Shown here piece by piece: positions 1 to 64,000 of a stretch of DNA of 64,000 bases. This DNA is from Pelagibacterales bacterium MED-G40 (GTDB taxonomy: Bacteria > Pseudomonadota > Alphaproteobacteria > Pelagibacterales > Pelagibacteraceae). Numbering within the stretch: position 1 is the stretch's first letter; every line of letters begins with the position of its first letter. A program made the translations under genes and the position numbers. The notes beneath the pieces were generated by a model. That model searched no databases and was not told the origin of the DNA. It worked only from the letters and a program-made list of their open reading frames with translations. The stretch is from contig NTJN01000001.1 in NCBI GenBank assembly GCA_002457515.1, positions 1-64,000 of the forward strand. Direction: 5' to 3'.

Positions 1-559
1 TAAAAAAAATAAAATTAAAATTAGAACAAAAAATATAAAATCGTTAGCTTTGATCAATAACTTATGTATGGCAATAAAAATTGCTCTAGATTTAGGAATT
101 AAAAAACAAATAATTGAAAAAACTATACCAAAGATTGAGATTATAGGAAGAGTACAATATATCAAAAGAGGTAAATTTAAAAAAATTTTAAATAAAAAAG
201 AAGAGCTTTTAATAGACGGATGTCATTCAAAAAAAAGTGCCGAAAATCTTTATAATTATCTTAAAACATTAAAAAAACCTATTTACGGTATTTGGGGTAT
301 GCAAAAAAATAAAATGCCAAGGGAATTTATAAAGTCTTTTAAAGGATTATTTAAAAAAATGGTCACTATAAAAATTCCTGAAAGTTCTAATGCTCTAAGT
401 GCTTCTGCACTAAAGAAAATTAGCGATAAAAATAGATATCAAACTGAAATGGCTTTAAACATTAAGGATGCTATAAAAAAATGTTCAAGTGAGGAAAAAA
501 AAATTATAGTTATATTTGGAAGTTTGTATTTAGTGGGTAATTTCTTAGATCAAAATTAA
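1..559 (+). CDS. folC: Folylpolyglutamate synthase / dihydrofolate synthase, C-terminal part (cut by window edge)
   Basis: The reading frame is open to the first base of the window, so this is the 3' part of a gene that starts outside; a TTG at 50 is not a real start. The visible ~185 residues match the C-terminal Mur-ligase domain of FolC, which adds glutamates to dihydropteroate and folates in the cytoplasm. Supporting motifs are the IGRVQYI segment (the G-R-x-x family signature), then LLIDGCHSKKSAENL (the usual L-L-D-G-A-H-N-P, with Cys and Ser replacing Ala and Asn) and GIWGMQKNKMP. The last 4 bases overlap the stop of convergent trxA. In rhizobial alphaproteobacteria folC also neighbours trxA, which supports the call. 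Confidence 0.85.
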   Translation, partial: KKNKIKIRTKNIKSLALINNLCMAIKIALDLGIKKQIIEKTIPKIEIIGRVQYIKRGKFKKILNKKEELLIDGCHSKKSAENLYNYLKTLKKPIYGIWGMQKNKMPREFIKSFKGLFKKMVTIKIPESSNALSASALKKISDKNRYQTEMALNIKDAIKKCSSEEKKIIVIFGSLYLVGNFLDQN

Positions 560-876
560 ATATTTTCTTTAATCCAAGAAATAATATCAGACTTAGTCGT
601 GGCACCGACTTTCGTTGCTTTAAGTTCTCCGCCTTTAAATAATAACATTGTAGGAATTCCTCTAATCGAATACTTGACAGGAGTGTTAGGTTCTAGATCA
701 ATATTATGTTTTGCAATAACCACATTGTCTTTCATTTCATCTGAAATCTGTTCTAAAGAATCAGCGATAGACAAACAGGGCTGGCACCATTCGGCCCAAA
801 AATCTACAACGGTTGGTTTTTCAGATTGAATAACATCTTTTTCAAAACTTTCATCAGTTATTGCTTTTGTCGGCAT
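556..876 (-). CDS. trxA: Thioredoxin with CQPC active site
   Basis: This is a 106-residue single-domain thioredoxin, a cytoplasmic dithiol reductant fed by thioredoxin reductase. The fold markers are in place: buried Asp25 (VVDFWAEW), the redox motif at 31-34, cis-Pro75 in GIPTM, and KGG at 81-83. The active site reads W-C-Q-P-C where thioredoxins almost always have W-C-G-P-C; the Gln codon (CAG) is clear on the minus strand near 780. A change in the residue between the cysteines is known to tune redox potential in this superfamily, so this protein may differ from a housekeeping TrxA. It is last in a minus-strand run after the exonuclease I gene (34-base gap) and convergent with folC. Confidence 0.93.
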   Translation of the reverse strand: MPTKAITDESFEKDVIQSEKPTVVDFWAEWCQPCLSIADSLEQISDEMKDNVVIAKHNIDLEPNTPVKYSIRGIPTMLLFKGGELKATKVGATTKSDIISWIKENI

Positions 877-910
877 AACTTATAAATAATTATTTTTTTG
901 CTAAAGTCAA

Positions 911-2332
911 CTATGCAGAAGAGTAAATCTTTTCTAAATCCTCAATGTACTTGTTAATTTCTTCAAGCATAGGGAGCTTGTCCTGTTTGCCTTCTCTTTC
1001 AAATTTTTCCCTTAAGGTGTCAATCTCTTGATAAACTCGAGGAATAGTATTCCATTTTTCATTATTGGTGCTTAGAAGTCTTTTTGCTAGATTACGATGA
1101 ATTTTGTTATATTCACTTTTTGGTAAAATCTCAGGTTTTTCCTCGTAAATTAATTTTTTACCAAAATAATGGAGTCTTTGATCTTTAAATTTATCAATAA
1201 TACTTAATTTTTCATCCCATTCTGCTTTATGAAATAATGTCATGACTTTATTATCTTCATTCGGAGTGTGTCTTAAATAAATACTTTCTTCCTCATAAAT
1301 ATCCTCTTGAGATTTAGATTGTTCTTTTTCTTCAGCTTCTTCTCTTAAGATTAAGCTTACATTTTCAGCAAATTTTTTATTTTTTTTAATTAAGTCTGCT
1401 CTTTCTTTTAGTTTTGTATCCCCTAACAATTTATATTCTTCAAAACCTTTACTGTATTCAGGATTCATTATAATTGGATGTTTATTATGCCTAACAGTTC
1501 TTAAGATTTTGGGATTTTTTCCCATTGCTTCTTTTAAAGCGTCAATTGACATATTTAAATAAATATTTGGGTCATGTTTTAAATCAAAGCACTTCGGCCA
1601 CTGATATTTTGGATGTTGGCAGACAAAAGTTTGAACATAGGGTCTGCTCTTTCCATAAAAATATTCATTGGTGCAAAAGTAAAGTTCTTTCTTTATAATT
1701 TCTAAAGTACGATTTTTGTCGGTTGTAAGTTGACTTGCCTCCCAAACTGTTCTTGCTTTATTAGAAATAATTTTTGCAACACCCAAAGTTGCGATTACAT
1801 CTGCGATCGCACTGTGAGCATCATTGTGTTCAATTCCATTTAAAGGAGCCATCTGTTCTAATTTGTAAACAGCATTTCCTTTTTTACTTATTGGGTTCTT
1901 TAAAGTATTTGGATAATAAAGATTGGCTGCTCTTGCCAAACCTAAAAGATCACCTCTAGCATTGCCATTAGTATTTGTTAAATAAGGATATTCTAAAGTT
2001 TTAAAAAGAGTGCTTCTTAGAAATTCTTCATCAAAATCGACACTGTTGAATCCTATATAAGTAGCTTTTCCCCATTTTTTTAGTGTTTCAATAAACTGTC
2101 TCACCATTTGATAATGAGAAAGATTTGAGCTTTTTAAAATTTTTGGTGATGACTTATTTACAATTAAACTCATTGCCTCAGGTATTATTCCGGGACTTAA
2201 TCGAGATCTAGCCTCGTACCTATCTAGTTCTTCTAATTTATCATTGGTGAGTATAGCGCCTATCTGAATTATTTGGCCCCAAAATTTATTGGATGAGCTA
2301 GTTTCAAAATCGTAAAAAACAAAATTTGACAT
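911..2332 (-). CDS. sbcB: Exodeoxyribonuclease I (3'-5' single-strand exonuclease)
   Basis: This 473-residue protein has the size and layout of E. coli exonuclease I, which degrades single-stranded DNA 3' to 5' in mismatch repair and recombination. The N-terminal DEDDh nuclease domain is complete: Asp8 and Glu10 in FYDFET, Asp101 in GFNSVDFDEE, and His173/Asp178 in NGIEHNDAHSAIAD. The remaining ~280 residues correspond to the SH3-like and helical exonuclease-I-specific regions; residues ~330-350 are a charged Lys/Glu-rich stretch. The start follows 8 bases after the stop of a 45-codon gene on the same strand, and trxA lies downstream. In many alphaproteobacteria the neighbour of trxA is addA, so this gene occupies a position where addAB has been lost (inference). 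Confidence 0.88.
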   Translation of the reverse strand: MSNFVFYDFETSSSNKFWGQIIQIGAILTNDKLEELDRYEARSRLSPGIIPEAMSLIVNKSSPKILKSSNLSHYQMVRQFIETLKKWGKATYIGFNSVDFDEEFLRSTLFKTLEYPYLTNTNGNARGDLLGLARAANLYYPNTLKNPISKKGNAVYKLEQMAPLNGIEHNDAHSAIADVIATLGVAKIISNKARTVWEASQLTTDKNRTLEIIKKELYFCTNEYFYGKSRPYVQTFVCQHPKYQWPKCFDLKHDPNIYLNMSIDALKEAMGKNPKILRTVRHNKHPIIMNPEYSKGFEEYKLLGDTKLKERADLIKKNKKFAENVSLILREEAEEKEQSKSQEDIYEEESIYLRHTPNEDNKVMTLFHKAEWDEKLSIIDKFKDQRLHYFGKKLIYEEKPEILPKSEYNKIHRNLAKRLLSTNNEKWNTIPRVYQEIDTLREKFEREGKQDKLPMLEEINKYIEDLEKIYSSA

Positions 2333-2340
2333 TAAGGAAT

Positions 2341-2478
2341 TTAATTATTTAGAACATTAATCTTATCAGAATTTTCCCCTACTGTCTCTTTTTCTAATCT
2401 ATTTTTAAATAAGAACCAAATAATTGAGATATTAAGCGATATTAAAAGTATAATTAAAATAACAAGTAGCGAATCCAT
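2341..2478 (-). CDS. Small single-pass membrane protein (45 aa), hypothetical
   Basis: An ATG-initiated frame of 45 codons ends 8 bases before the exonuclease I start on the same strand. The product starts MDSLLVILIILLISLN and continues hydrophobic to about residue 24 (IIWFLFKN), giving one clear transmembrane helix, followed by a short charged tail that ends VLNN. No Shine-Dalgarno is obvious, but few genes here have one. The hydrophobic-then-charged layout, tight spacing and absence of any other gene in this strip argue for a real gene; the length is too short to recognise a family. It diverges from another tiny membrane-protein frame at 2508. Confidence 0.45.
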   Translation of the reverse strand: MDSLLVILIILLISLNISIIWFLFKNRLEKETVGENSDKINVLNN

Positions 2479-2507
2479 TACTAAAGTTTTACTATAGCAT
2501 TAGTTAG

Positions 2508-2642
2508 ATGAAAAATAAAAACTTAGCAATAATTATCGTTTTATTAGGCGTTATAGCTATTTTTGCAAAACAAGATTACGCATGGGTTTTATCGGCTATA
2601 ATGATTGGAATTGGAAGTGGGTTATTTTTCTGGAGGGAATAA
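2508..2642 (+). CDS. Small two-helix membrane protein (44 aa), hypothetical
   Basis: This 44-codon frame starts with ATG and encodes two hydrophobic stretches, residues 5-20 (NLAIIIVLLGVIAIFA) and about 25-42, separated by KQDYAW and ending FFWRE. A helix-turn-helix membrane hairpin is the likely structure. The 29-base gap to the divergent 45-codon gene would have to hold both promoters. Function is unknown. Evidence is the composition and position only, and a chance frame cannot be excluded in such AT-rich DNA. Confidence 0.42.
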   Translation: MKNKNLAIIIVLLGVIAIFAKQDYAWVLSAIMIGIGSGLFFWRE

Positions 2643-2808
2643 TTATTCTATTTTGAGTTGATTAATTATTTAAGATTAAAATTAAAGTCTTATTTAGAAC
2701 ATAATCTGAAAAAAACCTAAAAATAAAAAGTTTTTTGTTTCTGTCAACATCATATTTTAAACATCATTATGACAATTTAAATACAGACTTATTGACTAAG
2801 TTAATATC

Positions 2809-3006
2809 ATGAAAACATTATTTATATTGGTCTCATTTCTACTTTTGGCAAATTGTAGTGCTCATAGTGTGAAAATAGGTAAGCGTTGTACAACAGCTAA
2901 TGCTGATGGTACTTTTGAAAAATCTTTCATTTGGATAATTGATAAGGAAACTGTCAAAAACTTCGATAAAAAGATAAATAAAGCTAATTGCATTAAAAAC
3001 AGTTAA
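2809..3006 (+). CDS. Small exported protein or lipoprotein (65 aa), hypothetical
   Basis: The 65-residue product opens with a short basic N-terminus and hydrophobic run, MKTLFILVSFLLLANC, typical of an export signal. Cys16 after LLAN resembles a lipobox, although Asn at -1 is unusual, so it could be a lipoprotein or a cleaved periplasmic protein. The mature part holds two more cysteines (Cys27 in KRCTTANADG and Cys61 near the end) and a central IWIIDKETV strand. It is monocistronic: a ~165-base spacer lies upstream and a strong hairpin terminator starts 20 bases after the stop. I do not recognise a family. Confidence 0.6.
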   Translation: MKTLFILVSFLLLANCSAHSVKIGKRCTTANADGTFEKSFIWIIDKETVKNFDKKINKANCIKNS

Positions 3007-3026
3007 TTGGACAATTAGTATCAATA

Positions 3027-3058
3027 AAAGGGCTAGATTTATCTAGCCCTTTTTTTTA
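3027..3058 (+). terminator. Rho-independent terminator
   Basis: A 12-base perfect stem, AAAGGGCTAGAT (3027-3038) with ATCTAGCCCTTT (3041-3052), closes on a 2-base TT loop (so a 4-base loop in practice) and runs into eight or more T residues. It ends the small exported-protein gene and insulates the metallo-beta-lactamase-fold gene that starts at 3077. It is one of only three convincing hairpin terminators in the window. Confidence 0.88.
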
Positions 3059-3076
3059 TTTTGTTTAAATAAGAGT

Positions 3077-4123
3077 ATGAATAAAATTTTTTTATTTTTA
3101 CTAATTGCTCTTACTTATAGTTTTGCCGGAAATACAATGGAAAAAAAACCCTATCATCATCTGTCAGATGGAACTTTTAGAAATCCAGAGGGATCTCCAG
3201 AAAGAGATCCAAATGTAAAATGGTCTTATAAAAAATTTAATGAAGAAAGAAAAAAAATTATAACAGAGTTGCCAGCAGATTTTGTCATTCCGAGACAAGA
3301 AGTAATTAAAAATCTTGAGAGTCTCAAAGATGAAGACTTTATAGCATTTATAGGCCATGCCACCTTTTTAATAAAATTGGGCGATACAACTATAATTACT
3401 GACCCTCATTTTTCAAAAAATGCTGGTCCATTAATCTTTGGACCAAAGAGATATGTTGATCCAGCAATAAATCTTAAGGATCTTCCTAAGGTTGATTTAA
3501 TTTATTTGAGTCACCTGCACTTCGATCACTATGATCGAGCCACGATCCGAAAATTTCCTTACAAAAATGCAAAAGTAGTTGTTCCATTAAAAGTAGGTAA
3601 ATATTTTAAAAGATATAAGGATGTAAACGAACTTGATTGGTATGAGGAAATTAAAATTAATGATGATTTAAAAATAACTTTAGTTCCCAACATCCATTGG
3701 AGTAAAATTTCTCTTTTTGATTATAATAAAAGTTTATGGGCGGGAGCATTGATCACTTATAAAGATAAAAAAATTTTATTTAATTGTGACACAGGGTATG
3801 GAAACATATTTAAAAAAATATCTGAAAAATACGGCCCTATTGATTTAACATTTATAAACATTGGAGCTTATTCTTTTGAAAAAATGGGTATAAAAAAATC
3901 AATTTATCATGCTACTCCGGAAGAGGCTTTACAAATAGGAAAAGATTTAAAAAGTAAAAAAATTATTGGAATGCACGCCTTCACTTTTGTTTTAAGTTTA
4001 GAACCTATTATGCAACCATATCAAAGATTTAAAGATGGAGCTGAAAAATATGGATACAAAAAAAATGATGCAATTATTTTTAAAATTGGACAAGTTACAA
4101 AATTAAATGAAATTCTAAACTAA
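3077..4123 (+). CDS. Secreted metallo-beta-lactamase-fold hydrolase, NAPE-PLD-like
   Basis: The 348-residue protein starts with a signal peptide (MNKIFLFLLIALTYSFA) and then carries a metallo-beta-lactamase fold. The metal-binding motif is complete: SHLHFDH gives His146, His148, Asp150 and His151; earlier strands show FIGHATFLIKLG and TIITDPHFS, and a later IGMHAFTF near residue 296 supplies a C-terminal His. The IGHAT...TDP...HxHxDHYD arrangement is that of the N-acylphosphatidylethanolamine phospholipase D / UlaG-like branch, so a lipid or phosphodiester substrate is plausible but unproven. The signal peptide places it in the periplasm. It follows a terminator and its stop overlaps the convergent Lys-rich gene by 4 bases. 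Confidence 0.8.
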   Translation: MNKIFLFLLIALTYSFAGNTMEKKPYHHLSDGTFRNPEGSPERDPNVKWSYKKFNEERKKIITELPADFVIPRQEVIKNLESLKDEDFIAFIGHATFLIKLGDTTIITDPHFSKNAGPLIFGPKRYVDPAINLKDLPKVDLIYLSHLHFDHYDRATIRKFPYKNAKVVVPLKVGKYFKRYKDVNELDWYEEIKINDDLKITLVPNIHWSKISLFDYNKSLWAGALITYKDKKILFNCDTGYGNIFKKISEKYGPIDLTFINIGAYSFEKMGIKKSIYHATPEEALQIGKDLKSKKIIGMHAFTFVLSLEPIMQPYQRFKDGAEKYGYKKNDAIIFKIGQVTKLNEILN

Positions 4124-5274
4124 TTTTCTTTTCTATTTTGTCTAGCTCTATCTAAAAGTTTAGTTAAGGCATCCACCATATAATCACTGGCCCTAAAAAT
4201 TTCATTTGCATTAAATTCATTAGAAATATTTTTTTCTGGATTAGTTTTATCTTCAATTACAACTCCTTTCTCAGGATCATTGTCTCGAATATAAATGAGT
4301 ATCAACCATTCTTCATCCTTGGACTCATCAAACTTAATAAATATTTCTCCTGTCTCAAATCTTAAATCTACCGTTCTTAGTATGCTTAAATATTTTGGTA
4401 TATAGCGTTTATTAAGTTGAAATACTAATGAATGCGCTGACCTATAAAAACTTTCAAGTGCAGTCTCAATTTTTTGCCTACTTAAATTATATTGTCTTTC
4501 TTTCTCTAAAAGGACTGATCTATCGTCACCTTCTTCTACTTTTACTCCTAATTGCTCTACTCTTTCTCTAATTTTTTGATTCCTTAAAGCTTGATATTTT
4601 TGTTTAATTTTTTCTATTCTTACTTCAACTTCTGCATAGGACTCTCTTTCTTGACTTAGAACAAATTTTTCCAAATTTTTTATTTCTAATTCTTCCCTTT
4701 TTCTAAACTGCTCTATTCTTTTTTCTAACTTAATTTCTTCTAAAAATTTCCTTTGTTTTTGAGCCTGTTCACGTCTTACTTCAGCTTGCTCAAGACGTAT
4801 AAACTTTTGCAATTCTTGCTTTCTCTCTTTTTGAAGTTTTATTTCTTCTCTTAATTCTCTCTTTTTTTCAATTAATCTTTGTTCTTTTTCAAACTTCTGT
4901 TTTTTAATTACATCAAGTTTTTCTTTTTGCATTTCTTTATTTTTTAAGAGTTGTCGTCTTTTTATTTCTTGTAGTCTTAGAGATTTATACTCATCTATTC
5001 TATCTGCAATTCCTTGGAAAAATCTTTGTAAAAACTTATCGATATCAGATAGGTTGAATTTAAATTTTGGTTTAAGTTTTTCTTCAAATCTTATTACTTT
5101 TAGAAATAGACTTTTTGAATTAAATTTATTTTTTCTCTTTTTTTTTAATCTGAAAGTTTTCTTTTTTAACTTTCTTTTTTTTCTTACTGAGCTTTTTGGA
5201 CGATATCTGATTTTTTTTTTAAATTTTTTTTTAGTTTTTCTTTTTTTAATCTTTTTTTTCTTTTTTCTTTTCAT
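4120..5274 (-). CDS. Extremely basic coiled-coil protein, hypothetical (384 aa)
   Basis: I do not recognise this protein. Residues 1-50 are about 70 percent Lys/Arg with almost no acidic residues, like a nucleic-acid-binding tail. Residues ~95-250 are a long charged heptad-like region rich in Glu, Lys, Arg and Gln, predicted as a continuous coiled coil. Residues ~265-384 look globular, with strands such as EEWLILIYIRDND and LRFETGEIFIKFD and a final helix SDYMVDALTKLLDRARQ. A role in binding RNA, DNA or the membrane is only a guess. It lies 25 bases after cfa on the same strand and overlaps the convergent hydrolase gene by 4 bases, so it is probably the last gene of a three-gene transcript. 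Confidence 0.72.
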   Translation of the reverse strand: MKRKKKKKIKKRKTKKKFKKKIRYRPKSSVRKKRKLKKKTFRLKKKRKNKFNSKSLFLKVIRFEEKLKPKFKFNLSDIDKFLQRFFQGIADRIDEYKSLRLQEIKRRQLLKNKEMQKEKLDVIKKQKFEKEQRLIEKKRELREEIKLQKERKQELQKFIRLEQAEVRREQAQKQRKFLEEIKLEKRIEQFRKREELEIKNLEKFVLSQERESYAEVEVRIEKIKQKYQALRNQKIRERVEQLGVKVEEGDDRSVLLEKERQYNLSRQKIETALESFYRSAHSLVFQLNKRYIPKYLSILRTVDLRFETGEIFIKFDESKDEEWLILIYIRDNDPEKGVVIEDKTNPEKNISNEFNANEIFRASDYMVDALTKLLDRARQNRKEN

Positions 5275-5299
5275 TCTGTTATCTTACTTAATAACAGTA

Positions 5300-6502
5300 T
5301 TATTTGTAAATGTAATCTCTGGTTTTAGAGGCAGTTGAAAAGTTCTTAACAAGTTGAATCTGGTATACACAGAGATCACGAAACCGAAAACTTGAAGCCG
5401 TTGAACTTAAGTAAAATTCCCACATTTTACAGAACTTTTCATCAAATAAATCCTTCATTTCGGTTCTTTTGGCTAAAAATCTTTCTCTCCATGCTTCTAG
5501 TGTTAAATCGTAATGTCTGATCAAAGTCTCACAGTCATTGACTATAAAACCTGATTTTTCTATTGGTTTAATTATTTGACTGTAAGATGGGCATCTTCCT
5601 CCAGGAAAAATTCGACTATTTATCCATCGAGATGGTGCTGATGGTGGTCCAACTACTCCAATTGTGTGAAGTAAAAAAGTTCCATTTTCTTTTAATAAAT
5701 CATAAGTTTTTTTAAAAAAGGTATTATAGTATTTTAAAGAGCAGTGCTCAAACATTCCAATTGAATAGAGTTTATCGAATTTACCACCCATTTCTCTATA
5801 GTCTTTCAGCTCAAAATTAATTTGATTATCTAAATTTAATTCCTTTGCATTTTGCAGAGCATAATCCAGTTGGTTTTTACTTAAAGTTATACCAGTTACT
5901 TCACAACCAGTTTGCTTTGCAATATATGCAGCAGCAGTTCCAAAACCACAACCGATATCTAAAATCTTATCTCCTTTTTTAATTTTTAGTTTTTTTATAA
6001 TATGATTAAGTTTATTTATTTGAGCTTCTTCTAAAGTTTTTGTATCATCTTTCCAAATTGCACAAGAATATTGCATGTTTTTACAAAGCATATTTTTGTA
6101 CAATTTAATTCCTTTCTTGCCGCCTAAATCGTAATGACTAGCTATTTGTTTTTTAGATTTTGATTTTGTATTAAAATTTGAAATATATCGCCAAATACCG
6201 AATATTTTGTTTATCAAATCACTATAAAAAGTAATTTCACTTCTTCCAAGATTTTTTACAAAATCCATTAAAAATTCGTGCAATGTTGCATTTTCAATTA
6301 TTATTTCTTCATTCATGTACGCTTCGGGAAAATAGTACTCCGGCTCTATCAACAATAAATACTTTAATTTTTTATTAAATAATTTTAAAGTTGTAGGATT
6401 TTCAGATTTTGGATTTCCTATCACATACTTAACACCTTTTTCATCTTGTAAGATGATGCCACCCTCTTTGTAGATTTTCGATAAAACTCTTGCTAATAAC
6501 AT
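5300..6502 (-). CDS. cfa: Cyclopropane-fatty-acyl-phospholipid synthase
   Basis: The 400-residue protein is a SAM-dependent methyltransferase of the CFA synthase family, which adds a methylene bridge to unsaturated acyl chains of membrane phospholipids. An N-terminal lipid-associated region (1-110) precedes SHYDLGG (122-128), MQYSCAIW (143-150), the SAM-binding ILDIGCGFG (180-188) and SIGMFEH (247-253), then FLLHTIG and FPGGRCPS, all in the family order. Length is typical. The start follows 3 bases after the DapA-like gene, and the Lys-rich coiled-coil gene follows. A relationship with the fabA/fabB unsaturated fatty acid pathway at 51.8 kb is functional, not positional. Confidence 0.92.
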   Translation of the reverse strand: MLLARVLSKIYKEGGIILQDEKGVKYVIGNPKSENPTTLKLFNKKLKYLLLIEPEYYFPEAYMNEEIIIENATLHEFLMDFVKNLGRSEITFYSDLINKIFGIWRYISNFNTKSKSKKQIASHYDLGGKKGIKLYKNMLCKNMQYSCAIWKDDTKTLEEAQINKLNHIIKKLKIKKGDKILDIGCGFGTAAAYIAKQTGCEVTGITLSKNQLDYALQNAKELNLDNQINFELKDYREMGGKFDKLYSIGMFEHCSLKYYNTFFKKTYDLLKENGTFLLHTIGVVGPPSAPSRWINSRIFPGGRCPSYSQIIKPIEKSGFIVNDCETLIRHYDLTLEAWRERFLAKRTEMKDLFDEKFCKMWEFYLSSTASSFRFRDLCVYQIQLVKNFSTASKTRDYIYK

Positions 6503-6505
6503 ATT

Positions 6506-7402
6506 CTAAGCTGCAATTTTTTTGTTCAAATTAAATTTTAAACTTTCAAGTTTTTTTAATAATTCTTTTTTATCTTTTGAATTAAGCAGTATTAATGGGG
6601 GTAATAAATTTTTATAATTTTCATTTTTTATTGACATATAGCTATGCAGTGCTGAAATTAAATTATAATTATCGAATGTTTCTCTTACTAAAATTAATTT
6701 TTTATTTAAACTTTCTGAGGACTCGCTTATATAATTATCAAACACCATTCTAGCCATAGAGTGAGTTACATTTGTTACTGCTGAAATGCATCCTGCACAA
6801 CCAAGTTTTAACCCTTTTACTAATTTTGCCTCAGATCCCGGAAAAATTAAAAAATTTGGAATTTTTAATTTTTCATAAAGATTGGAACTTGAGTCTTTTA
6901 CACCGATTATATTTTTTGGCCAATCAGAAACCAATTTTTTTACAAATTCGGGTGTAAATAAAAATGAAGAAAGTTTCTCAAAGTTATATAAAATAATTTT
7001 AATTTTTGGTTGCTTAACAATTATATTTTTATAAAAATTATATACTCCTTCTTCGGTATTGCCTTTTCCGTAAGCTGGCGGCATAAGTAAGAATGTGTCA
7101 AATTTATATTCCATTCCGTATCGAATTAAATCAAGATTTTCTTTTAAAGAATTGTTTCCAATTCCTAAGAAAAATTGATTTTTTAATTTGTGAGAGGATA
7201 TTTGTGAAATTAGCTCTTTTTTTTCTGAACTTGAAATATACTGGCCAGCACCAGTCGACCCAAAGAAAAATACACCGTGACAGCCTTCCTTAATTATCCA
7301 TTCAGCATGACTTATCGTAGCCTCAATATCTAGAGATAAATCATCTTTTAGCACTGAAAGTGTAGCTGCATATACACCTTTTTTAATCATATTTTTACCC
7401 AA
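6506..7402 (-). CDS. DapA/N-acetylneuraminate lyase family aldolase
   Basis: This 298-residue TIM-barrel protein belongs to the class I aldolases of the dihydrodipicolinate synthase family. The Schiff-base lysine is Lys169 (IIGVKDSS) and the catalytic tyrosine is Tyr139 (IILYNF). The substrate loop reads FGSTGAGQY (48-55) where true DapA has GTTGE, and LYNF replaces LYNVP, so the substrate is probably a 2-oxo acid other than the DapA one. The 4-codon alternative start at Met5 is also possible. It is first in a minus-strand run with cfa and the Lys-rich gene; the context does not reveal the substrate. Confidence 0.8.
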   Translation of the reverse strand: MGKNMIKKGVYAATLSVLKDDLSLDIEATISHAEWIIKEGCHGVFFFGSTGAGQYISSSEKKELISQISSHKLKNQFFLGIGNNSLKENLDLIRYGMEYKFDTFLLMPPAYGKGNTEEGVYNFYKNIIVKQPKIKIILYNFEKLSSFLFTPEFVKKLVSDWPKNIIGVKDSSSNLYEKLKIPNFLIFPGSEAKLVKGLKLGCAGCISAVTNVTHSMARMVFDNYISESSESLNKKLILVRETFDNYNLISALHSYMSIKNENYKNLLPPLILLNSKDKKELLKKLESLKFNLNKKIAA

Positions 7403-7436
7403 TTTTTTTTACTAAGTTATAATAATACCAAAAAAA

Positions 7437-8375
7437 ATGAAAGTTTTAGTTATTCAACAAAGAATGGGTTTGGGTGATGCAGTTTTGTTTCTTCCCTATA
7501 TTTTGGCTATTTCTAAAAAATTTAATTCTCCCATATCATTGCTTGCTAGTAAAAATTCTAAAGCTGATCAATTATTTTCTGAAGAAGAAAAAATAGATGA
7601 AATCATTTTCTTAGATAGAAAAAAAGACAAATCTGGTACGCATGATGGCATCAGGGGGTTTTTTAATTTAGCAAATAAATTAAAAGAAAAGAATTTTGAT
7701 AGAGTTTTTATATTTAATAGCTCGCTCAGATATTTTTTGTTGGCAAAAGTTGCAGGTATAAAAACAATTTCACAATACCCTCTATTTAGGACAAAAGATA
7801 ATATTGTTAATAGCGCAAAAATTTTTACTGAAAATGAAATTAATTCCGTTGTTTTAAGCGAACCCAATTTAGAAATAAAAAATTCAAAAAACGGTTTTAA
7901 TAAAGAATTTAAACATATTTGTCTTGGTATCTCGGCATCAGGTCCGACTAAGAGATGGGGTATAGAAAATTATATTAGCTTATGTGAGGAATTAATGAAA
8001 ACTACAAAATGCCAGTTTTATATTGCTGGTGGTAAAAATGATCTAAATTTAATTAATATTTTAAAAAAATCAAAAGTTGGAAAAAATTGTGTTTCTTTTG
8101 AGGATCTCAGTATTAAAGAAACTCTACCGATAATAAAAAATTGTGATCTTTATATAGGTAATGATACAGGCTGGGCACATATTTCATGTTCGCTTGGTGT
8201 AAAATCTTTAACTTTGTTTATGGACAGTCCAGTAATGGCTTATGGAAAATATTCAACTAGAATGAAAGTGATCGAGCCCGAGGGTGAGGATAATAGTACT
8301 ACACACGATACTCTTGGAAAAGATAAAATTTCCTTCCAAAAAGTTTTGTCCAGTGCTTTAGAATTATTAGTTTAA
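7437..8375 (+). CDS. Glycosyltransferase family 9 (heptosyltransferase-like)
   Basis: The 312-residue protein has the GT9 (ADP-heptose:LPS heptosyltransferase) layout. An N-terminal Rossmann half begins MKVLVIQQRMGLGDAVLFLP (G-x-G-D nucleotide fold entry). The C-terminal half carries KRWGIENYISLCEEL, FYIAGGKNDL and YIGNDTGWAHISCSLG, the last matching the GNDTGxxHxAAALG donor-binding signature. It probably adds a sugar to a lipopolysaccharide or similar glycolipid at the inner face of the cytoplasmic membrane. No other envelope sugar genes are adjacent. It diverges from the DapA-like gene with 34 bases between, and its stop overlaps the J-protein gene by 4. Confidence 0.85.
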   Translation: MKVLVIQQRMGLGDAVLFLPYILAISKKFNSPISLLASKNSKADQLFSEEEKIDEIIFLDRKKDKSGTHDGIRGFFNLANKLKEKNFDRVFIFNSSLRYFLLAKVAGIKTISQYPLFRTKDNIVNSAKIFTENEINSVVLSEPNLEIKNSKNGFNKEFKHICLGISASGPTKRWGIENYISLCEELMKTTKCQFYIAGGKNDLNLINILKKSKVGKNCVSFEDLSIKETLPIIKNCDLYIGNDTGWAHISCSLGVKSLTLFMDSPVMAYGKYSTRMKVIEPEGEDNSTTHDTLGKDKISFQKVLSSALELLV

Positions 8376-8878
8376 ACTATTTCTTTTAATATTTTTTCCT
8401 TGGCCTCGTTCACAAGTTTACTTAATTCCTCTGTGTTTATGTCGCGATTGACATCTGGATGGATTTTTTTTTGTAATTTTGAAGCTGCTTTTACTACTGC
8501 TTCTTTTGAACATCCTTTCTTGAGACCAAGAAGTTTATAAGCATCATTGGATGAAATGCTAGATGAACCTTTTGTTCTACCAAACTGACTTTGTGAAAAT
8601 CTTCCTGAATTTCTTAAGAATTGTATTAATCTCCATAATTGAAACATTTGGAAAGCCGTCAGGCCTTTTATTTTTAAACCTGTTAATAGAATAAGTAAAA
8701 AAGGAAGAGAAAATAAAAATTTACCACCGATTGTCAGTATTGCAGCTAGTACAATAGATAGGAAAATAGCTAATCTTTTTAAAAATTGTGCAATTTTCTT
8801 ACTGCTGGTTTTTGCAAACCAGTTAAGAAATAAATAAATGATGACAAAAATGATAGTTCCAACTAAAAACAAATTCAT
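8372..8878 (-). CDS. Membrane-anchored J-domain protein
   Basis: I chose the ATG at 8878 (168 residues); a TTG six codons upstream would abut the divergent ptrB start. Residues 1-20 and about 36-70 are hydrophobic and form two or three membrane helices. A linker rich in Ser/Gly leads to a C-terminal J domain with NDAYKLLGL (111-119) and the HPD motif at 140-142 (KIHPDVNRD), the part that stimulates Hsp70 ATPase. The terminal position of the J domain and N-terminal anchor resemble the Tim14/Pam18-type and alphaproteobacterial membrane J-proteins. The client process is unknown. It shares a 4-base overlap with the glycosyltransferase gene. Confidence 0.8.
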   Translation of the reverse strand: MNLFLVGTIIFVIIYLFLNWFAKTSSKKIAQFLKRLAIFLSIVLAAILTIGGKFLFSLPFLLILLTGLKIKGLTAFQMFQLWRLIQFLRNSGRFSQSQFGRTKGSSSISSNDAYKLLGLKKGCSKEAVVKAASKLQKKIHPDVNRDINTEELSKLVNEAKEKILKEIV

Positions 8879-8896
8879 ATAATAATCTTTTTTCAA

Positions 8897-10966
8897 ATGA
8901 ATATACCAAAATTATCTAAAAAACCGATTACTAAAAGTTGTCACGGAATAAGTTGGGAAGATGAGTATGCTTGGATTCATCAAGACAACATACTTGAAGT
9001 CCTTAAAGATGGCAGTAAATTGCTTCCGGAAGTGAAGGAATACCTTGAGGATGAAAATAGTTTCACAGAAAAAAGCTTATTAGACACTAAATCCTTACGG
9101 AAAAAACTTTTTAGAGAAATTAAGGGTAGAATAAAACTAGACGATGAGTCTCTGCCATTCAAAGACAAACAATATGAATATTGGACACGAGTTACCAAGG
9201 AGGGAAATTATTCCAAAAATCTAAGAAGAAAAATTGGTACAAATAAAATAGAGATATACTGGGATGGCGATTTAGAAGCTAAAGGTAAAAAATTTTTTAA
9301 CACAGGGGATATATCAGTATCAAATAATGATGAACTTCTTGGTTATTCTGTCGACGAAAAAGGAAGTGAATATTTTACTATTTATATTAGAAGAATGGCT
9401 GATAAAAAAATAGTAGAAGAACCTATAGCTGACACTACAGGTTCAATAACATGGTCATATGATGATAGATATTTCTTCTATACTAAGCTAGATAAATTCC
9501 ATAGAGCTAAAAAAATTTTTAGACATAAGCTCAACACACCTATAACTGATGATGAACTTATTTTTGAAGAAATGGATGATAGGTTTACTTGTAGTATTGG
9601 GACTAGCTCAGATGAAAAATTTTATTTTATATCAACTTCAGAACACACAACTTCAGAAGTGCATTTTTTTAGTAAAGATGAAAAATCACCAAAGCCTAAG
9701 ATTTTCTTAAAAAGAGAGAATGAAATAGAATATTCTCTTGATAGTTGGAATGGATATTTTTGGATCCATACAAATAAGAGGGCTAAAGATTTTAAAATAT
9801 GTAGGTGTAAAAATGAAAATATTGAAAAATGGGAAGATTATATTCCTGCAAAAGAAGAAATTTTAATTGGTAGTTTTTTTCTTCTTAATAATTGGATGAT
9901 AAGAGCTGAAATAGTTGATGCGTTACCAAAATTATTTGTAAGAAATTTGAAAACAAACAAAGAAGAAGAGCTCATTATCTCTAGTGAAGAAGTAATTAGT
10001 CCGGGTATAAGTTTAAAGCAAAAAGATAGAAATACTGATGTGATAAGAATTGGATATGAATCACCTAGAACACCTTCTCGAGTCTATGAATACAATATTA
10101 TCACTAAAGAAAAAAAATTAGTTAAAGAGCTTGAGATTCCATCAGGCTACGATCGGGAAAATTATATTACAAAAAGAATAAATTGTGTTGGGCATGATGG
10201 CAGAAAAATTCCGATTACGATCACACATCACAAAAATACAAAACTAGATGGTAGCGCTCATGTACTTCTTTATGGTTACGGATCTTATGGATATTCTAGT
10301 CCTACAAATTTTTCAACTTCAAGATTAAGTTTAATTGAAAGAGATATCATTTGGGCAACCGCTCATATTAGAGGTGGAATGGAGAGAGGAATGAAATATT
10401 GGGAAGAGGGCAAGATGTTAAATAAAAAAAATACTTTTAAAGATTATATTTCTTGTGCAAAATTTTTAATTGATAAAAAGTTTACTAGTAAAGGTAAAAT
10501 AATTGGATATGGAGGAAGTGCAGGCGGTTTACTTATGGGTGTGGTTGCCAATGAGGCTCCAGAGCTTTTCTTAGGTATGATTATGTCGGTCCCTTTTTTA
10601 GATTCTTTGAGCACAAATTTAGATCATTCCTTGCCTTTAACGGTTGGGGAATTTAATGAATTTGGTAACGCTAAAGAAAACAAAGATCATTTTGTTTATA
10701 TTAAATCTTACTCACCATATGAAAATATTAAAAAGATGGATTACCCAAATCTACTTGTTACTACAAGTTTGTCTGATAACAGAGTGCTTTTTGACGAACC
10801 TACAAAGTACGTGGCAAAACTTCGAGATTTTAAAACTGACAAAAACTTATTACTTTTTAAATGTGAAATGAACGCAGGTCATGGAGGCAGATCTGGAAGA
10901 GATGCGGCTATAGAAGAAATAGCCTTTGATTATGCGTTTGCATTAAAAATTGCTAATAAAATATAA
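8897..10966 (+). CDS. ptrB: Oligopeptidase B (protease II, S9A family)
   Basis: At 689 residues this is a full-length prolyl-oligopeptidase-family serine peptidase. The N-terminal ~400 residues form the beta-propeller filter and the C-terminal ~270 the alpha/beta hydrolase. The triad is visible: Ser541 in GGSAGG, Asp627 in TSLSDNRV and His662 in NAGHGG. The segment HIRGGMERG followed by YWEEGKMLNKKNTFKDY is characteristic of oligopeptidase B rather than prolyl oligopeptidase, so it should cleave short peptides after Arg/Lys in the cytoplasm. There is no signal peptide. The start lies 18 bases from the divergent J-protein gene; the stop directly abuts the stop of the convergent lipoprotein gene. 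Confidence 0.9.
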   Translation: MNIPKLSKKPITKSCHGISWEDEYAWIHQDNILEVLKDGSKLLPEVKEYLEDENSFTEKSLLDTKSLRKKLFREIKGRIKLDDESLPFKDKQYEYWTRVTKEGNYSKNLRRKIGTNKIEIYWDGDLEAKGKKFFNTGDISVSNNDELLGYSVDEKGSEYFTIYIRRMADKKIVEEPIADTTGSITWSYDDRYFFYTKLDKFHRAKKIFRHKLNTPITDDELIFEEMDDRFTCSIGTSSDEKFYFISTSEHTTSEVHFFSKDEKSPKPKIFLKRENEIEYSLDSWNGYFWIHTNKRAKDFKICRCKNENIEKWEDYIPAKEEILIGSFFLLNNWMIRAEIVDALPKLFVRNLKTNKEEELIISSEEVISPGISLKQKDRNTDVIRIGYESPRTPSRVYEYNIITKEKKLVKELEIPSGYDRENYITKRINCVGHDGRKIPITITHHKNTKLDGSAHVLLYGYGSYGYSSPTNFSTSRLSLIERDIIWATAHIRGGMERGMKYWEEGKMLNKKNTFKDYISCAKFLIDKKFTSKGKIIGYGGSAGGLLMGVVANEAPELFLGMIMSVPFLDSLSTNLDHSLPLTVGEFNEFGNAKENKDHFVYIKSYSPYENIKKMDYPNLLVTTSLSDNRVLFDEPTKYVAKLRDFKTDKNLLLFKCEMNAGHGGRSGRDAAIEEIAFDYAFALKIANKI

Positions 10967-11278
10967 TTAAAAACAATTTTTACTACTAAAGCCAACAATT
11001 ACATCCTTAGAATTAATCTCAAATTTTCTTTCACACTTAACTGAAAGTTTTTTTGAAATATAAATGTAATTTCTATTTCCGGTGCTTGTTATTTCTATTG
11101 AGTCTGGCTTTCCAAATACAATCTTAAGCTCTGTCTCTGACTGATTAATCCATTTATTCAGCTTTTCTTCTTCTTTCTTTGCGCTTTCATCTATTTTTTT
11201 ATTGACAGTTTTGCAGGATGAAAAAAATGCAAAGACAAATAATATTAAAAAAATTTTAAATAAGTTGTTCATTTTCAA
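10967..11278 (-). CDS. Small lipoprotein, SmpA/OmlA-like
   Basis: The 103-residue product has a lipoprotein signal, with FAFFSSC placing the lipid-modified Cys at residue 22. The mature part has a Lys/Glu-rich helix, then LNKWINQSETELKIVFGKPDSIEITSTGNRNYIY. That pattern (a Trp, then FG-x-P-D, then a Tyr-rich strand) recalls the SmpA/OmlA/BamE family of small outer-membrane-linked lipoproteins. Two late cysteines (Cys89 and Cys102, in VKCERKF and SKNCF) could form a disulfide. The family call is tentative. Its promoter shares the 161-base divergent region with the purine permease. Confidence 0.65.
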   Translation of the reverse strand: MKMNNLFKIFLILFVFAFFSSCKTVNKKIDESAKKEEEKLNKWINQSETELKIVFGKPDSIEITSTGNRNYIYISKKLSVKCERKFEINSKDVIVGFSSKNCF

Positions 11279-11299
11279 CTATACTTAGAATACTATAAA

Positions 11300-11356
11300 A
11301 ACTTATAAACAGATATATTACCTATAAGTTGTAAAAGGCAATCTGCATGCCAGGTA
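11300..11356 (+). ncRNA. Structured, pseudoknot-capable leader of the purine permease gene (candidate cis-regulatory RNA)
   Basis: In the 5' region of the NCS2 permease gene an 8-base perfect hairpin, AACTTATA (11300-11307) with TATAAGTT (11323-11330), leaves a 15-base loop. The end of that loop, TACC (11319-11322), can pair with GGTA (11353-11356) downstream, making an H-type pseudoknot. A second small hairpin, GGCA (11337-11340) with TGCC (11348-11351), sits immediately 5' of the GGTA strand. The arrangement resembles compact pseudoknot riboswitches in general, but the sequence does not match the purine, SAM-II or SAM-V classes as I know them. The structure is drawn by eye; the regulatory role is inference from position. 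Confidence 0.35.
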
Positions 11357-11439
11357 CACAGTTATTTCATGTAATTTTTAATGGGAATAAGATATTTTCA
11401 GTTTAATAGGATGAATCAATAAAATTAGGAGAAATCATA

Positions 11440-12747
11440 ATGTTAGATAAATATTTTAAATATAGAGAAAATAAAACAAATTTTAAAACTGAAGTTATAG
11501 CTGGCGTCACCACTTTTTTGACGATGGCGTACATAATGTTCTTAAATCCTTTTATACTCTCTGGCGAATTTGCCGGAGCAGAAAAAGGTTTTTTTGATTT
11601 TGGAGCAGTATTCACTGCAACAATTGTTGCAACAGCCGTAGCGTGTTTTGTAATGGCTTTTCACGGAAAAACTTGGCCGATAGGTTTGGCGCCAGGAATG
11701 GGCATAAATGCATTTTTAGCATTCGGTGTTGTCGGTAGCATGGGCTATTCACCACAAGCTGCTCTTGGAGCTTGTTTAGTAGCAGGAATTCTATTCTTAA
11801 TAATTTCTTTAACTCCTATTAGGGCATGGCTAATTAACTCTATACCTAAAAGTTTAAAACTTGGTATTGGGGCGGGGATAGGATTATTTTTAGCAATAAT
11901 TGCTTTAGAAATAATGGGAGTTGTGGCAGACCATCCTGTGACTCTTGTGACTCTTGGTGATCTTAAAAATCCGCTAGTTCTTCTTGGCTGCTTAACTTTT
12001 GTAGCAATTATAGTTTTAGAAAAGATGAAAATTAAAGGTAATATTATTATAGGAATAATTTTCTTTAGTATAATTGCATGGGCAACTGGTCTGGCTAAAT
12101 TTAATGGAGTAGTAAGTGCTCCTCCTTCTATGTCATATCTTTTTGCTTTTGATTTAAAAGCTGCTTTGACTGCAGGAATGTCGACAGTAATTTTTACCTT
12201 ATTGTTTATCGATTTTTTCGATACTGCTGGAACATTAACTTCAGTAGCTAACGTAGCAGGTAAAGTTGATAAAAAAGGTCGAGTAAAAGATATTGATAAA
12301 GCAATGTTATCTGACAGTGTCGGAACAGTAGCAGGAGCTATGATGGGTACTTCAACTGTAACTAGTTATGTAGAATCTGGGGCTGGAGTGAAAGCCGGTG
12401 GACGTACTGGAATGACAAGTTTAGTAATTGGAGTTCTATTTTTATTGTGTTTATTCTTTTCACCACTTGCAACTAGTTTGCCAAAAGAAATTGATGGCGC
12501 GGCACTCCTTTATGTTTCTGTCCTTTTTGTGAGAAATATAACTGATATTGACTGGGATGATATTGCAGAATCTGGGCCTTCATGTTTAGCGATGATTTCT
12601 ATGCCTCTCACTTACAGTATATCAAATGGTATAGCTTTAGCATTCATTGCTTACGCATTGATTAAAATTTTAACTGGGAAATTTAGCTCTACTTCGCCAG
12701 CTATATGGGTTATAGCAGTACTGAGTGTTTTAAGCTTTGCAGTTTAA
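11440..12747 (+). CDS. NCS2-family purine permease (AzgA-like, hypoxanthine/guanine type)
   Basis: The 435-residue membrane protein has the AzgA-like layout of nucleobase:cation symporters. KTEVIAGVTTFLTMAYIMFLNP at its N-terminus, GLAPGMGINAFLAF in helix 3, DFFDTAGTL and SYVESGAGVKAGGRTGMTS are all signatures of this branch, which imports adenine, guanine or hypoxanthine with protons. About 12-14 hydrophobic helices cover the whole length. The start is set by AGGAG at 11427-11431, 8 bases before the ATG. A purine phosphoribosyltransferase gene lies convergent, so uptake and salvage genes are paired. A structured leader upstream may regulate it. Confidence 0.9.
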   Translation: MLDKYFKYRENKTNFKTEVIAGVTTFLTMAYIMFLNPFILSGEFAGAEKGFFDFGAVFTATIVATAVACFVMAFHGKTWPIGLAPGMGINAFLAFGVVGSMGYSPQAALGACLVAGILFLIISLTPIRAWLINSIPKSLKLGIGAGIGLFLAIIALEIMGVVADHPVTLVTLGDLKNPLVLLGCLTFVAIIVLEKMKIKGNIIIGIIFFSIIAWATGLAKFNGVVSAPPSMSYLFAFDLKAALTAGMSTVIFTLLFIDFFDTAGTLTSVANVAGKVDKKGRVKDIDKAMLSDSVGTVAGAMMGTSTVTSYVESGAGVKAGGRTGMTSLVIGVLFLLCLFFSPLATSLPKEIDGAALLYVSVLFVRNITDIDWDDIAESGPSCLAMISMPLTYSISNGIALAFIAYALIKILTGKFSSTSPAIWVIAVLSVLSFAV

Positions 12748-12765
12748 TATTAACTGAAATTATTT

Positions 12766-12800
12766 AATAAAGGCCGGTGTGAACTGGCCTTTATTTTTTT
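12766..12800. terminator. Bidirectional terminator between purine permease and phosphoribosyltransferase genes
   Basis: The arms AATAAAGGCC (12766-12775) and GGCCTTTATT (12786-12795) pair perfectly over 10 bases around a 10-base loop, followed on the plus strand by a run of T. The convergent phosphoribosyltransferase stop codon (12791-12793) lies inside the stem. It is the only convergent gene pair in the window with a terminator. Confidence 0.85.
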
Positions 12801-13318
12801 TTATACTTCTCTTTAAGCTGTTCTATTCTAACTTCTTCGTATTTTTCAAAAGGCTGAACTATCCAAGGATTATCAGATAGTTTGATAGCACAATAATCGG
12901 CTTTAAATATAGACTGTTTTTTTTTCCATAAAATGGCTGTTTTAATATCTTTTATTTTATCCTTTAATGGTGGATATTTTTTTAACCAGTCTATACTTCG
13001 ATTTAGTGTTGTGCCAGTATCAGACAGATCATCACATAAAAGTAGATTGCCGCCATAATTTTTTACAGTTGAGCTCATTTCTCTTGAAAAAGTTAATTGT
13101 CCTTGTTGATCTTCTATTCCTTTGCCAGAATAAGACTCTACAGCTAAATATGCACATTTTAATTTAAAAACTCTACTTAAAACATCAATGATGGGAGCTC
13201 CTCCTCTCATAATACCTATCAAGAGATCAGGTTTGTAGCCGCTATCAGCTATTTGTATTGCAAGTTTTTCAACAGTTGAATTATACTCGTCCCAAGATAT
13301 AAAAAGTTTTTCAGCCAT
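12791..13318 (-). CDS. Purine phosphoribosyltransferase (xanthine/guanine/hypoxanthine type)
   Basis: The 175-residue protein is a type I phosphoribosyltransferase that joins a purine base to PRPP. The PRPP-binding loop is NLLLCDDLSDTGTTL (91-105), and the PPi loop region is IGIMRGGAP (34-42). The late segment PFEKYE with NPWIVQ matches the hood that reads the base in Gpt-like enzymes, so a 6-oxopurine is the likely substrate; xanthine, guanine and hypoxanthine cannot be told apart by eye. It faces the purine permease gene tail to tail, supporting a salvage role. Confidence 0.85.
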   Translation of the reverse strand: MAEKLFISWDEYNSTVEKLAIQIADSGYKPDLLIGIMRGGAPIIDVLSRVFKLKCAYLAVESYSGKGIEDQQGQLTFSREMSSTVKNYGGNLLLCDDLSDTGTTLNRSIDWLKKYPPLKDKIKDIKTAILWKKKQSIFKADYCAIKLSDNPWIVQPFEKYEEVRIEQLKEKYKKK

Positions 13319-13351
13319 AGAAAAAATTAAATCATTTTAGAGGAGATGTAA

Positions 13352-13648
13352 ATGAAAGGATATTGGATAAGTTTATATACAAGAATTGAAGATAAGGAAA
13401 ATTTAAAGGAATATGCTGAAGTTGTAACTCCGATTATTAAAAGTTTTGGAGGAGTTCCTTTGGTTAGAGGGGGAAAGAGTAAAGTTTATGAAGGAGATAA
13501 TTTCCTCAGAACTGTTGTATGGGAATTTCCTAGCTATGTTAAAGCACTGCAATGCCATGACTCTAAAGAATATCAAGCGGGTTGGGAGATTGCTAAGAAA
13601 ACAACAGAAAGACATATGCAAGTTGTAGAAGGTTTCAATATTGGATAG
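13352..13648 (+). CDS. DUF1330 family protein
   Basis: The 98-residue protein matches the DUF1330 pattern of small dimeric alpha/beta-barrel proteins: KGYWISLYTRIEDKENLKEY near the N-terminus, GGVPLVRGG (residues ~33-41), and RTVVWEFPSYVKALQCHDS followed by EYQ. No enzymatic function is established for the family. The start is supported by GGAG a few bases upstream. It lies divergent from the phosphoribosyltransferase gene (33 bases) and its 3' end overlaps the alkA-like gene by 14 bases. Confidence 0.8.
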   Translation: MKGYWISLYTRIEDKENLKEYAEVVTPIIKSFGGVPLVRGGKSKVYEGDNFLRTVVWEFPSYVKALQCHDSKEYQAGWEIAKKTTERHMQVVEGFNIG

Positions 13649-14261
13649 GTTCGTTGTCTATAGATCTCCATAAATACCAGGTTGCTACAGAACAGTAAGG
13701 TGTAAATTTTTTATAGAGCTTATCTAAAAAAATTTTTGGTGGAAAATATTTTTTATTATAATTATTTGAAATAGCTCTAAGCAATCCAATGTCTTGAAGC
13801 GGCCAAATATTCGAACGATTAAACGTAAAAAGTAAAATCATCTCAGCTGACCACCTCCCAATCTGTTTCAAATCTGATAAATATTCTATAGCTTCCTCAT
13901 CAGTCATTCTCTTTATTAAGCTTGGCTTAAAAGTTTTTTTAAGAATCTTTTTAGCTAAATCTTTTATGCCTCTAGCTTTTTGTCTACTCAGGCCACAACT
14001 TTTTAAACTACTAAATGATAATTTATTTACTGTCTTAGCGTTGATTTTATTATTACATTTTTTTTTAAATTTTAGAAAAACTGAGTTAGAGGCTGCAACA
14101 CTAATTTGCTGTCCTATTATGCTTTTACAAAGTGAAAAAAAAACATCGTTACGAGTAATAAGATTTCCATCTTTATAACTAAAAATTAATTTTCTCATAA
14201 CTTTATCTCTTTTTGATAAAATTTTTTTTGCCTTAGTCCAATATTTAGGGGCCTTACTCAT
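13635..14261 (-). CDS. alkA: HhH-GPD DNA glycosylase, 3-methyladenine glycosylase II (AlkA) type
   Basis: This 208-residue protein is a helix-hairpin-helix DNA glycosylase that would excise alkylated bases. The hairpin reads LSDLKQIGRWSAEM (~129-141) and the catalytic Asp is Asp157 in WPLQDIGL, the spacing of the AlkA/MAG branch. IIGQQISVAAS (49-58) is the conserved entry helix. It lacks the N-terminal domain of E. coli AlkA, as bacterial MAG-type enzymes do, and has no iron-sulfur cluster cysteines. The ATG overlaps the stop of the upstream transporter gene by 4 bases, so the two are translationally coupled. Confidence 0.88.
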   Translation of the reverse strand: MSKAPKYWTKAKKILSKRDKVMRKLIFSYKDGNLITRNDVFFSLCKSIIGQQISVAASNSVFLKFKKKCNNKINAKTVNKLSFSSLKSCGLSRQKARGIKDLAKKILKKTFKPSLIKRMTDEEAIEYLSDLKQIGRWSAEMILLFTFNRSNIWPLQDIGLLRAISNNYNKKYFPPKIFLDKLYKKFTPYCSVATWYLWRSIDNEPIQY

Positions 14262-15166
14262 GTTCTTGGAGCAATTATTTGTTTTTTTAATTTGTTCTCT
14301 CTCATAAAAATTATCAAAGAGCTAATAATTACCAGAGCGGCTCCTAATAAAGTCAAAATTTTTGGCACTTCACTCCAAATGAAGTAGCCAAATAGAATGG
14401 CAAATACTAAACTTAAATATTTTATTGGTGTCACAAGTGATGCTTCTGCCAATCTATAGCTTTGAGTTAATAATAAATTTGCTACACTTCCACATAAACC
14501 AAGTACAAAAAATAATAAAAAATCTATATATGTTGGCATTACCCAATCACTAAATAAAATTGTGCTTAAACCCAATAAAGTACAAAGTAATGTAAAATAA
14601 AATGCTATTGTGTAATTAGGCTCTGTTTTAGAAAGCGACCTAACACTTATGGCAACACATGCAAAAAATATGCAGAACACAATAGGAGTAATATAATAAT
14701 AATTTAGATCTATAAACGCAGGTTGAATAATTAAAAGCATCCCTAAAAATCCAAGAAATACAGCTGACCATCTTTTGATTCCAACTCTTTCAGATAAAAA
14801 AATAATAGATGCGATTGTAACGAATATTGGTCCACCGAACGTTAATGATACGACATCTGCTAATGGCAATTCTCTTAAACCAAAAAATAATGCAATAATA
14901 GCTAAGGCGCCACATATTGCTCTAAAAGCATGAAGACCTGGACGAGAGGTTTTGTAAAAAGAAAATATTTTGTCTTTTGGTATAATAAAAAAAATAGGAA
15001 TGAACCCGATAAAAAATCTTAAAAAAAGCACTTGTCCAATTGGATAATAATCTAGCCACTTAACGCAAATATCCATGATAGAGAAGCAAATAACACTACC
15101 TACCATGTACAATACGCCTATTTGATTTTGTGTTAACAATTTAATATCCTCATAAATTCTAAACAT
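14258..15166 (-). CDS. EamA/DMT-superfamily transporter
   Basis: The 302-residue protein begins MFRIYEDIKLLTQNQIG and is hydrophobic throughout, with about ten transmembrane helices in two repeats, the layout of EamA (drug/metabolite) transporters. Marker segments include LFLRFFIGFIPIFFI in helix 2 and ASLVTPIKYLSLVFAILFGY in the second repeat (the Pro-Ile/Leu near a conserved Lys-Tyr). A longer frame exists upstream to 15331, but it overlaps the msrA gene and has no membrane character, so I start at 15166. Substrate unknown; amino acids or S-adenosylmethionine are possibilities for this superfamily. Confidence 0.85.
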   Translation of the reverse strand: MFRIYEDIKLLTQNQIGVLYMVGSVICFSIMDICVKWLDYYPIGQVLFLRFFIGFIPIFFIIPKDKIFSFYKTSRPGLHAFRAICGALAIIALFFGLRELPLADVVSLTFGGPIFVTIASIIFLSERVGIKRWSAVFLGFLGMLLIIQPAFIDLNYYYITPIVFCIFFACVAISVRSLSKTEPNYTIAFYFTLLCTLLGLSTILFSDWVMPTYIDFLLFFVLGLCGSVANLLLTQSYRLAEASLVTPIKYLSLVFAILFGYFIWSEVPKILTLLGAALVIISSLIIFMRENKLKKQIIAPRT

Positions 15167-15178
15167 ATTAAATAACTT

Positions 15179-15625
15179 ATGAAGAAATGTACACTTGCAC
15201 TTGGTTGTTTTTGGAAACCTGAGGAAAAATTCAAAAATAAACTTGGAATTATTGAAACAGAAGTTGGTTATGCAGGAGGAAAGAGTCCTAATGTTACCTA
15301 TAAAGAAGTATGTGTTGGCGATACTGGTCATGCAGAAGTAGTAAGGCTTACATTTGATGAAAAAGTAATTTCATTTAAAAGGATATTAGATTTGTTTTTT
15401 AAAATGCACGATCCAACTCAAAAAGACATGCAATTTCCTGATATTGGAACTCAATATAGAAGTGAAATATTCTATGAAAATGACGACCAAAAAAAGGAGG
15501 CTCAAGAAGTTTTGAACGAAAAAAATAAAGAATTGAGTGGAAAAATTGAAACTAATGTTTCAAAAATTAAAAATTATTGTAAAGCAGAAGAGTATCATCA
15601 AAAATATATAGAGAAAAATAAGTGA
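15179..15625 (+). CDS. msrA: Peptide methionine-S-sulfoxide reductase
   Basis: At 148 residues this is a short single-domain MsrA, which repairs methionine-S-sulfoxide using thioredoxin. The catalytic Cys10 lies in LGCFWKPE, followed by VGYAGG (28-33), the substrate strand HAEVVRLTFDE, FFKMHDPTQ and DIGTQYRSEIF. A further cysteine close to the C-terminus (NYCKAEEYHQKY) may act in recycling. It is divergent from the transporter with only 12 bases between starts, and its TGA overlaps the ATG of the sulfurtransferase gene, so the pair is co-translated. Confidence 0.93.
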   Translation: MKKCTLALGCFWKPEEKFKNKLGIIETEVGYAGGKSPNVTYKEVCVGDTGHAEVVRLTFDEKVISFKRILDLFFKMHDPTQKDMQFPDIGTQYRSEIFYENDDQKKEAQEVLNEKNKELSGKIETNVSKIKNYCKAEEYHQKYIEKNK

Positions 15626-16440
15626 TGAAAAACTTAGTATCAACAGACTGGCTTGAGAATAATCTCAATAAAGTAAGAATAATAGACGCAACTTGGCATA
15701 TGCCCAACTTAAATCGAGAACCATATAAAGAATATTTGGAGACTCATATATCAAATTCAGTTTTTTTTGACCTTGATAAAAACTCTAATGAAAAATCTTC
15801 TCTGCCTCATATGCTGCCCGATAAACAAAAGTGGAAAGGGATAGTTTCAGATTTTGGAATTAAAAATTCAGATAATTTAGTGATTTATGATAACTCCGAT
15901 ACATTTAGCTCATGCAGATGCTGGTATAGCTTTATTTATTTTGGTCATGACCATAATAAAGTTTCTATTTTAAATGGTGGTCTAAAAAAGTGGATAAGAG
16001 AGAAAAAACCTTTAACAAACAAAATAATTAAATTTACTAAAAGTGAGTATGCGGTGAAGGAAAATAAATTCTTAATTAAAAATAAAGGGCAAATTAAACA
16101 AAATATTTCTCAAAAACATTTTGAATTAATTGACGCAAGATCAGAAGAAAGATTTAAAGGACTAGTGCCAGAACCTAGAAAGGGTCTTAAAAGTGGACAC
16201 ATCCAAAATTCAAAAAATATTCCTTTTTCTAAGTGTATTAATATAGGTGATAATACTTTTAAAAATAAAGATGAGTTGAGCGAAATATTTAACAAACAAG
16301 ATATTGATTATGCAAAAGATATAGTTTTTACTTGCGGATCAGGAGTTACAGCTTGTGTTTTGGGTCTAGCAAATTCTATTATAAGTGGTAAAACACCTAT
16401 TATCTATGACGGATCTTGGTCTGAATGGGGTAAAGAATAA
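15625..16440 (+). CDS. sseA: Thiosulfate/3-mercaptopyruvate sulfurtransferase
   Basis: The 271-residue protein has two rhodanese domains. The active-site Cys237 lies in TCGSGVTAC; the CG(S/T)GVTA loop is typical of 3-mercaptopyruvate sulfurtransferases rather than thiosulfate ones. The N-terminal domain retains IIDATWHMPN and SVFFDLD, and the middle has LIDARSEERFKG. I start at the ATG at 15625, which overlaps the msrA stop codon; a GTG one codon upstream is also possible. Together with msrA it forms a sulfur-metabolism pair upstream of the RND genes (3-base gap). Confidence 0.9.
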   Translation: MKNLVSTDWLENNLNKVRIIDATWHMPNLNREPYKEYLETHISNSVFFDLDKNSNEKSSLPHMLPDKQKWKGIVSDFGIKNSDNLVIYDNSDTFSSCRCWYSFIYFGHDHNKVSILNGGLKKWIREKKPLTNKIIKFTKSEYAVKENKFLIKNKGQIKQNISQKHFELIDARSEERFKGLVPEPRKGLKSGHIQNSKNIPFSKCINIGDNTFKNKDELSEIFNKQDIDYAKDIVFTCGSGVTACVLGLANSIISGKTPIIYDGSWSEWGKE

Positions 16441-16443
16441 ACT

Positions 16444-17310
16444 ATGAAAAAATCTAAAAAAGTAACTATTGGAATATTATTATTTTTTATTGTGGTAGCT
16501 GTTATAATTGGAGGCAGAAGTGCTATTGGTAATCATTTCAAAAAAAAATTTTCAAAAAGACCTCCCCCAGGAGTAATAGTTGAAGTTGTAAAAGAGAAAA
16601 ATTTTAGTCAAACTATTGAAAGCTATTGCACAGCTTTAAGTAGCCAATCAGTTTCTTTTAAAATTAAAAAAAGTGAGCTCATTGAACCAATTAATTTTGG
16701 TAAAAAAGTAAAGAGAGGAGATATAATTGCTAAATTATCCTCAAAAAATATTATAGCACCTTTTTCTGGAAAAACAGGAACGAGGGGTATTAGTTCATCA
16801 ATCTTAGGAACAAATTCTATTATGCTAACTCTTGATGACTCAAAGAGTATACTTTGTGATTTGCAAATTCCTGAAGTTTTTGCAGGAGTATTAAAAAAAG
16901 GCTTAAGAATAAACGCCAAATTTCTGGCGTATGAGGATAAAAATTATGAAGGGGTGATTGACTCTGTTGCATCTAGAATTGACGCTCAGACTCGGTCAAT
17001 TTTAGCTCGAGCAAAAATTAAAAATAAAGACCTGGAAATCCTACCAGGCTCTCTTTTAGATATACAACTTTTTTATAATGAAAAAAAAGCTCTTTCTGTA
17101 GCTGATACTAGTATAATTTTTGAAGATAAAAAGAAATTCATCTATAGAATTTTAGAAAGTAACAAAATAGAAAAAGTTGAAATCGTTACAGGTATAAGAA
17201 AAGATGGAAATTTAGAAGTTTTAAGCGGTCTAGAAGAGAGTGATAAAATTGTAAAAGAAGGACTAACACGTTTAAATAAAGGGATGACCGTCAAACCATT
17301 AATTGAATAG
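16444..17310 (+). CDS. RND efflux periplasmic adaptor (membrane fusion protein)
   Basis: The 288-residue protein starts with a membrane anchor (ITVTIG-type helix at about 7-25) and is periplasmic after that. It shows the adaptor layout: a lipoyl-like half around GVIVEVVKEKNFSQTI and GKKVKRGDIIAKL, a second half IIAPFSGKTGTRG, then beta-barrel sequence ending LSGLEESDKIVKEGL. At 288 residues it is short, with little or no alpha-helical hairpin between the lipoyl halves. It bridges the downstream inner-membrane pump to an outer-membrane channel, which is not encoded here. It sits 3 bases after sseA and 2 before the pump gene. Confidence 0.87.
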   Translation: MKKSKKVTIGILLFFIVVAVIIGGRSAIGNHFKKKFSKRPPPGVIVEVVKEKNFSQTIESYCTALSSQSVSFKIKKSELIEPINFGKKVKRGDIIAKLSSKNIIAPFSGKTGTRGISSSILGTNSIMLTLDDSKSILCDLQIPEVFAGVLKKGLRINAKFLAYEDKNYEGVIDSVASRIDAQTRSILARAKIKNKDLEILPGSLLDIQLFYNEKKALSVADTSIIFEDKKKFIYRILESNKIEKVEIVTGIRKDGNLEVLSGLEESDKIVKEGLTRLNKGMTVKPLIE

Positions 17311-17312
17311 TA

Positions 17313-20300
17313 ATGCATAATTTTTGTCTTCTGAATATAAAAAGACCTGTGTTAAGTAGTGTGTTTTCGTTACTTATCGTTGTTTTCGGTTTGTATACAT
17401 TCTTTCAAATTAGCACTAGAGAATTACCAAAGGATCTTCAGCCTCCGGTAGTAGAAATTAGAACCAACTACACTGGGGCAAGTCCTTCTATAATTTCATC
17501 TGAAATATCTGAACCAATAGAGTTAGCAGTTGGTGGAGCCGAAGGCATTAAATCAATCGACACCATCTCAGAAATTGGAAGAAGTACAATTAAAATAGAA
17601 TTTTTAACTAATATTGATGTTGATGATGCTGCAAACGATATTAGAGAGAGGGTCGCTAGAATTTTAGATAACCTTCCAAATGATAGCAAGGCTCCAGAAA
17701 TTAGAAAGGCATCAGCAGGTTTTTCTACAAGTATGTGGTTATCTGTAAGTAGCACTTCTTGGAATTCATTAGAAATTGGTGATTATGTAAAGAGAAATTT
17801 AGTTGATACATTCAGTTCTGTTCCTGGGACTGGACGAATAATTGTAGGCGGAATTAATGAAAAGGCAGTCAGAGTTTATCTAAATCCAATTATACTTAGT
17901 GCAAATGACCTGGATGTCAAAGAAGTTGAGGACGCAATAAAAAAAAATAATGTTTCTATTCCTGCAGGAACTATAGAAGCTAATAATGTAGATCTGACTC
18001 TTGATCTGGGAAAAACATACAAAGATATAAATTCCATTAAACAATTACCAATAAAGAAAATTAATAGCAAAATAATCACCTTAGGAGATCTTGGAGAGAT
18101 AAAATATGGTCCAGTTTCAGAAAAAACACTTTTTAAAGCCCAAAGTCGTAATTCAATAAATGAAAATACTGTTGGGATTGGAATTTATGCTCGAACAAAT
18201 GAGAGCACAGTAACGCTCTCAAAGAATATAAGAAAAAAAATTAAGGAAGTAAAAAAAACTTTACCAAATGGCCTGACATTAGCAGTTAGTTTCGATAGAG
18301 CTAGCTATATCAAAGAGGCTATCATGATGTGTTATCAGTCCATAATCTTAGCTTTAGCACTTGTAGTTGGTATAATTTATCTTTTTTTAGGAAATGTTAG
18401 AGCGATGATAGTGCCTGCAGTTACATTACCAGTTAGTTTAATTGGAGCTGCATTAGGTTTATGGATTTTTGGACTTACTATTAATATTTTTACTTTACTT
18501 GCGGTTATATTAAGCGTGGCCATAGTTACTGATGACAGCGTAGTTATGACAGAGTCTATTTATCACAGAGTTGAACAAGGTGACTCTCCTTTGTTGGCAG
18601 CAGCTAATGGAAGTAAAAATGTTATTTTTGCTATCTTGTCTACAAGTATTATAATTTTAGCAACATTTGCACCTTTGCTATTTATTGGTGGTATAAGTGG
18701 CACTCTCTTTAGAGAAATGGCAATAACTCTTTCTATAGCAGTTATAATAAGTACATTTACTGCTCTATCCATTGCACCAATGCTAGGATCAAAATTATTA
18801 AATAAAAAGGAAAATAAAACAAGGATTGTTCAAAAATTTGAAAAATTTTTCAAATCATTTGAATTTTTCTACTCTGAAACTTTAAGTTATTGGATTAAAA
18901 AGCCTAAGATAATTATTTGGTTTATGGTTTTTATAGTTTTAATAGGTGGACTTCTTTTCAAAATTACTCCTAAGACTTTACTAGAAAAAAATCCTGATAG
19001 AGGAGTATATCTTGTGTTTGGAAAAACCGATGAATCATCCTCATTCGAATATACTGTTGATAAAGCAGAAAAAGTTGAAAAAAGATTAATACCTCTTCTG
19101 CAAAAAGAGGATGAACCATACCAAAGACTGATTATGAGAGTGCCGGGTTTTGGACGATCTTCACAGTCATATAATTCATTTATAATAATTGCATTATTAG
19201 ATAACTGGAAAGATCGAAAAGAAAGTGCTCAAAAAATTGTTAGAAAGGCCATAGGTAAAATAGTTACTGTTCCCGGAACAATGGCTTTTCCCTTAACTCC
19301 GAATTCTATAAGAGTAAGCAACTATCAAAAGCCTGTCGTTGTTACAATTACTGGGCCTTCTTACGAAAAACTTTATAAATGGCAAAATCTTGTAATGGAT
19401 GATTTGAGGAAGAATAAAAACTTAGCAGATATAACATCAGATTACTCAAAAAATAAACCGGAAGTAGAACTGCTTATTGATGAAAAGAAAGCAAAAGATT
19501 TAGGTTTATCTATTCAGTCAATTGGTAAATCGGTGGAAACACTATTTTCCGGAAAAACAGTTACAACTTTAAATGAGTCAGGGAAAGAATACCCAATAAT
19601 TTTACAAGCAGATCTGAAAGACAGAAGAAAAACAGAAAGTCTAAGTAAAATTTTTGTTCGTTCTGAAACAACTGGCAAATTAATTTCGCTAGCGAATGTA
19701 GTACGTTTTGAGGAAAAAGGATCTGCAAAACTTCTAACACGTTACCAAAGATCAAAATCAATAACTTTAACTGCACGTTTAATGGATGGATATACTTTAA
19801 ATGAAGCCTTAAATTTTATTGAGAAAACTATAGATGAAAAGGCACCATTAGCTGGAATTCATTACAAGGGTAAATCTTTAGATTTAAAAGAAGCATCAAA
19901 TGAACTATTGGTTATATTCGCCTTATCTTTAATAAGTGCTTACCTAGTAATGGCTGGTACTTTTAATGCATGGCGACAGCCATTTGTAGTAATGCTAACA
20001 GTTCCATTGGCTGCGATAGGAGGATTAATTTTTATCCTTTTATTTGATAGTACAATAAATATCTTTTCACAAATTGCCTTAATAGTTCTTATAGGGATTG
20101 CTACAAAAAATAGTATTTTGATAGTGGATTGGGCTAATCAGTTAAGAACTGCAGGAAAAACTGTTGAAATTGCCATTATTGAATCTTGCAAAAGAAGATT
20201 TAGACCAATCATGATGACCAGCATATCAACACTCATAGCAATGATTCCTTTAATAGTAGGGAATATTGGTCCTGGAGCAGGCGAGGGTATTAGATTAGCT

Positions 20301-20444
20301 GTTGGTTGTACTATTTTTGGAGGTATGCTCATAAGTACTTTCTTAACCTTATTCACTACACCAGTGTTTTATCTATTACTTTGCAAAAATTCAAAAAGAA
20401 TGGATGAGGTTGATTTACGTTTAGGAAAGGAATTTAATAAATAA
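17313..20444 (+). CDS. RND efflux transporter, inner-membrane pump (HAE1/AcrB-like)
   Basis: At 1043 residues this is a full-length RND pump with 12 membrane helices and two large periplasmic loops. The proton-relay residues match AcrB: Asp407 and Asp408 in IVTDDSVV, and a lysine at 932 in ATKNSILI. The Gly-rich GIKSIDTIS and SIPAG-type porter sequences are present. It pairs with the adaptor gene upstream. Substrate range cannot be read from the sequence. The last 11 bases overlap the convergent SLT lipoprotein gene. Confidence 0.93.
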   Translation: MHNFCLLNIKRPVLSSVFSLLIVVFGLYTFFQISTRELPKDLQPPVVEIRTNYTGASPSIISSEISEPIELAVGGAEGIKSIDTISEIGRSTIKIEFLTNIDVDDAANDIRERVARILDNLPNDSKAPEIRKASAGFSTSMWLSVSSTSWNSLEIGDYVKRNLVDTFSSVPGTGRIIVGGINEKAVRVYLNPIILSANDLDVKEVEDAIKKNNVSIPAGTIEANNVDLTLDLGKTYKDINSIKQLPIKKINSKIITLGDLGEIKYGPVSEKTLFKAQSRNSINENTVGIGIYARTNESTVTLSKNIRKKIKEVKKTLPNGLTLAVSFDRASYIKEAIMMCYQSIILALALVVGIIYLFLGNVRAMIVPAVTLPVSLIGAALGLWIFGLTINIFTLLAVILSVAIVTDDSVVMTESIYHRVEQGDSPLLAAANGSKNVIFAILSTSIIILATFAPLLFIGGISGTLFREMAITLSIAVIISTFTALSIAPMLGSKLLNKKENKTRIVQKFEKFFKSFEFFYSETLSYWIKKPKIIIWFMVFIVLIGGLLFKITPKTLLEKNPDRGVYLVFGKTDESSSFEYTVDKAEKVEKRLIPLLQKEDEPYQRLIMRVPGFGRSSQSYNSFIIIALLDNWKDRKESAQKIVRKAIGKIVTVPGTMAFPLTPNSIRVSNYQKPVVVTITGPSYEKLYKWQNLVMDDLRKNKNLADITSDYSKNKPEVELLIDEKKAKDLGLSIQSIGKSVETLFSGKTVTTLNESGKEYPIILQADLKDRRKTESLSKIFVRSETTGKLISLANVVRFEEKGSAKLLTRYQRSKSITLTARLMDGYTLNEALNFIEKTIDEKAPLAGIHYKGKSLDLKEASNELLVIFALSLISAYLVMAGTFNAWRQPFVVMLTVPLAAIGGLIFILLFDSTINIFSQIALIVLIGIATKNSILIVDWANQLRTAGKTVEIAIIESCKRRFRPIMMTSISTLIAMIPLIVGNIGPGAGEGIRLAVGCTIFGGMLISTFLTLFTTPVFYLLLCKNSKRMDEVDLRLGKEFNK

Positions 20445-21033
20445 TATATTTCTTTTTATTTAAATTTTTTTTACAAACCGTTAATTGTTTTCTATATTTA
20501 CTTGAAGTTTCTCTAACTGACTTCGCATAAATAATTGCTTTCTTGTTATGTTTAGAATTTTTATAATCTTTCCATCCCAAATAATAAGCAAGGTACTGAC
20601 GATAAGGATCATTCTTTGGAATTTTTAAAATCTTTGAAGATTTACTAATATACCATCCTATAAAATCTACAGAGTCTTTATAACGCATTCTTGTAGCAAG
20701 CTTTCTTCCTGTTTCATTTTCATATTGTCGCCATGTCCCTTTTATTGCCTGAGAATATCCAAAAGAACTTGATTTCCTTTTATAAGGAATAATTTTAAAT
20801 AATTTTATTCTTTCTGGCTTAGCTAACCAATTAAAGTTACTTTCTTTTTTGATAAATGCTAGTTGTATATGAATAGGAACGCCCCATTTTTTATATGCTC
20901 CTTTTGAATGTTTGTACCAAAGGTATCTCTCTTTAAATATTTCACAACTGTTTTTAGTATTTCTAGGTACAGAAGAACAAGCGGATAAAAAAAAGAATAT
21001 TATAATTATTAAATATTTTTGTAAATGAATCAC
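20434..21033 (-). CDS. Lytic transglycosylase-like (SLT) lipoprotein
   Basis: The 199-residue protein has a lipoprotein signal with FFFLSAC placing Cys19 as the lipidated residue. The body carries SLT-like features: WGVPIHIQLAFIKKESNFNW with the candidate catalytic Glu64, then SSFGYSQAIKGTWRQYE, which matches the G-Y-x-Q-x-x-x-G-T-W pattern of peptidoglycan transglycosylases. It would cut glycan strands at the outer membrane inner leaflet. The C-terminal 40 residues are very Lys-rich. It ends a minus-strand run after the thermonuclease gene and overlaps the pump gene by 11 bases. Confidence 0.8.
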   Translation of the reverse strand: MIHLQKYLIIIIFFFLSACSSVPRNTKNSCEIFKERYLWYKHSKGAYKKWGVPIHIQLAFIKKESNFNWLAKPERIKLFKIIPYKRKSSSFGYSQAIKGTWRQYENETGRKLATRMRYKDSVDFIGWYISKSSKILKIPKNDPYRQYLAYYLGWKDYKNSKHNKKAIIYAKSVRETSSKYRKQLTVCKKNLNKKKYIIY

Positions 21034-21053
21034 TTTTATTTTTATATAATAAT

Positions 21054-21578
21054 TTAATTAGAAATTCTTCTCCATTTTTCAGGATTCATAAATTCTCCTC
21101 TCCATAACCCTGATTTGTTTTGTTTAGCAAATTCTTCGTCTGCAACATATTTTTTTGAATATTTTTTATAGGCTATGGCATAGCCATTTGAAACCATCCA
21201 TTTATTTATATCTAATTTCTTTAAATAACAAATTGCTATGTATCTATTATATCTATCTTTTGATTTTGAAATACATTTAACTTTTTTATTTTTAATTTTT
21301 TTTTTTAAAGCTGTAGTGGCGTATATCCCACAGTCATATTGATTTTGAAAAGAAAACATACTGATAGATAAAAAAATTTTTTTACATTTCTGTTTTTTTT
21401 CGGGAGCATCGATACCAAAAAGTCTAATCTTTAATTTTTTAATAACTAAAGTGTCGCCATCTATAATTTTTGGATATCCATTAATTATTTCCTTGCTATG
21501 TAACTTTTCAGTATAAAATAAAAATAATATGAATAGTAAACTAAGTAAAATCTGACTTTGCTTTTTCATTAAGCTCAT
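21054..21578 (-). CDS. Exported thermonuclease (SNase-like)
   Basis: The 174-residue protein has an N-terminal hydrophobic signal (LLSLLFILFLFYTEKLHS) and a staphylococcal-nuclease fold. IIDGDTLVI (38-46) supplies the calcium-binding aspartates, IRLFGIDAPE (51-60) the catalytic Arg and Glu, and KDRYNRYIAICYL the second Arg. KSGLWRGEFMNPEKWRR closes the domain. It would degrade extracellular or periplasmic nucleic acid, perhaps to recover phosphate and nucleobases. A start at Met4 is equally likely. Its 5' end overlaps the DUF1476 gene by 28-38 bases. Confidence 0.88.
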   Translation of the reverse strand: MSLMKKQSQILLSLLFILFLFYTEKLHSKEIINGYPKIIDGDTLVIKKLKIRLFGIDAPEKKQKCKKIFLSISMFSFQNQYDCGIYATTALKKKIKNKKVKCISKSKDRYNRYIAICYLKKLDINKWMVSNGYAIAYKKYSKKYVADEEFAKQNKSGLWRGEFMNPEKWRRISN

Positions 21579-21849
21579 TCATTTTTTTCCTTATTTCTTC
21601 GTCAGAAATACTTTTATTTTCTAAATCTTTTTTAATCTTTCTAAAAACATCTTCATCTCCTGCTTCTTCAAAATCAGCTTTAATCACTGACTGAATATAT
21701 TCTTTTTCTTGATCAGAATTATAGCTTAATTCCTTAGATACCCATTCGCCAATATATTTATTTCTTCTGGCGCTTACTTTGAACTTTAATTCTTCATCAT
21801 GGGCAAATTTTTTTTCAAATGATTTTTCTCTATCATCAAATTTATTCAT
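21541..21849 (-). CDS. DUF1476: F1F0-ATPase inhibitor, zeta subunit
   Basis: This 102-residue protein closely matches the alphaproteobacterial zeta subunit, an inhibitor of F1-ATPase that blocks rotation in the hydrolysis direction. MNKFDDREKSFEKKFAHDEE holds the inhibitory N-terminus, with KVSARRNKYIGEW following and KADFEEAGDEDVFRKI near residue 60. These blocks are nearly invariant across the family. The protein is cytoplasmic and binds the catalytic F1 head. The gene leads a minus-strand run with the thermonuclease and SLT genes, from a 131-base divergent region shared with gpmA. Confidence 0.92.
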   Translation of the reverse strand: MNKFDDREKSFEKKFAHDEELKFKVSARRNKYIGEWVSKELSYNSDQEKEYIQSVIKADFEEAGDEDVFRKIKKDLENKSISDEEIRKKMNELNEKAKSDFT

Positions 21850-21980
21850 AATCTTATTATACTGATTTAATTATCCATTTCAAAAATTAATACTTTTATT
21901 TTTAATATTTAAAATATTTAATACCTTTCATTTCAATTATCTAATATAATAAATTATTATTAATCAATAACAAAAGTTAT

Positions 21981-22700
21981 ATGGCTAAATTGATTCTTGT
22001 TAGACATGGTCAAAGTGTATGGAATGCGGAAAATAGATTTACCGGATGGGTGGATGTAGATTTGTCCGAAAAAGGAAGTTTGGAGGCACAAAAATCAGGT
22101 CAGCTCATTAAAAATTTGAATATCAATATAGATGTTTCCTATACATCTTTTTTAAAAAGAGCTATTAAAACTCTCACAACCATACTTCAAGAAAATGGCT
22201 TGGAACTAAAATTTAATACTTCTTGGGAATTAAACGAAAGACATTATGGGTCTTTAACTGGTCTTAATAAAGAAGAAACAAAGAAGAAAATTGGAGAAGA
22301 GCAATTTAAAAAATATAGAAGATCTTGGGATGTACCGCCGCCACCATTATCTGCAAATGACAAAAATCTTTCTTTATTTAGTCCTTTAAACGCAAGTATA
22401 CCTTTAGGAATGATACCGTTTACGGAGTCTTTAAAAGATACTTATGAACGAGTAATTCCTTATTATAAAAAAGAAATTAAAATTCATATTAAAAAAAATA
22501 AAAATGTTTTAATATCAGCGCATGGAAATTCATTAAGAGCTCTATGTAAAAGTCTATTTAATATTTCTGATCAAAAAATAAATGAGTTAGAAATACCAAC
22601 CGGTAATCCTTTGATAATTGAATTTGATAGTAATCTTGAAATTAAGAAATATTATTATTTGGACGAGAGTAGAGCTAAAACTATTATTTTTAATCAATAA
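21981..22700 (+). CDS. gpmA: 2,3-bisphosphoglycerate-dependent phosphoglycerate mutase
   Basis: The 239-residue enzyme interconverts 3- and 2-phosphoglycerate in glycolysis and gluconeogenesis. VRHGQS (7-12) gives the phosphorylated His9, FTGWVDVDL follows, ELNERHYGSLTG has the catalytic Glu87 and SAHGNS the second His181. PYYKKEI and IPTGNPL complete the dPGM pattern, and length is typical. A TATAAT hexamer lies at 21945-21950, about 30 bases before the start. The 3' end overlaps convergent murU by 7 bases. Confidence 0.95.
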   Translation: MAKLILVRHGQSVWNAENRFTGWVDVDLSEKGSLEAQKSGQLIKNLNINIDVSYTSFLKRAIKTLTTILQENGLELKFNTSWELNERHYGSLTGLNKEETKKKIGEEQFKKYRRSWDVPPPPLSANDKNLSLFSPLNASIPLGMIPFTESLKDTYERVIPYYKKEIKIHIKKNKNVLISAHGNSLRALCKSLFNISDQKINELEIPTGNPLIIEFDSNLEIKKYYYLDESRAKTIIFNQ

Positions 22701-23386
22701 TTTCTCAAATTAGATATTTTATCGTACATTTCTTTTGTGTTTAAGTGGTAAAACTTTTGCTTACTTTCTTTTCCAATTAAGGAATTGTTCTCAATTAAAT
22801 AGTTCCAAATCTTGTTCATAGAAAATACCTTATCTTTTACAGAAATGAAAACGCCTTGATCTAAAATTTGAAGACCGGTAAAAATGAATTTATTACTATT
22901 GTCTCTACTAATCACATCATCGTAAAGATTAAAATCTCCCTTGAAAGAGCTATCAAAACTTAAATTCTTATTGACTAACAACAAACAGGGGCTTTTCTTC
23001 GTAAAATAAAGGTCTTCTAAATTTTTTAATTCATTAGAATAAGCTTCATTCCATAAAGTATCAGGATTAATTGCAACAAAAGGTTTTTTGAAAGATCTAG
23101 TAGCGTTGAATATACCCCCTCCTGTATCAAGTAACAAATCCTTTTCATCTGAAATTATAATTTTTGCATCATACTTTTTTTTATTAATAAAATCTTTTAT
23201 TTGATCTGGAAGATAATGAACGTTTATAGCTATTTCTTCTATACCATGATTTATTAATAACTCTATAGCTCTCTCTAGCAAATTCTTGTTACCTATTTTG
23301 ATTAATGGCTTTGGTGTTTTTAGAGTGATGGGGTGCATTCTTTTTCCTAATCCAGCTGCCAGAATCATACCGTGTTTAATTTTCAT
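22694..23386 (-). CDS. murU: N-acetylmuramate-1-phosphate uridylyltransferase (MurU)-type nucleotidyltransferase
   Basis: The 230-residue protein is a nucleotidyltransferase: ILAAGLGKRMHPIT (8-21) is the NTP-binding loop with TPKPLI following, and DTGGGIFNA (residues ~87-95) and INPDTLW are the sugar-phosphate and metal-binding parts. The position immediately after amgK, with a 4-base overlap, identifies it as MurU, which makes UDP-MurNAc from recycled MurNAc-1-phosphate and so bypasses de novo synthesis (the fosfomycin-resistant route known in Pseudomonas and alphaproteobacteria). Alone the sequence would also fit other hexose-1-phosphate transferases; the linkage to amgK decides the call. 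Confidence 0.85.
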   Translation of the reverse strand: MKIKHGMILAAGLGKRMHPITLKTPKPLIKIGNKNLLERAIELLINHGIEEIAINVHYLPDQIKDFINKKKYDAKIIISDEKDLLLDTGGGIFNATRSFKKPFVAINPDTLWNEAYSNELKNLEDLYFTKKSPCLLLVNKNLSFDSSFKGDFNLYDDVISRDNSNKFIFTGLQILDQGVFISVKDKVFSMNKIWNYLIENNSLIGKESKQKFYHLNTKEMYDKISNLRNY

Positions 23387-24342
23387 ATATTAATCTTCTT
23401 TAGCTTTTTTAAAGGTAAATGCTTTTTAAATAGTATTTTCAAGTTATTAAAAATAGGGTTTCTTGTTCTTCTTTCAATAAGTGACCAAGTGTAGGGTAAA
23501 TATTTAAGGTAATTGGGTTTTCTGTCTCTTTTATAAAGACGGACAAAAATTCCAAGTATTTTTAAGTTTCTTTGAACAGATAAAATATCAAAATCATTTT
23601 TGTAGTAAGATTGATCTTTAGCTTTAAATTTTGATTTTTGTATGTAGTGCCTAAACAAGTCATCTTGGGTATTTTTTGGGATTTTAATTCTTACATCGTC
23701 AATTAATGAAGCAACATCATATAAAGGATTTCCGATTATTGCGTCTTGATTATCGATAAGACTTAACTTCTTTCTTGTAATCATAATATTAGATGCATGA
23801 AAATCTCTATGTGTAAAACAGTTATTTTTAAAATAAAGTTTTTTGTAAATATTATTAAGCTCTTTCCTTAATATTCTTTTTATTTTTCCAATCTTTATAT
23901 TTTTAGAACAATATTTTAAATACCAGTCAAAAAATAAATCTGATTCTTTGTGTAATAGGTTAAGAGAATATTTGGCGAATCTTATTTTTTTTCCACTAAA
24001 ATAATACTGATTTTTAAATTTAATCTTTTGTAGTTTAGTGATTAATTCAATTAGTTTTTTGTAATCTTTTAGTTTATTTTTCTTATTTTTAATATAATCA
24101 TAAAAAGACTTATCACCTAAATCTGTAATTTCTATCATACTGTCTTTGTAATAATTTTTTAGAAGCTTAGGAGATAAAACATTATTACTATTCAAAATTT
24201 TATTTACAACAGAGTAGACAATTAAGTTTTTATACTTTTCTTTTCTTGCAAAAACTATTATTGAATTTTTGTTATTTTTTTTTACTCTATAAAATTCTCT
24301 AAAAGAAGCATCACCAGAAATCTTTTTTAATTTATAATTCAT
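23383..24342 (-). CDS. amgK: Anomeric MurNAc/GlcNAc kinase (AmgK), APH-fold
   Basis: I start at ATG 24342 (319 residues), which overlaps the end of tsaE by 11 bases. The protein has the aminoglycoside-phosphotransferase fold: GDASFREFYRV near the N-terminus is typical of AmgK, FTHRDFHASN (176-185) is the catalytic loop and LIDNQDA (195-201) the metal-binding aspartate segment, followed by YDVASLIDD. It phosphorylates MurNAc at the anomeric carbon to feed MurU in wall recycling. The neighbours tsaE and murU are the usual ones in alphaproteobacteria. Confidence 0.87.
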   Translation of the reverse strand: MNYKLKKISGDASFREFYRVKKNNKNSIIVFARKEKYKNLIVYSVVNKILNSNNVLSPKLLKNYYKDSMIEITDLGDKSFYDYIKNKKNKLKDYKKLIELITKLQKIKFKNQYYFSGKKIRFAKYSLNLLHKESDLFFDWYLKYCSKNIKIGKIKRILRKELNNIYKKLYFKNNCFTHRDFHASNIMITRKKLSLIDNQDAIIGNPLYDVASLIDDVRIKIPKNTQDDLFRHYIQKSKFKAKDQSYYKNDFDILSVQRNLKILGIFVRLYKRDRKPNYLKYLPYTWSLIERRTRNPIFNNLKILFKKHLPLKKLKKINI

Positions 24343-24787
24343 CTTTATTAATTTCTTTCCATTTTCCATATCCCTTAATACTCAATTCTCTTTCGTTCTC
24401 CTTGTCAGAATGCTTTAAATACAACTCTAATCTATTCACTAAGTTTGTCTCAACTAATTCTGGCCATTCAATGATTTTAATTGATTTCACACCCTCTTCA
24501 AAAATGCTTAGCTGCGTTAGTTCTTTCTTATTTTTAATTCTATAAAGATCATAATGCATTACTTTTAGATTTTTAATATCGTATTCATACAATAAATTAA
24601 AAGTGGGGCTTAAAACTTCTGTTTGCTTGACTCCCCTTTTTTTTTGTAAATAGTTAATAAAATTTCTTGTAAAAGTTGTTTTACCCACGCCAATTTCACC
24701 AATTAAAAAAATGCAATCTTTTTCAGATACTTTGTCAGCAATTTTATCTGAAATTGATCTAAGGTGTTCTAAAGATTTAATAATCAT
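24332..24787 (-). CDS. tsaE: tRNA threonylcarbamoyladenosine biosynthesis ATPase TsaE
   Basis: The 151-residue ATPase works with TsaB and TsaD to make t6A37 in tRNAs that read ANN codons. The Walker A is GEIGVGKTT (30-38), SPTFNLLYEY is the conserved segment after it, and HYDLYRI (about 86-92) and IEWPEL complete the family markers. It follows ahcY by 11 bases and overlaps amgK. This tsaE-amgK-murU order is standard in alphaproteobacteria. Confidence 0.93.
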   Translation of the reverse strand: MIIKSLEHLRSISDKIADKVSEKDCIFLIGEIGVGKTTFTRNFINYLQKKRGVKQTEVLSPTFNLLYEYDIKNLKVMHYDLYRIKNKKELTQLSIFEEGVKSIKIIEWPELVETNLVNRLELYLKHSDKENERELSIKGYGKWKEINKDEL

Positions 24788-24798
24788 TAGCTACTAAT

Positions 24799-26088
24799 CT
24801 AGTAGCGATAAGTATCTGGTTTAAATGGCCCTGATGGTTTAACGCTAATGTAGTCTGCTTGTTCTTTTGACATTTTAGTTAATTTTGCCCCAACCTTTTC
24901 TAAATGTAACGTAGCTACTTTTTCGTCTAAATGTTTCGGTAAAACATAAACTTTTTTTTCATATTTAGCTGAATTGTTCCATAATTCGATTTGTGCAATC
25001 ACTTGATTTGTAAAAGAAGCACTCATTACGAAACTAGGGTGCCCAGTTGCACAACCTAAATTCACCAATCTTCCTTCTGCTAATAAAATAATTCTTTTTT
25101 TATTTGGTAATTCTATTTCGTGAACTTGAGGTTTAATCTCATCCCATTTGTAATTTTTTAACGCATCAACTTGAATTTCATTATCAAAATGGCCAATGTT
25201 ACATAATATAGCTCTGTCTTTCATGTCTCTCATGTGATCAGCTGTTACTATATCTTTGTTCCCTGTAGCAGTTACTACAATATCTGCATCTTTAATTGAG
25301 TCACTCATTAAAACAACTTCATATCCTTCCATTGCAGCCTGTAATGCACAAATTGGATCGGTTTCAGTTACCATAACTCTGGCACCAGCTTGTCTCAATG
25401 ATGCTGCGCTTCCTTTTCCTACATCACCAAATCCAGCAACAATAGCTACTTTCCCAGACATCATAACATCTGTTGCTCTTTTTATTCCATCAACCAAGCT
25501 TTCTCTACATCCGTACAAATTATCAAATTTTGATTTTGTAACTGAGTCATTTACATTAATTGCTGGTATTAAAAGCTCTTTATTTGCCTCCATTTTTTTC
25601 AGAGCTAATACTCCTGTTGTTGTTTCCTCTGAAACTCCCTTAATATTTTTTAGTAAGTCCTTATAATCTTTGTGCATTAAAGCTGTAAGGTCTCCACCAT
25701 CATCCAAAATCATATTAGGTTTCCAATCTTTCTTTCCCTCTATAGTTTGTTTAACGCACCACCAGTATTCTTTTTCGGTTTCACCTTTCCAGGCAAATAC
25801 TGGTATTCCAGCTTTGGCAATTGCTGCTGCTGCATGATCTTGGGTAGAAAAAATATTACAAGATGACCATCTTACTTCTGCACCTAGTTCTACCAATGTT
25901 TCAATTAAAACTGCTGTTTGAATTGTCATATGAAGACATCCAAGAATGCGAGCTCCCTTTAAAGGTTTTTTATTTTTGTATTCTTTTCTTAAAGCCATTA
26001 ATCCTGGCATTTCTGTTTCTGCTAAAGAAATTTCTTTTCTTCCAAAATCAGCTAGTTTTATATCTTTTACTTTGTAATCTTCTGACAT
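24799..26088 (-). CDS. ahcY: Adenosylhomocysteinase (S-adenosylhomocysteine hydrolase)
   Basis: The enzyme cleaves S-adenosylhomocysteine to adenosine and homocysteine, recycling the product of SAM-dependent methylations. I start at 26088 ([18 protein letters not shown], 429 residues); an upstream Met would add 13 residues of non-family sequence. [30 protein letters not shown], the NAD-binding [14 protein letters not shown], and the C-terminal [13 protein letters not shown] are all diagnostic. The 48 bases between chvG and ahcY hold no gene, although many alphaproteobacteria have hprK and PTS genes there. Confidence 0.96.
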
Positions 26089-26136
26089 AATTATTTTGCT
26101 TTTATCAATATAATTTAATCTTATCAAGCGGCAATA

Positions 26137-27669
26137 CTATACTAATTTAGGTAATAGAACTTCTATTTGAGCACCTTGTGAATTCCTGCGATTAGATGCT
26201 GATACTTTCCCTTTATGAAGCTCAATTATATTTTTCACAATGTTTAATCCAAGCCCGGAGTGTTCTCCAAAACTATGTGGTCTATTGCTATAAAATCTTT
26301 TAAAAATATTCTGAACAACAGTCTCACTAAATCCAGGGCCTTCATCTTTAATTGTCAGTATAAAATTTTTATTTTTTTCACTTATTTCAATTTCGATTTT
26401 ACTTTTATCTTTGCTAAAAGAGACAGAATTATCTAATAAATTTGCTATTACTTGTTCCAATCTATTCTCTATCCCCAAAATAAAATAACCTTTTCCATTT
26501 TTGTTTTTACAAACGATTTTTATATCAATATTTTTATTTTGGTTTATCAAAGATTGATTAAAGTCTTCTACGACATTATTTACAATCTCATTAAGATCTA
26601 TCTTTTTCATTTTTTCTCTAGACCATGAAGCTTCATCTTTTAACATCTGAGAATAATCGGTTATTAATCTTTCTATTCTCTCAACATCGTGATCAATAAT
26701 TTGAAACAATTTTTCTCTTTCATTTTCCTTAGCTTTATGTAGAAGTTCTGATGCGCCTTTTAGAGATGCTAGAGGATTCCTAATTTCATGAGCTAAATCT
26801 GTAGAAAATGTTTCTGCTCTATTGGCCCTTTTTTGTAATTCTGTTGTCATTTCATCTATAGACTTAGTTAACTTTCCTATTTCGTCTTTTCTTAAAAAGA
26901 ATTTATTTATATGTGTTGGTTGTTCAGATTTTTGTTTGATGGACTCCGTATATGAAACCAGGAATCCAATAGGTTTTAAAATATATTTATTCAAAAATAA
27001 AGAAAAAATTAAAATTACCAATGCCACAGCAAAAACTGTTCTCAAAATAAAATTTTTTCTTTCCTCAACAGCAAATAAAATGTCGTTAGCTTCTTCGGTC
27101 ACCATTATATAACCTACAAAATTGTTATTAATTTTTATTTTTTTTAAAGTACTAACAAAAAAATTTTTGTTTATTTCATTTTCTAGAACTAAAGTTTCGC
27201 CTTGAAAGTCTTTTAAAATTATTTCCTTGATTGAATTTCCTTTTTTTTCATCATATTCATTTTGATTTAAGTACTTTTCTTTGTTTGTATCAAGATTATT
27301 GCCATCTATGTTTTGTTCTAAAACCAAGTCTGACTTTGTAAAAACTCTTTGATCTAAATCTAGTATATTCGTATCACTAATTAAAACTCCATCAGTATTA
27401 TAAAATTGAACCCTATCTAAACTTTGGAAAAGAAACCTAGTAGAAAGTAAGAACTGTGTGATGCCCTTTTTGTTAAAAGAAACATTTAATCTTTCTAAAT
27501 GATCTGAGGTGTTTTTAATAATCAGTGAATGATTTACAGTTCTTTTCTTAACTAAATTTGGCTGAACTGCTTCTAAATAAATTATAGTAAAAATTCCTAA
27601 AACTAAGAATACAAAAAAATTAAATAATAAAAACTTTTTTAAAATTGATGCTGACTTTTTTTCTTTCAT
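26137..27669 (-). CDS. chvG: ChvG/ExoS-type sensor histidine kinase
   Basis: The 510-residue kinase has two membrane helices (about 12-32 and 210-227) flanking a ~175-residue periplasmic sensor, a HAMP-like region, and a kinase core with the phospho-accepting His294 in DLAHEIRNPLASLKGASELL. DNSVSFSKDKSK, IKDEGPGFSE and EHSGLGLNIVKNII make up the ATP-binding subdomain. The start overlaps the chvI stop by 1 base. In rhizobia ChvG responds to acidity and periplasmic stress through inhibitor ExoR; I see no exoR here. This and RegB are probably two of the few histidine kinases of such a genome. Confidence 0.87.
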   Translation of the reverse strand: MKEKKSASILKKFLLFNFFVFLVLGIFTIIYLEAVQPNLVKKRTVNHSLIIKNTSDHLERLNVSFNKKGITQFLLSTRFLFQSLDRVQFYNTDGVLISDTNILDLDQRVFTKSDLVLEQNIDGNNLDTNKEKYLNQNEYDEKKGNSIKEIILKDFQGETLVLENEINKNFFVSTLKKIKINNNFVGYIMVTEEANDILFAVEERKNFILRTVFAVALVILIFSLFLNKYILKPIGFLVSYTESIKQKSEQPTHINKFFLRKDEIGKLTKSIDEMTTELQKRANRAETFSTDLAHEIRNPLASLKGASELLHKAKENEREKLFQIIDHDVERIERLITDYSQMLKDEASWSREKMKKIDLNEIVNNVVEDFNQSLINQNKNIDIKIVCKNKNGKGYFILGIENRLEQVIANLLDNSVSFSKDKSKIEIEISEKNKNFILTIKDEGPGFSETVVQNIFKRFYSNRPHSFGEHSGLGLNIVKNIIELHKGKVSASNRRNSQGAQIEVLLPKLV

Positions 27670-28367
27670 TAACTAACATTCCATCTATATCCGCTTCCAT
27701 ATCTAGTTTCAATTGCAGAAAACTTGTCATCTACTTTTTTAAACTTTTTCCTTATACGTTTAACATGACTATCTATTGTTCTGTCTTCAATTTCTGTATT
27801 TTCCTTATAAGCAATATCCATTAGATGCGCCCTTTCTTTTATCACTCCAGGCCTTTTTGCTAATTCTTTTACAATTAAGAATTCTGTAGTTGTCAGCTTA
27901 TCTGGCAATGGTTTACCTCCCCATTCACATTCTAGTTGAGATGGGTCTAATTTAAGTTTTCCATGAGATATTAAATTTTTTGAGTCATCAATTGACTGGT
28001 TTTTTTTTCTTAATTGAACTCTTATTCTCTCAACTAAAATCTTCATAGAGAAACCGCCAGACTTTTTAACAAAATCATCTGCACCAAGTTTTAAGCCTAA
28101 TAACTCATCAACCTCCTCATCTTTCGAAGTTAAAAAAATAATTGGTATAGACATTTTTTTTCTTATCTTAGTCAAAAGCTCTTCCCCATCCATTCTTGGC
28201 ATTTTAATATCTATAATAGCAAGATCAGGGGGGTTTCTAGTTAGACCATTAAAAGCACTTTCGCCATCTATATAAGTTTGAACTTTAAATCCTTCTCTTT
28301 CCAAAGCAATACTTATACTGGTGAGTAAGTTGCGGTCATCATCTACAAGTGCAATAGTTTGGCTCAT
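27669..28367 (-). CDS. chvI: ChvI-type OmpR-family response regulator
   Basis: The 232-residue regulator has an N-terminal receiver with acidic pocket Asp9-Asp11 (LVDDDRNLL), phospho-accepting Asp53 (IIDIKMPRMD) and IIFLTSKD, then a winged-helix OmpR-type DNA-binding domain ending IETRYGSGYRWNVS. IEDRTIDSHVKRIRKKFK is the recognition helix segment. It is cotranscribed with chvG (1-base overlap). The start follows 53 bases after polA on the same strand, so it may have its own promoter there. Confidence 0.9.
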   Translation of the reverse strand: MSQTIALVDDDRNLLTSISIALEREGFKVQTYIDGESAFNGLTRNPPDLAIIDIKMPRMDGEELLTKIRKKMSIPIIFLTSKDEEVDELLGLKLGADDFVKKSGGFSMKILVERIRVQLRKKNQSIDDSKNLISHGKLKLDPSQLECEWGGKPLPDKLTTTEFLIVKELAKRPGVIKERAHLMDIAYKENTEIEDRTIDSHVKRIRKKFKKVDDKFSAIETRYGSGYRWNVS

Positions 28368-28420
28368 ATTTATTTAATAATCCTAATTAAATTGTCAAAA
28401 TTTAGGCGTTATTTAATATT

Positions 28421-31189
28421 TTAATTTGTTTCTCCCCAATTATATCCTGTATTTACATTAACCTCCAATGGAATAGAAAATTTATGATGTTGAGATTTTG
28501 ATGATGAAATCATAGACTCGGTGACTTTCTTAATAGTGTAAGTTTTTTCGCTTTCTCCACATTCAAAAATAAGCTCATCATGAATTTGAAGTAGCATTTG
28601 TGCTTTAAATTTTTTATCTATTTCAGCTAATTCGTCAATTTTAATCATGGATAATCGCATAATGTCAGCTGCAGAACTTTGGATGGGAGCATTAATAGCT
28701 GCCCTTTCTTGAAAACTTCTTACACTAAAATTTTTATCATTAATTCCTCTGAGATGAATTCTTCTTCCAAATATATTAGAGACAAAACCGTCTCTTCTGC
28801 AGGATTTAATTGTTAAATTCATATAATCTTTTATTTCTGGAAATTTTTTAAAATAAGAACTAATAAAACTAGCTGCTTCATCATTGGAAACTGAAATTTG
28901 CTTTGCTAAACCAAATTGTGTTATGCCGTAAATGATACCAAAATTAATTGCTTTTGCCTTCCTTCTTAAATCTTGTGCAACTTTATTAATAGGCACTCCA
29001 AAAACTTGGCTGGCTGTTAAACTGTGAATATCCTCATTATTTTTAAAAGCTTTTTTTAATTCTTTTACATCAGCTATTTCAGCTAAAATTCTCATTTCAA
29101 TTTGATTATAATCAGCTGAAATTAAAATATTATTTTTCTCTGCAATAAAAGCTTTTCTTATTTCTCTGCCATCTTCTGTTTTGATAGGGATGTTTTGTAA
29201 ATTTGGATCACTTGATGCTAGTCTACCAGTATTAGTTGCAGCTAATAAAAAAGAAGTGTGAACTCTTTTTGTTTTTTTGCTTATATGGTCCTGTAAAGCA
29301 TCTGAGTATGTATTTTTTAATTTGGATAACTGCCTCCATTCTAAAACTATTTTAGGGAATTTATGACCTTTATAGGACAAATCTTCTAGAACGTTTGCGC
29401 TAGTTGCTAAACTGCCCTTTTTAGTTTTTTTAAGTTTGGTTATTTTAAGCTTATTATAAATAATTTCGCCCAATTGTTTTGGCGAAGCTATATTAAATTC
29501 TCCACCAGCAATCTCAAAAATTTCTTTTTCAATTTTCTTTAATCTTTCGTCATATTTTTTTGACAGTTTTTTTAAATAATTTTCATCAACTTTAATCCCG
29601 TTACTTTCAAGCTTTGAAAGTATTTTTACCATTGGCTTCTCAAAATACTCATAAACTTTATTTAATTTCTCCTGATCAAGTCTGTTTTTAAGGTTGTTAT
29701 AAAGTCTAAAAGTTACATCGGCGTCCTCTCCAGCGTATTCCGTTGATTTCACTAAATCAATGTCACTAAAGTTGAGTTTATTTTTACCTGTGCCCACTAG
29801 ATCCTTATAGGAAATTGTTTTATGATTTAAGTGAATTTCGGATAAAGTATCTAAACCGTGCCTATTAACTCCAGCGTCAAGTGTGTAGGAAATTAACATC
29901 GTATCTTCCATAGGTTTCATTTCTATTTTATATTGTTTGAAAACTAAGTAATCAAATTTAATGTTTTGACCAACTTTTTTGATACTTGGATCCTCTAAAA
30001 GTCCTTTAATTTTCTTAATGACATACTCACTATCTAAACTTTTTATCTTTTTATGACGTAGGGGTATATAACATGCTTTGTTGGGTGAGTGACAAAAAGA
30101 TATACCTATTAAATCAGTATCTAAACAATTTAAAGAGGAAGTCTCTGTATCTACAGAAATAATTGATTTTGTATTTAGTGTCTTAAGCCACTCATCAAGA
30201 GAGTCCGCATCTGTGATGCTCTCATAAATTTTTGTATTTATACCATCTGTTTGCTTTTTGCTGCTTTTAATATGAGATTCTTTACTTGGTTCTCCATAAA
30301 ACCCAATTGCTTGGCTTAGCAATCTATTAAATTCCATTTCACGAAGAAAATTATAAAGTTTTTCTTTTTTAATATTTTTAAGAATAAAAGAACTTGGGTC
30401 ATGTGTTACAGGAACATCGTCTTTTAATGTGACTAATTTTCTACTTATAAGAGCTTTATCTTTATTCTGAAGTAATGTTTCTTTTCTTTTTTTTTGTGGA
30501 ATTTCATTCGCTTTTTTTAAAAGATTATCTAAATCTTTATATTTATTTATTAATTCAGCAGCAGTTTTGATACCAATGCCTGGGACACCTGGGATATTAT
30601 CAGAACTATCTCCTGCAAGAGACTGGACATCTATAACTTGGCTTGGTTTGACACCAAATTTTTCTAATACTTCTTTTTCGCCTAAAACTTTACTTTTCAT
30701 TGGATCATAAAGTCTTACATTCTTAGAAACTAACTGCATCAAATCCTTGTCAGATGAAATGATAGTAACCTTAGCCCCCGCTTTTACAATTTTTTTAGAG
30801 TATGTAGCTATAAGGTCATCAGCCTCATAATTAAGAAGTTCTATAGAGGGTAGATTGAATGCCTCGACAGACTTTCTTATATACTCAAACTGTGGCACTA
30901 GATCATCAGGTGCCTCAGTTCTATTTGCCTTATAGTCTTCGTAAATTTCATTTCTAAAATTCTTTCTTGCAGAGTCGAATATTACCGCAAAGTGCGTAGG
31001 CCTTAAATCCGAGTCATCAGATCTTGAGTCTTCTAAAAGTTTGAAGAGCATTGAACAAAAGCCATTTACTGCTCCTGTAGGCAAACCATCGCTCTTTCTA
31101 GAAAGAGGTGGCAATGCATAATAAGCTCTAAATATATACCCAGAACCATCAATTAGGTAAAAATGATCAGATTTTTTTAACAAACTCAT
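28421..31189 (-). CDS. polA: DNA polymerase I
   Basis: The 922-residue enzyme has all three domains. The 5'-3' exonuclease (1 to about 295) shows DGSGYIFRAYYALP, YEADDLIATY and QSLAGDSSDNIPGVPGIG. The 3'-5' proofreading domain is intact with SVDTETSSL (Asp347, Glu349), unlike many genomes where it is degenerate. The polymerase domain runs from about 540 and includes LASSDPNLQNIPIKT, SADYNQIEMRILAE and LQIHDELIFEC. Function is Okazaki fragment maturation and repair synthesis. It is divergent from an ABC transporter gene with 45 bases between. Confidence 0.96.
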   Translation of the reverse strand: MSLLKKSDHFYLIDGSGYIFRAYYALPPLSRKSDGLPTGAVNGFCSMLFKLLEDSRSDDSDLRPTHFAVIFDSARKNFRNEIYEDYKANRTEAPDDLVPQFEYIRKSVEAFNLPSIELLNYEADDLIATYSKKIVKAGAKVTIISSDKDLMQLVSKNVRLYDPMKSKVLGEKEVLEKFGVKPSQVIDVQSLAGDSSDNIPGVPGIGIKTAAELINKYKDLDNLLKKANEIPQKKRKETLLQNKDKALISRKLVTLKDDVPVTHDPSSFILKNIKKEKLYNFLREMEFNRLLSQAIGFYGEPSKESHIKSSKKQTDGINTKIYESITDADSLDEWLKTLNTKSIISVDTETSSLNCLDTDLIGISFCHSPNKACYIPLRHKKIKSLDSEYVIKKIKGLLEDPSIKKVGQNIKFDYLVFKQYKIEMKPMEDTMLISYTLDAGVNRHGLDTLSEIHLNHKTISYKDLVGTGKNKLNFSDIDLVKSTEYAGEDADVTFRLYNNLKNRLDQEKLNKVYEYFEKPMVKILSKLESNGIKVDENYLKKLSKKYDERLKKIEKEIFEIAGGEFNIASPKQLGEIIYNKLKITKLKKTKKGSLATSANVLEDLSYKGHKFPKIVLEWRQLSKLKNTYSDALQDHISKKTKRVHTSFLLAATNTGRLASSDPNLQNIPIKTEDGREIRKAFIAEKNNILISADYNQIEMRILAEIADVKELKKAFKNNEDIHSLTASQVFGVPINKVAQDLRRKAKAINFGIIYGITQFGLAKQISVSNDEAASFISSYFKKFPEIKDYMNLTIKSCRRDGFVSNIFGRRIHLRGINDKNFSVRSFQERAAINAPIQSSAADIMRLSMIKIDELAEIDKKFKAQMLLQIHDELIFECGESEKTYTIKKVTESMISSSKSQHHKFSIPLEVNVNTGYNWGETN

Positions 31190-31234
31190 ATATTTATAAT
31201 ACCTTATTTTTTTCGTGATATAATTAAATAAACT

Positions 31235-32167
31235 ATGGATAAAATTGCCCTAACTGTTGAAAATCTTACAAAGGTTTATTTAAAGAATAGAGGAAAAGAA
31301 ATTTCAGAAAAAGCTTTAAATAATTTAAGCTTTCAGGTTAAGCAAGGTGAAATATTTGGTCTTCTTGGACCGAATGGTGCAGGCAAAACAACATTTCTTA
31401 GTATCCTAGGCGGAACTGTAATTAAAACAGAAGGAAAAGTTAATGTTTGGGGTTTTGATCTAGACAAAAATCCTAGACAAGTTAGAGCTTCTATAGGAAT
31501 AGTCCCACAAGAAGTAAATTTAGATGCTTTTTTTAGTCCTAAAAGTTTATTAGAGCTTCAAGCTGGATTATATGGAGTTCCCAAAAAAAAAAGGATTACT
31601 GAGGCTATTTTAAATATGGTTTCTCTATCAAAGCAAGCCAATTCATATTCAAGATCTTTATCTGGTGGAATGAAAAGAAGATTGTTAATAGCCAAGGCAA
31701 TGGTGCATCAGCCACCAATTTTAGTTTTAGATGAACCGACTGCTGGAGTTGATGTTGAACTTAGAAAAAACCTTTGGGATAATGTCAAAGAACTTAATAA
31801 GCAGGGTGTCACAATAATTTTGACTACACATTATCTTTCTGAGGCGCAAAAAATGTGTGATAGAATTGCAATTATTAATAAAGGCAACCTAGTTGCGCTT
31901 GACACTACTGAAAAACTTTTAGAAAAAATCCAGACAAAAAAAGCTACTTTCAAGGTAAAAAGCTTTAACGGTAAAAAAGATTTTAATGTTAACGGGGCAA
32001 AATTTTTTATTAATTCAGATAATAGCATTGCGGTAAGTTATGATAAAAAATCATCAAACTTTAGCGATATATTAAATCATTTAAGAGAAAATGGTGTTGA
32101 AATACAGGATATATCTACTGATGATGGTGATTTAGAAGATGTATTTGTTCAATTAACAAATGACTAG
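31235..32167 (+). CDS. ABC transporter ATP-binding protein (ABC-2 exporter type)
   Basis: The 310-residue ATPase has Walker A GPNGAGKTT (45-53), signature LSGGMKRR (142-149), Walker B ILVLDEPTAGVD, and a C-terminal extension of ~90 residues (VKSFNGKKDF to the end) as in DrrA/NodI-type drug or polysaccharide exporters. Its permease should be an ABC-2 membrane protein, but the next gene (bioY, 26 bases on) is unrelated to ABC-2 permeases, so the partner is encoded elsewhere or the protein works otherwise. A TATAAT at 31219-31224 is 10 bases before the ATG, which suggests a near-leaderless transcript. Confidence 0.85.
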   Translation: MDKIALTVENLTKVYLKNRGKEISEKALNNLSFQVKQGEIFGLLGPNGAGKTTFLSILGGTVIKTEGKVNVWGFDLDKNPRQVRASIGIVPQEVNLDAFFSPKSLLELQAGLYGVPKKKRITEAILNMVSLSKQANSYSRSLSGGMKRRLLIAKAMVHQPPILVLDEPTAGVDVELRKNLWDNVKELNKQGVTIILTTHYLSEAQKMCDRIAIINKGNLVALDTTEKLLEKIQTKKATFKVKSFNGKKDFNVNGAKFFINSDNSIAVSYDKKSSNFSDILNHLRENGVEIQDISTDDGDLEDVFVQLTND

Positions 32168-32193
32168 ATTTATTCCCAAAAAAAAGTAAATAT

Positions 32194-32754
32194 ATGGTTA
32201 TGGAATTAGTTAAAGTAATAAAGCAGTCTCAAATCATTAAGTATGTATTTTTAGCTTTGATAGGCACAATACTATTGGCTATCTCATCAAAAATTAAAAT
32301 TCCATTTTATCCAGTTCCTATGACAATGCAAACTTTCGTGGTTCTCTTTATTGGAATCGCCTTTGGTTGGAAATTGGGAACATTTACTATTTTGCTTTAC
32401 CTATTTGAGGGAATCATTGGCTTGCCTGTTTTTTCAGGTACGCCGGAAAAGGGGGTTGGTTTGTTATATTTTACAGGGGCTACTATGGGATATTTGATAG
32501 GTTTTATTTTTGCTTCTTTTTTTGCAGGTTTTTTTAAATATGATAACAATATTTTTAAGAACTTTTTTAAGATAACATTTGCTACTTCTTTTATATATTT
32601 TTTAGGTATCATTTGGTTGGGAAGCTTACTTGGTTGGGATAAACCAATTTTCGAGCTTGGTGCAAAACCATTCTTGCTAGCAGAATTATTTAAAATACTG
32701 TTAATAACATTTTTTGTTTCAAAAATTATTAAAATAAGAAATTTGATTAATTAA
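32194..32754 (+). CDS. bioY: Biotin transporter BioY
   Basis: The 186-residue membrane protein has six helices and the BioY signature KIPFYPVPMTMQTFVVL (residues 35-51), then FGWKLGTFTILLYLFEGIIGLPVF and GPT-like TGATMGYLIGF. It binds biotin and may work alone or with EcfA/EcfT components, which are not seen here. It follows the ABC ATPase by 26 bases and probably shares its transcript; whether the two interact is not known. Its stop is 1 base from the stop of convergent regA. Confidence 0.9.
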   Translation: MVMELVKVIKQSQIIKYVFLALIGTILLAISSKIKIPFYPVPMTMQTFVVLFIGIAFGWKLGTFTILLYLFEGIIGLPVFSGTPEKGVGLLYFTGATMGYLIGFIFASFFAGFFKYDNNIFKNFFKITFATSFIYFLGIIWLGSLLGWDKPIFELGAKPFLLAELFKILLITFFVSKIIKIRNLIN

Positions 32755-32755
32755 A

Positions 32756-33331
32756 CTACCTGGGTGCTCTTTTAGACAGAATCCTCTGCAGAGTTCTTCT
32801 ATGCATTTTTAACCTACGAGCTGTCTCTGATACGTTTCTGTTGCATAACTCAAAAACTCTGTATATGTGCTCCCATTTAACTCTGTCTGCTGACATGGGG
32901 TCTTTTGGAGGATTAGCTTTAGACTCTGGTGAAGCTAATAACGCAGCCTCAACATCGTCTGCATCCACAGGTTTAGCTATATAATCTATTGCGCCTGCTT
33001 TGACAGCTGCAACGGCTGTTGGTAAGTTGCCATATCCTGTTAACATTACAATTCGACTTGATTTTTTGACCTTAAATAGCTCCTTAACCACTTCTAGGCC
33101 GTTTCCATCCTCCAGTCTAAGATCAACGACAGCGAAATTTGGGGGTGAATTTTTGAGCAAATCTAGTGCATCTTTCTTACTCTTGGCCTCTTTTACCAAA
33201 AAACCCTTCTTTTCCATAGCTCTTGAGAGCCTTCCTCTTAATGGATCGTCATCATCGACGATTAAGAGAGACTTGTCCTCAAAATCTGAAATTTTTAGTT
33301 GTAAGGCTGTGTCTTCTGAACTTTTGGTCAT
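32756..33331 (-). CDS. regA: Redox response regulator RegA/ActR/PrrA
   Basis: The 191-residue protein (ATG at 33331) has a receiver domain with DDDDPLRGRL, phospho-accepting Asp70 (VVDLRLEDGNG) and VMLTGYG, then the very short C-terminal Fis-like helix-turn-helix of the RegA family: VKWEHIYRVFELCNRNVSETARR followed by MHRRTLQRIL and SKRAPR at the end. This tail is nearly identical in all RegA homologues. RegA controls redox-dependent energy metabolism. Its kinase RegB is 3.3 kb away, separated by a polyamine operon; in photosynthetic relatives the two are adjacent. A start 9 codons upstream (33358) is possible. Confidence 0.92.
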   Translation of the reverse strand: MTKSSEDTALQLKISDFEDKSLLIVDDDDPLRGRLSRAMEKKGFLVKEAKSKKDALDLLKNSPPNFAVVDLRLEDGNGLEVVKELFKVKKSSRIVMLTGYGNLPTAVAAVKAGAIDYIAKPVDADDVEAALLASPESKANPPKDPMSADRVKWEHIYRVFELCNRNVSETARRLKMHRRTLQRILSKRAPR

Positions 33332-33402
33332 AAAGTTTATATGGAGAACATTTTTCAAATTTCAAGCTCTAAATTCCTTTATTTTTTTCTTTACATAGAG
33401 TG

Positions 33403-33482
33403 AAAAAAACCTTAAATGCGAAAAGATAAGGTTTTTTTTAGTAAATTTTTAATGACCTTATCTGTGTAAACAAAATGAGGGG
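33403..33482 (+). promoter_or_regulatory. Ornithine decarboxylase leader: two mutually exclusive hairpins, 17-codon upstream ORF, ribosome binding site
   Basis: AAAAAAACCTTA (33403-33414) can pair with TAAGGTTTTTTT (33427-33438), a terminator-like hairpin whose 3' arm is a U-run. The same TAAGG can instead join the longer stem AGATAAGGT (33424-33432) with ACCTTATCT (33455-33463). The two cannot form together. A 17-codon frame, ATG 33416 to TAA 33467-33469 (MRKDKVFFSKFLMTLSV), spans both switches. GAGGGG (33477-33482), 8 bases before the decarboxylase ATG, is a strong ribosome site. Alphaproteobacterial ornithine decarboxylase genes are known to carry a structured leader (speF motif); whether this one belongs to it I cannot tell. 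Confidence 0.5.
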
Positions 33483-33490
33483 CACATGAG

Positions 33491-34672
33491 ATGCGAAAAT
33501 TTAGAAGCGTTAACGAGCTAGTTAATATACTTAAACCGGATTTTCCGGTTTATTGTATTCGACCGGAGTCAATAAAAACTTCAACTCAGTTTTTTAAAAA
33601 GAACTTTCCTGGAAAAGTTCTTTATGCTGTGAAAACAAATCCAAGTGAAAATGTTATTAAGATTATCATTAATAATGGAATTGAAAATTTTGATGTCGCA
33701 TCAATTAATGAGGTTAAATTAATCAGAAAAATAAATAATAAAGTAAAAGTATATTTTATGCATACTGTAAAAAGTAGAGAAAATATTAAAGAAGCTTATT
33801 TTAAATATGATGTAAAAGACTTTGCTTTAGATACTAAAGAGGAATTACTTAAGATTCTAGAGGCAACAAATAACGCTAAAGATTTAAATCTATATGTAAG
33901 AATTGCAATTTCGAATGAACATGCAGAAATAGATTTATCTAGAAAATTTGGAGCCTTACCAAGTGAGGCGCTCGGTTTGTTAAGATTGTCAAAAGAGCAT
34001 GCTAAAAAAGTAGGTCTAAGTTTTCATGTTGGATCACAATGCATGGATAAAATCTCTTTTACAAAAGGAATAAATGAAATTGGAAATATTATTAAAAAAA
34101 CAAAAATTGTTCCAGATGTAATAAATATAGGGGGAGGTTTTCCTTCTCTTTATCCAGATTTGATGCCTGAGCCTATAGAAAATTATTTATATGAAATTAA
34201 ACAAGGATTAAAAAATTTAAAACTAGAAAAGATGCCTGAGATATTCTGTGAACCTGGCCGCGCAATTGTGGCTGAAGCCGGATCTACTATAGTTAAAGTT
34301 ATATTGAAGAAAAAGCAAAAACTATACATAAACGATGGAACTTACGGTTCTTTATTTGACGCTGGTGTGCCAAATTTTGTATTGCCTTCCAAAATGATAC
34401 CAAACAACAGTAGAATAATATCAAAAAAATTGACCGCTTTTGATTTTTATGGACCAACTTGTGATAGTCTTGATTACATGAAAGGACCGTTCTTTTTGCC
34501 AAATAATATTAAAGAAGGAGATTATATTGAACTTGGGCAACTAGGTGCTTACGGGACAACATTTAGAACAAAATTTAATGGTTTTTACTCAGATGCAAAC
34601 TTTCAAGTAGGTGACAAACCTATTCTTTCGATGTACGATCGAACAGACAAGCTTGATTATCTTGTTGCATAA
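33491..34672 (+). CDS. odc: Ornithine decarboxylase (fold III, eukaryote/DAP-decarboxylase type)
   Basis: The 393-residue PLP enzyme belongs to the alanine-racemase-fold decarboxylases. The PLP lysine is Lys48 (YAVKTN), the glycine loop is INIGGGFPS (211-219), the PLP-phosphate segment CEPGRAIVAEAGS (253-265), and the C-terminal YGPTCDSLD (320-328) carries the catalytic Cys324 and Asp325 of ODC. The D-x-x-x-x-x substrate segment fits ornithine rather than diaminopimelate; the neighbouring polyamine genes support that. It makes putrescine. GAGGGG 8 bases upstream fixes the start; its leader appears structured. Confidence 0.9.
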   Translation: MRKFRSVNELVNILKPDFPVYCIRPESIKTSTQFFKKNFPGKVLYAVKTNPSENVIKIIINNGIENFDVASINEVKLIRKINNKVKVYFMHTVKSRENIKEAYFKYDVKDFALDTKEELLKILEATNNAKDLNLYVRIAISNEHAEIDLSRKFGALPSEALGLLRLSKEHAKKVGLSFHVGSQCMDKISFTKGINEIGNIIKKTKIVPDVINIGGGFPSLYPDLMPEPIENYLYEIKQGLKNLKLEKMPEIFCEPGRAIVAEAGSTIVKVILKKKQKLYINDGTYGSLFDAGVPNFVLPSKMIPNNSRIISKKLTAFDFYGPTCDSLDYMKGPFFLPNNIKEGDYIELGQLGAYGTTFRTKFNGFYSDANFQVGDKPILSMYDRTDKLDYLVA

Positions 34673-35718
34673 TGAACAAAAAAAATAGTCCCACTTTAGG
34701 GCACAATAAAAAATCACTATTAAATTCTGAAGTTGAACATATCGATATTACATCTTTTGATTCTAGAAAGATTATTGAGTCTATGAAAAAGATGTCATTT
34801 ACCTCAAGAGATACTGCGAATGCTTCTGAGATTTTTAATGAAATGATAAAAGATAAGAATTGTTCTATTTTCCTTACTATAGCTGGTTCAACCTCTGCCG
34901 CAGGATGCATGAAGTTATATTCAGATTTAGTAAAATATAACATGGTTGATGCCATTGTAGCTACAGGAGCTTCGATTATAGATATGGATTTTTTCGAAGC
35001 CTTAGGTTTTAAACACTACCAAGGAAATCAGTTCCAAGATGATAAAATTTTAAGAGAAAATTATATAGATAGAATATATGATACTTACATAGATGAGGAA
35101 CAATTGCAGATTTGTGATAAAGCTATATGTGATATCGCAAATAGTTTACCTCCTAAGGTCTATACTTCAAGAGAATTTATAAGAGAAATAGGAAAATATC
35201 TCAAAAAAAACGGAAAAAAGAAAAATTCTCTAATTGAAGTTGCTTACGATAATAATGTTCCAATATTTTGTCCAGCATTTACTGATAGTTCAGCTGGTTT
35301 TGGTTTGGTAATGCATCAAGAGCAAAATCCATCAAAACATATAACTATGGACTCTGTAAGAGAGTTTAGAGAGTTAACAGAAATAAAATTAAAATCACAA
35401 ACATCGGGATTATTAATGATAGGAGGTGGAGTCCCAAAAAATTTTGTTCAAGATACAGTTGTTTGCGCAGAACTTTTAGGAAAAAAAGTTGATATGCATA
35501 AATACGCTGTTCAAATAACTGTTGCAGATACAAGAGATGGCGCTTGTAGTAGCTCAACTTTAAAAGAGGCTAGTTCTTGGGGAAAAGTTGATACTTCAAA
35601 AGAGCAAATGGTTTTTGCAGAGGCTACAAGTGTACTTCCTTTGATAGCTAGTGATGCATACCACCGTCAATATTGGAAAAATAGAAATCGAAAAAATTTT
35701 TCAAACTTATTTGGATAA
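34672..35718 (+). CDS. Deoxyhypusine-synthase-family enzyme (probable homospermidine/spermidine-type aminobutyltransferase)
   Basis: The 348-residue protein is a deoxyhypusine synthase homologue. LTIAGSTSAAG (69-78), VATGASIIDMD, VPIFCPAFTDSSAGFGL (196-212), LMIGGGVPKNF (249-258), TVADTRDGACS and EASSWGKVD (299-307) with the catalytic Lys305 are conserved. Bacteria lack eIF5A, so the bacterial members work on free polyamines; several have been shown to make homospermidine from putrescine or spermidine in an NAD-dependent way. Its ATG overlaps the ornithine decarboxylase stop by 1 base, so it most likely uses the putrescine made there. Confidence 0.82.
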   Translation: MNKKNSPTLGHNKKSLLNSEVEHIDITSFDSRKIIESMKKMSFTSRDTANASEIFNEMIKDKNCSIFLTIAGSTSAAGCMKLYSDLVKYNMVDAIVATGASIIDMDFFEALGFKHYQGNQFQDDKILRENYIDRIYDTYIDEEQLQICDKAICDIANSLPPKVYTSREFIREIGKYLKKNGKKKNSLIEVAYDNNVPIFCPAFTDSSAGFGLVMHQEQNPSKHITMDSVREFRELTEIKLKSQTSGLLMIGGGVPKNFVQDTVVCAELLGKKVDMHKYAVQITVADTRDGACSSSTLKEASSWGKVDTSKEQMVFAEATSVLPLIASDAYHRQYWKNRNRKNFSNLFG

Positions 35719-35721
35719 AAA

Positions 35722-36606
35722 TTGATTTACCTGCCAAACAAAAAAGGTTTTTTAGGAATAGACAATAAATTTAGAATAAAAGAGAAAGCTGTAATAATAC
35801 CTTTTGGATTAGAAAAAACAGTAAGCTATGGTTCGGGAACAAAAAATGGACCAAAAGAAATAATTAAAGCATCTCATCAAGTTGAATTATTCGATGAGGA
35901 ACTAAATTGTGAACCATATAAAATTATTGGCATCAAAACAATAAAACCTTTTTCTATAAAAAAAAAGATGGATGATGCTTTAAATCAAATATCGAAAGTA
36001 AATGAATTACTATTAAAAAAAAGTTTATTTCCTTTGGTGCTTGGAGGGGAGCATTCAATTACACCTGGTTGTATAAAGCCGTTTACAAAAAAATTTTCTA
36101 ATTTATTAATTCTACATTTTGATGCTCATGCAGATTTAAGAGAAAGTTATGAAGGAAATAAATTTTCACATGCGTCTGCTATAAGAAGATGTTTGGATTT
36201 TAAAAATGTAAGTGTCATATCATTTGGAATTAGAAATATATCAAGTGGTGAAGTAAAATTCTTAAAAAAAAATAGTAAAAGAGTGAAAGTCTTTTGGGCA
36301 AAAGATAAAAAAAAATGGAATTTAAATCTTTTCAAAAAAATTATAAAAAATAAAAAAATTTATATTACTTTTGATGTCGATAGTTTAGACTTAAGTTTAA
36401 TGCCTGCAACAGGCACTCCAGAGCCAGGTGGTCTTTTTTGGGATGATGTAATAAATTTAATCAAAATTGCATCCAAATACTCGAATATTGTAGGAGCAGA
36501 TATTAATGAGCTTTCACCAATCAAAGGATTTCCAGGCTATAATTTTTTAGTAGCAAAACTGGCATACAAAATACTTTCTTATAAATTTTTAAAATCTAGA
36601 TTTTAA
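35722..36606 (+). CDS. speB: Ureohydrolase, agmatinase-like
   Basis: The 294-residue protein has all manganese ligands of arginase/agmatinase: His111 (GGEHSIT), Asp134, His136 and Asp138 (HFDAHADLR), Asp218 and Asp220 (FDVDSLDLS). The loop ATGTPEPGG is typical of agmatinases. It would release putrescine and urea from agmatine, giving a second putrescine route to the adjacent decarboxylase; no arginine decarboxylase is seen in the window. The start appears to be TTG, 3 bases after the previous stop, because no ATG lies near. The end overlaps convergent regB by 11 bases. Confidence 0.85.
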   Translation: MIYLPNKKGFLGIDNKFRIKEKAVIIPFGLEKTVSYGSGTKNGPKEIIKASHQVELFDEELNCEPYKIIGIKTIKPFSIKKKMDDALNQISKVNELLLKKSLFPLVLGGEHSITPGCIKPFTKKFSNLLILHFDAHADLRESYEGNKFSHASAIRRCLDFKNVSVISFGIRNISSGEVKFLKKNSKRVKVFWAKDKKKWNLNLFKKIIKNKKIYITFDVDSLDLSLMPATGTPEPGGLFWDDVINLIKIASKYSNIVGADINELSPIKGFPGYNFLVAKLAYKILSYKFLKSRF

Positions 36607-37876
36607 TCTTTTGGGTGTCCCAATAAATTTTAACTTCGGCACCCTCTTTGGCTAAATTAGAAAATTTAAGTTTTGCAAAATTCCTCTCTAGAAGAGTTTT
36701 TCCTATAAAAGTTCCTAACCCCAAACCAGATTTTTCGTTAAGATTTTGATATTTTGAACTAATATAGGGTTCACCAATCAATTCAGCTACATCATCTGGA
36801 AAACCCGGTCCATCATCTTTAATACATATACTAGTTATTTTAGGATCAGTTTCTAAAACTACATCAACTTTAGATTTTGAGAATTTAACTGCATTTCCAA
36901 AAAAATTACGTATTCCGTATGTTATCTCAGAAGAACGATTTATAAGCACCTCATGTTTGGCTTTATCAAAATTTAAGTAAATTTTTTTTTCAGTTATTTC
37001 TTCAAATGATTTGCTTATTTCCAAAACTAAATCTTGAATTTTTACTTGGCTGATAAATTTATCGTCCTCAATTTCTGATTGAGATATTTTTTTTAATATT
37101 TCACTACATCTTTTAGCTTGGCTTAACAATAAATCAATATCTTTAGCGTGTTTTTGGTCTTTTATAATTTCTTTTTTAAGTTCTTTTGCAATCACTGTTA
37201 TAGTAGAAAGTGGGGTACCCAGAGAATGCACAGCTGCAGCAGCTTGGAGACCTATTGTTTCAAGCTCATGTTCTTTTGCAATTATTTCTTCTAACTTATT
37301 TAATGCTTTATTTTTTTTTCTAGACTCAGTTCCAAATCTTGCGCCAAAGTATGTTAGGAAAATTAATGCTATAACTAAAGATGTAGGTACCGCATAAAGA
37401 TAATAATCTGGAACATGAAAATGTAAACTCCCAGGGCTAGGTAAGGGCAAGTGGTAAATTGTTAAAAGGCCCAACAAGCCTGCAGTGACAATGCTGAGAA
37501 AAAATGTGCTTTTTAAGTGCAATAAAGTTGAAGAAACAATTGCTGGAACAATTAGAAAAATTACAAAGGGATTTTTTATTCCTCCAGTCAAATACAATAA
37601 AGCAGCTAATTGTAAAAGATCGTAAAATAAGATGATCGAAGAATAATAGTTATTAAGTTCTTTCCGATTATACCAAAGTTGTAGATATAAATTGGTTAGA
37701 GCTCCCACTAAAATTATAAAAGTGCAAGGAAGAATGGGAAGTTGAAATTTTAAAAGAAACTCTACTAAGTATATAGAAACTAATTGTCCAAAAATAGCTA
37801 TCCATCTTAGACTGGTTAAAGTTTTTTTATCTAAATTTAAATTTTCCTCAAAATTACCAGGATTTTTAGTACTCAT
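36596..37876 (-). CDS. regB: Redox sensor histidine kinase RegB/ActS/PrrB
   Basis: The 426-residue kinase has six N-terminal membrane helices (about 24-185) with the quinone-binding motif GGIKNPF at 98-104, a universal RegB feature. The H-box is AAVHSLGTPLSTITV with His217, and the redox-active cysteine is retained as Cys257 in AKRCSEIL. The ATPase domain has CIKDDGPGFPDD and KSGLGLGTFIGKTLLE. It would autophosphorylate under low oxygen or reduced quinone pool and pass phosphate to RegA. It follows gyrB by 8 bases on the same strand. Gene order is regB / polyamine genes / regA, unlike the usual regB-senC-regA. Confidence 0.93.
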   Translation of the reverse strand: MSTKNPGNFEENLNLDKKTLTSLRWIAIFGQLVSIYLVEFLLKFQLPILPCTFIILVGALTNLYLQLWYNRKELNNYYSSIILFYDLLQLAALLYLTGGIKNPFVIFLIVPAIVSSTLLHLKSTFFLSIVTAGLLGLLTIYHLPLPSPGSLHFHVPDYYLYAVPTSLVIALIFLTYFGARFGTESRKKNKALNKLEEIIAKEHELETIGLQAAAAVHSLGTPLSTITVIAKELKKEIIKDQKHAKDIDLLLSQAKRCSEILKKISQSEIEDDKFISQVKIQDLVLEISKSFEEITEKKIYLNFDKAKHEVLINRSSEITYGIRNFFGNAVKFSKSKVDVVLETDPKITSICIKDDGPGFPDDVAELIGEPYISSKYQNLNEKSGLGLGTFIGKTLLERNFAKLKFSNLAKEGAEVKIYWDTQKIKI

Positions 37877-37884
37877 TTAAAAAA

Positions 37885-39960
37885 TTATATATCTAAATTG
37901 GCAACTTCTAAAGCGTTATTGGTAATAAAATCTTTTCTTGGTCCAACTTCATCGCCCATTAGAATATCGATTATTTTTTGATCTTCTTTTGATTTCTCTT
38001 TTGTGCCTTTAGAGTATTGAACTCTTAGTAAAGTTCTTTTTTCCGGATTAAGTGTAGTTTCCCATAATTCTTCGGGATTCATTTCTCCTAAACCTTTAAA
38101 CCTCTGAATTGTAAATTTTTCTTTTTGTTTCTCTATAAATTGGTAAAATTCTTTAGATCCTTTTTTTAATTTTTTTCCACTCCTATCGCCTGTATCTATA
38201 ATGTATTCGTTTAAGTTTTTTTCATCTTTAATATATGAGCTCTTGCTACCTTTAGTGATTTTAAATAACGGAGGTTGGGCGAGATAAAGGTGTCCGTTTT
38301 CAATTAATTGATTAAAAGGGTAATTGTTAAAAAACGTTAGAAGCAATGTTCTTATATGTGAACCGTCTACGTCCGCATCAGTCATTATAATTATTTTATC
38401 GTATCTTAGATTGTCTATATTGAAATCTTTTGATCCAGTTCCAAGTGCGTTAATTAATGTAACAATTTCACTTGATGACATCATTTTAGCTAATGCCTTA
38501 GTATTTGTATCGGCGTTATTCCCATTTTTTTTAGAATTAGCATTAACGTAAGTATTTAAAATTTTTCCTCTAAGAGGTAACACAGCTTGATATTCTCTCG
38601 TTCTGCCTTGCTTTGCCGAACCTCCCGCAGAATCTCCCTCAACTATGAATAATTCGGTACCATCTTTTTTTGAAATTTGGCAATCAGCCAATTTTCCTGG
38701 CAAACCAGATAATTCGAAGCTTCCTTTTCTTCTTACATTATCTCTAGCTTTTCTAGCTACATCTCTTGCTACTGCTGCCTGAGTAATCTTTTCAATAATA
38801 TATCTGGCTACTGAGGGGTTCTGATCAAACCATGTAGATATTTTATCACTTATTATGCTTTCTACAATTAATCTTATTTCAGAAGATACAAGTTTATCTT
38901 TTGTTTGAGATGAAAACTTGGGATCTGGCATTTTAATAGAGAGAATTGCTGTCAAGCCTTCTTTTATATCATCTCCGGATAAAGTAACTTTATTTTTTTT
39001 GGAAGTATTTTTCTCGGAAGAATATCTATTTATAACTCTTGTAAGTGCACTTCTAAAACCAAGTAAATGAGTGCCTCCATCTTTTTGATTAATATTATTT
39101 GTGAAAGCTAAAACTTCATCCGAATATCCGGCATTCCACTCTAGGGAGCACTCAACTGAAACATTGTTTTTTTCAGCAGAAATGAATATTGGTTTTTTAA
39201 AAACTTCTTTCTCATTTTTATTAATTAATATTGGTTTTTTTTGATTTATAAATTTCACAAATTCTGTTATTCCACCGTCATACTTGTGAAGATATTCTTT
39301 TGATTTTGATAAAGTGTTATCTATTAAAACTATACTTATTCCTTTATTTAAAAAGGCTAGTTCTCTAACTCTTTTTTGTAAAATATTAGAACTAAATTTA
39401 GTTGAGGAAAATATTTCTTTCGATGGCAAAAACTTTATTTTAGTACCGGTTTTTTTTGTTTTTCCAATCTGTTTTAACGGTTTGGTAGTGTTGCCATCTT
39501 GGAAAGTAATAGAGTATTCTTTATTATCCCTAAAAATATTTAATTCAAGCTTCTCTGATAAAGCATTAACAACGGATACTCCTACACCGTGAAGGCCACC
39601 CGAAACTTTATAAGAATCGTGATCAAACTTTCCTCCTGCATGAAGTTGGGTCATTATTACTTCGGCAGCAGACTTTCTCTCGCTTTTATGTGTATCAACA
39701 GGAATACCTCTGCCGTCGTCCTCCACAGTTATTGAATTATCTTTATTAATAATAATCTGAATATTTTTACAGTAACCTGCTAATGACTCATCTATTGCAT
39801 TGTCAACTACTTCAAAAACCATATGGTGTAGACCTGATCCATCATCAGTATCACCGATATACATTCCAGGTCTTTTCTTAACAGCATCAAGACCCTTTAA
39901 AACTTTTATTGAGTCAGCACCGTAGACCTTGTTACTGTTTTTTTCTAAATTTTTTGACAT
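37885..39960 (-). CDS. gyrB: DNA gyrase subunit B
   Basis: The 691-residue ATPase subunit has VYGADSIKVLKGLDAVKKRPGM in the N-terminal part (written here in two overlapping views: KRPGMYIGD and EVVDNAIDESLAG), GRGIPVD, TOPRIM motifs EGDSAGGSAKQGR and DADVDGSHIRTLLLTF, and the C-terminal ending GPRKDFITNNALEVANLDI. It is ~110 residues shorter than E. coli GyrB because it lacks the E. coli-type insertion, as most GyrB do. Position beside dnaN-dnaA supports GyrB over ParE. A 140-base spacer separates it from dnaN; recF is missing there. Confidence 0.93.
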   Translation of the reverse strand: MSKNLEKNSNKVYGADSIKVLKGLDAVKKRPGMYIGDTDDGSGLHHMVFEVVDNAIDESLAGYCKNIQIIINKDNSITVEDDGRGIPVDTHKSERKSAAEVIMTQLHAGGKFDHDSYKVSGGLHGVGVSVVNALSEKLELNIFRDNKEYSITFQDGNTTKPLKQIGKTKKTGTKIKFLPSKEIFSSTKFSSNILQKRVRELAFLNKGISIVLIDNTLSKSKEYLHKYDGGITEFVKFINQKKPILINKNEKEVFKKPIFISAEKNNVSVECSLEWNAGYSDEVLAFTNNINQKDGGTHLLGFRSALTRVINRYSSEKNTSKKNKVTLSGDDIKEGLTAILSIKMPDPKFSSQTKDKLVSSEIRLIVESIISDKISTWFDQNPSVARYIIEKITQAAVARDVARKARDNVRRKGSFELSGLPGKLADCQISKKDGTELFIVEGDSAGGSAKQGRTREYQAVLPLRGKILNTYVNANSKKNGNNADTNTKALAKMMSSSEIVTLINALGTGSKDFNIDNLRYDKIIIMTDADVDGSHIRTLLLTFFNNYPFNQLIENGHLYLAQPPLFKITKGSKSSYIKDEKNLNEYIIDTGDRSGKKLKKGSKEFYQFIEKQKEKFTIQRFKGLGEMNPEELWETTLNPEKRTLLRVQYSKGTKEKSKEDQKIIDILMGDEVGPRKDFITNNALEVANLDI

Positions 39961-40100
39961 TTACTTATTGATTATGAACACTAATTATAGCATTTTTTTT
40001 AATTTATATAAAACTGCTACCAATTTTGACCTTATATTATTATTGATTACCAATGGTTTTAGAGGAAAATGTAAAAAAAAAAGTTAAAAAGACTCACTCT

Positions 40101-41216
40101 CTAGATTTTCATCGGCATTATAACGTAATAACTGTTTCTGTCCGACTTATCCTGTATAAGAACTGGAGAAACAGAGTCTTTAAGATTCATTTGTAGACTT
40201 TTATCTTCAATAGCTGATGCAATATCTATTAAGTATTTAGAATTGAAACTTATGTTCAGCTCATCTGAATTATAATTTGCCTTTATAACTTCATTACCAT
40301 CACCAGAATTGCTACTATTTACTGAAAGTTTAACATTATCTTTATTTATAACCATTTTAACCCCCTCTTTTCTGTCTAGAGAAACTGTTGTAACTCTCTC
40401 AATAGAGTCGATAAATTCTTTCGACGATACTGTTAGTATTTTTTCATTAGATAGAGGAACGACTTTTTTATAATCTGGAAATTTTCCATCAATAACCTTA
40501 GAAATAAGTTTGGAGTTACCAATGATAAATTGAACTTTAGTCTCACTTGTTTGAATTGAGATATCACCCTCAGAGTCTTGAATTAGGTTACATAATTGCA
40601 AAACTGTTTTTTTTGGTAAAATTAAGGAACTTAGATTAGTGTCTTTATCTATTTCAACACTGCTAGATGAAAGTCTATGTGTATCTGTGGCAACACCAGT
40701 TAAATAATGTCTTTCTTTGGCCTCTGTTAAGTGAAAAAAAATTCCACTTAAATAATGTCTTGTGTCGTCATTTGAAATGGCGATTTTTGTTTTATTTAGC
40801 AATGCTAAAAGCTTGGATTTTTTAATTTTTAATTGACCGCTCTTGAAGTCACTTGAAAAATTAGGAAAATTATCTGTCGGAAGACATAGCAAATTAAAGT
40901 CCGAGTTATCTGCAGTTAAACTCAATTTATTTTCACTTTTAAGATTAAAATTAACTTCAGAATTTGGTGAAATTTTTCTTAAAATATCATATAAAACAGT
41001 CGCTGATGTTGTTGTTGCACCTTCATTTAAAGCTTTAACTTCGCTAATTTCATCGTAAAAAATTATATCCAAATCAGTAGCAACAACGATCAATTTTCCC
41101 TTTTTAAGTTCCATTAGAACATTTGAAAGTATTGGTAAAGTATTCTTTTTTTCTATAATTCCTTGGGCATGAGTCAACGAACTTAAAAGTGTATCTCGAT
41201 TTATGGTAAATTGCAT
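40101..41216 (-). CDS. dnaN: DNA polymerase III beta sliding clamp
   Basis: The 371-residue clamp has the three-domain repeat layout: MQFTINRDTLLSSL near the start, LPILSNVLM, and the C-terminal end SYYVIMPMKI (the LMPMRI peptide of most clamps). It tethers polymerase III and many repair factors to DNA. It starts 5 bases after dnaA on the same strand and is probably cotranscribed. Its downstream neighbour is gyrB, not recF. Residue length is normal. Confidence 0.94.
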   Translation of the reverse strand: MQFTINRDTLLSSLTHAQGIIEKKNTLPILSNVLMELKKGKLIVVATDLDIIFYDEISEVKALNEGATTTSATVLYDILRKISPNSEVNFNLKSENKLSLTADNSDFNLLCLPTDNFPNFSSDFKSGQLKIKKSKLLALLNKTKIAISNDDTRHYLSGIFFHLTEAKERHYLTGVATDTHRLSSSSVEIDKDTNLSSLILPKKTVLQLCNLIQDSEGDISIQTSETKVQFIIGNSKLISKVIDGKFPDYKKVVPLSNEKILTVSSKEFIDSIERVTTVSLDRKEGVKMVINKDNVKLSVNSSNSGDGNEVIKANYNSDELNISFNSKYLIDIASAIEDKSLQMNLKDSVSPVLIQDKSDRNSYYVIMPMKI

Positions 41217-41221
41217 TTGCT

Positions 41222-42622
41222 CTAATCTTCTAAAAGTATAGCTTTAATTTGATTTACGTTGTTTTTTATTTCTTCATCTTTTTCAGATAATTTTGTAATG
41301 GTTTTGACTGCATGTATCACTGTAGTGTGATCTCTGTTTGCAAATCTTCTACCTATTTCTGGCAAAGATCTTGTTGTCATTTTTTTTGCTAGGTACATTG
41401 CGATTTGTCTTGGTCTAGCTAACGGTCTAGACCTACGTTGTGATAGCATTTCGTTTAAAGAAAGATTAAAAAAATTTGAGACAGTATTCTGAATTTTATC
41501 TACTGTTATAACTCTAGTTTGATTGAAAACATCTTTTAATATATTTTTACAATCACTTATATTTAAGGTTTTTTTGTGTATTTTACTAAAAGCGATAACT
41601 CTATTTAAAATACCAAGCAATTCTCTTATATTAGTTTTGCTTTGATTAGCTAAAAAATTTATTACGTCCTCACTAATATTATAGTTTTCTTTAAATTGAT
41701 TTGAAATATCGTTTAGTTTATTTTTTATAATCTTAGACTTTAATTCTAAATCTGGTGTATCAATATCTACTATTAGTCCTCCAGATAATCTTGATTTTAT
41801 ACGCTCTTGAACTCTATCTAATTTTGTAGGCGATCTGTCTGCGGAAATAATTATTTGAGAACTTTTTTCAATTAAACTATTGAATGTATGAAAGAACTCT
41901 TCCTGTAGACCTTCTTTGCCCCTTATAAACTGAATATCATCAATTATAAAAACAGAGGACCTTCTAAAAAAGTCTTTAAAATTTACCATATCATTTTTTT
42001 TAATCGATTTAATAAAGTGATACATAAATCTTTCAGCAGAAATAAACATCACATTATTTTTTTCCTGTAATTTTAAACCTATGGCATTAAGCAAATGTGT
42101 TTTTCCTAAGCCAACACCGCCATAAATGTATAATGGGTTATATCTAGATAGTTGCTCACATACTCTTTTTGATGATGATAGTGCAATTTTATTGCTCGAC
42201 CCTTCAACAAAATTTTCAAAATTTAAAAGTGGATTAAGACGGTTATAATTAAGAATAGAGTCCTTAATAGCAGAGATTTTTCCAGGATCAGCATAAGTAT
42301 CTTTAAATTTCTCATCCGTAATAATCTTATTGTCATCCAATATTTTAAACTCAATTCTATTGAGACTTAGTTTAAAGCTTTTTACATCTTTTAATATTTT
42401 ATCTAAGTATCTAGAAACGATCCAATCCCTAAAGAATCTGGTAGGCACCCCTAAAATTAAGTAATCGTTATATTCCTTCAGAAGAGATATATTTTTAAGC
42501 CAGCTCGAATATACTTCGTGTCCAAAAGTTTTTTGGAAGTGGTTTTGTACCTCGTTCCAATTAATTGTATTTTCTTCTTCTGAAACAAAAATAGTCTTAG
42601 AATTTAATGATTTTTTTTCCAT
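41222..42622 (-). CDS. dnaA: Chromosomal replication initiator protein DnaA
   Basis: The 466-residue initiator has an N-terminal DnaB/SMC-like domain (WNEVQNHFQKTFGHEVYSSW, 21-40), a short domain II, an AAA+ core with Walker A GGVGLGKTH (about 168-176), Walker B VFIIDDIQFI and sensor motifs, and a C-terminal DNA-binding domain with RPLARPRQIAMYLAKK and LPEIGRRFANRDHTTVIHAV. The RDHTT box-recognition loop is intact. The ATG at 42622 follows a 260-base repeat-rich spacer. It is cotranscribed with dnaN. Confidence 0.95.
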   Translation of the reverse strand: MEKKSLNSKTIFVSEEENTINWNEVQNHFQKTFGHEVYSSWLKNISLLKEYNDYLILGVPTRFFRDWIVSRYLDKILKDVKSFKLSLNRIEFKILDDNKIITDEKFKDTYADPGKISAIKDSILNYNRLNPLLNFENFVEGSSNKIALSSSKRVCEQLSRYNPLYIYGGVGLGKTHLLNAIGLKLQEKNNVMFISAERFMYHFIKSIKKNDMVNFKDFFRRSSVFIIDDIQFIRGKEGLQEEFFHTFNSLIEKSSQIIISADRSPTKLDRVQERIKSRLSGGLIVDIDTPDLELKSKIIKNKLNDISNQFKENYNISEDVINFLANQSKTNIRELLGILNRVIAFSKIHKKTLNISDCKNILKDVFNQTRVITVDKIQNTVSNFFNLSLNEMLSQRRSRPLARPRQIAMYLAKKMTTRSLPEIGRRFANRDHTTVIHAVKTITKLSEKDEEIKNNVNQIKAILLED

Positions 42623-42722
42623 GTAATTAATTTTTGAATTGACTTTTTATTTAGTATTTTCGTTAGTTGTTCAAGAAATATTTTAAAATTTTCAAAAATA
42701 ATTCAATTCAGGTTGTGCTTTT

Positions 42723-42767
42723 ATCGTTGAGATAGAATTTTTAAAATTAATCGTTGAAATAGAATTT
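42723..42767 (+). repeat. Two 18-base direct repeats, 27-base period
   Basis: ATCGTTGAGATAGAATTT (42723-42740) and ATCGTTGAAATAGAATTT (42750-42767) differ at one base. The spacing of 27 bases between starts is about two and a half helix turns. They lie ~100 bases upstream of dnaA, so they look like iteron-type or regulator binding sites. Confidence 0.85.
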
Positions 42768-42814
42768 ATAAAAAAAAAATTAAATTTTTTACAACTTTAA
42801 AAATTAAATATCTA

Positions 42815-42838
42815 TATTTAGTTTCTAAATACTAAATA
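42815..42838. repeat. Inverted repeat TATTTAGT/ACTAAATA upstream of dnaA
   Basis: The arms TATTTAGT (42815-42822) and ACTAAATA (42831-42838) form a perfect 8-base inverted repeat around an 8-base centre (TTCTAAAT). The same octamer recurs at 42648-42655 and 42884-42891. Four copies within about 245 bases is more than expected for an octamer with one G. A dimeric regulator is the simple interpretation. Confidence 0.7.
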
Positions 42839-42882
42839 GTCTAAAAAAAGAATTATTTATCAACTTCAAATTGATTAAATAT

Positions 42883-43140
42883 TTATTTAGTAATCTTTTT
42901 AGAAACTCTAGAGATTTTTCTAGATGCAGTTTTTTTGTTGATTACCCCGGACTTAGCAACCTGCATGAGAATTGATTGAAATTTTGGAAAAAAACTTTTA
43001 ATTTCTGAATTTTTCTTTAATTTGATTAGATTTTCCATCTTTTTTATAGTAGCTTTATATTTGCTTTTTCTAAGACGGTTTATTTGAGTTTGTTTTTTAA
43101 CTCTTCGTACTCTTCTTATTGCAGATTTAGTATTTGGCAT
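42883..43140 (-). CDS. rpsT: 30S ribosomal protein S20
   Basis: The 85-residue, strongly basic protein starts MPNTKSAIRRVRRVKK, the S20 signature, and is helical throughout, ending SGVINKKTASRKISRVSKKI. It binds 16S rRNA in the 30S subunit body. Location next to dnaA is conserved in alphaproteobacteria. It follows mutM by 45 bases on the same strand. Its last codons contain one copy of the octamer found in the dnaA spacer. Confidence 0.95.
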   Translation of the reverse strand: MPNTKSAIRRVRRVKKQTQINRLRKSKYKATIKKMENLIKLKKNSEIKSFFPKFQSILMQVAKSGVINKKTASRKISRVSKKITK

Positions 43141-43185
43141 ATTTTTTAAACTATATATATCTCAGTATTATCAGGGTCAACTTTA

Positions 43186-44052
43186 TTATTTTTGGCATTT
43201 AGGACATAAAAAACTAGCACGATTAGAAATAACAATTTTTTGTATTTGATAATTACAATCACTGTTAGAACAATTTTTACCTGACATACCATAAATCTTG
43301 AAATATTCCTGGAAAGAACCTGTTTTGCCTTTGGTATTTGAAAAATCTCTAATTGATGAACCTCCAAATTTAATAGCTTTTTTTAAAATTTTTTTAATAT
43401 TTCTAATAATTTCTTTTATTTCAAAATCTCTTAATTTATTGATTTTTCTTGTTGGTTTAATTTTGCTATGAAAAAGAATTTCATTTACGTAGATATTACC
43501 TAGGCCTGAGACAAATTTTTGATCCATCAATAAATCTTTGATTATTCTATTTCTTCCTTTTAAATAATTTTTAAAATATTTAAAATTAAAAACACTTTCT
43601 AATGGTTCAGGGCCAAGTGTTTTAAGATGAAAATTTTCTTTTAACTTTTTAGAATTTTCAACTTTAATAAAACCAAATTTTCTTACATCATTATAAATTA
43701 ATTGAGTTTTATCAACAAAAATAAATTTGATATGGTCATGTTTTTTATCTTTTGAATTTAATTGGTAGTAAAAACTTGTCCTTAATTTAATATTTTTTTT
43801 ATTTATTAGAATAAATTTGCCTGTCATACCGAGATGAACTAGCATTGTATGACCCTTTTCAAAAAAAAATAATAAATACTTTGACCTTCGTTTTACGCTT
43901 AATATTTTTAAGCCTATTAGTCGTTTAATTCGTTTTTTATTGACCTTATATCTTAAATTTTTATCATTAACTCTAATAGATTTTATTTTTAACTTATTAA
44001 TTGCTGTCTCTAAGGACCTTTTAACAACTTCAACTTCGGGTAATTCTGGCAT
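43186..44052 (-). CDS. mutM: Formamidopyrimidine-DNA glycosylase
   Basis: The 288-residue enzyme excises 8-oxoguanine and formamidopyrimidines and cuts at the abasic site. MPELPEVE supplies the catalytic Pro2 and Glu3; HLGMTGKF and the helix-two-turn-helix with QKFVSGLGNIYVNEILF are present. The C-terminal zinc finger is C-x4-C / C-x2-C (NCSNSDCNYQ and LCPKCQ), the form found in alphaproteobacterial MutM. It is divergent from ubiE with only 11 bases between starts, so both promoters overlap coding sequence. Confidence 0.95.
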   Translation of the reverse strand: MPELPEVEVVKRSLETAINKLKIKSIRVNDKNLRYKVNKKRIKRLIGLKILSVKRRSKYLLFFFEKGHTMLVHLGMTGKFILINKKNIKLRTSFYYQLNSKDKKHDHIKFIFVDKTQLIYNDVRKFGFIKVENSKKLKENFHLKTLGPEPLESVFNFKYFKNYLKGRNRIIKDLLMDQKFVSGLGNIYVNEILFHSKIKPTRKINKLRDFEIKEIIRNIKKILKKAIKFGGSSIRDFSNTKGKTGSFQEYFKIYGMSGKNCSNSDCNYQIQKIVISNRASFLCPKCQK

Positions 44053-44063
44053 ATAATTTAATT

Positions 44064-44768
44064 ATGAAAAATAATATTCAAGATAAATCAAAATTAGTCA
44101 ATTCAGTTTTTTCAGAAGTATATAAGAAATATGACATTATGAATGATATTATGTCCTTTGGTGTGCATCGAATTTGGAAGCAAAATATGATGGATTGGAT
44201 GAGTCCTCAAGCAAATTCCTTCTTAATTGATGTGGCTTCAGGAACTGGCGATATTGCGTTAACATACTCAAAAAAACTTAGTCATAAATGTAAAATTTCA
44301 TGTGTTGAACCTAATAAAGAAATGTTAGCTATGGGACAAAAAAAATTAGAAATTTATGATAATATTAAATGGCATAAAGCAAATGCTGAGAGGTTGCCTT
44401 TTAAAGATGATACATTTGACTTTTACACCATTAGCTTTGGTATTAGAAATGTTAATAATATTAATCTGACATTAAAAGAGGCTTTTAGAGTTTTAAAAAC
44501 AGGAGGAAGATTTATGTGTTTAGAATTTTCAAAAGTTGAAAATCCCTTAATAGATATGCTTTATAAAAATTATTCAAAAATAATACCAATAATAGGAGAA
44601 AAAATTGTAGGATCTAAAAGACCATATAATTACCTAGTAAAAAGTATAGATGATTTTTATAATCAAAGCGAATTAGTAAGTTTGATAAAAAAGAATGGTT
44701 TTCAAACTGTTAAATTTAGAAATTTGTCAAATGGTATCGCAGCAATTCATTCTGGTTGGAAAATTTAA
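44064..44768 (+). CDS. ubiE: Ubiquinone/menaquinone biosynthesis C-methyltransferase
   Basis: The 234-residue SAM-dependent methyltransferase acts on 2-polyprenyl-6-methoxy-1,4-benzoquinol. The family signatures YDIMNDIMSFGVHRIWK (24-40), LIDVASGTGDIAL (residues ~54-66, SAM site) and YTISFGIRNV (~117-126) are all present, as is KSIDDFYNQSELVSLI near the end. It is the first gene of a plus-strand run with ubiB (2-base gap) and coaBC. Confidence 0.95.
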   Translation: MKNNIQDKSKLVNSVFSEVYKKYDIMNDIMSFGVHRIWKQNMMDWMSPQANSFLIDVASGTGDIALTYSKKLSHKCKISCVEPNKEMLAMGQKKLEIYDNIKWHKANAERLPFKDDTFDFYTISFGIRNVNNINLTLKEAFRVLKTGGRFMCLEFSKVENPLIDMLYKNYSKIIPIIGEKIVGSKRPYNYLVKSIDDFYNQSELVSLIKKNGFQTVKFRNLSNGIAAIHSGWKI

Positions 44769-44770
44769 AA

Positions 44771-46336
44771 ATGTTCAAAAAAATTTTTCAATTGTATAAA
44801 ATCGCAAGAAAACTTGGAACATCTGGAGCTATCGAAACACTTAATGAAATTTACAAAATTCCAATTTATATAAAAATTTTTTTCGATGTTATTTCATTGG
44901 GTTCCCAAAAAAAAATACAAAATTTTTCAAAATCACCTGGAGAAAAGTTATGTGATGCTTTAGAAGGAATGGGAACTACTTTTATTAAGTTAGGTCAATT
45001 TTTAGCTACAAGACCAGATATAATTGGTGAAGATTTAGCAAAAGATCTTGAAAAACTTCAAGACAAACTTCCTGCTTTTAGAACATCGGTATCAAAAGAA
45101 ATTCTGAAAAAAGAACTTGGTGAAAAGCAGTTGATTAATATATCTAATTTAAGTGAACCGATAGCGGCTGCATCTATATCTCAAGTACATACTGCCACTA
45201 TAAAAGTTGATGGTAGTAATGTTGATGTTGCAGTAAAAATCCTTAGACCTGAAATAGAAAAATTATTTAATGAAGAATTAGATGCTTTAATGTTTTTAGC
45301 TTATATAGTTGAAAGTCTAATTGCTAAAACAAGAAGATTAAAATTAATTGAAGTTGTTCATCTTTTAAGAGAAATAACTAATATCGAAATGGATCTGAGA
45401 TTTGAAGCAGCAGCGGCAAATGAGCTTTATGAAAATACTAAAAATGATAAAGGTTTTAATGTACCAAAAATTTATTGGAATTATACTTCTAAAAAAGTTC
45501 TAACATTAGAAAAAGTTAAAGGAATTTCTATAAGAGAGAAAGATACTTTAGAGAAATCAGGCATTAATCTTAAAAGTTTAGGAGAAAACTTGATACAACA
45601 TTTTTTGAGACAAGCTGTAAGAGATGGATTTTTTCATGGAGATATGCATCAGGGAAATTTATTTGTTGACGGGCAGGGAAATATTATTCCTGTTGATTTC
45701 GGAATAATGGGTAGACTAGATAAGAATAATAAAAAATATTTAGCTGAAATACTTTTCGGATTTATTCAAAGAGATTATGTTAAAGTTGCAGAGGTTCATT
45801 TCCAAGCAGGATTGGTACCAAGAGAAACATCAAAGGAGGAATTTGCTCAAGCTTTAAGATCTGTTGGTGAGCCTATTTTTGGTCAAACTATTAAAGATAT
45901 CTCTGGTGGGAATTTACTTGCACAATTATTTGAGATTACTGAAAAATTTAATATGTCCACACAACCGCAACTTTTGCTTCTGCAAAAAACAATGGTGGTA
46001 GTTGAAGGTGTGGCCAGAAAATTATACCCTGAAACAAATATTTGGGAAGTTTCAAAACCAGTCTTAGAAGGATGGATTAGAAAAACTAAAAGTCCAGAAG
46101 CAAATATTAATCAGGCTATTGATGTATCAAAAGAAATCTTAAAAAAAATACCTGATTTTCCAAATTTTATGGATAGAGCAAATTATGCACTTCAACTTAT
46201 TTCAGAGGGAAAATTAAACTTAAGCTTAAAAAACGACAAAGGATTAGAAATTGAAAAAATGAAGCTTAAAAATCTAAGAAATAATATTTTTCTTGGTATT
46301 TTTAGTGTTGTAATTGTTATGTTATTAGTATTTTAA
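44771..46336 (+). CDS. ubiB: UbiB, ABC1/ADCK-family atypical kinase for ubiquinone synthesis
   Basis: I start at ATG 44771, 2 bases after the ubiE stop (521 residues). The atypical kinase motifs are present: KLGQFLATRPD (the KxGQ helix), AAASISQVHTA (the Ala-rich loop that replaces the usual Gly loop), VAVKILRP, and GDMHQGNLFVD with PVDFGIMGRL as the metal-binding loop. One or two hydrophobic helices close the C-terminus (NNIFLGIFSVVIVMLLVF). It supports ubiquinone assembly at the inner membrane. The earlier Met would overlap ubiE. Confidence 0.95.
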   Translation: MFKKIFQLYKIARKLGTSGAIETLNEIYKIPIYIKIFFDVISLGSQKKIQNFSKSPGEKLCDALEGMGTTFIKLGQFLATRPDIIGEDLAKDLEKLQDKLPAFRTSVSKEILKKELGEKQLINISNLSEPIAAASISQVHTATIKVDGSNVDVAVKILRPEIEKLFNEELDALMFLAYIVESLIAKTRRLKLIEVVHLLREITNIEMDLRFEAAAANELYENTKNDKGFNVPKIYWNYTSKKVLTLEKVKGISIREKDTLEKSGINLKSLGENLIQHFLRQAVRDGFFHGDMHQGNLFVDGQGNIIPVDFGIMGRLDKNNKKYLAEILFGFIQRDYVKVAEVHFQAGLVPRETSKEEFAQALRSVGEPIFGQTIKDISGGNLLAQLFEITEKFNMSTQPQLLLLQKTMVVVEGVARKLYPETNIWEVSKPVLEGWIRKTKSPEANINQAIDVSKEILKKIPDFPNFMDRANYALQLISEGKLNLSLKNDKGLEIEKMKLKNLRNNIFLGIFSVVIVMLLVF

Positions 46337-46343
46337 TTATAAA

Positions 46344-47573
46344 ATGTCCTTAAAAAATAAAAAAGTTCTTCTTATAATTGGTGGAGGAATTTCTTCATAT
46401 AAATCATTAGATTTAATAAGAATTCTTAAAAAAAATAGTGTGAAAATTAAGACTGTGCTTACCAAAAGCGGAAAGGAATTTGTTACTCCTTTATCAATTA
46501 CATCACTTACGGGAGAAAAAGTTTACGAAAATCTTTTTGATGCTACTTCAGAGTCAGAAATAGATCACATCTCTCTTTCGCGTTGGGCAGATATTATAGT
46601 AGTTTTACCAACTACCGCAAATTTTATGACTAAGCTTAGTCAAGGGAAAGCTGAGGACTTAGCGAGTACAGTTATTTTAGCTTCAAACAAAGATATATTA
46701 TTAGTTCCAGCTATGAATGTTAGAATGTGGATACATAAAGCTACACAAGAAAACTTCAAAAACCTTAAGGGTTATGGTTATAAATTTGTTGGACCTGTAA
46801 CTGGTGAAATGGCATGTGGTGAGTACGGCGAAGGTAGAATGTCAAGTCCAAGACAAATATTAAGTTATTTGAAAAATTATTTTAATAATAAAGATGTTGT
46901 CAAAAATGAAAAAATAAGTGCAGTAGTAACTTCAGGTCCAACGAGAGAATATATTGATCCAGTTAGGTATATTTCCAATGAGTCGAGCGGTAAGCAAGGT
47001 TATGAAATTGCTCTAGCTCTTGTAAAACTTGGTGTAAAAACCACTTTAATTACTGGAGCCAGAAAATTTGATCCTTGTAAAGGCTTAAAAATTAAAGAGG
47101 TGGTTTCAGCTGATGAAATGATGGATGAAGTAAAAAAACTATTACCAGTTGATATTGTTATTTGTGCAGCAGCGGTATCAGATTTTAAACCTAAAAAAAT
47201 AAATAAAAATAAAGTAAAAAAAAATAGTAAAAACTCTATGACATTAGAGCTAATTAAAAATCAAGATATTCTTAATTTTCTTGGAAAAAATAATAAATTA
47301 AGACCAAAAATAGTTGTAGGTTTTTCTGCAGAAACAGAAAATTTAGTAAATAATTCAATGAAGAAACTTGAAGAAAAACATTGTGATTTAATAATAGCTA
47401 ATGATGTTTCAAAAAAAGATTCTGGTTTTAATTCAGACTATAACGAAGTTCTTATAATTCAAAAAAATGGAAAAATGGAAAAACTGAAAAAAAGTAAAAA
47501 AACTTTTATTGCATCAGTAATTGCAGAAAAAATAATGAATAAGTTTTTATTTGATAAAAAAAATATCAATTAA
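46344..47573 (+). CDS. coaBC: Bifunctional phosphopantothenoylcysteine decarboxylase / phosphopantothenate-cysteine ligase
   Basis: The 409-residue protein joins CoaC (decarboxylase) and CoaB (ligase) for CoA synthesis. CoaC: IIGGGISSYKSLDLIR, HISLSRWADIIVVLPTTANF with active-site His, VPAMNVRMW and GEMACGEYGEGRM. CoaB starts at about 190: VTSGPTREYIDPVRYISNES, ICAAAVSDFKP, and FSAETENL. Order and length are typical. It lies 7 bases after ubiB; the adjacent conserved gene in the alphaproteobacterial order is dnaA-rpsT-mutM-ubiE-ubiB-coaBC. Confidence 0.95.
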   Translation: MSLKNKKVLLIIGGGISSYKSLDLIRILKKNSVKIKTVLTKSGKEFVTPLSITSLTGEKVYENLFDATSESEIDHISLSRWADIIVVLPTTANFMTKLSQGKAEDLASTVILASNKDILLVPAMNVRMWIHKATQENFKNLKGYGYKFVGPVTGEMACGEYGEGRMSSPRQILSYLKNYFNNKDVVKNEKISAVVTSGPTREYIDPVRYISNESSGKQGYEIALALVKLGVKTTLITGARKFDPCKGLKIKEVVSADEMMDEVKKLLPVDIVICAAAVSDFKPKKINKNKVKKNSKNSMTLELIKNQDILNFLGKNNKLRPKIVVGFSAETENLVNNSMKKLEEKHCDLIIANDVSKKDSGFNSDYNEVLIIQKNGKMEKLKKSKKTFIASVIAEKIMNKFLFDKKNIN

Positions 47574-47586
47574 TAAATTTTCAACA

Positions 47587-48336
47587 ATGAAAATTGCTAA
47601 TAATGAATTAAAGAGATTTTCCAAGCAAATAATTTTAAAAAATATCGGGTTATCTGGTCAAAAAAAGATTTTTGCATCTAAAGTACTAATAATTGGTATT
47701 GGAGGTCTAGGTTGCCCTTTAGCACTATACTTGGCAAATTCTGGAGTGGGAAACATGGGAATAGTTGATCATGATAAAATTGAATTAACAAACCTTAATA
47801 GACAAATTTTATTTACTGCTAAAGATTTAGGAAAATACAAAGTAGATCAAGCTAGAAAGGTAATTAAAAACATAAGTAAAAAAATTAAAATAACAAGTTA
47901 CAGAAAGGCTATAACAAAAAAAAATATAAATTCTATTTTAAAAAATTATGACATTATTTGTGATGGTACAGATAATTTTAAAAGCAGATATCTAATCAAC
48001 GATTATTGTGTGAGAAAGAAAAAAATATTAATTTCAGCTGCTATAAGCAAATTTGATGGGCATATTTTTAAATTTAATTTCAAAAAAAAGACACCTTGTT
48101 TCAGATGTTTCATGCCTCAAATACCAGAAAATCAGTACAATTGTGACACCGAAGGAATAGTATCAACTTTGGCTGGAATAATGGGCACAATGCAGGCTAA
48201 TGAAGTAATTAAAAGTATTATTAATTCTAAAAGTGACCTATCGGGAAAAATGATTATTTTTAATTCTCTAAGCTTAGATTTTAGAAAAGTAAAATTATCA
48301 AGAAATATTAATTGTATAAATGAATGTAAAAAATAA
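47587..48336 (+). CDS. moeB: HesA/MoeB/ThiF-family adenylyltransferase
   Basis: The 249-residue (ATG 47587) E1-like protein activates the C-terminus of a small sulfur carrier (MoaD or ThiS). GIGGLGCPLALYL is the ATP loop, IELTNLNRQILF the Arg finger, VCDGTDNF-type CDGTDNFKSRYLIND the substrate aspartate, and CFRCFMPQ one half of the zinc site; the C-terminal CINECKK may be the other half with an altered spacing. There is no rhodanese domain. MoeB and ThiF cannot be told apart with certainty. It follows coaBC by 13 bases and overlaps the SH3 gene by 17. Confidence 0.82.
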   Translation: MKIANNELKRFSKQIILKNIGLSGQKKIFASKVLIIGIGGLGCPLALYLANSGVGNMGIVDHDKIELTNLNRQILFTAKDLGKYKVDQARKVIKNISKKIKITSYRKAITKKNINSILKNYDIICDGTDNFKSRYLINDYCVRKKKILISAAISKFDGHIFKFNFKKKTPCFRCFMPQIPENQYNCDTEGIVSTLAGIMGTMQANEVIKSIINSKSDLSGKMIIFNSLSLDFRKVKLSRNINCINECKK

Positions 48337-48781
48337 AATAAATAAATTAATTGCTTTATTTTTGTTCACAGTTTTAATTAATGATTTAATAGCTGCTGAG
48401 AAACAATTTTTAACTTTAAGAAACAACAAGGTAAATTTAAGACAGGGACCATCTTTTCAATATCCAATAAAAATATTATATAAGAAAAAATATTTGCCAA
48501 TTATAATTGAAGATAGCTCAGAGAATTTTAGGAAGATTAGAGATCATCAAAATAATTCTGGATGGATACATGTTTCCCAATTATCAAAAAAAAAGGCTGC
48601 TATAACTCTAGAGGACAATGTAATAGTTTTTAAAAAACCAACAGTTTATTCGAAGCCTCTAGTAAAACTTGAAAAAGGAAGATTATGTTTAATTTATAAA
48701 TGTAAAGATGAGTGGTGTAAAATTAAAACAGGAAATTATAAAGGCTGGATAAAAAATGAAAATCTATGGGGAAGGCTTTAA
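48320..48781 (+). CDS. Exported bacterial SH3-domain protein
   Basis: The 153-residue product has a signal peptide (LIALFLFTVLINDLIAA) and two SH3b-like domains: NNKVNLRQGPSFQYPIKILY with GWIHVSQLS, then VYSKPLVKLEKGRLCLIYK and WCKIKTGNYKGWIKNENLWG. Such proteins bind peptidoglycan or act as stress-linked envelope factors; the target is unknown here. Two cysteines in the second domain (Cys127 and Cys131 or near) could pair. It overlaps moeB by 17 bases and its stop is 1 base from the convergent DUF2061 gene. Confidence 0.8.
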   Translation: MNVKNKINKLIALFLFTVLINDLIAAEKQFLTLRNNKVNLRQGPSFQYPIKILYKKKYLPIIIEDSSENFRKIRDHQNNSGWIHVSQLSKKKAAITLEDNVIVFKKPTVYSKPLVKLEKGRLCLIYKCKDEWCKIKTGNYKGWIKNENLWGRL

Positions 48782-48782
48782 A

Positions 48783-49028
48783 TTATTTCTTCAAAACTTT
48801 AGAGGCCCAAAATTTATCTAATAAAAAATACCATACAGCGTTAGCTAATGGTTCAACTATTGCATCTGTTAATGCTATACTAAAGGATACATCAGCTATT
48901 AACATTAGAACTGTAATAGCTATTATAAAGTGGCCAATCGTATATACTATTGTTCTTAAAATTGAGCCTTTATTATTACTATATACTTGCTTTGCTGAGT
49001 TAAAAATACCTGAAGTTAATTCAGTCAT
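48783..49028 (-). CDS. Small membrane protein, DUF2061-like
   Basis: The 81-residue protein has two membrane helices, TIVYTIGHFIIAITVLMLIA and IALTDAIVEPLANAVWYFLL, ending FWASKVLKK. The spacing of SILRTIVYT (cf. the S-W-R motif) and WYFLLDKFW recalls DUF2061, but the match is by eye only. A frame on the opposite strand covers the same bases; the minus one is preferred because of its membrane pattern and position 4 bases after katG, with which it is probably cotranscribed. No function is known. Confidence 0.6.
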   Translation of the reverse strand: MTELTSGIFNSAKQVYSNNKGSILRTIVYTIGHFIIAITVLMLIADVSFSIALTDAIVEPLANAVWYFLLDKFWASKVLKK

Positions 49029-49032
49029 GATA

Positions 49033-51210
<2,178 letters not shown>

Positions 51211-51226
51211 CTAGCTAAGCTTCTAG

Positions 51227-51243
51227 TTTATAATAATTCTAAA
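51227..51243. promoter_or_regulatory. Candidate Irr (ICE) box upstream of katG
   Basis: TTTATAATAATTCTAAA lies 22 bases before the katG start codon, in the 61-base gap after irr. Against the iron-control element consensus as I recall it, TTTAGAAYARTTCTAAA, it matches 16 of 17 positions, and it is a near-palindrome as that element is. Since irr is the adjacent gene, direct control of katG by Irr is a natural reading. Confidence 0.6.
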
Positions 51244-51265
51244 CTATAAAGTCAATATTTGATTA

Positions 51266-51676
51266 TTACTTTTGTAATCTAATTACAACTTCGAGGTTCT
51301 TGATTTTTTTTCCTTTAGGAGGTTGGGGAACTTTACTTAATTTAACTTGATTATAATTTATATCCGTCAGCTCTTTTGAATCCTCATCATAAAAATGATG
51401 GTGCGACTTAATGTTCGTATCAAAATAACTTTTACTTTTGCTAGTTAGAATTTGTTTTATGTGTCCAGCTTTTGTAAATGCTTCAACTGTATTATATACT
51501 GTAGCTAAAGAAACTTTTTCACTACCTTTTTTGTTGATTTCTTTATTCAACGTTTCAACCGTAAAATGAAAAGTCTTATCTCTTTCAAATAAATTTTGAG
51601 CTATTAAAACTCTTTGTTTTGTTGGTCTTAAACCAGAGGATCTTAGTTTATTTACAATTGCTTTTTTTTGCTTCAT
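51266..51676 (-). CDS. irr: Iron/heme response regulator Irr (Fur superfamily)
   Basis: The 136-residue protein has the Fur-family winged helix (LRPTKQRVLIAQNLF, then SLATVYNTVEAFTKAG) and the Irr-specific block YFDTNIKSHHHFYDE with His92-94, which binds heme and sets Irr apart from Fur and PerR. There is no N-terminal GCPWHD heme motif, as in most Irr outside Bradyrhizobium. Irr senses heme status and so iron; oxidative conditions promote its degradation in Bradyrhizobium. The divergent irr/fabA-fabB-fabI order is widespread in alphaproteobacteria and confirms the call. katG follows 61 bases downstream. Confidence 0.9.
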   Translation of the reverse strand: MKQKKAIVNKLRSSGLRPTKQRVLIAQNLFERDKTFHFTVETLNKEINKKGSEKVSLATVYNTVEAFTKAGHIKQILTSKSKSYFDTNIKSHHHFYDEDSKELTDINYNQVKLSKVPQPPKGKKIKNLEVVIRLQK

Positions 51677-51766
51677 ATATGAACGTTATTTACACTATCT
51701 TTTATTCTTTTTTAAACTTTTATATTATATGGTTTATAAATCAAGAAAAAACAGCTAACTTAATTA

Positions 51767-52270
51767 ATGCAAAAAAACAAATACAGTTATGAGGATTTAA
51801 TTTCTTGCGGGAAAGGTGAGTTATTTGGAGAAGGAAATGCAAAATTACCTTTGCCGCCAATGTTAATGTTTGACAGAATAACAGAAATTAAAAATAATAT
51901 TGGCGAATTTAAGAAAGGATTTATTAGAGCTGAACTGGATATAAAAGATAATCTATGGTTTTTTGATTGTCATTTTCAAAATGATCCTGTCATGCCAGGA
52001 TGCCTTGGTTTAGATGCTATGTGGCAATTGGTTGGTTTTTATTTAGGATGGGTAGGTGAGCCAGGTAAAGGAAGAGCTTTAGGAGTAAGTTCTGTAAAAT
52101 TTACAGGAGAAGTTCTTAAAAAAGTCAAAATAGCTACTTATGAGATAAATATGAAAAGAATTTTAAAAAAAGAAGGGGCTGTGGTAGGGCTTGCTAATGG
52201 TATACTGAGTGCAGATGGAAAAATAATTTATAGAGCAGAAAATTTAAAAGTAGGATTATTTAAATCATGA
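51767..52270 (+). CDS. fabA: 3-hydroxydecanoyl-ACP dehydratase/isomerase
   Basis: The 167-residue enzyme dehydrates 3-hydroxydecanoyl-ACP and isomerises the product to cis-3-decenoyl-ACP, the branch point to unsaturated fatty acids. His69 ([14 protein letters not shown]) and Asp83 (GLDAMWQ) are the catalytic pair, and [12 protein letters not shown] is the conserved N-terminal element. The ATG of fabB overlaps its stop by 4 bases, so the two are coupled. It diverges from irr with 90 bases between. Confidence 0.95.
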
Positions 52271-53478
52271 AAAGAGTAGTAATATCAGGTGTAGGAATAG
52301 TTTCTTGTCTTGGCAATAATCAAGAGGAGGTACACAAATCTCTTGTAGATTCAAAGTCTGGAATTTCATTTTCTGAGGAATATAAAGAATATAATTTAAA
52401 AAGTAATGTTCACGGAAAACCAAATATTAAACTTGAAGACCATGTTGATAGAAAATTTATAAGATTTATGGGCCCAGGCTCTGCTTATAATTATATATCT
52501 ATGAGTGAAGCAGTAAAAGATTCTGGTTTGGAGGATAAAGATATAAGTAATATTAACACTGGAATGATAATGGGTTCAGGAGGTCCTTCAATAGAAAACG
52601 TAATCTTGGCTGCTGATAAAACTAGAGCAAAAAGCCCCAAAAGGATGGGACCTTTCGTTGTTCCTAGAACAATGTCAAGCACTGCTTCAGCAACTTTGGC
52701 AGTTCCATTCAAAATTAAGGGAGTTAACTACACCATTAGCTCTGCATGTGCGACTAGTGGGCATTGTATAGGTAATGCAATGGAATTAATTCAACTTGGA
52801 AAACAAAAAATTATTTTTGCAGGTGGAAGCGATGAAGTTCATTTTGCAATGACAGCTATGTTTGATGCTATGACAGCATTATCTTCAAAATATAACGACA
52901 CTCCAGAAAAAGCCTCTAGACCATATGATAAGACTAGAGATGGTTTCGTAATATCTGGAGGTGGAGGTGTTGTGGTTTTAGAGGAATATGAACATGCAAA
53001 AGCAAGAGGTGCAAAAATTTATGCTGAGCTAACTGGTTATGGAGCAACATCAGATGGTTTTGACATGGTTGCACCTTCTGGTGAGGGAGCTGTGAGATGT
53101 ATGAAAATGGCATTAGGAACAGCAAAAAATAAAATCGATTACATAAATACACACGGTACTTCAACTCCTGTTGGAGATATTACTGAATTAAAAGCTGTTG
53201 GAGAAGTCTTTAATGAATACAAGCCTAAAATTAGCTCAACAAAATCGTTGGCAGGTCATTCACTTGGGGCAACTTCTGTACATGAGGCTATTTACAGTTT
53301 AATTATGATGAAAAATAATTTCATTGCTGCTTCTGCAAATATAACTGATATGGATGAGGAAGCAAAAAAATATCCAATAGTAACAAAAGTTGAAAAAGAT
53401 GTAACTTTAAATTCAGTAATGTCTAATAGTTTTGGTTTCGGTGGAACAAATGCAACTTTAGTTTTTGAAAAGGTATAA
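52267..53478 (+). CDS. fabB: 3-oxoacyl-ACP synthase I
   Basis: The 403-residue ketoacyl synthase elongates the cis-unsaturated acyl-ACP made by FabA. The catalytic Cys161 is in [21 protein letters not shown] and LAGHSLGA give the two active-site histidines, and [15 protein letters not shown] is the C-terminal Phe gate. It is 4 bases overlapping fabA and 3 bases before fabI. The unit should be controlled with membrane composition. Confidence 0.95.
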
Positions 53479-53481
53479 TTC

Positions 53482-54267
53482 ATGGACCTGATGAAAGGAA
53501 AAAAAGGATTAATAATGGGCGTTGCAAATGAACGTTCCATAGCATGGGGTATATCTCAAAAACTTGCTGATGCAGGGGCAGAGCTAGCATTTACATATTT
53601 AGGCGATGCTTTAAAAAAAAGAGTCATACCTTTAGCTGAAAAATTAAACTCGAAAATAACTTTTAGTTGTGATGTTGAAAAAAAGAATGAGGTTATTAAA
53701 CTATTTGAAGATATAAAATCTCAATGGGGTGAAATAGATTTTGTTGTACATGCTGTAGCATTTTCCGATAAATCAGAATTGTCTGGCGAATATCTAGATA
53801 CAACTAGAGATAATTTTATAAAAAGCATGCTAATCTCATGTTTTTCTTTTACAGAAATTTCAAAAGAAGCTTCAAAAATCATGAAAAAAGGTGGAAGTAT
53901 GATAACTCTTACTTATGAGTCGACAAAGACTATTCCTAATTACAATGTTATGGGTGTCTGTAAGTCAGCGCTTGAGGCAAGTGTAAAATATTTAGCCAGA
54001 GACCTAGGAACTAAAGGAATAAGAGTAAATGCAATAAGTGCTGGTCCAATAAAAACTCTAGCAGCTTCTGCTATTGGGGATGCAAAGTTTCTTTATAAAT
54101 GGAATCAAAACCATTCTTTTTTAAAAAGAAATGTAGATATTCATGACGTAGGCAATTCTGCTTTATATTTATTAAGTGATCTTGCGGCTGGTGTCACGGG
54201 AGAAATTCATTATGTTGATGCTGGATATAACAAAGTAGGAATGCCAGATCCTAAAAATATCTCTTAA
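53482..54267 (+). CDS. fabI: Enoyl-ACP reductase (NADH), FabI
   Basis: The 261-residue short-chain-dehydrogenase-fold enzyme reduces trans-2-enoyl-ACP. GVANERSIAWGISQKLADAG (residues 13-32, the FabI NAD loop), then VHAVAFSDK and TYESTKTIPNYNVMGVCKSALEA with the Tyr-x6-Lys of FabI, and NAISAGPIKTLAASAI are diagnostic. It is third in the fabA-fabB-fabI unit. A downstream 78-base spacer precedes a small hypothetical gene. Confidence 0.95.
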   Translation: MDLMKGKKGLIMGVANERSIAWGISQKLADAGAELAFTYLGDALKKRVIPLAEKLNSKITFSCDVEKKNEVIKLFEDIKSQWGEIDFVVHAVAFSDKSELSGEYLDTTRDNFIKSMLISCFSFTEISKEASKIMKKGGSMITLTYESTKTIPNYNVMGVCKSALEASVKYLARDLGTKGIRVNAISAGPIKTLAASAIGDAKFLYKWNQNHSFLKRNVDIHDVGNSALYLLSDLAAGVTGEIHYVDAGYNKVGMPDPKNIS

Positions 54268-54345
54268 CTTGCAAAAATAACATCGCTTAAATGCATAAAT
54301 AGTAAGTCTAAATATATCTAAAAAAAATTATAAATATTTTATCAA

Positions 54346-54861
54346 ATGAAAAAAATAAATGAAAAATTTAAAGAAAAATTAGATAACTTTTTTGACTGGG
54401 TCAAAGGAGCTCAATTAATCGAACTTAAAACATGTAATATCAGTGAAGACCCAGTAAGACCAGAGTTAGATATTAAGTTTAGAACTGAATATGGACGTAA
54501 AATTTATGGTGTTAAATATAAAAAAGAAATTTGTGCAATTATGTGTTTTGGGTTTACAAATGAAATTCCAAAAACAGTTGAAGAGCTAGATAAGATGACT
54601 AAAGATGCTCACTTGCAAAGTGCCTTGAGAGACCAAAAAGTAGGAAAAATAGCGATTGCTTATACAGTTTGGTCTAAGAAGAAAGGTGGAGGAAAATTAA
54701 TTGTAAAAGAAGTATTTAGAAAAATTAAGAAATCAAATCATCTTAATAGACTGGTTACTTTATCCCCTTTAACTGAAATGGCTAGAAATTTTCATTTGAA
54801 TAATGGAGCCTTTGAACTTCAAGTAAATGAAAAAACTCAAAATTTTGAATATAAAATCTAG
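54346..54861 (+). CDS. Hypothetical protein, possible GNAT-like fold
   Basis: I do not recognise this 171-residue protein securely. The last third, LNRLVTLSPLTEMARNFHLNNGAFEL, resembles the end of GNAT acetyltransferases (A-x-x-F-x-x-x-N-G-A), and the middle has a helix-loop GKIAIAYTVWSKKKGGGKLIVKEVFRKI, where the Gly-Gly-Gly could be an acyl-CoA turn. The N-terminus is charged and helical. Related proteins of this size are seen in marine bacteria and phages (recollection). It stands alone with an 78-base upstream gap, and its end is 4 bases from convergent pnp. Confidence 0.6.
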   Translation: MKKINEKFKEKLDNFFDWVKGAQLIELKTCNISEDPVRPELDIKFRTEYGRKIYGVKYKKEICAIMCFGFTNEIPKTVEELDKMTKDAHLQSALRDQKVGKIAIAYTVWSKKKGGGKLIVKEVFRKIKKSNHLNRLVTLSPLTEMARNFHLNNGAFELQVNEKTQNFEYKI

Positions 54862-54865
54862 GACT

Positions 54866-56938
54866 CTAAGCTACTGCTTGTTTAATAGATAATTTAACTT
54901 TACCTCTGTCAAAGCCTACAACTTTTACTGAAACTTCATCGCCCTCTTTGACAACATCTCCTACTTTAGCAACTCTTTTAGCGGCAAGTTCTGAGATATG
55001 AACCAAGCCATCTTGCTTTCCTAAAAAGTTTACAAAAGCTCCAAATTCCATAATCTTAACTACTTTACCTTTGTAAATTTTACCCATCTCAGGTTTGGCT
55101 ACTAAACTTTTGATGAACTCTATAGCTTTATTTCTAGAAACTTCGTCTGGTGCAGCAACAGTTACTTCTCCAGTGTCTTTAACATCCACTTTTGCTCCAG
55201 AAGTCTCGACTATTTCTCTAATCGTTGCCCCTCCTTTACCTATTACAGTTGCAATATCTTTTTTATCAACTTTTATAGTCTCCATTTTAGGAGTGTGTTT
55301 TGAAAATTCTTTTCTTGAAGATTTAAGTGCTTTGTTCATTTCGCCTAGAATATGCTCCCTTCCTCCTTTAGCTTGATCTAGAGCTTTTTCCATAATCTCA
55401 AATGTAATACCTGTAATTTTAATGTCCATTTGAAGAGATGTTATTCCATCTTTTGTTCCAGCTACTTTAAAGTCCATATCTCCTAAATGATCTTCGTCAC
55501 CTAAGATATCTGAAAGCACTGAAAATTTATCGCCTTCTTTTATTAATCCCATAGCTATACCGGCGACTGGTTCTTTTATAGGTACGCCTGCATCCATTAA
55601 AGATAAAGAGGTTCCACAAACTGTTGCCATTGAGGAGGAGCCGTTAGACTCGGTAATTTCTGAAACAACTCTCAAAGTATAAGGAAAATTTTCCTTTAAT
55701 GGTAATGAGGAATTTATCGCTCTCCAGGCAAGTTTACCATGTCCTATCTCTCTTCTGCCAGTTCCAATTCTACCACATTCTCCAACAGAGAAAGGAGGAA
55801 AATTATAATGTAACATAAAACTCGATCTTTGCATTCCTTCTAAGCTCTCTAATCTTTGTTCATCATCGGTCATTCCTAGAGTTGTAACTACTAATGCCTG
55901 GGTTTCTCCTCTAGTAAATAAAGCAGAACCATGTGTCCTCGGCAGTACTCCAACTTCACATTTTATTTGTCTTACGTCAGCTAAACCTCTGCCATCAATT
56001 CTTTTCTTATCTTTTAATATTGCCGTTCTAACTATATCTTTTTCTAGAGACTTTAATTGTGCCATAGCTTGATTTTCAGTCACTTTTTCATCCTCAGCGA
56101 ACATTTCTTTAACTTGAGATTCTATTTCAGAAATAGCTGTTGATCTTTTCTTTTTATCTATTTCCTTAAAAGCAGTTCTAAGACTGCTTTCAAATTTATC
56201 AGTGATTTTCTTTTTAACATCTGAATGGTCAATTTCTTCTACTTCCCATTTAGGTTTGCCAGCTTTTTTAGCTAATTTTTCAATTGACTCGATTACAGGC
56301 ACAAAGTTTTCATGACCAAACTTTACAGCGTCTAACATTATTTTTTCTGAAAGACCTGAAGTTTCAGACTCAACCATTAAAACTGCATCTTTAGTTCCTG
56401 CAACAACTAAATCTAATTCTGAGTCTTTTAATTCTTCAATAGATGGGTTCAATAAAAATTTTCCATCTTTATACCCAACTCTACTAGCAGCAATGGGGCC
56501 TTGAAAGGGAAGTCCTGATATTGCTAAAGCAGCTGATGAAGCAATTATTGATAAAATATCTGGTTGATTTTCACCATCGTAAGATAGGACAGTTGGAAGT
56601 AGCTGAACTTCATTTAAAAAGCTTGAAGGAAATAGAGGCCTAATGGGTCTATCTATAAGTCTTGAAATTAATGTTTCAGCTTCGGTAGGTCTTGCTTCTC
56701 TTTTAAAATAACCTCCAGGGATTTTTCCAGCTGCGTAATATTTTTCTTGATAATTTACAGATAAAGGAAAATAATCTTGTCCATCTTTCAATTTTTTTGC
56801 TCCAACCACTGTTGCAATCACAACTGTTTCTCCACAAGTTGCAATAATAGCTCCATCAGCCTGTCTAGCAATTCTTCCTGTTTCTAAAGTTATTTTTTTT
56901 CCATTTATTTTAATTTCTTCTTTATGAATTTTAAACAT
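54866..56938 (-). CDS. pnp: Polyribonucleotide nucleotidyltransferase (PNPase)
   Basis: The 690-residue enzyme degrades RNA phosphorolytically, 3' to 5'. Two RNase PH domains (~1-210 and ~310-540) flank a helical linker. [20 protein letters not shown]-type [15 protein letters not shown], and [18 protein letters not shown] (active-site metal aspartates) are present; a KH domain ([16 protein letters not shown]) and an S1 domain ([17 protein letters not shown]) close the protein. The start overlaps rpsO stop by 1 base, the classical rpsO-pnp arrangement. Confidence 0.96.
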
Positions 56939-57198
56939 TATTTCCTTAAATTTAATTGTTTTAGAACTTTGCTGTATGACTCTGGATCTCTTCTTTTTAA
57001 ATAAGTTAAAAGTTTTTTTCTTCTGTTGACTGATTTTTCTAATCCTAAAGTAGAATGTTTATCTTTTTTAAATTTCTTAAAATGTTCTGATAATCTTGCA
57101 ATTTTTTTGCTCAATAATTCAATTTGAACCTCAGCGGACCCAACATCTTTTTCGTGAATAGCCAATGTATTAGTTGTACTTTTTTTCGATTGTTTCAT
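56938..57198 (-). CDS. rpsO: 30S ribosomal protein S15
   Basis: The 86-residue protein carries the S15 core [39 protein letters not shown] and [17 protein letters not shown], which bind 16S rRNA and S6/S18. Length is normal, so the annotated ATG is right even though it overlaps the end of rbfA by 29 bases. It is cotranscribed with pnp (1-base overlap). In most relatives truB lies between rbfA and rpsO; it is absent here. Confidence 0.95.
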
Positions 57199-57568
57199 TT
57201 TTTCTATTCTTTTCTATTAATCTTTCAATTTTTTCTGCATACTCAAAGGAGTTGTCTTCAATAAATGAAAGTTTAGGAAGAAACTTAGTATCAATTTTTT
57301 TTGACAATGCTTTTCTAACAAGATGTGAGAATTCAGTCAAGGTACTTACGGTTTTTCTCATCTCTACTCCACCTAAGGGAATTACATAGGTTCTTGCGGT
57401 TTTTAAGTCTGGCGTCATTCTGACCTCAGTAACAGTTATCATTTTAGTATCAAGCATAGGAATTTTTGCTTCATTTCTGATGAAAATTTCTCCAAGATTT
57501 TGTTTTATAAGTTCACCAACTCTTAACTGTCTTTGACTATAAGCTTGATTTCGACTGTCTTTTTTCAT
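57170..57568 (-). CDS. rbfA: Ribosome-binding factor A
   Basis: The 132-residue KH-like protein helps 30S maturation and cold adaptation. NQAYSQRQLRVGELIKQNLGEI is the N-terminal helix pair, then ITVTEVRMTPDLKTARTYVIPL the core, and DTKFLPKLSFIEDNSFEYAEKIERLI the C-terminal half with the L-x-F motif. It overlaps infB by 1 base upstream and rpsO by 29 bases downstream, so all are coupled. Confidence 0.93.
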   Translation of the reverse strand: MKKDSRNQAYSQRQLRVGELIKQNLGEIFIRNEAKIPMLDTKMITVTEVRMTPDLKTARTYVIPLGGVEMRKTVSTLTEFSHLVRKALSKKIDTKFLPKLSFIEDNSFEYAEKIERLIEKNRKNETIEKKYN

Positions 57569-59763
57569 TAAATTGTTCTTTGTATTTTTTTAGATTCATA
57601 AGACTCGATGATATCATTTTCTTTAAAATCAATAAAATCTTTTAACCCAATACCGCATTCTAAACCTGTTTTTACTTCTTTTACAGCATTCTTCTCTCTA
57701 AATATACTTGAAATTTCTCCATCATAAACAACCACTCCATCTCTTATAAGCCTTGCTTTTGATTTGTTTTTAATTTCACCGTTAACAACTTTTGATCCAG
57801 CTATCCTACCTGCATTAGAAACACTAAATACTTTTTGTACTTGAGCTGAGCCATTTGCAACTTCTTTTATATCTGGTTCTAATAAACCAGAAAGACCTTT
57901 TTCTATAGTCTCAAGTGCTTCATAGATTATATTGAAATATTTAATTTCTATATTTTGGTCTTCTGCTAACTTTTTTGCTTCCCTGTTAGGTTTGACGTTG
58001 AAGCCAATTAATAAAGCATTTGATGCTTTAGCTAAAAGAACATCGCTTTCATTTATCATGCCTATATCTGATAAAATAATATGTGCTTGAACTTCATCAT
58101 GTTTAATTTTGTTTATAGCCATTTTTAAGGCTTCGTTTGAACCTTGTACATCTGACTTTATAATTATATTTAGTTCATCTTTACTAGATTTGTCCTCAAA
58201 TAATTTTGTTTTATCTTTTGCTATTAATTTTTTATTAGGATTGCTGTCTGCCTTTTTAAAATCAGCGATCTCCTTTGCTTTCTCCTCATTTTCAGTTACG
58301 GAAAATTCAGCGCCAGCAAATGCAGAGTCGTTCATCCCTAATATTTCAATAGGCATAGATGGTGAGGCTTCTTCAACGTTGTTTCCCTCATAATTAATCA
58401 TTGCTCTTATTTTGCCCCAGGTATTTCCGCAAACAAAAAAGTTGCCTTTTTTTAATAAACCGCTAGATATTAGAATTGTAGACACCGGTCCTTTCCCTTT
58501 ATCTATTTTTGACTCCAGCACCACTCCAGAAGCAGGTCCAGCAAAAGAAGACTTCAAATCTAATATTTCTGATTGAAGAAGTATTGTTTCTTTAAGTTTG
58601 TCCAAGTTTTCTTTTTTTTTAGCAGAAACTTCAACAAATAAGGTTTCTCCACTTAATTCCTCAGCTATAAGTTCATGTTGCATTAAATCATTTTTTATCT
58701 TGCTTATGTTTTTATTGGGCAGATCACATTTGTTTATAGCTACAATAATCGGAACCTTTGCAGCTTTTGAGTGTTTTATAGCCTCAATAGTTTGTGGTTT
58801 AACCCCATCATCCGCAGCTACAACCAATACAACAATGTCAGTTACTTTTGATCCTCTAGCCCTCATTTCAGTGAAAGCTGCATGTCCAGGGGTGTCAATA
58901 AAAGTAATGGTCTCTCCCTTGTCAGTTTTTACTTGGTAGGCTCCGATATGTTGGGTTATGCCACCATGTTCACCAGAAACAACATCGGTATTTCTCAGTG
59001 AATCAAGCAAAGAAGTTTTTCCATGATCAACATGTCCCATTATCGTAACCACTGGAGGTCTTTTTTTTAGATTACCCTTAACAATATTTTTAATCTTGAT
59101 AGTTTCTAATACTGGTTTTTCCTCAATAATTGGCTTATGACCAAATTCTTTAACTATGTACTCGGCAGTATCTTTGTCTATAACGTGATTAATTGTAGCT
59201 ACAACTTTCATATTGAATAAGAATTTTATAATATCACTAGAACGTTCAGCCATTCTATTTGATAGTTCTTGTATAGAGATTTGTTCTGGAATTTTTACGT
59301 CTCTAATAACTTTTTTAAACTCTTTTTTTTCCTCAGTTTGGGGGTTATTTCTTTTTTCTTTTAATCGAGCTCTTTTTACTGAAGCTAAACTTCTTTGTTT
59401 AATTTCTATTTCTTCAACATTTAATGCTCTAGAGACTGTTAGCTTAAAATCTTTTTTTTCTACTGGTCCTCTTAATTTTAATTTATTTTTGTTAGATTTT
59501 TTTTCATCTTTTTTTATAAAGGCTTTTGTTGCTTGTTGCTCAACAAATTTTCGTTCTAAGTTTTTTTTATGTGATTGAGCTTTGCCTTCAAAATTATTTG
59601 AAGTAATTGGTTTTCCAGGATTTCTAAAGCCCCTGTGAGTTTTTTTCTTTTCTATAAAATAAGACTTTTTACTATCTTTTTTTTTGATTGAAGAAACATC
59701 AATTTTTTTATTAAATGTACTAGAAATAGTTAAAGTTTTTTTTTTGTTTTTATCTTCGTTCAT
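57568..59763 (-). CDS. infB: Translation initiation factor IF-2
   Basis: I start at ATG 59763 (731 residues), 4 bases after nusA; an earlier Met lies inside nusA. A Lys-rich, low-complexity N-terminus (~1-160) precedes an IF2-N domain (QISIQELSNRMAERSSDIIKFL), the GTPase core with GHVDHGKTSLLD, DTPGHAAF, NKCDL and SAK, and domains II-IV. It delivers initiator tRNA to the 30S subunit. The ylxR gene, which usually lies before infB, is absent. Confidence 0.95.
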   Translation of the reverse strand: MNEDKNKKKTLTISSTFNKKIDVSSIKKKDSKKSYFIEKKKTHRGFRNPGKPITSNNFEGKAQSHKKNLERKFVEQQATKAFIKKDEKKSNKNKLKLRGPVEKKDFKLTVSRALNVEEIEIKQRSLASVKRARLKEKRNNPQTEEKKEFKKVIRDVKIPEQISIQELSNRMAERSSDIIKFLFNMKVVATINHVIDKDTAEYIVKEFGHKPIIEEKPVLETIKIKNIVKGNLKKRPPVVTIMGHVDHGKTSLLDSLRNTDVVSGEHGGITQHIGAYQVKTDKGETITFIDTPGHAAFTEMRARGSKVTDIVVLVVAADDGVKPQTIEAIKHSKAAKVPIIVAINKCDLPNKNISKIKNDLMQHELIAEELSGETLFVEVSAKKKENLDKLKETILLQSEILDLKSSFAGPASGVVLESKIDKGKGPVSTILISSGLLKKGNFFVCGNTWGKIRAMINYEGNNVEEASPSMPIEILGMNDSAFAGAEFSVTENEEKAKEIADFKKADSNPNKKLIAKDKTKLFEDKSSKDELNIIIKSDVQGSNEALKMAINKIKHDEVQAHIILSDIGMINESDVLLAKASNALLIGFNVKPNREAKKLAEDQNIEIKYFNIIYEALETIEKGLSGLLEPDIKEVANGSAQVQKVFSVSNAGRIAGSKVVNGEIKNKSKARLIRDGVVVYDGEISSIFREKNAVKEVKTGLECGIGLKDFIDFKENDIIESYESKKIQRTI

Positions 59764-59767
59764 AAAA

Positions 59768-61321
59768 TTACTCTTTAAAAGCAATCTCCCTTGCATTCAT
59801 TATTAGCTGGTCAGCCTCTTCTCTGGATAAAGAGAACTCTTCTAAATATCCTTCTATTCTAACTTTCTTTCCTTTTACCTCATCAAAACCCCCTATTAAC
59901 TCATCTGACGACAAATAAGCGAAGTCACTTAGTTTTTTAATATTTCTTTGACCCAATAAAACTAGCATACCTTGGGTTATACCTTTTAAGTTTATTAGCG
60001 AATCTTCTACTCCTAACTCTTTAAGCTTTTTAGAAACTTCTTCCTTTTCTTTTATTAAATTTTCTTTTGATCTATTAATTAACTCCTCTGCGGTGTTCTC
60101 GTCTATTCCTTCTATTTTTGAAATGTCCTCAGCCTTAGATTGAGATATTTCTTCGATACCTTGAAAACCCTCTGACACTAAAAGTTGGCCCAATGTTTCA
60201 TCAACTTCTAAATTTTTTATTAGATTTTCTGTTTTATCTTTAAATTCTAATTGTCTTCGTTCAGAGTCTTCTTTTTCAGTTAAAATATCTATTTCGAAAT
60301 TTGTTAATTTAGATGCTAATCTTACATTTTGACCTCTTCGACCTATAGCTTTACTCAAATTTTCTTCAGATAAAATTACATCAATTCTTTTATTTTCTTG
60401 ATCAATTAAAACTTTTTGTATTTCAGCAGGTGATAAAGACTCTGAAATTAAAGTTGGAAGATCTTCCGTCCATTTGATTATGTCAATTTTTTCTCCATGA
60501 AGTTCATTTACAATAGTTTGAACTCTACTGCCTCGCATACCTACACATGCGCCCACAGGATCAATTGAGCTATCTTTAGAATAAACACATATTTTCGCTC
60601 TACTACCAGGATCTCTTGCTACGGATCTAATTTCTATTGTTCCTTCATAAATTTCAGGAACTTCTTGAAAAAAAAGTTTTGCTAAAAATTGAGGATGCGC
60701 TCTTGATAAAAATATCTGATGCCCTTTAATTTCTTTTTTTACTTCACTACAATATGCTTTTACTCTATCTCCTGTTTTAAGAATTTCTCTAGGTATTAAT
60801 TCATCTTTTTTTATAACTCCTTCAGCTCTTCCTAAATCTACGATTACATTTCCATATTCCATTCTTTTAATTATGCCACTTAATATTTGCCCTTGTTTAT
60901 CTATAAATTCCTCATATTGTCTGCTTTTTTCGGCCTCTTTGACTCGAAAGCTTATTACTTGCTTAGCACTTTGAGCCGCTATTCTTCCAAAATCTATTTG
61001 TGGCAACTCTTCAAAGATTTTATCACCAATTTTAAGTTCTTTTTTTTCTTTATTGGTTTTATCTGCATCAGCTAGAGTAATTTGTCTATTTGGATCTTCA
61101 ATGTTCTCAACTATTTCAAGAACTTTGTTTATTTTGATTTCACCGTTTTCTCTATCAATATTTACTTCTATAGTGTTATCATTACCAAACTTTGTTAATG
61201 CTGCCTTTTGAATTGCGCTCTCCATTGACTCAATAACAAGTTCCTTATCAATAGATTTTTCATTTGCCACAGCTTCAACTATCCTTAAAAGCTCTAGTTT
61301 ATCTAATCCTCTATTTAACAT
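59768..61321 (-). CDS. nusA: Transcription elongation/termination factor NusA
   Basis: I start at ATG 61321 (517 residues, MLNRGLDKLELLRIVEAVANEK). An N-terminal RNA-polymerase-binding domain (ending before residue ~135) is followed by an S1 domain (GIIKRMEYGNVIVDLG), two KH domains (VGACVGMRGSRVQTIV and AIGRRGQNVRLASKL), and C-terminal acidic repeats with helix-hairpin-helix segments (SQSKAEDISKIEGIDENTAEELIN and LSSDELIGGFDE). No rimP lies upstream. A terminator hairpin sits only 21 bases upstream of the ATG, which may give attenuation by NusA itself. Confidence 0.95.
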   Translation of the reverse strand: MLNRGLDKLELLRIVEAVANEKSIDKELVIESMESAIQKAALTKFGNDNTIEVNIDRENGEIKINKVLEIVENIEDPNRQITLADADKTNKEKKELKIGDKIFEELPQIDFGRIAAQSAKQVISFRVKEAEKSRQYEEFIDKQGQILSGIIKRMEYGNVIVDLGRAEGVIKKDELIPREILKTGDRVKAYCSEVKKEIKGHQIFLSRAHPQFLAKLFFQEVPEIYEGTIEIRSVARDPGSRAKICVYSKDSSIDPVGACVGMRGSRVQTIVNELHGEKIDIIKWTEDLPTLISESLSPAEIQKVLIDQENKRIDVILSEENLSKAIGRRGQNVRLASKLTNFEIDILTEKEDSERRQLEFKDKTENLIKNLEVDETLGQLLVSEGFQGIEEISQSKAEDISKIEGIDENTAEELINRSKENLIKEKEEVSKKLKELGVEDSLINLKGITQGMLVLLGQRNIKKLSDFAYLSSDELIGGFDEVKGKKVRIEGYLEEFSLSREEADQLIMNAREIAFKE

Positions 61322-61342
61322 ATTTTTCCTTTTTGTTTTTTC

Positions 61343-61370
61343 CAAAAAAAAATGGGCAAAAGCCCATTTT
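61343..61370 (-). terminator. Rho-independent terminator between metK and nusA
   Basis: On the minus strand AAAATGGGC and GCCCATTTT (plus-strand arms 61349-61357 and 61362-61370) form a 9-base stem with a 4-base loop; the 3' arm runs into nine or so U. It lies 54 bases after the metK stop and 21 before nusA. A candidate promoter, TTGAAA (61416-61421) with TAAATA (61393-61398) at 17-base spacing, lies before it, so transcripts from there would meet the hairpin in the nusA leader. Confidence 0.85.
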
Positions 61371-61423
61371 GTAAAATTAGCAATGTCATTACTATTTAAT
61401 AAATATTTATATGTTTTTCAAGG

Positions 61424-62584
61424 TTACAGTTTAAAAAAATTTACTTTATCTGTTTTTTCCCAAGAAAATTGACCATTATTTTGAGGTTGTCTTCCAAAAT
61501 GACCGTAGGCTGAAGTCGCCTCATATATTGGCTTATTCAATTGTAATAATTCCCTTATTCCCCTAGGAGACAAATCAAAGTTTTGTTGGATAACTTTTTT
61601 TACTTTTTCTGTCTTCTCGGCGTCCTTATCAGCTAATTTTATATAGATAGAAAGTGGTTTGGAAACACCTATAGCATAGGCAAGTTGAATAAGACATTTG
61701 TTTGAAACTCCTGCTGCTACAATATTTTTTGCAATATATCTACTTACATATGCGGCAGATCTATCAACTTTAGTAGGGTCTTTTCCTGAAAATGCTCCTC
61801 CTCCATGTGGCGCTGCACCACCATAAGTGTCTACAATTATTTTTCTCCCTGTAAGACCAGTATCCCCATCAGGACCACCAATAATAAACTGTCCAGTCGG
61901 GTTAATATAAATTTCTTTTTCATCTAAATCTTTAAGAAAACTTTCAGGAATAGATCTTTTTATATAAGGAATTAAAAGATCTTTGACTTGTTTCTGGTTT
62001 ACATCTTTTGAATGTTGAGTAGAAATAACTATTGAAGTTACTTTTTTTGGTTTTTCGTTTTCATATAAAATAGTTACCTGGCTTTTAGAGTCTGGTTCTA
62101 TACCCTCCAAATTACCTTTTTTCCTATCCTCTGCCATTAATCTCAAAATTTTGTGAGAAAAATGAATTGGAGCTGGCATTAAATCTTTTGTTTCATCACA
62201 GGCATATCCAAACATTATACCTTGATCGCCTGCGCCTTCATCTTTGTTTCCTTTAGAGTCTACACCCATAGCTATATCTGTTGATTGTTCGTGTAAATGA
62301 GTTTCTATGTTTGCTGTTTTCCAACTAAATCCTTTTTGATCATAACCAATATCTTTTATACATTTTCTTACTTTCTCAATAATTTCTTCGCTTTTAATTT
62401 TTGGTCCTCTAGTCTCGCCCGCAAGAACAACTTTGTTAGTGGTTGCTAAAGTTTCACATGCAACTCTTGCAAAAGGCTCTTTTGCTAAATAAGTATCTAC
62501 GACCATGTCAGAAATTCGATCACAAACTTTGTCGGGATGCCCCTCAGAAACAGACTCGCTTGTAAATAAAAAATTTTTACTCAT
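61424..62584 (-). CDS. metK: S-adenosylmethionine synthetase
   Basis: The 386-residue enzyme makes SAM from methionine and [19 protein letters not shown] (7-22) is the ATP motif, [15 protein letters not shown] the central signature, and [19 protein letters not shown] the P-loop-like motif; length is standard. The ATG overlaps the lnt stop by 4 bases. It makes the cofactor used by cfa and ubiE and regenerated through ahcY in this window. No SAM riboswitch is visible, since its start is inside lnt. Confidence 0.96.
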
Positions 62585-64000
62585 TTAAATCTATTTTTTA
62601 ATGTTAAAAAGATGACTGTATATGTAAATAAAAGTAAAAAAAATATCAAATCATTTCTATTTTTAAAATTATTTTGAATTAACGGTACTTTTAATTCTAT
62701 ATTCCCAGATTCGTAAGGTTCTAGCCTTTTTATTGGAATACCTTTATTGTTTATAAATGCACTTATCCCCTTGTTTGCTGATCTTAAAAGATATGTATTG
62801 CTCTCAATAGCTCTAAAAGTTGCTTTTGAAAAATGTTGATAAGGACCAATAGTACCTCCAAACCATCCATCTTCAGATATATTAAGTATGAAGTTTAAAT
62901 CATCGATTGTATTTTGAGTCATTTCAGGAAAAATGATTTCATAACATATTAAAGGTAAAATTTTATAATCATAAATAATTAAATTTTGCTGTTTAGTTCC
63001 TTTTGAAAAAGAACCATAACCGCGTGAAATTTTTTTTAAACCAAAGTCATTTAAAAAATCTTCAAAAGGTAGAAACTCACCAAATGGGACGAGTTTTTGT
63101 TTATTATATTTATAAATAATTTCAAAATTATTATTTACCGCGACTAAGCTGTTAAAATAATGTTCTTTATCTGAATATTCATTTCTTAAGTTAATACCAA
63201 ATATAATAGTATGGTCGTTTGAAAAATTTTTTTGAAAAATGCTTTTAATTTTCTTAACCTCAGAATAACTATATCCCCCAAAAACCCCCTCTGGCCAAAT
63301 AAACAGAGTTTTTTCATTTTTTTTTGGCTCACTAAACTTAATTATTTCTAAAATTTGATTATTTAACTCAACTTGTGACAAATCATAATTTAAATCAAAA
63401 TTAGGTGAAACTATTTTAATTCTTGTTAAATTATTTTCATTTTGTCCTAGATTATTGATAAATTTAGTGTTTTTGTTAATTGAAAAAGAACCATAAATAT
63501 AATTTGAGAAAAACAGTAAAATTAAAAAGAAAAATATTGACAAATTCAGATTGTTTTTTCTATGCATTATTAATAGCGGAGAGCAAAAAATTGTTAAAGT
63601 AAGTAGGTTAAATGCAAATAAACCTATTGGATTTAAAATTTGCAATATTTCAATAAACCAAGACCAGCTATAAGCCCATAGATTCCAGGGAAAGCCAGTA
63701 AAAATTTTAGCTCTTAAATAATCTAAAAATGAAAGTGAGGCACAAAAAAATAATATTGAAGGAAAATTGTTTTTTAAAAATGGTCCGACAATAATTGTAC
63801 TCACCCCATAAAATAAACCAAGAAATAATGGAATTAAAAATAATGATAAAGGGATAAGGTAATTTAAATCTGAGTCAAAAGTTAGTGAATTAGAAATCCA
63901 GTGTGTTCCAGTTAGAAAAAAGCCAACACCAAAAAAATAACCAATATAAAATAAGTTTATTAGATAAGGTTTTTTTCTGTAGGTACTTTTTGACTTTTTA
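62581..64000 (-). CDS. lnt: Apolipoprotein N-acyltransferase (5' end outside the window)
   Basis: The frame is open from 62581 to the right edge, so at least 473 residues are visible and the start lies outside; a GTG at 63804 is internal because the residues before it are family-like (membrane helices with [18 protein letters not shown]). The eight-helix N-terminal bundle is followed by a nitrilase-like domain with the catalytic triad: Glu in [12 protein letters not shown], Lys in [15 protein letters not shown], Cys in [13 protein letters not shown] final C-terminal helix precedes the end. Lnt adds the third acyl chain to lipoproteins in the inner membrane. metK follows with a 4-base overlap. 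Confidence 0.93.

Follow-up and report, generated by a model that had tools for sequence, protein, structure and literature searches.

A structured leader with overlapping start codons precedes an ornithine decarboxylase-like gene in SAR11 bacteria

The odc locus and its relatives

The window analysed here, a stretch of 64,000 nt, belongs to a genome of SAR11, a group of bacteria abundant in the ocean, whose closest named match is Pelagibacteraceae bacterium AG-426-L23, with 95% identity in the odc protein. Positions 33491–34672 of the forward (+) strand, on which the leader features and the operon genes described below lie, encode an odc-like type III PLP decarboxylase of 393 amino acids according to profile matches; NCBIfam lysA-type models match the product below their cut-offs, and we infer its substrate when we call it an ornithine decarboxylase. 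The next gene in the operon is deoxyhypusine-synthase-like (34672–35718), matching the NCBIfam 1,9-bis(guanidino)-5-aza-nonane synthase model with 572.6 bits (cut-off 500), and an agmatinase-like gene lies at 35722–36606 (NCBIfam agmatinase, 197.6 bits, cut-off 174.3), while a divergent gene for an ActR/PrrA/RegA response regulator is located upstream of odc.

Leaders of related odc genes were gathered by genome homology searches, contig searches and from stretches of Pelagibacter-type genomes, giving 45 A1, 19 A2, 61 Pelagibacter and 8 deeper leaders after 9 duplicates had been dropped. The close leaders, A1, are the loci coded g1 (the window's genus code) together with L031 and L069, added by likeness; the next clade, A2, comprises L105–L111, coded g147, with L032–L047 and L071 added by likeness; and the Pelagibacter set, for which the genus name is our label, holds the g144-coded L140–L179 with L048–L068 and L070, again by likeness. 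Besides the duplicates, the counts leave out L132, L138 and L139, in which the start is missing, and L072–L075, three of which are non-SAR11 and one of which has no start. The window's own odc is closest to the g147-type genes (82–88% identity), with most genes of its own code g1 at 79% or less, and the odc tree places it among the A2 genes, an odd grouping that may reflect transfer or a mixed assembly.

Promoter and transcription start

The likely odc promoter carries a conserved −35-like box, TTTACA, at 33390–33395. TTTACA or TTGACA is present in 44 of 45 A1 and 18 of 19 A2 leaders, the remaining two being read by our script as an overlapping TTTACT, and one of these three hexamers lies 78–113 nt upstream of the odc start in every SAR11 leader counted. 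A weak −10-like box, TTAAAT (33412–33417), follows 16 nt past the −35-like box; most relatives share only three or four of its six letters with TATAAT, and a generic sigma-70 promoter scan found no site. From the position of the promoter box we infer that odc transcription starts at about 33424. In many Pelagibacter-type odc promoters (L048–L068) the −35-like box is, by eye, preceded by TTCAATAG and followed by CTATTGAA or CTATTCAA, elements that are possibly an operator.

A conserved helix at the 5′ end of the leader

The first helix of the leader, P1, pairs a 5′ arm at 33424–33433 (AGAUAAGGUU), placed by the covariance alignment and the fold, with a 3′ arm at 33454–33463 (GACCUUAUCU) across a U-rich loop at 33434–33453 (UUUUUUAGUAAAUUUUUAAU), in which U runs surround a short A-rich stretch that by eye is mostly kept in A1 and A2. 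Among 60 distinct leaders, eight of the nine modelled P1 pairs have changed on both sides and 95.3% of cells are paired. A second helix, P2, follows directly, its 5′ arm UGUGU (33463–33467) sharing base 33463 with P1 and its 3′ arm GCACA (33482–33486) having as its last base the A that opens the first AUG; 99.3% of its cells are paired and, being nearly invariant, it gains no support from covariation. Taken as a whole, the structure has 97.1% of its cells paired and a covariation of 0.269, and although the 60-row alignment was fitted to the structure and thereby favours pairing, the values fell far lower when partners were slid by one to three columns (28.5–58.3% paired in the 60 distinct rows) or when the alignment was shuffled (covariation 0.148 ± 0.007). 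RNA started at 33424 folds with P1 as its first helix, and as a whole it is little or not below shuffled sequences in energy (z −1.74 and −0.75). Plain MAFFT alignments misplace P1. Judged by these compensatory changes, P1 is a conserved RNA helix, which bears out an earlier sequence-only reading in so far as it had placed a structured leader before the odc-like gene.

A covariance model built from seven leaders matched all 65 A1 and A2 loci, including 58 that had not gone into it, with E ≤ 3.5e-6. In 41 genomes searched with stricter filters it gave 21 strong matches (E ≤ 1.4e-8) and one at E 0.26, and the 21 strong matches coincide with odc starts found by homology search. Matches in Pelagibacter and deep SAR11 loci were weak, occurring in 34 of 37 with a best E of 2.6e-4. 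Leaders coded g144 (L140, L143, L154, L170 and others) have other 5′ hairpins, for example UUGCAUA..UAUGCAG followed by U8, and Pelagibacter-type leaders have in common a stretch of U-run, G/A-UUAAAU and U-run directly 5′ of the Shine-Dalgarno sequence.

A covarying stem with a largely kept loop, a Shine-Dalgarno sequence framed by P2 and a position before a polyamine operon are what would be expected of a ligand-binding riboswitch for a polyamine or ornithine, in which P1 and the U-rich loop would form the aptamer and P2 the expression platform. However, P1–P2 is small, its loop is of low complexity and the leaders differ strongly among SAR11 clades, and we regard a riboswitch of this kind as quite improbable.

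The upstream hairpin and the 17-codon ORF

The sequence-only reading had described two mutually exclusive hairpins, in which TAAGG (33427–33431) pairs either with CCTTA at 33410–33414 or with CCTTA at 33456–33460, and a 17-codon ORF (33416–33469) overlapping both. These letters and coordinates are exact, and the second stem (33424–33433 with 33454–33463), which is P1, is kept with compensatory changes. The first, terminator-like hairpin (33401–33440, pairing 33401–33414 with 33427–33440) fared differently. It is present in the minimum-energy structure of 33395–33500, in which the downstream CCTTAT pairs with the Shine-Dalgarno sequence and not with TAAGG; this segment folds at −21.8 kcal/mol, compared with −12.8 ± 2.6 for 200 shuffles, none of which was as low (z −3.5). 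Counting the hairpin as stable where its duplex reaches −6 kcal/mol or lower, it is stable in 35 of 45 A1 leaders but in no more than 2 of the 19 from A2, having been lost in relatives that still have the second stem. Because its 5′ arm runs from just past the TTTACA box into the −10-like box, that arm is probably not transcribed, and we judge the hairpin to be mostly promoter DNA. Given its distribution between A1 and A2, the first hairpin is not what selection keeps overall, though it may have a role within A1, where it is common. The pairing of the P1 3′ arm (CCUUAU) with the Shine-Dalgarno sequence was also considered and discounted, as by eye it is weaker in A2, where the arm is GCUU.

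The 17-codon ORF takes its ATG from within the weak −10-like box; this ATG is missing from 46 of 64 leaders, being present in 16 of 45 A1 and 2 of 19 A2 (18 of 64 in all), and the ORF has 17 codons in just two of the 64. Thus the alignment of SAR11 leaders upholds the pairs of the second stem but not the start of this ORF, which on these counts we judge to be no more than a chance ORF.

These observations bear on transcription attenuation, in which 33401–33440 would act as terminator and P1 as antiterminator, the choice between them depending on whether the 17-codon ORF is translated. Such a mechanism would explain the strong hairpin followed by a U run, the TAAGG strand common to both folds, and the place of the first hairpin in the minimum-energy fold and its stability in most of A1. 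Against it stand the near absence of a stable first hairpin from A2, the unconserved ORF start and the conserved TTTACA box, which puts an arm of the first hairpin in the promoter. In addition, A1 leaders such as L011, L015 and L117 have changed the shared strand and the P1 3′ arm together, leaving the upstream arm mismatched with a duplex of −4.2 to −4.7 kcal/mol. With neither a conserved pair of terminator and antiterminator nor a leader ORF conserved across the switch in these 64 leaders, we give attenuation little credence.

One Shine-Dalgarno sequence before two overlapping starts

The general idea of the sequence-only reading that a short upstream ORF may affect odc expression retains its force, but the conserved ORF is another one, at 33486–33521. 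The Shine-Dalgarno sequence GAGGGG (33477–33482), in the loop and edge of P2, precedes two start codons in the arrangement ATG-AG-ATG (33486 and 33491; ATG-NN-ATG in general), the first of which (AUG1), 5 nt before the odc start (AUG2), opens an overlapping uORF of 11 codons plus TAG encoding MRCENLEALTS. The spacing is conserved in A1, the Shine-Dalgarno tetramer lying 10 nt upstream of the main start, which puts it 5 nt from the upstream ATG, in 41 of the 43 A1 leaders that have the upstream ATG. An ATG at −5 occurs in 43 of 45 A1, 11 of 19 A2 and 7 of 61 Pelagibacter leaders (it is missing from 8 and 54 of the latter two groups), and in the deep branches in all five g146, g5 and g148 leaders and none of three from g145. 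Where it is present, the uORF has 11 codons in 43 of 43 A1 and 10 of 11 A2 leaders (one codon in the other A2 leader), 12 codons in all seven Pelagibacter leaders and 18 codons in all five g146, g5 and g148 leaders. Among the 51 ORFs of at least 150 aa in the window, two, including odc, have an ATG at −5, and the 11-codon frame is found once, at odc itself.

The stop of the uORF is made by the codon for Leu10 of odc, which is TTA or CTA in all 42 A1 leaders that have both AUG1 and Leu at this position, and it is the sole one of 21 conserved leucine positions in A1 with 100% TTA/CTA. Compared with Leu14, the codon bias gives a Fisher p of 0.001, uncorrected for relatedness; on the tree, AUG1 changes 10 times, and a paired test of AUG1 against the Leu10 codon gave a median p of 1 with too few independent pairs. 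The conservation of the stop may be due to a coding-region hairpin that contains it (P3, below). The peptide of A1 and A2 is mostly M[KR][CW][EK]NL..LT[NS], in which the reading frame alone limits residue 3 to C or W, and it is not conserved between lineages.

Hairpins within the odc coding region

P3 (33509–33526) spans odc codons 7–12 as GUUAAC-GAGCUA-GUUAAU, its loop and 3′ arm containing the uORF stop. In 44 A1 sequences 99% of P3 cells are paired, whereas 300 synonymous redraws gave no more than 86%, and in A2 95% are paired compared with a redraw maximum of 89%; Pelagibacter leaders show another register, at codons 6–14, with 83% paired compared with a maximum of 61% and an eighth pair that fails. 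A possible further hairpin, P4 (33545–33566; codons 19–26), would pair CCGGU (33545–33549) with ACCGG (33562–33566) in the window, where it is seen from sequence only, differs in register from both the A1 and the A2 forms, and competes with AAACCGG (33534–33540) paired to CCGGUUU (33545–33551), which is preferred in the fold. All P4 pairs form in 26 of 44 A1 sequences (at most 1 in 300 synonymous redraws) and, in another register, in 17 of 19 A2 sequences (at most 4 in 300 redraws), while in Pelagibacter the A1 and A2 registers pair 36% and 62% of cells, with null maxima of 49% and 62%, so that neither is evident there. The P3 and P4 registers were picked by eye from the same sequences before the redraws, which favours them in these comparisons. 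RNAalifold applied to the plain MAFFT alignments recovered P2 and P3 in A1, P2 to P4 in A2 and no helix at all in Pelagibacter. A strong hairpin at 33532–33552 (odc codons 14–21, with an AAACCGG/CCGGUUU core), which our scan calls terminator-like, is partly shared with L006 only, among the leaders listed.

Excess codon identity within the first 330 codons is highest at codons 3–11 in A1 (3.10, mean 0.56, sd 0.51); A2 has a weak maximum of 2.32 beginning at codon 6, the next being 2.15 at codon 191. Rare codon use peaks at codons 19–27 in A1 and 18–26 in A2, and 31 of 45 A1 leaders have CGG as codon 24, compared with two of 396 Arg codons in codons 30–330 of A1 genes with the upstream ATG. On these codon statistics, hairpins in the first 25 codons of the relatives' odc are maintained by unusual synonymous codons.

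The expense in rare codons also weighs on a simpler view, in which the region would be a constitutive initiation module, with a 5′ stem for mRNA stability, a U-rich loop as a site for ribosomal protein S1 and a framed Shine-Dalgarno sequence, unregulated and with AUG1 as noise. By eye, Pelagibacter leaders without AUG1 also have stems and U-rich stretches, and these, like the 10 changes of AUG1 on the tree, would fit such a module, but the retention of AUG1 in 43 of 45 A1 leaders, the codon bias at Leu10 and the coding-region hairpins paid for in rare codons do not, nor does the odc1 motif, which has the same start layout and in which mutations altered output according to PMC8632094. We consider an unregulated module unlikely, if still worth bearing in mind.

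Comparison with odc1 and other known systems

As described in PMC8632094, odc1 (uORF-25-1) is a motif of alphaproteobacterial odc leaders with overlapping starts of the form UUG-NN-UUG, an 11-residue uORF that does not vary in length, a Shine-Dalgarno sequence in a hairpin, and a pseudoknot; in an E. coli reporter, both starts were functional and the uORF start was about three times better. We found odc1 beside a named Sphingomonas odc, with a deoxyhypusine-synthase gene next, and in other sphingomonad leaders. Of 30 further loci, 14 carry the odc1 layout, one of them coinciding with L084, and 16 lack it. The distinct leaders found by the pattern GGRGGTCCCTTGNNTTG have a first frame of 11 codons in every case (14 of 14), the peptides differing; L207, having been chosen by the 11-codon rule, is excluded from this count.

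The SAR11 leader resembles odc1 in its position upstream of an odc-like gene, with a deoxyhypusine-synthase gene next (in one named odc1 record), in start codons 2 nt apart (43 of 45 A1), in a Shine-Dalgarno sequence within a hairpin adjoining the starts, and in an 11-residue first frame, which is found in A1 but not in Pelagibacter (12) or the deep branches (18). By contrast, odc1 uses UUG starts (AUG in L207), whereas SAR11 uses AUG; the P1 of odc1 is long, GC-rich and pairs the Shine-Dalgarno sequence, with a published pseudoknot, whereas the SAR11 P1 is A+U-rich and lies upstream; and the Shine-Dalgarno sequence sits mainly in the P2 loop of SAR11, touching the P2 3′ arm, the ribosome site of odc1 being placed in the right shoulder of its P1. 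The peptides are by eye also unlike those of odc1, which in sphingomonads are, for example, LNCTSIIARWG and LNCSSIPTPRL.

An odc1 model made from 15 sphingomonad leaders, containing P1 without the pseudoknot and, with sphingomonads as its sole source, maybe narrower than the published motif, gave no match at E ≤ 10 in 37 SAR11 loci and nothing in the window's genome; in the remaining 50 loci its hits were two sites that had served to build it and a third at E 3.3, and it matched 3 of 190 genomes of the class under stricter filters, one of them weakly (E 0.0085). Conversely, the SAR11 model gave no match at E ≤ 5 in 51 loci from outside SAR11. Membership of odc1 was rejected, as neither model crosses over, and by comparison of the layouts the logic of the SAR11 leader is like that of odc1. 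Two leaders from outside SAR11 carry the AUG form of the layout: a non-SAR11 alphaproteobacterial leader (L184:285–320, G116) has ATGAGATG, with ATG-AG-ATG, an 11-codon uORF encoding MRCPTCHGFGL and, judged by eye, a neighbouring hairpin in which the Shine-Dalgarno sequence is paired, and the sphingomonad odc1 leader L207:1381–1449 (G512) has ATG-AG-ATG replacing UUG-NN-UUG.

The speF leader RNA precedes ornithine decarboxylase genes in alphaproteobacteria, and the 34-codon speFL ORF stands apart upstream of its gene, whereas the 11 codons of SAR11 overlap the main start and encode a peptide that is not conserved between lineages. A link to speF had been suggested by the sequence-only reading. 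Yet no Rfam family reached its gathering score anywhere in the window, the 15 Rfam matches up to E 10 in 33150–33700 do not include speF, and speF membership was rejected, with RF00518 below its gathering score in the window and unmatched in the window's genome; among 142 class genomes, RF00518 matched four at E ≤ 0.001, three of them over the cut-off. Likewise, no Rfam family was found at cut-off in the odc1 loci L193, L195 and L207 or in seven other loci. In E. coli, according to PMC7815308, speFL is a short ORF in the ornithine decarboxylase 5′ UTR, in which ornithine stalls ribosomes just before the stop. The spermidine riboswitch, described in PMC10853860 as a close variant of a SAM aptamer, is another polyamine-related leader, whereas the window holds no Rfam family at cut-off.

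Within the open-licence PMC papers, the odc1 motif is named in a single one, PMC8632094, and the passages retrieved on Pelagibacter or SAR11 contain no report of an odc leader. A term search of the main text of the P. ubique RNA survey (PMC2704228) turned up neither ornithine, decarboxylase nor speF, and term searches of two later surveys (PMC6429828 and PMC11109978) turned up neither ornithine, polyamine nor decarboxylase.

Discussion

Taking these observations together, we consider it on balance probable that SAR11 has here a structured initiation region, with a single ribosome site used both by a decoy start and by that of odc. Comparison of the leaders shows that the P1 and P3 folds are conserved, that P4 is a fold of the relatives, that P2 is near-invariant, and that AUG1, its spacing and the 11-codon frame are conserved in A1. 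In the structured initiation region that we propose, the odc mRNA would start at about 33424 with hairpin P1 and its U-rich loop, and P2 would frame the Shine-Dalgarno sequence and end on the first of the overlapping AUG-AG-AUG starts, with further hairpins in codons 7–12 (P3) and at about codons 19–26 (P4). AUG1, 5 nt from the Shine-Dalgarno tetramer, would open an 11-codon out-of-frame peptide ending inside P3, whereas AUG2, 10 nt from the tetramer, would open odc, so that initiation at AUG1 would act as a decoy at the cost of odc initiation, and the folds would set how often each AUG is used. In this proposal AUG1 would be translated and the choice of start regulated, with ornithine or a polyamine as the putative signal.

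More tentatively, and with less confidence than in the shared ribosome site itself, we suggest that the leader and the first 25 odc codons may form a SAR11-specific RNA class whose folding picks the start according to the polyamine or ornithine level, the 11-codon decoy start either having arisen apart from odc1 or being a shared remnant. If the polyamine operon is indeed under conserved RNA control, this would add a regulatory circuit in SAR11, and an overlapping-start layout held in common with odc1, without a match between the models, would suggest that start-codon choice is a recurring way of controlling odc.
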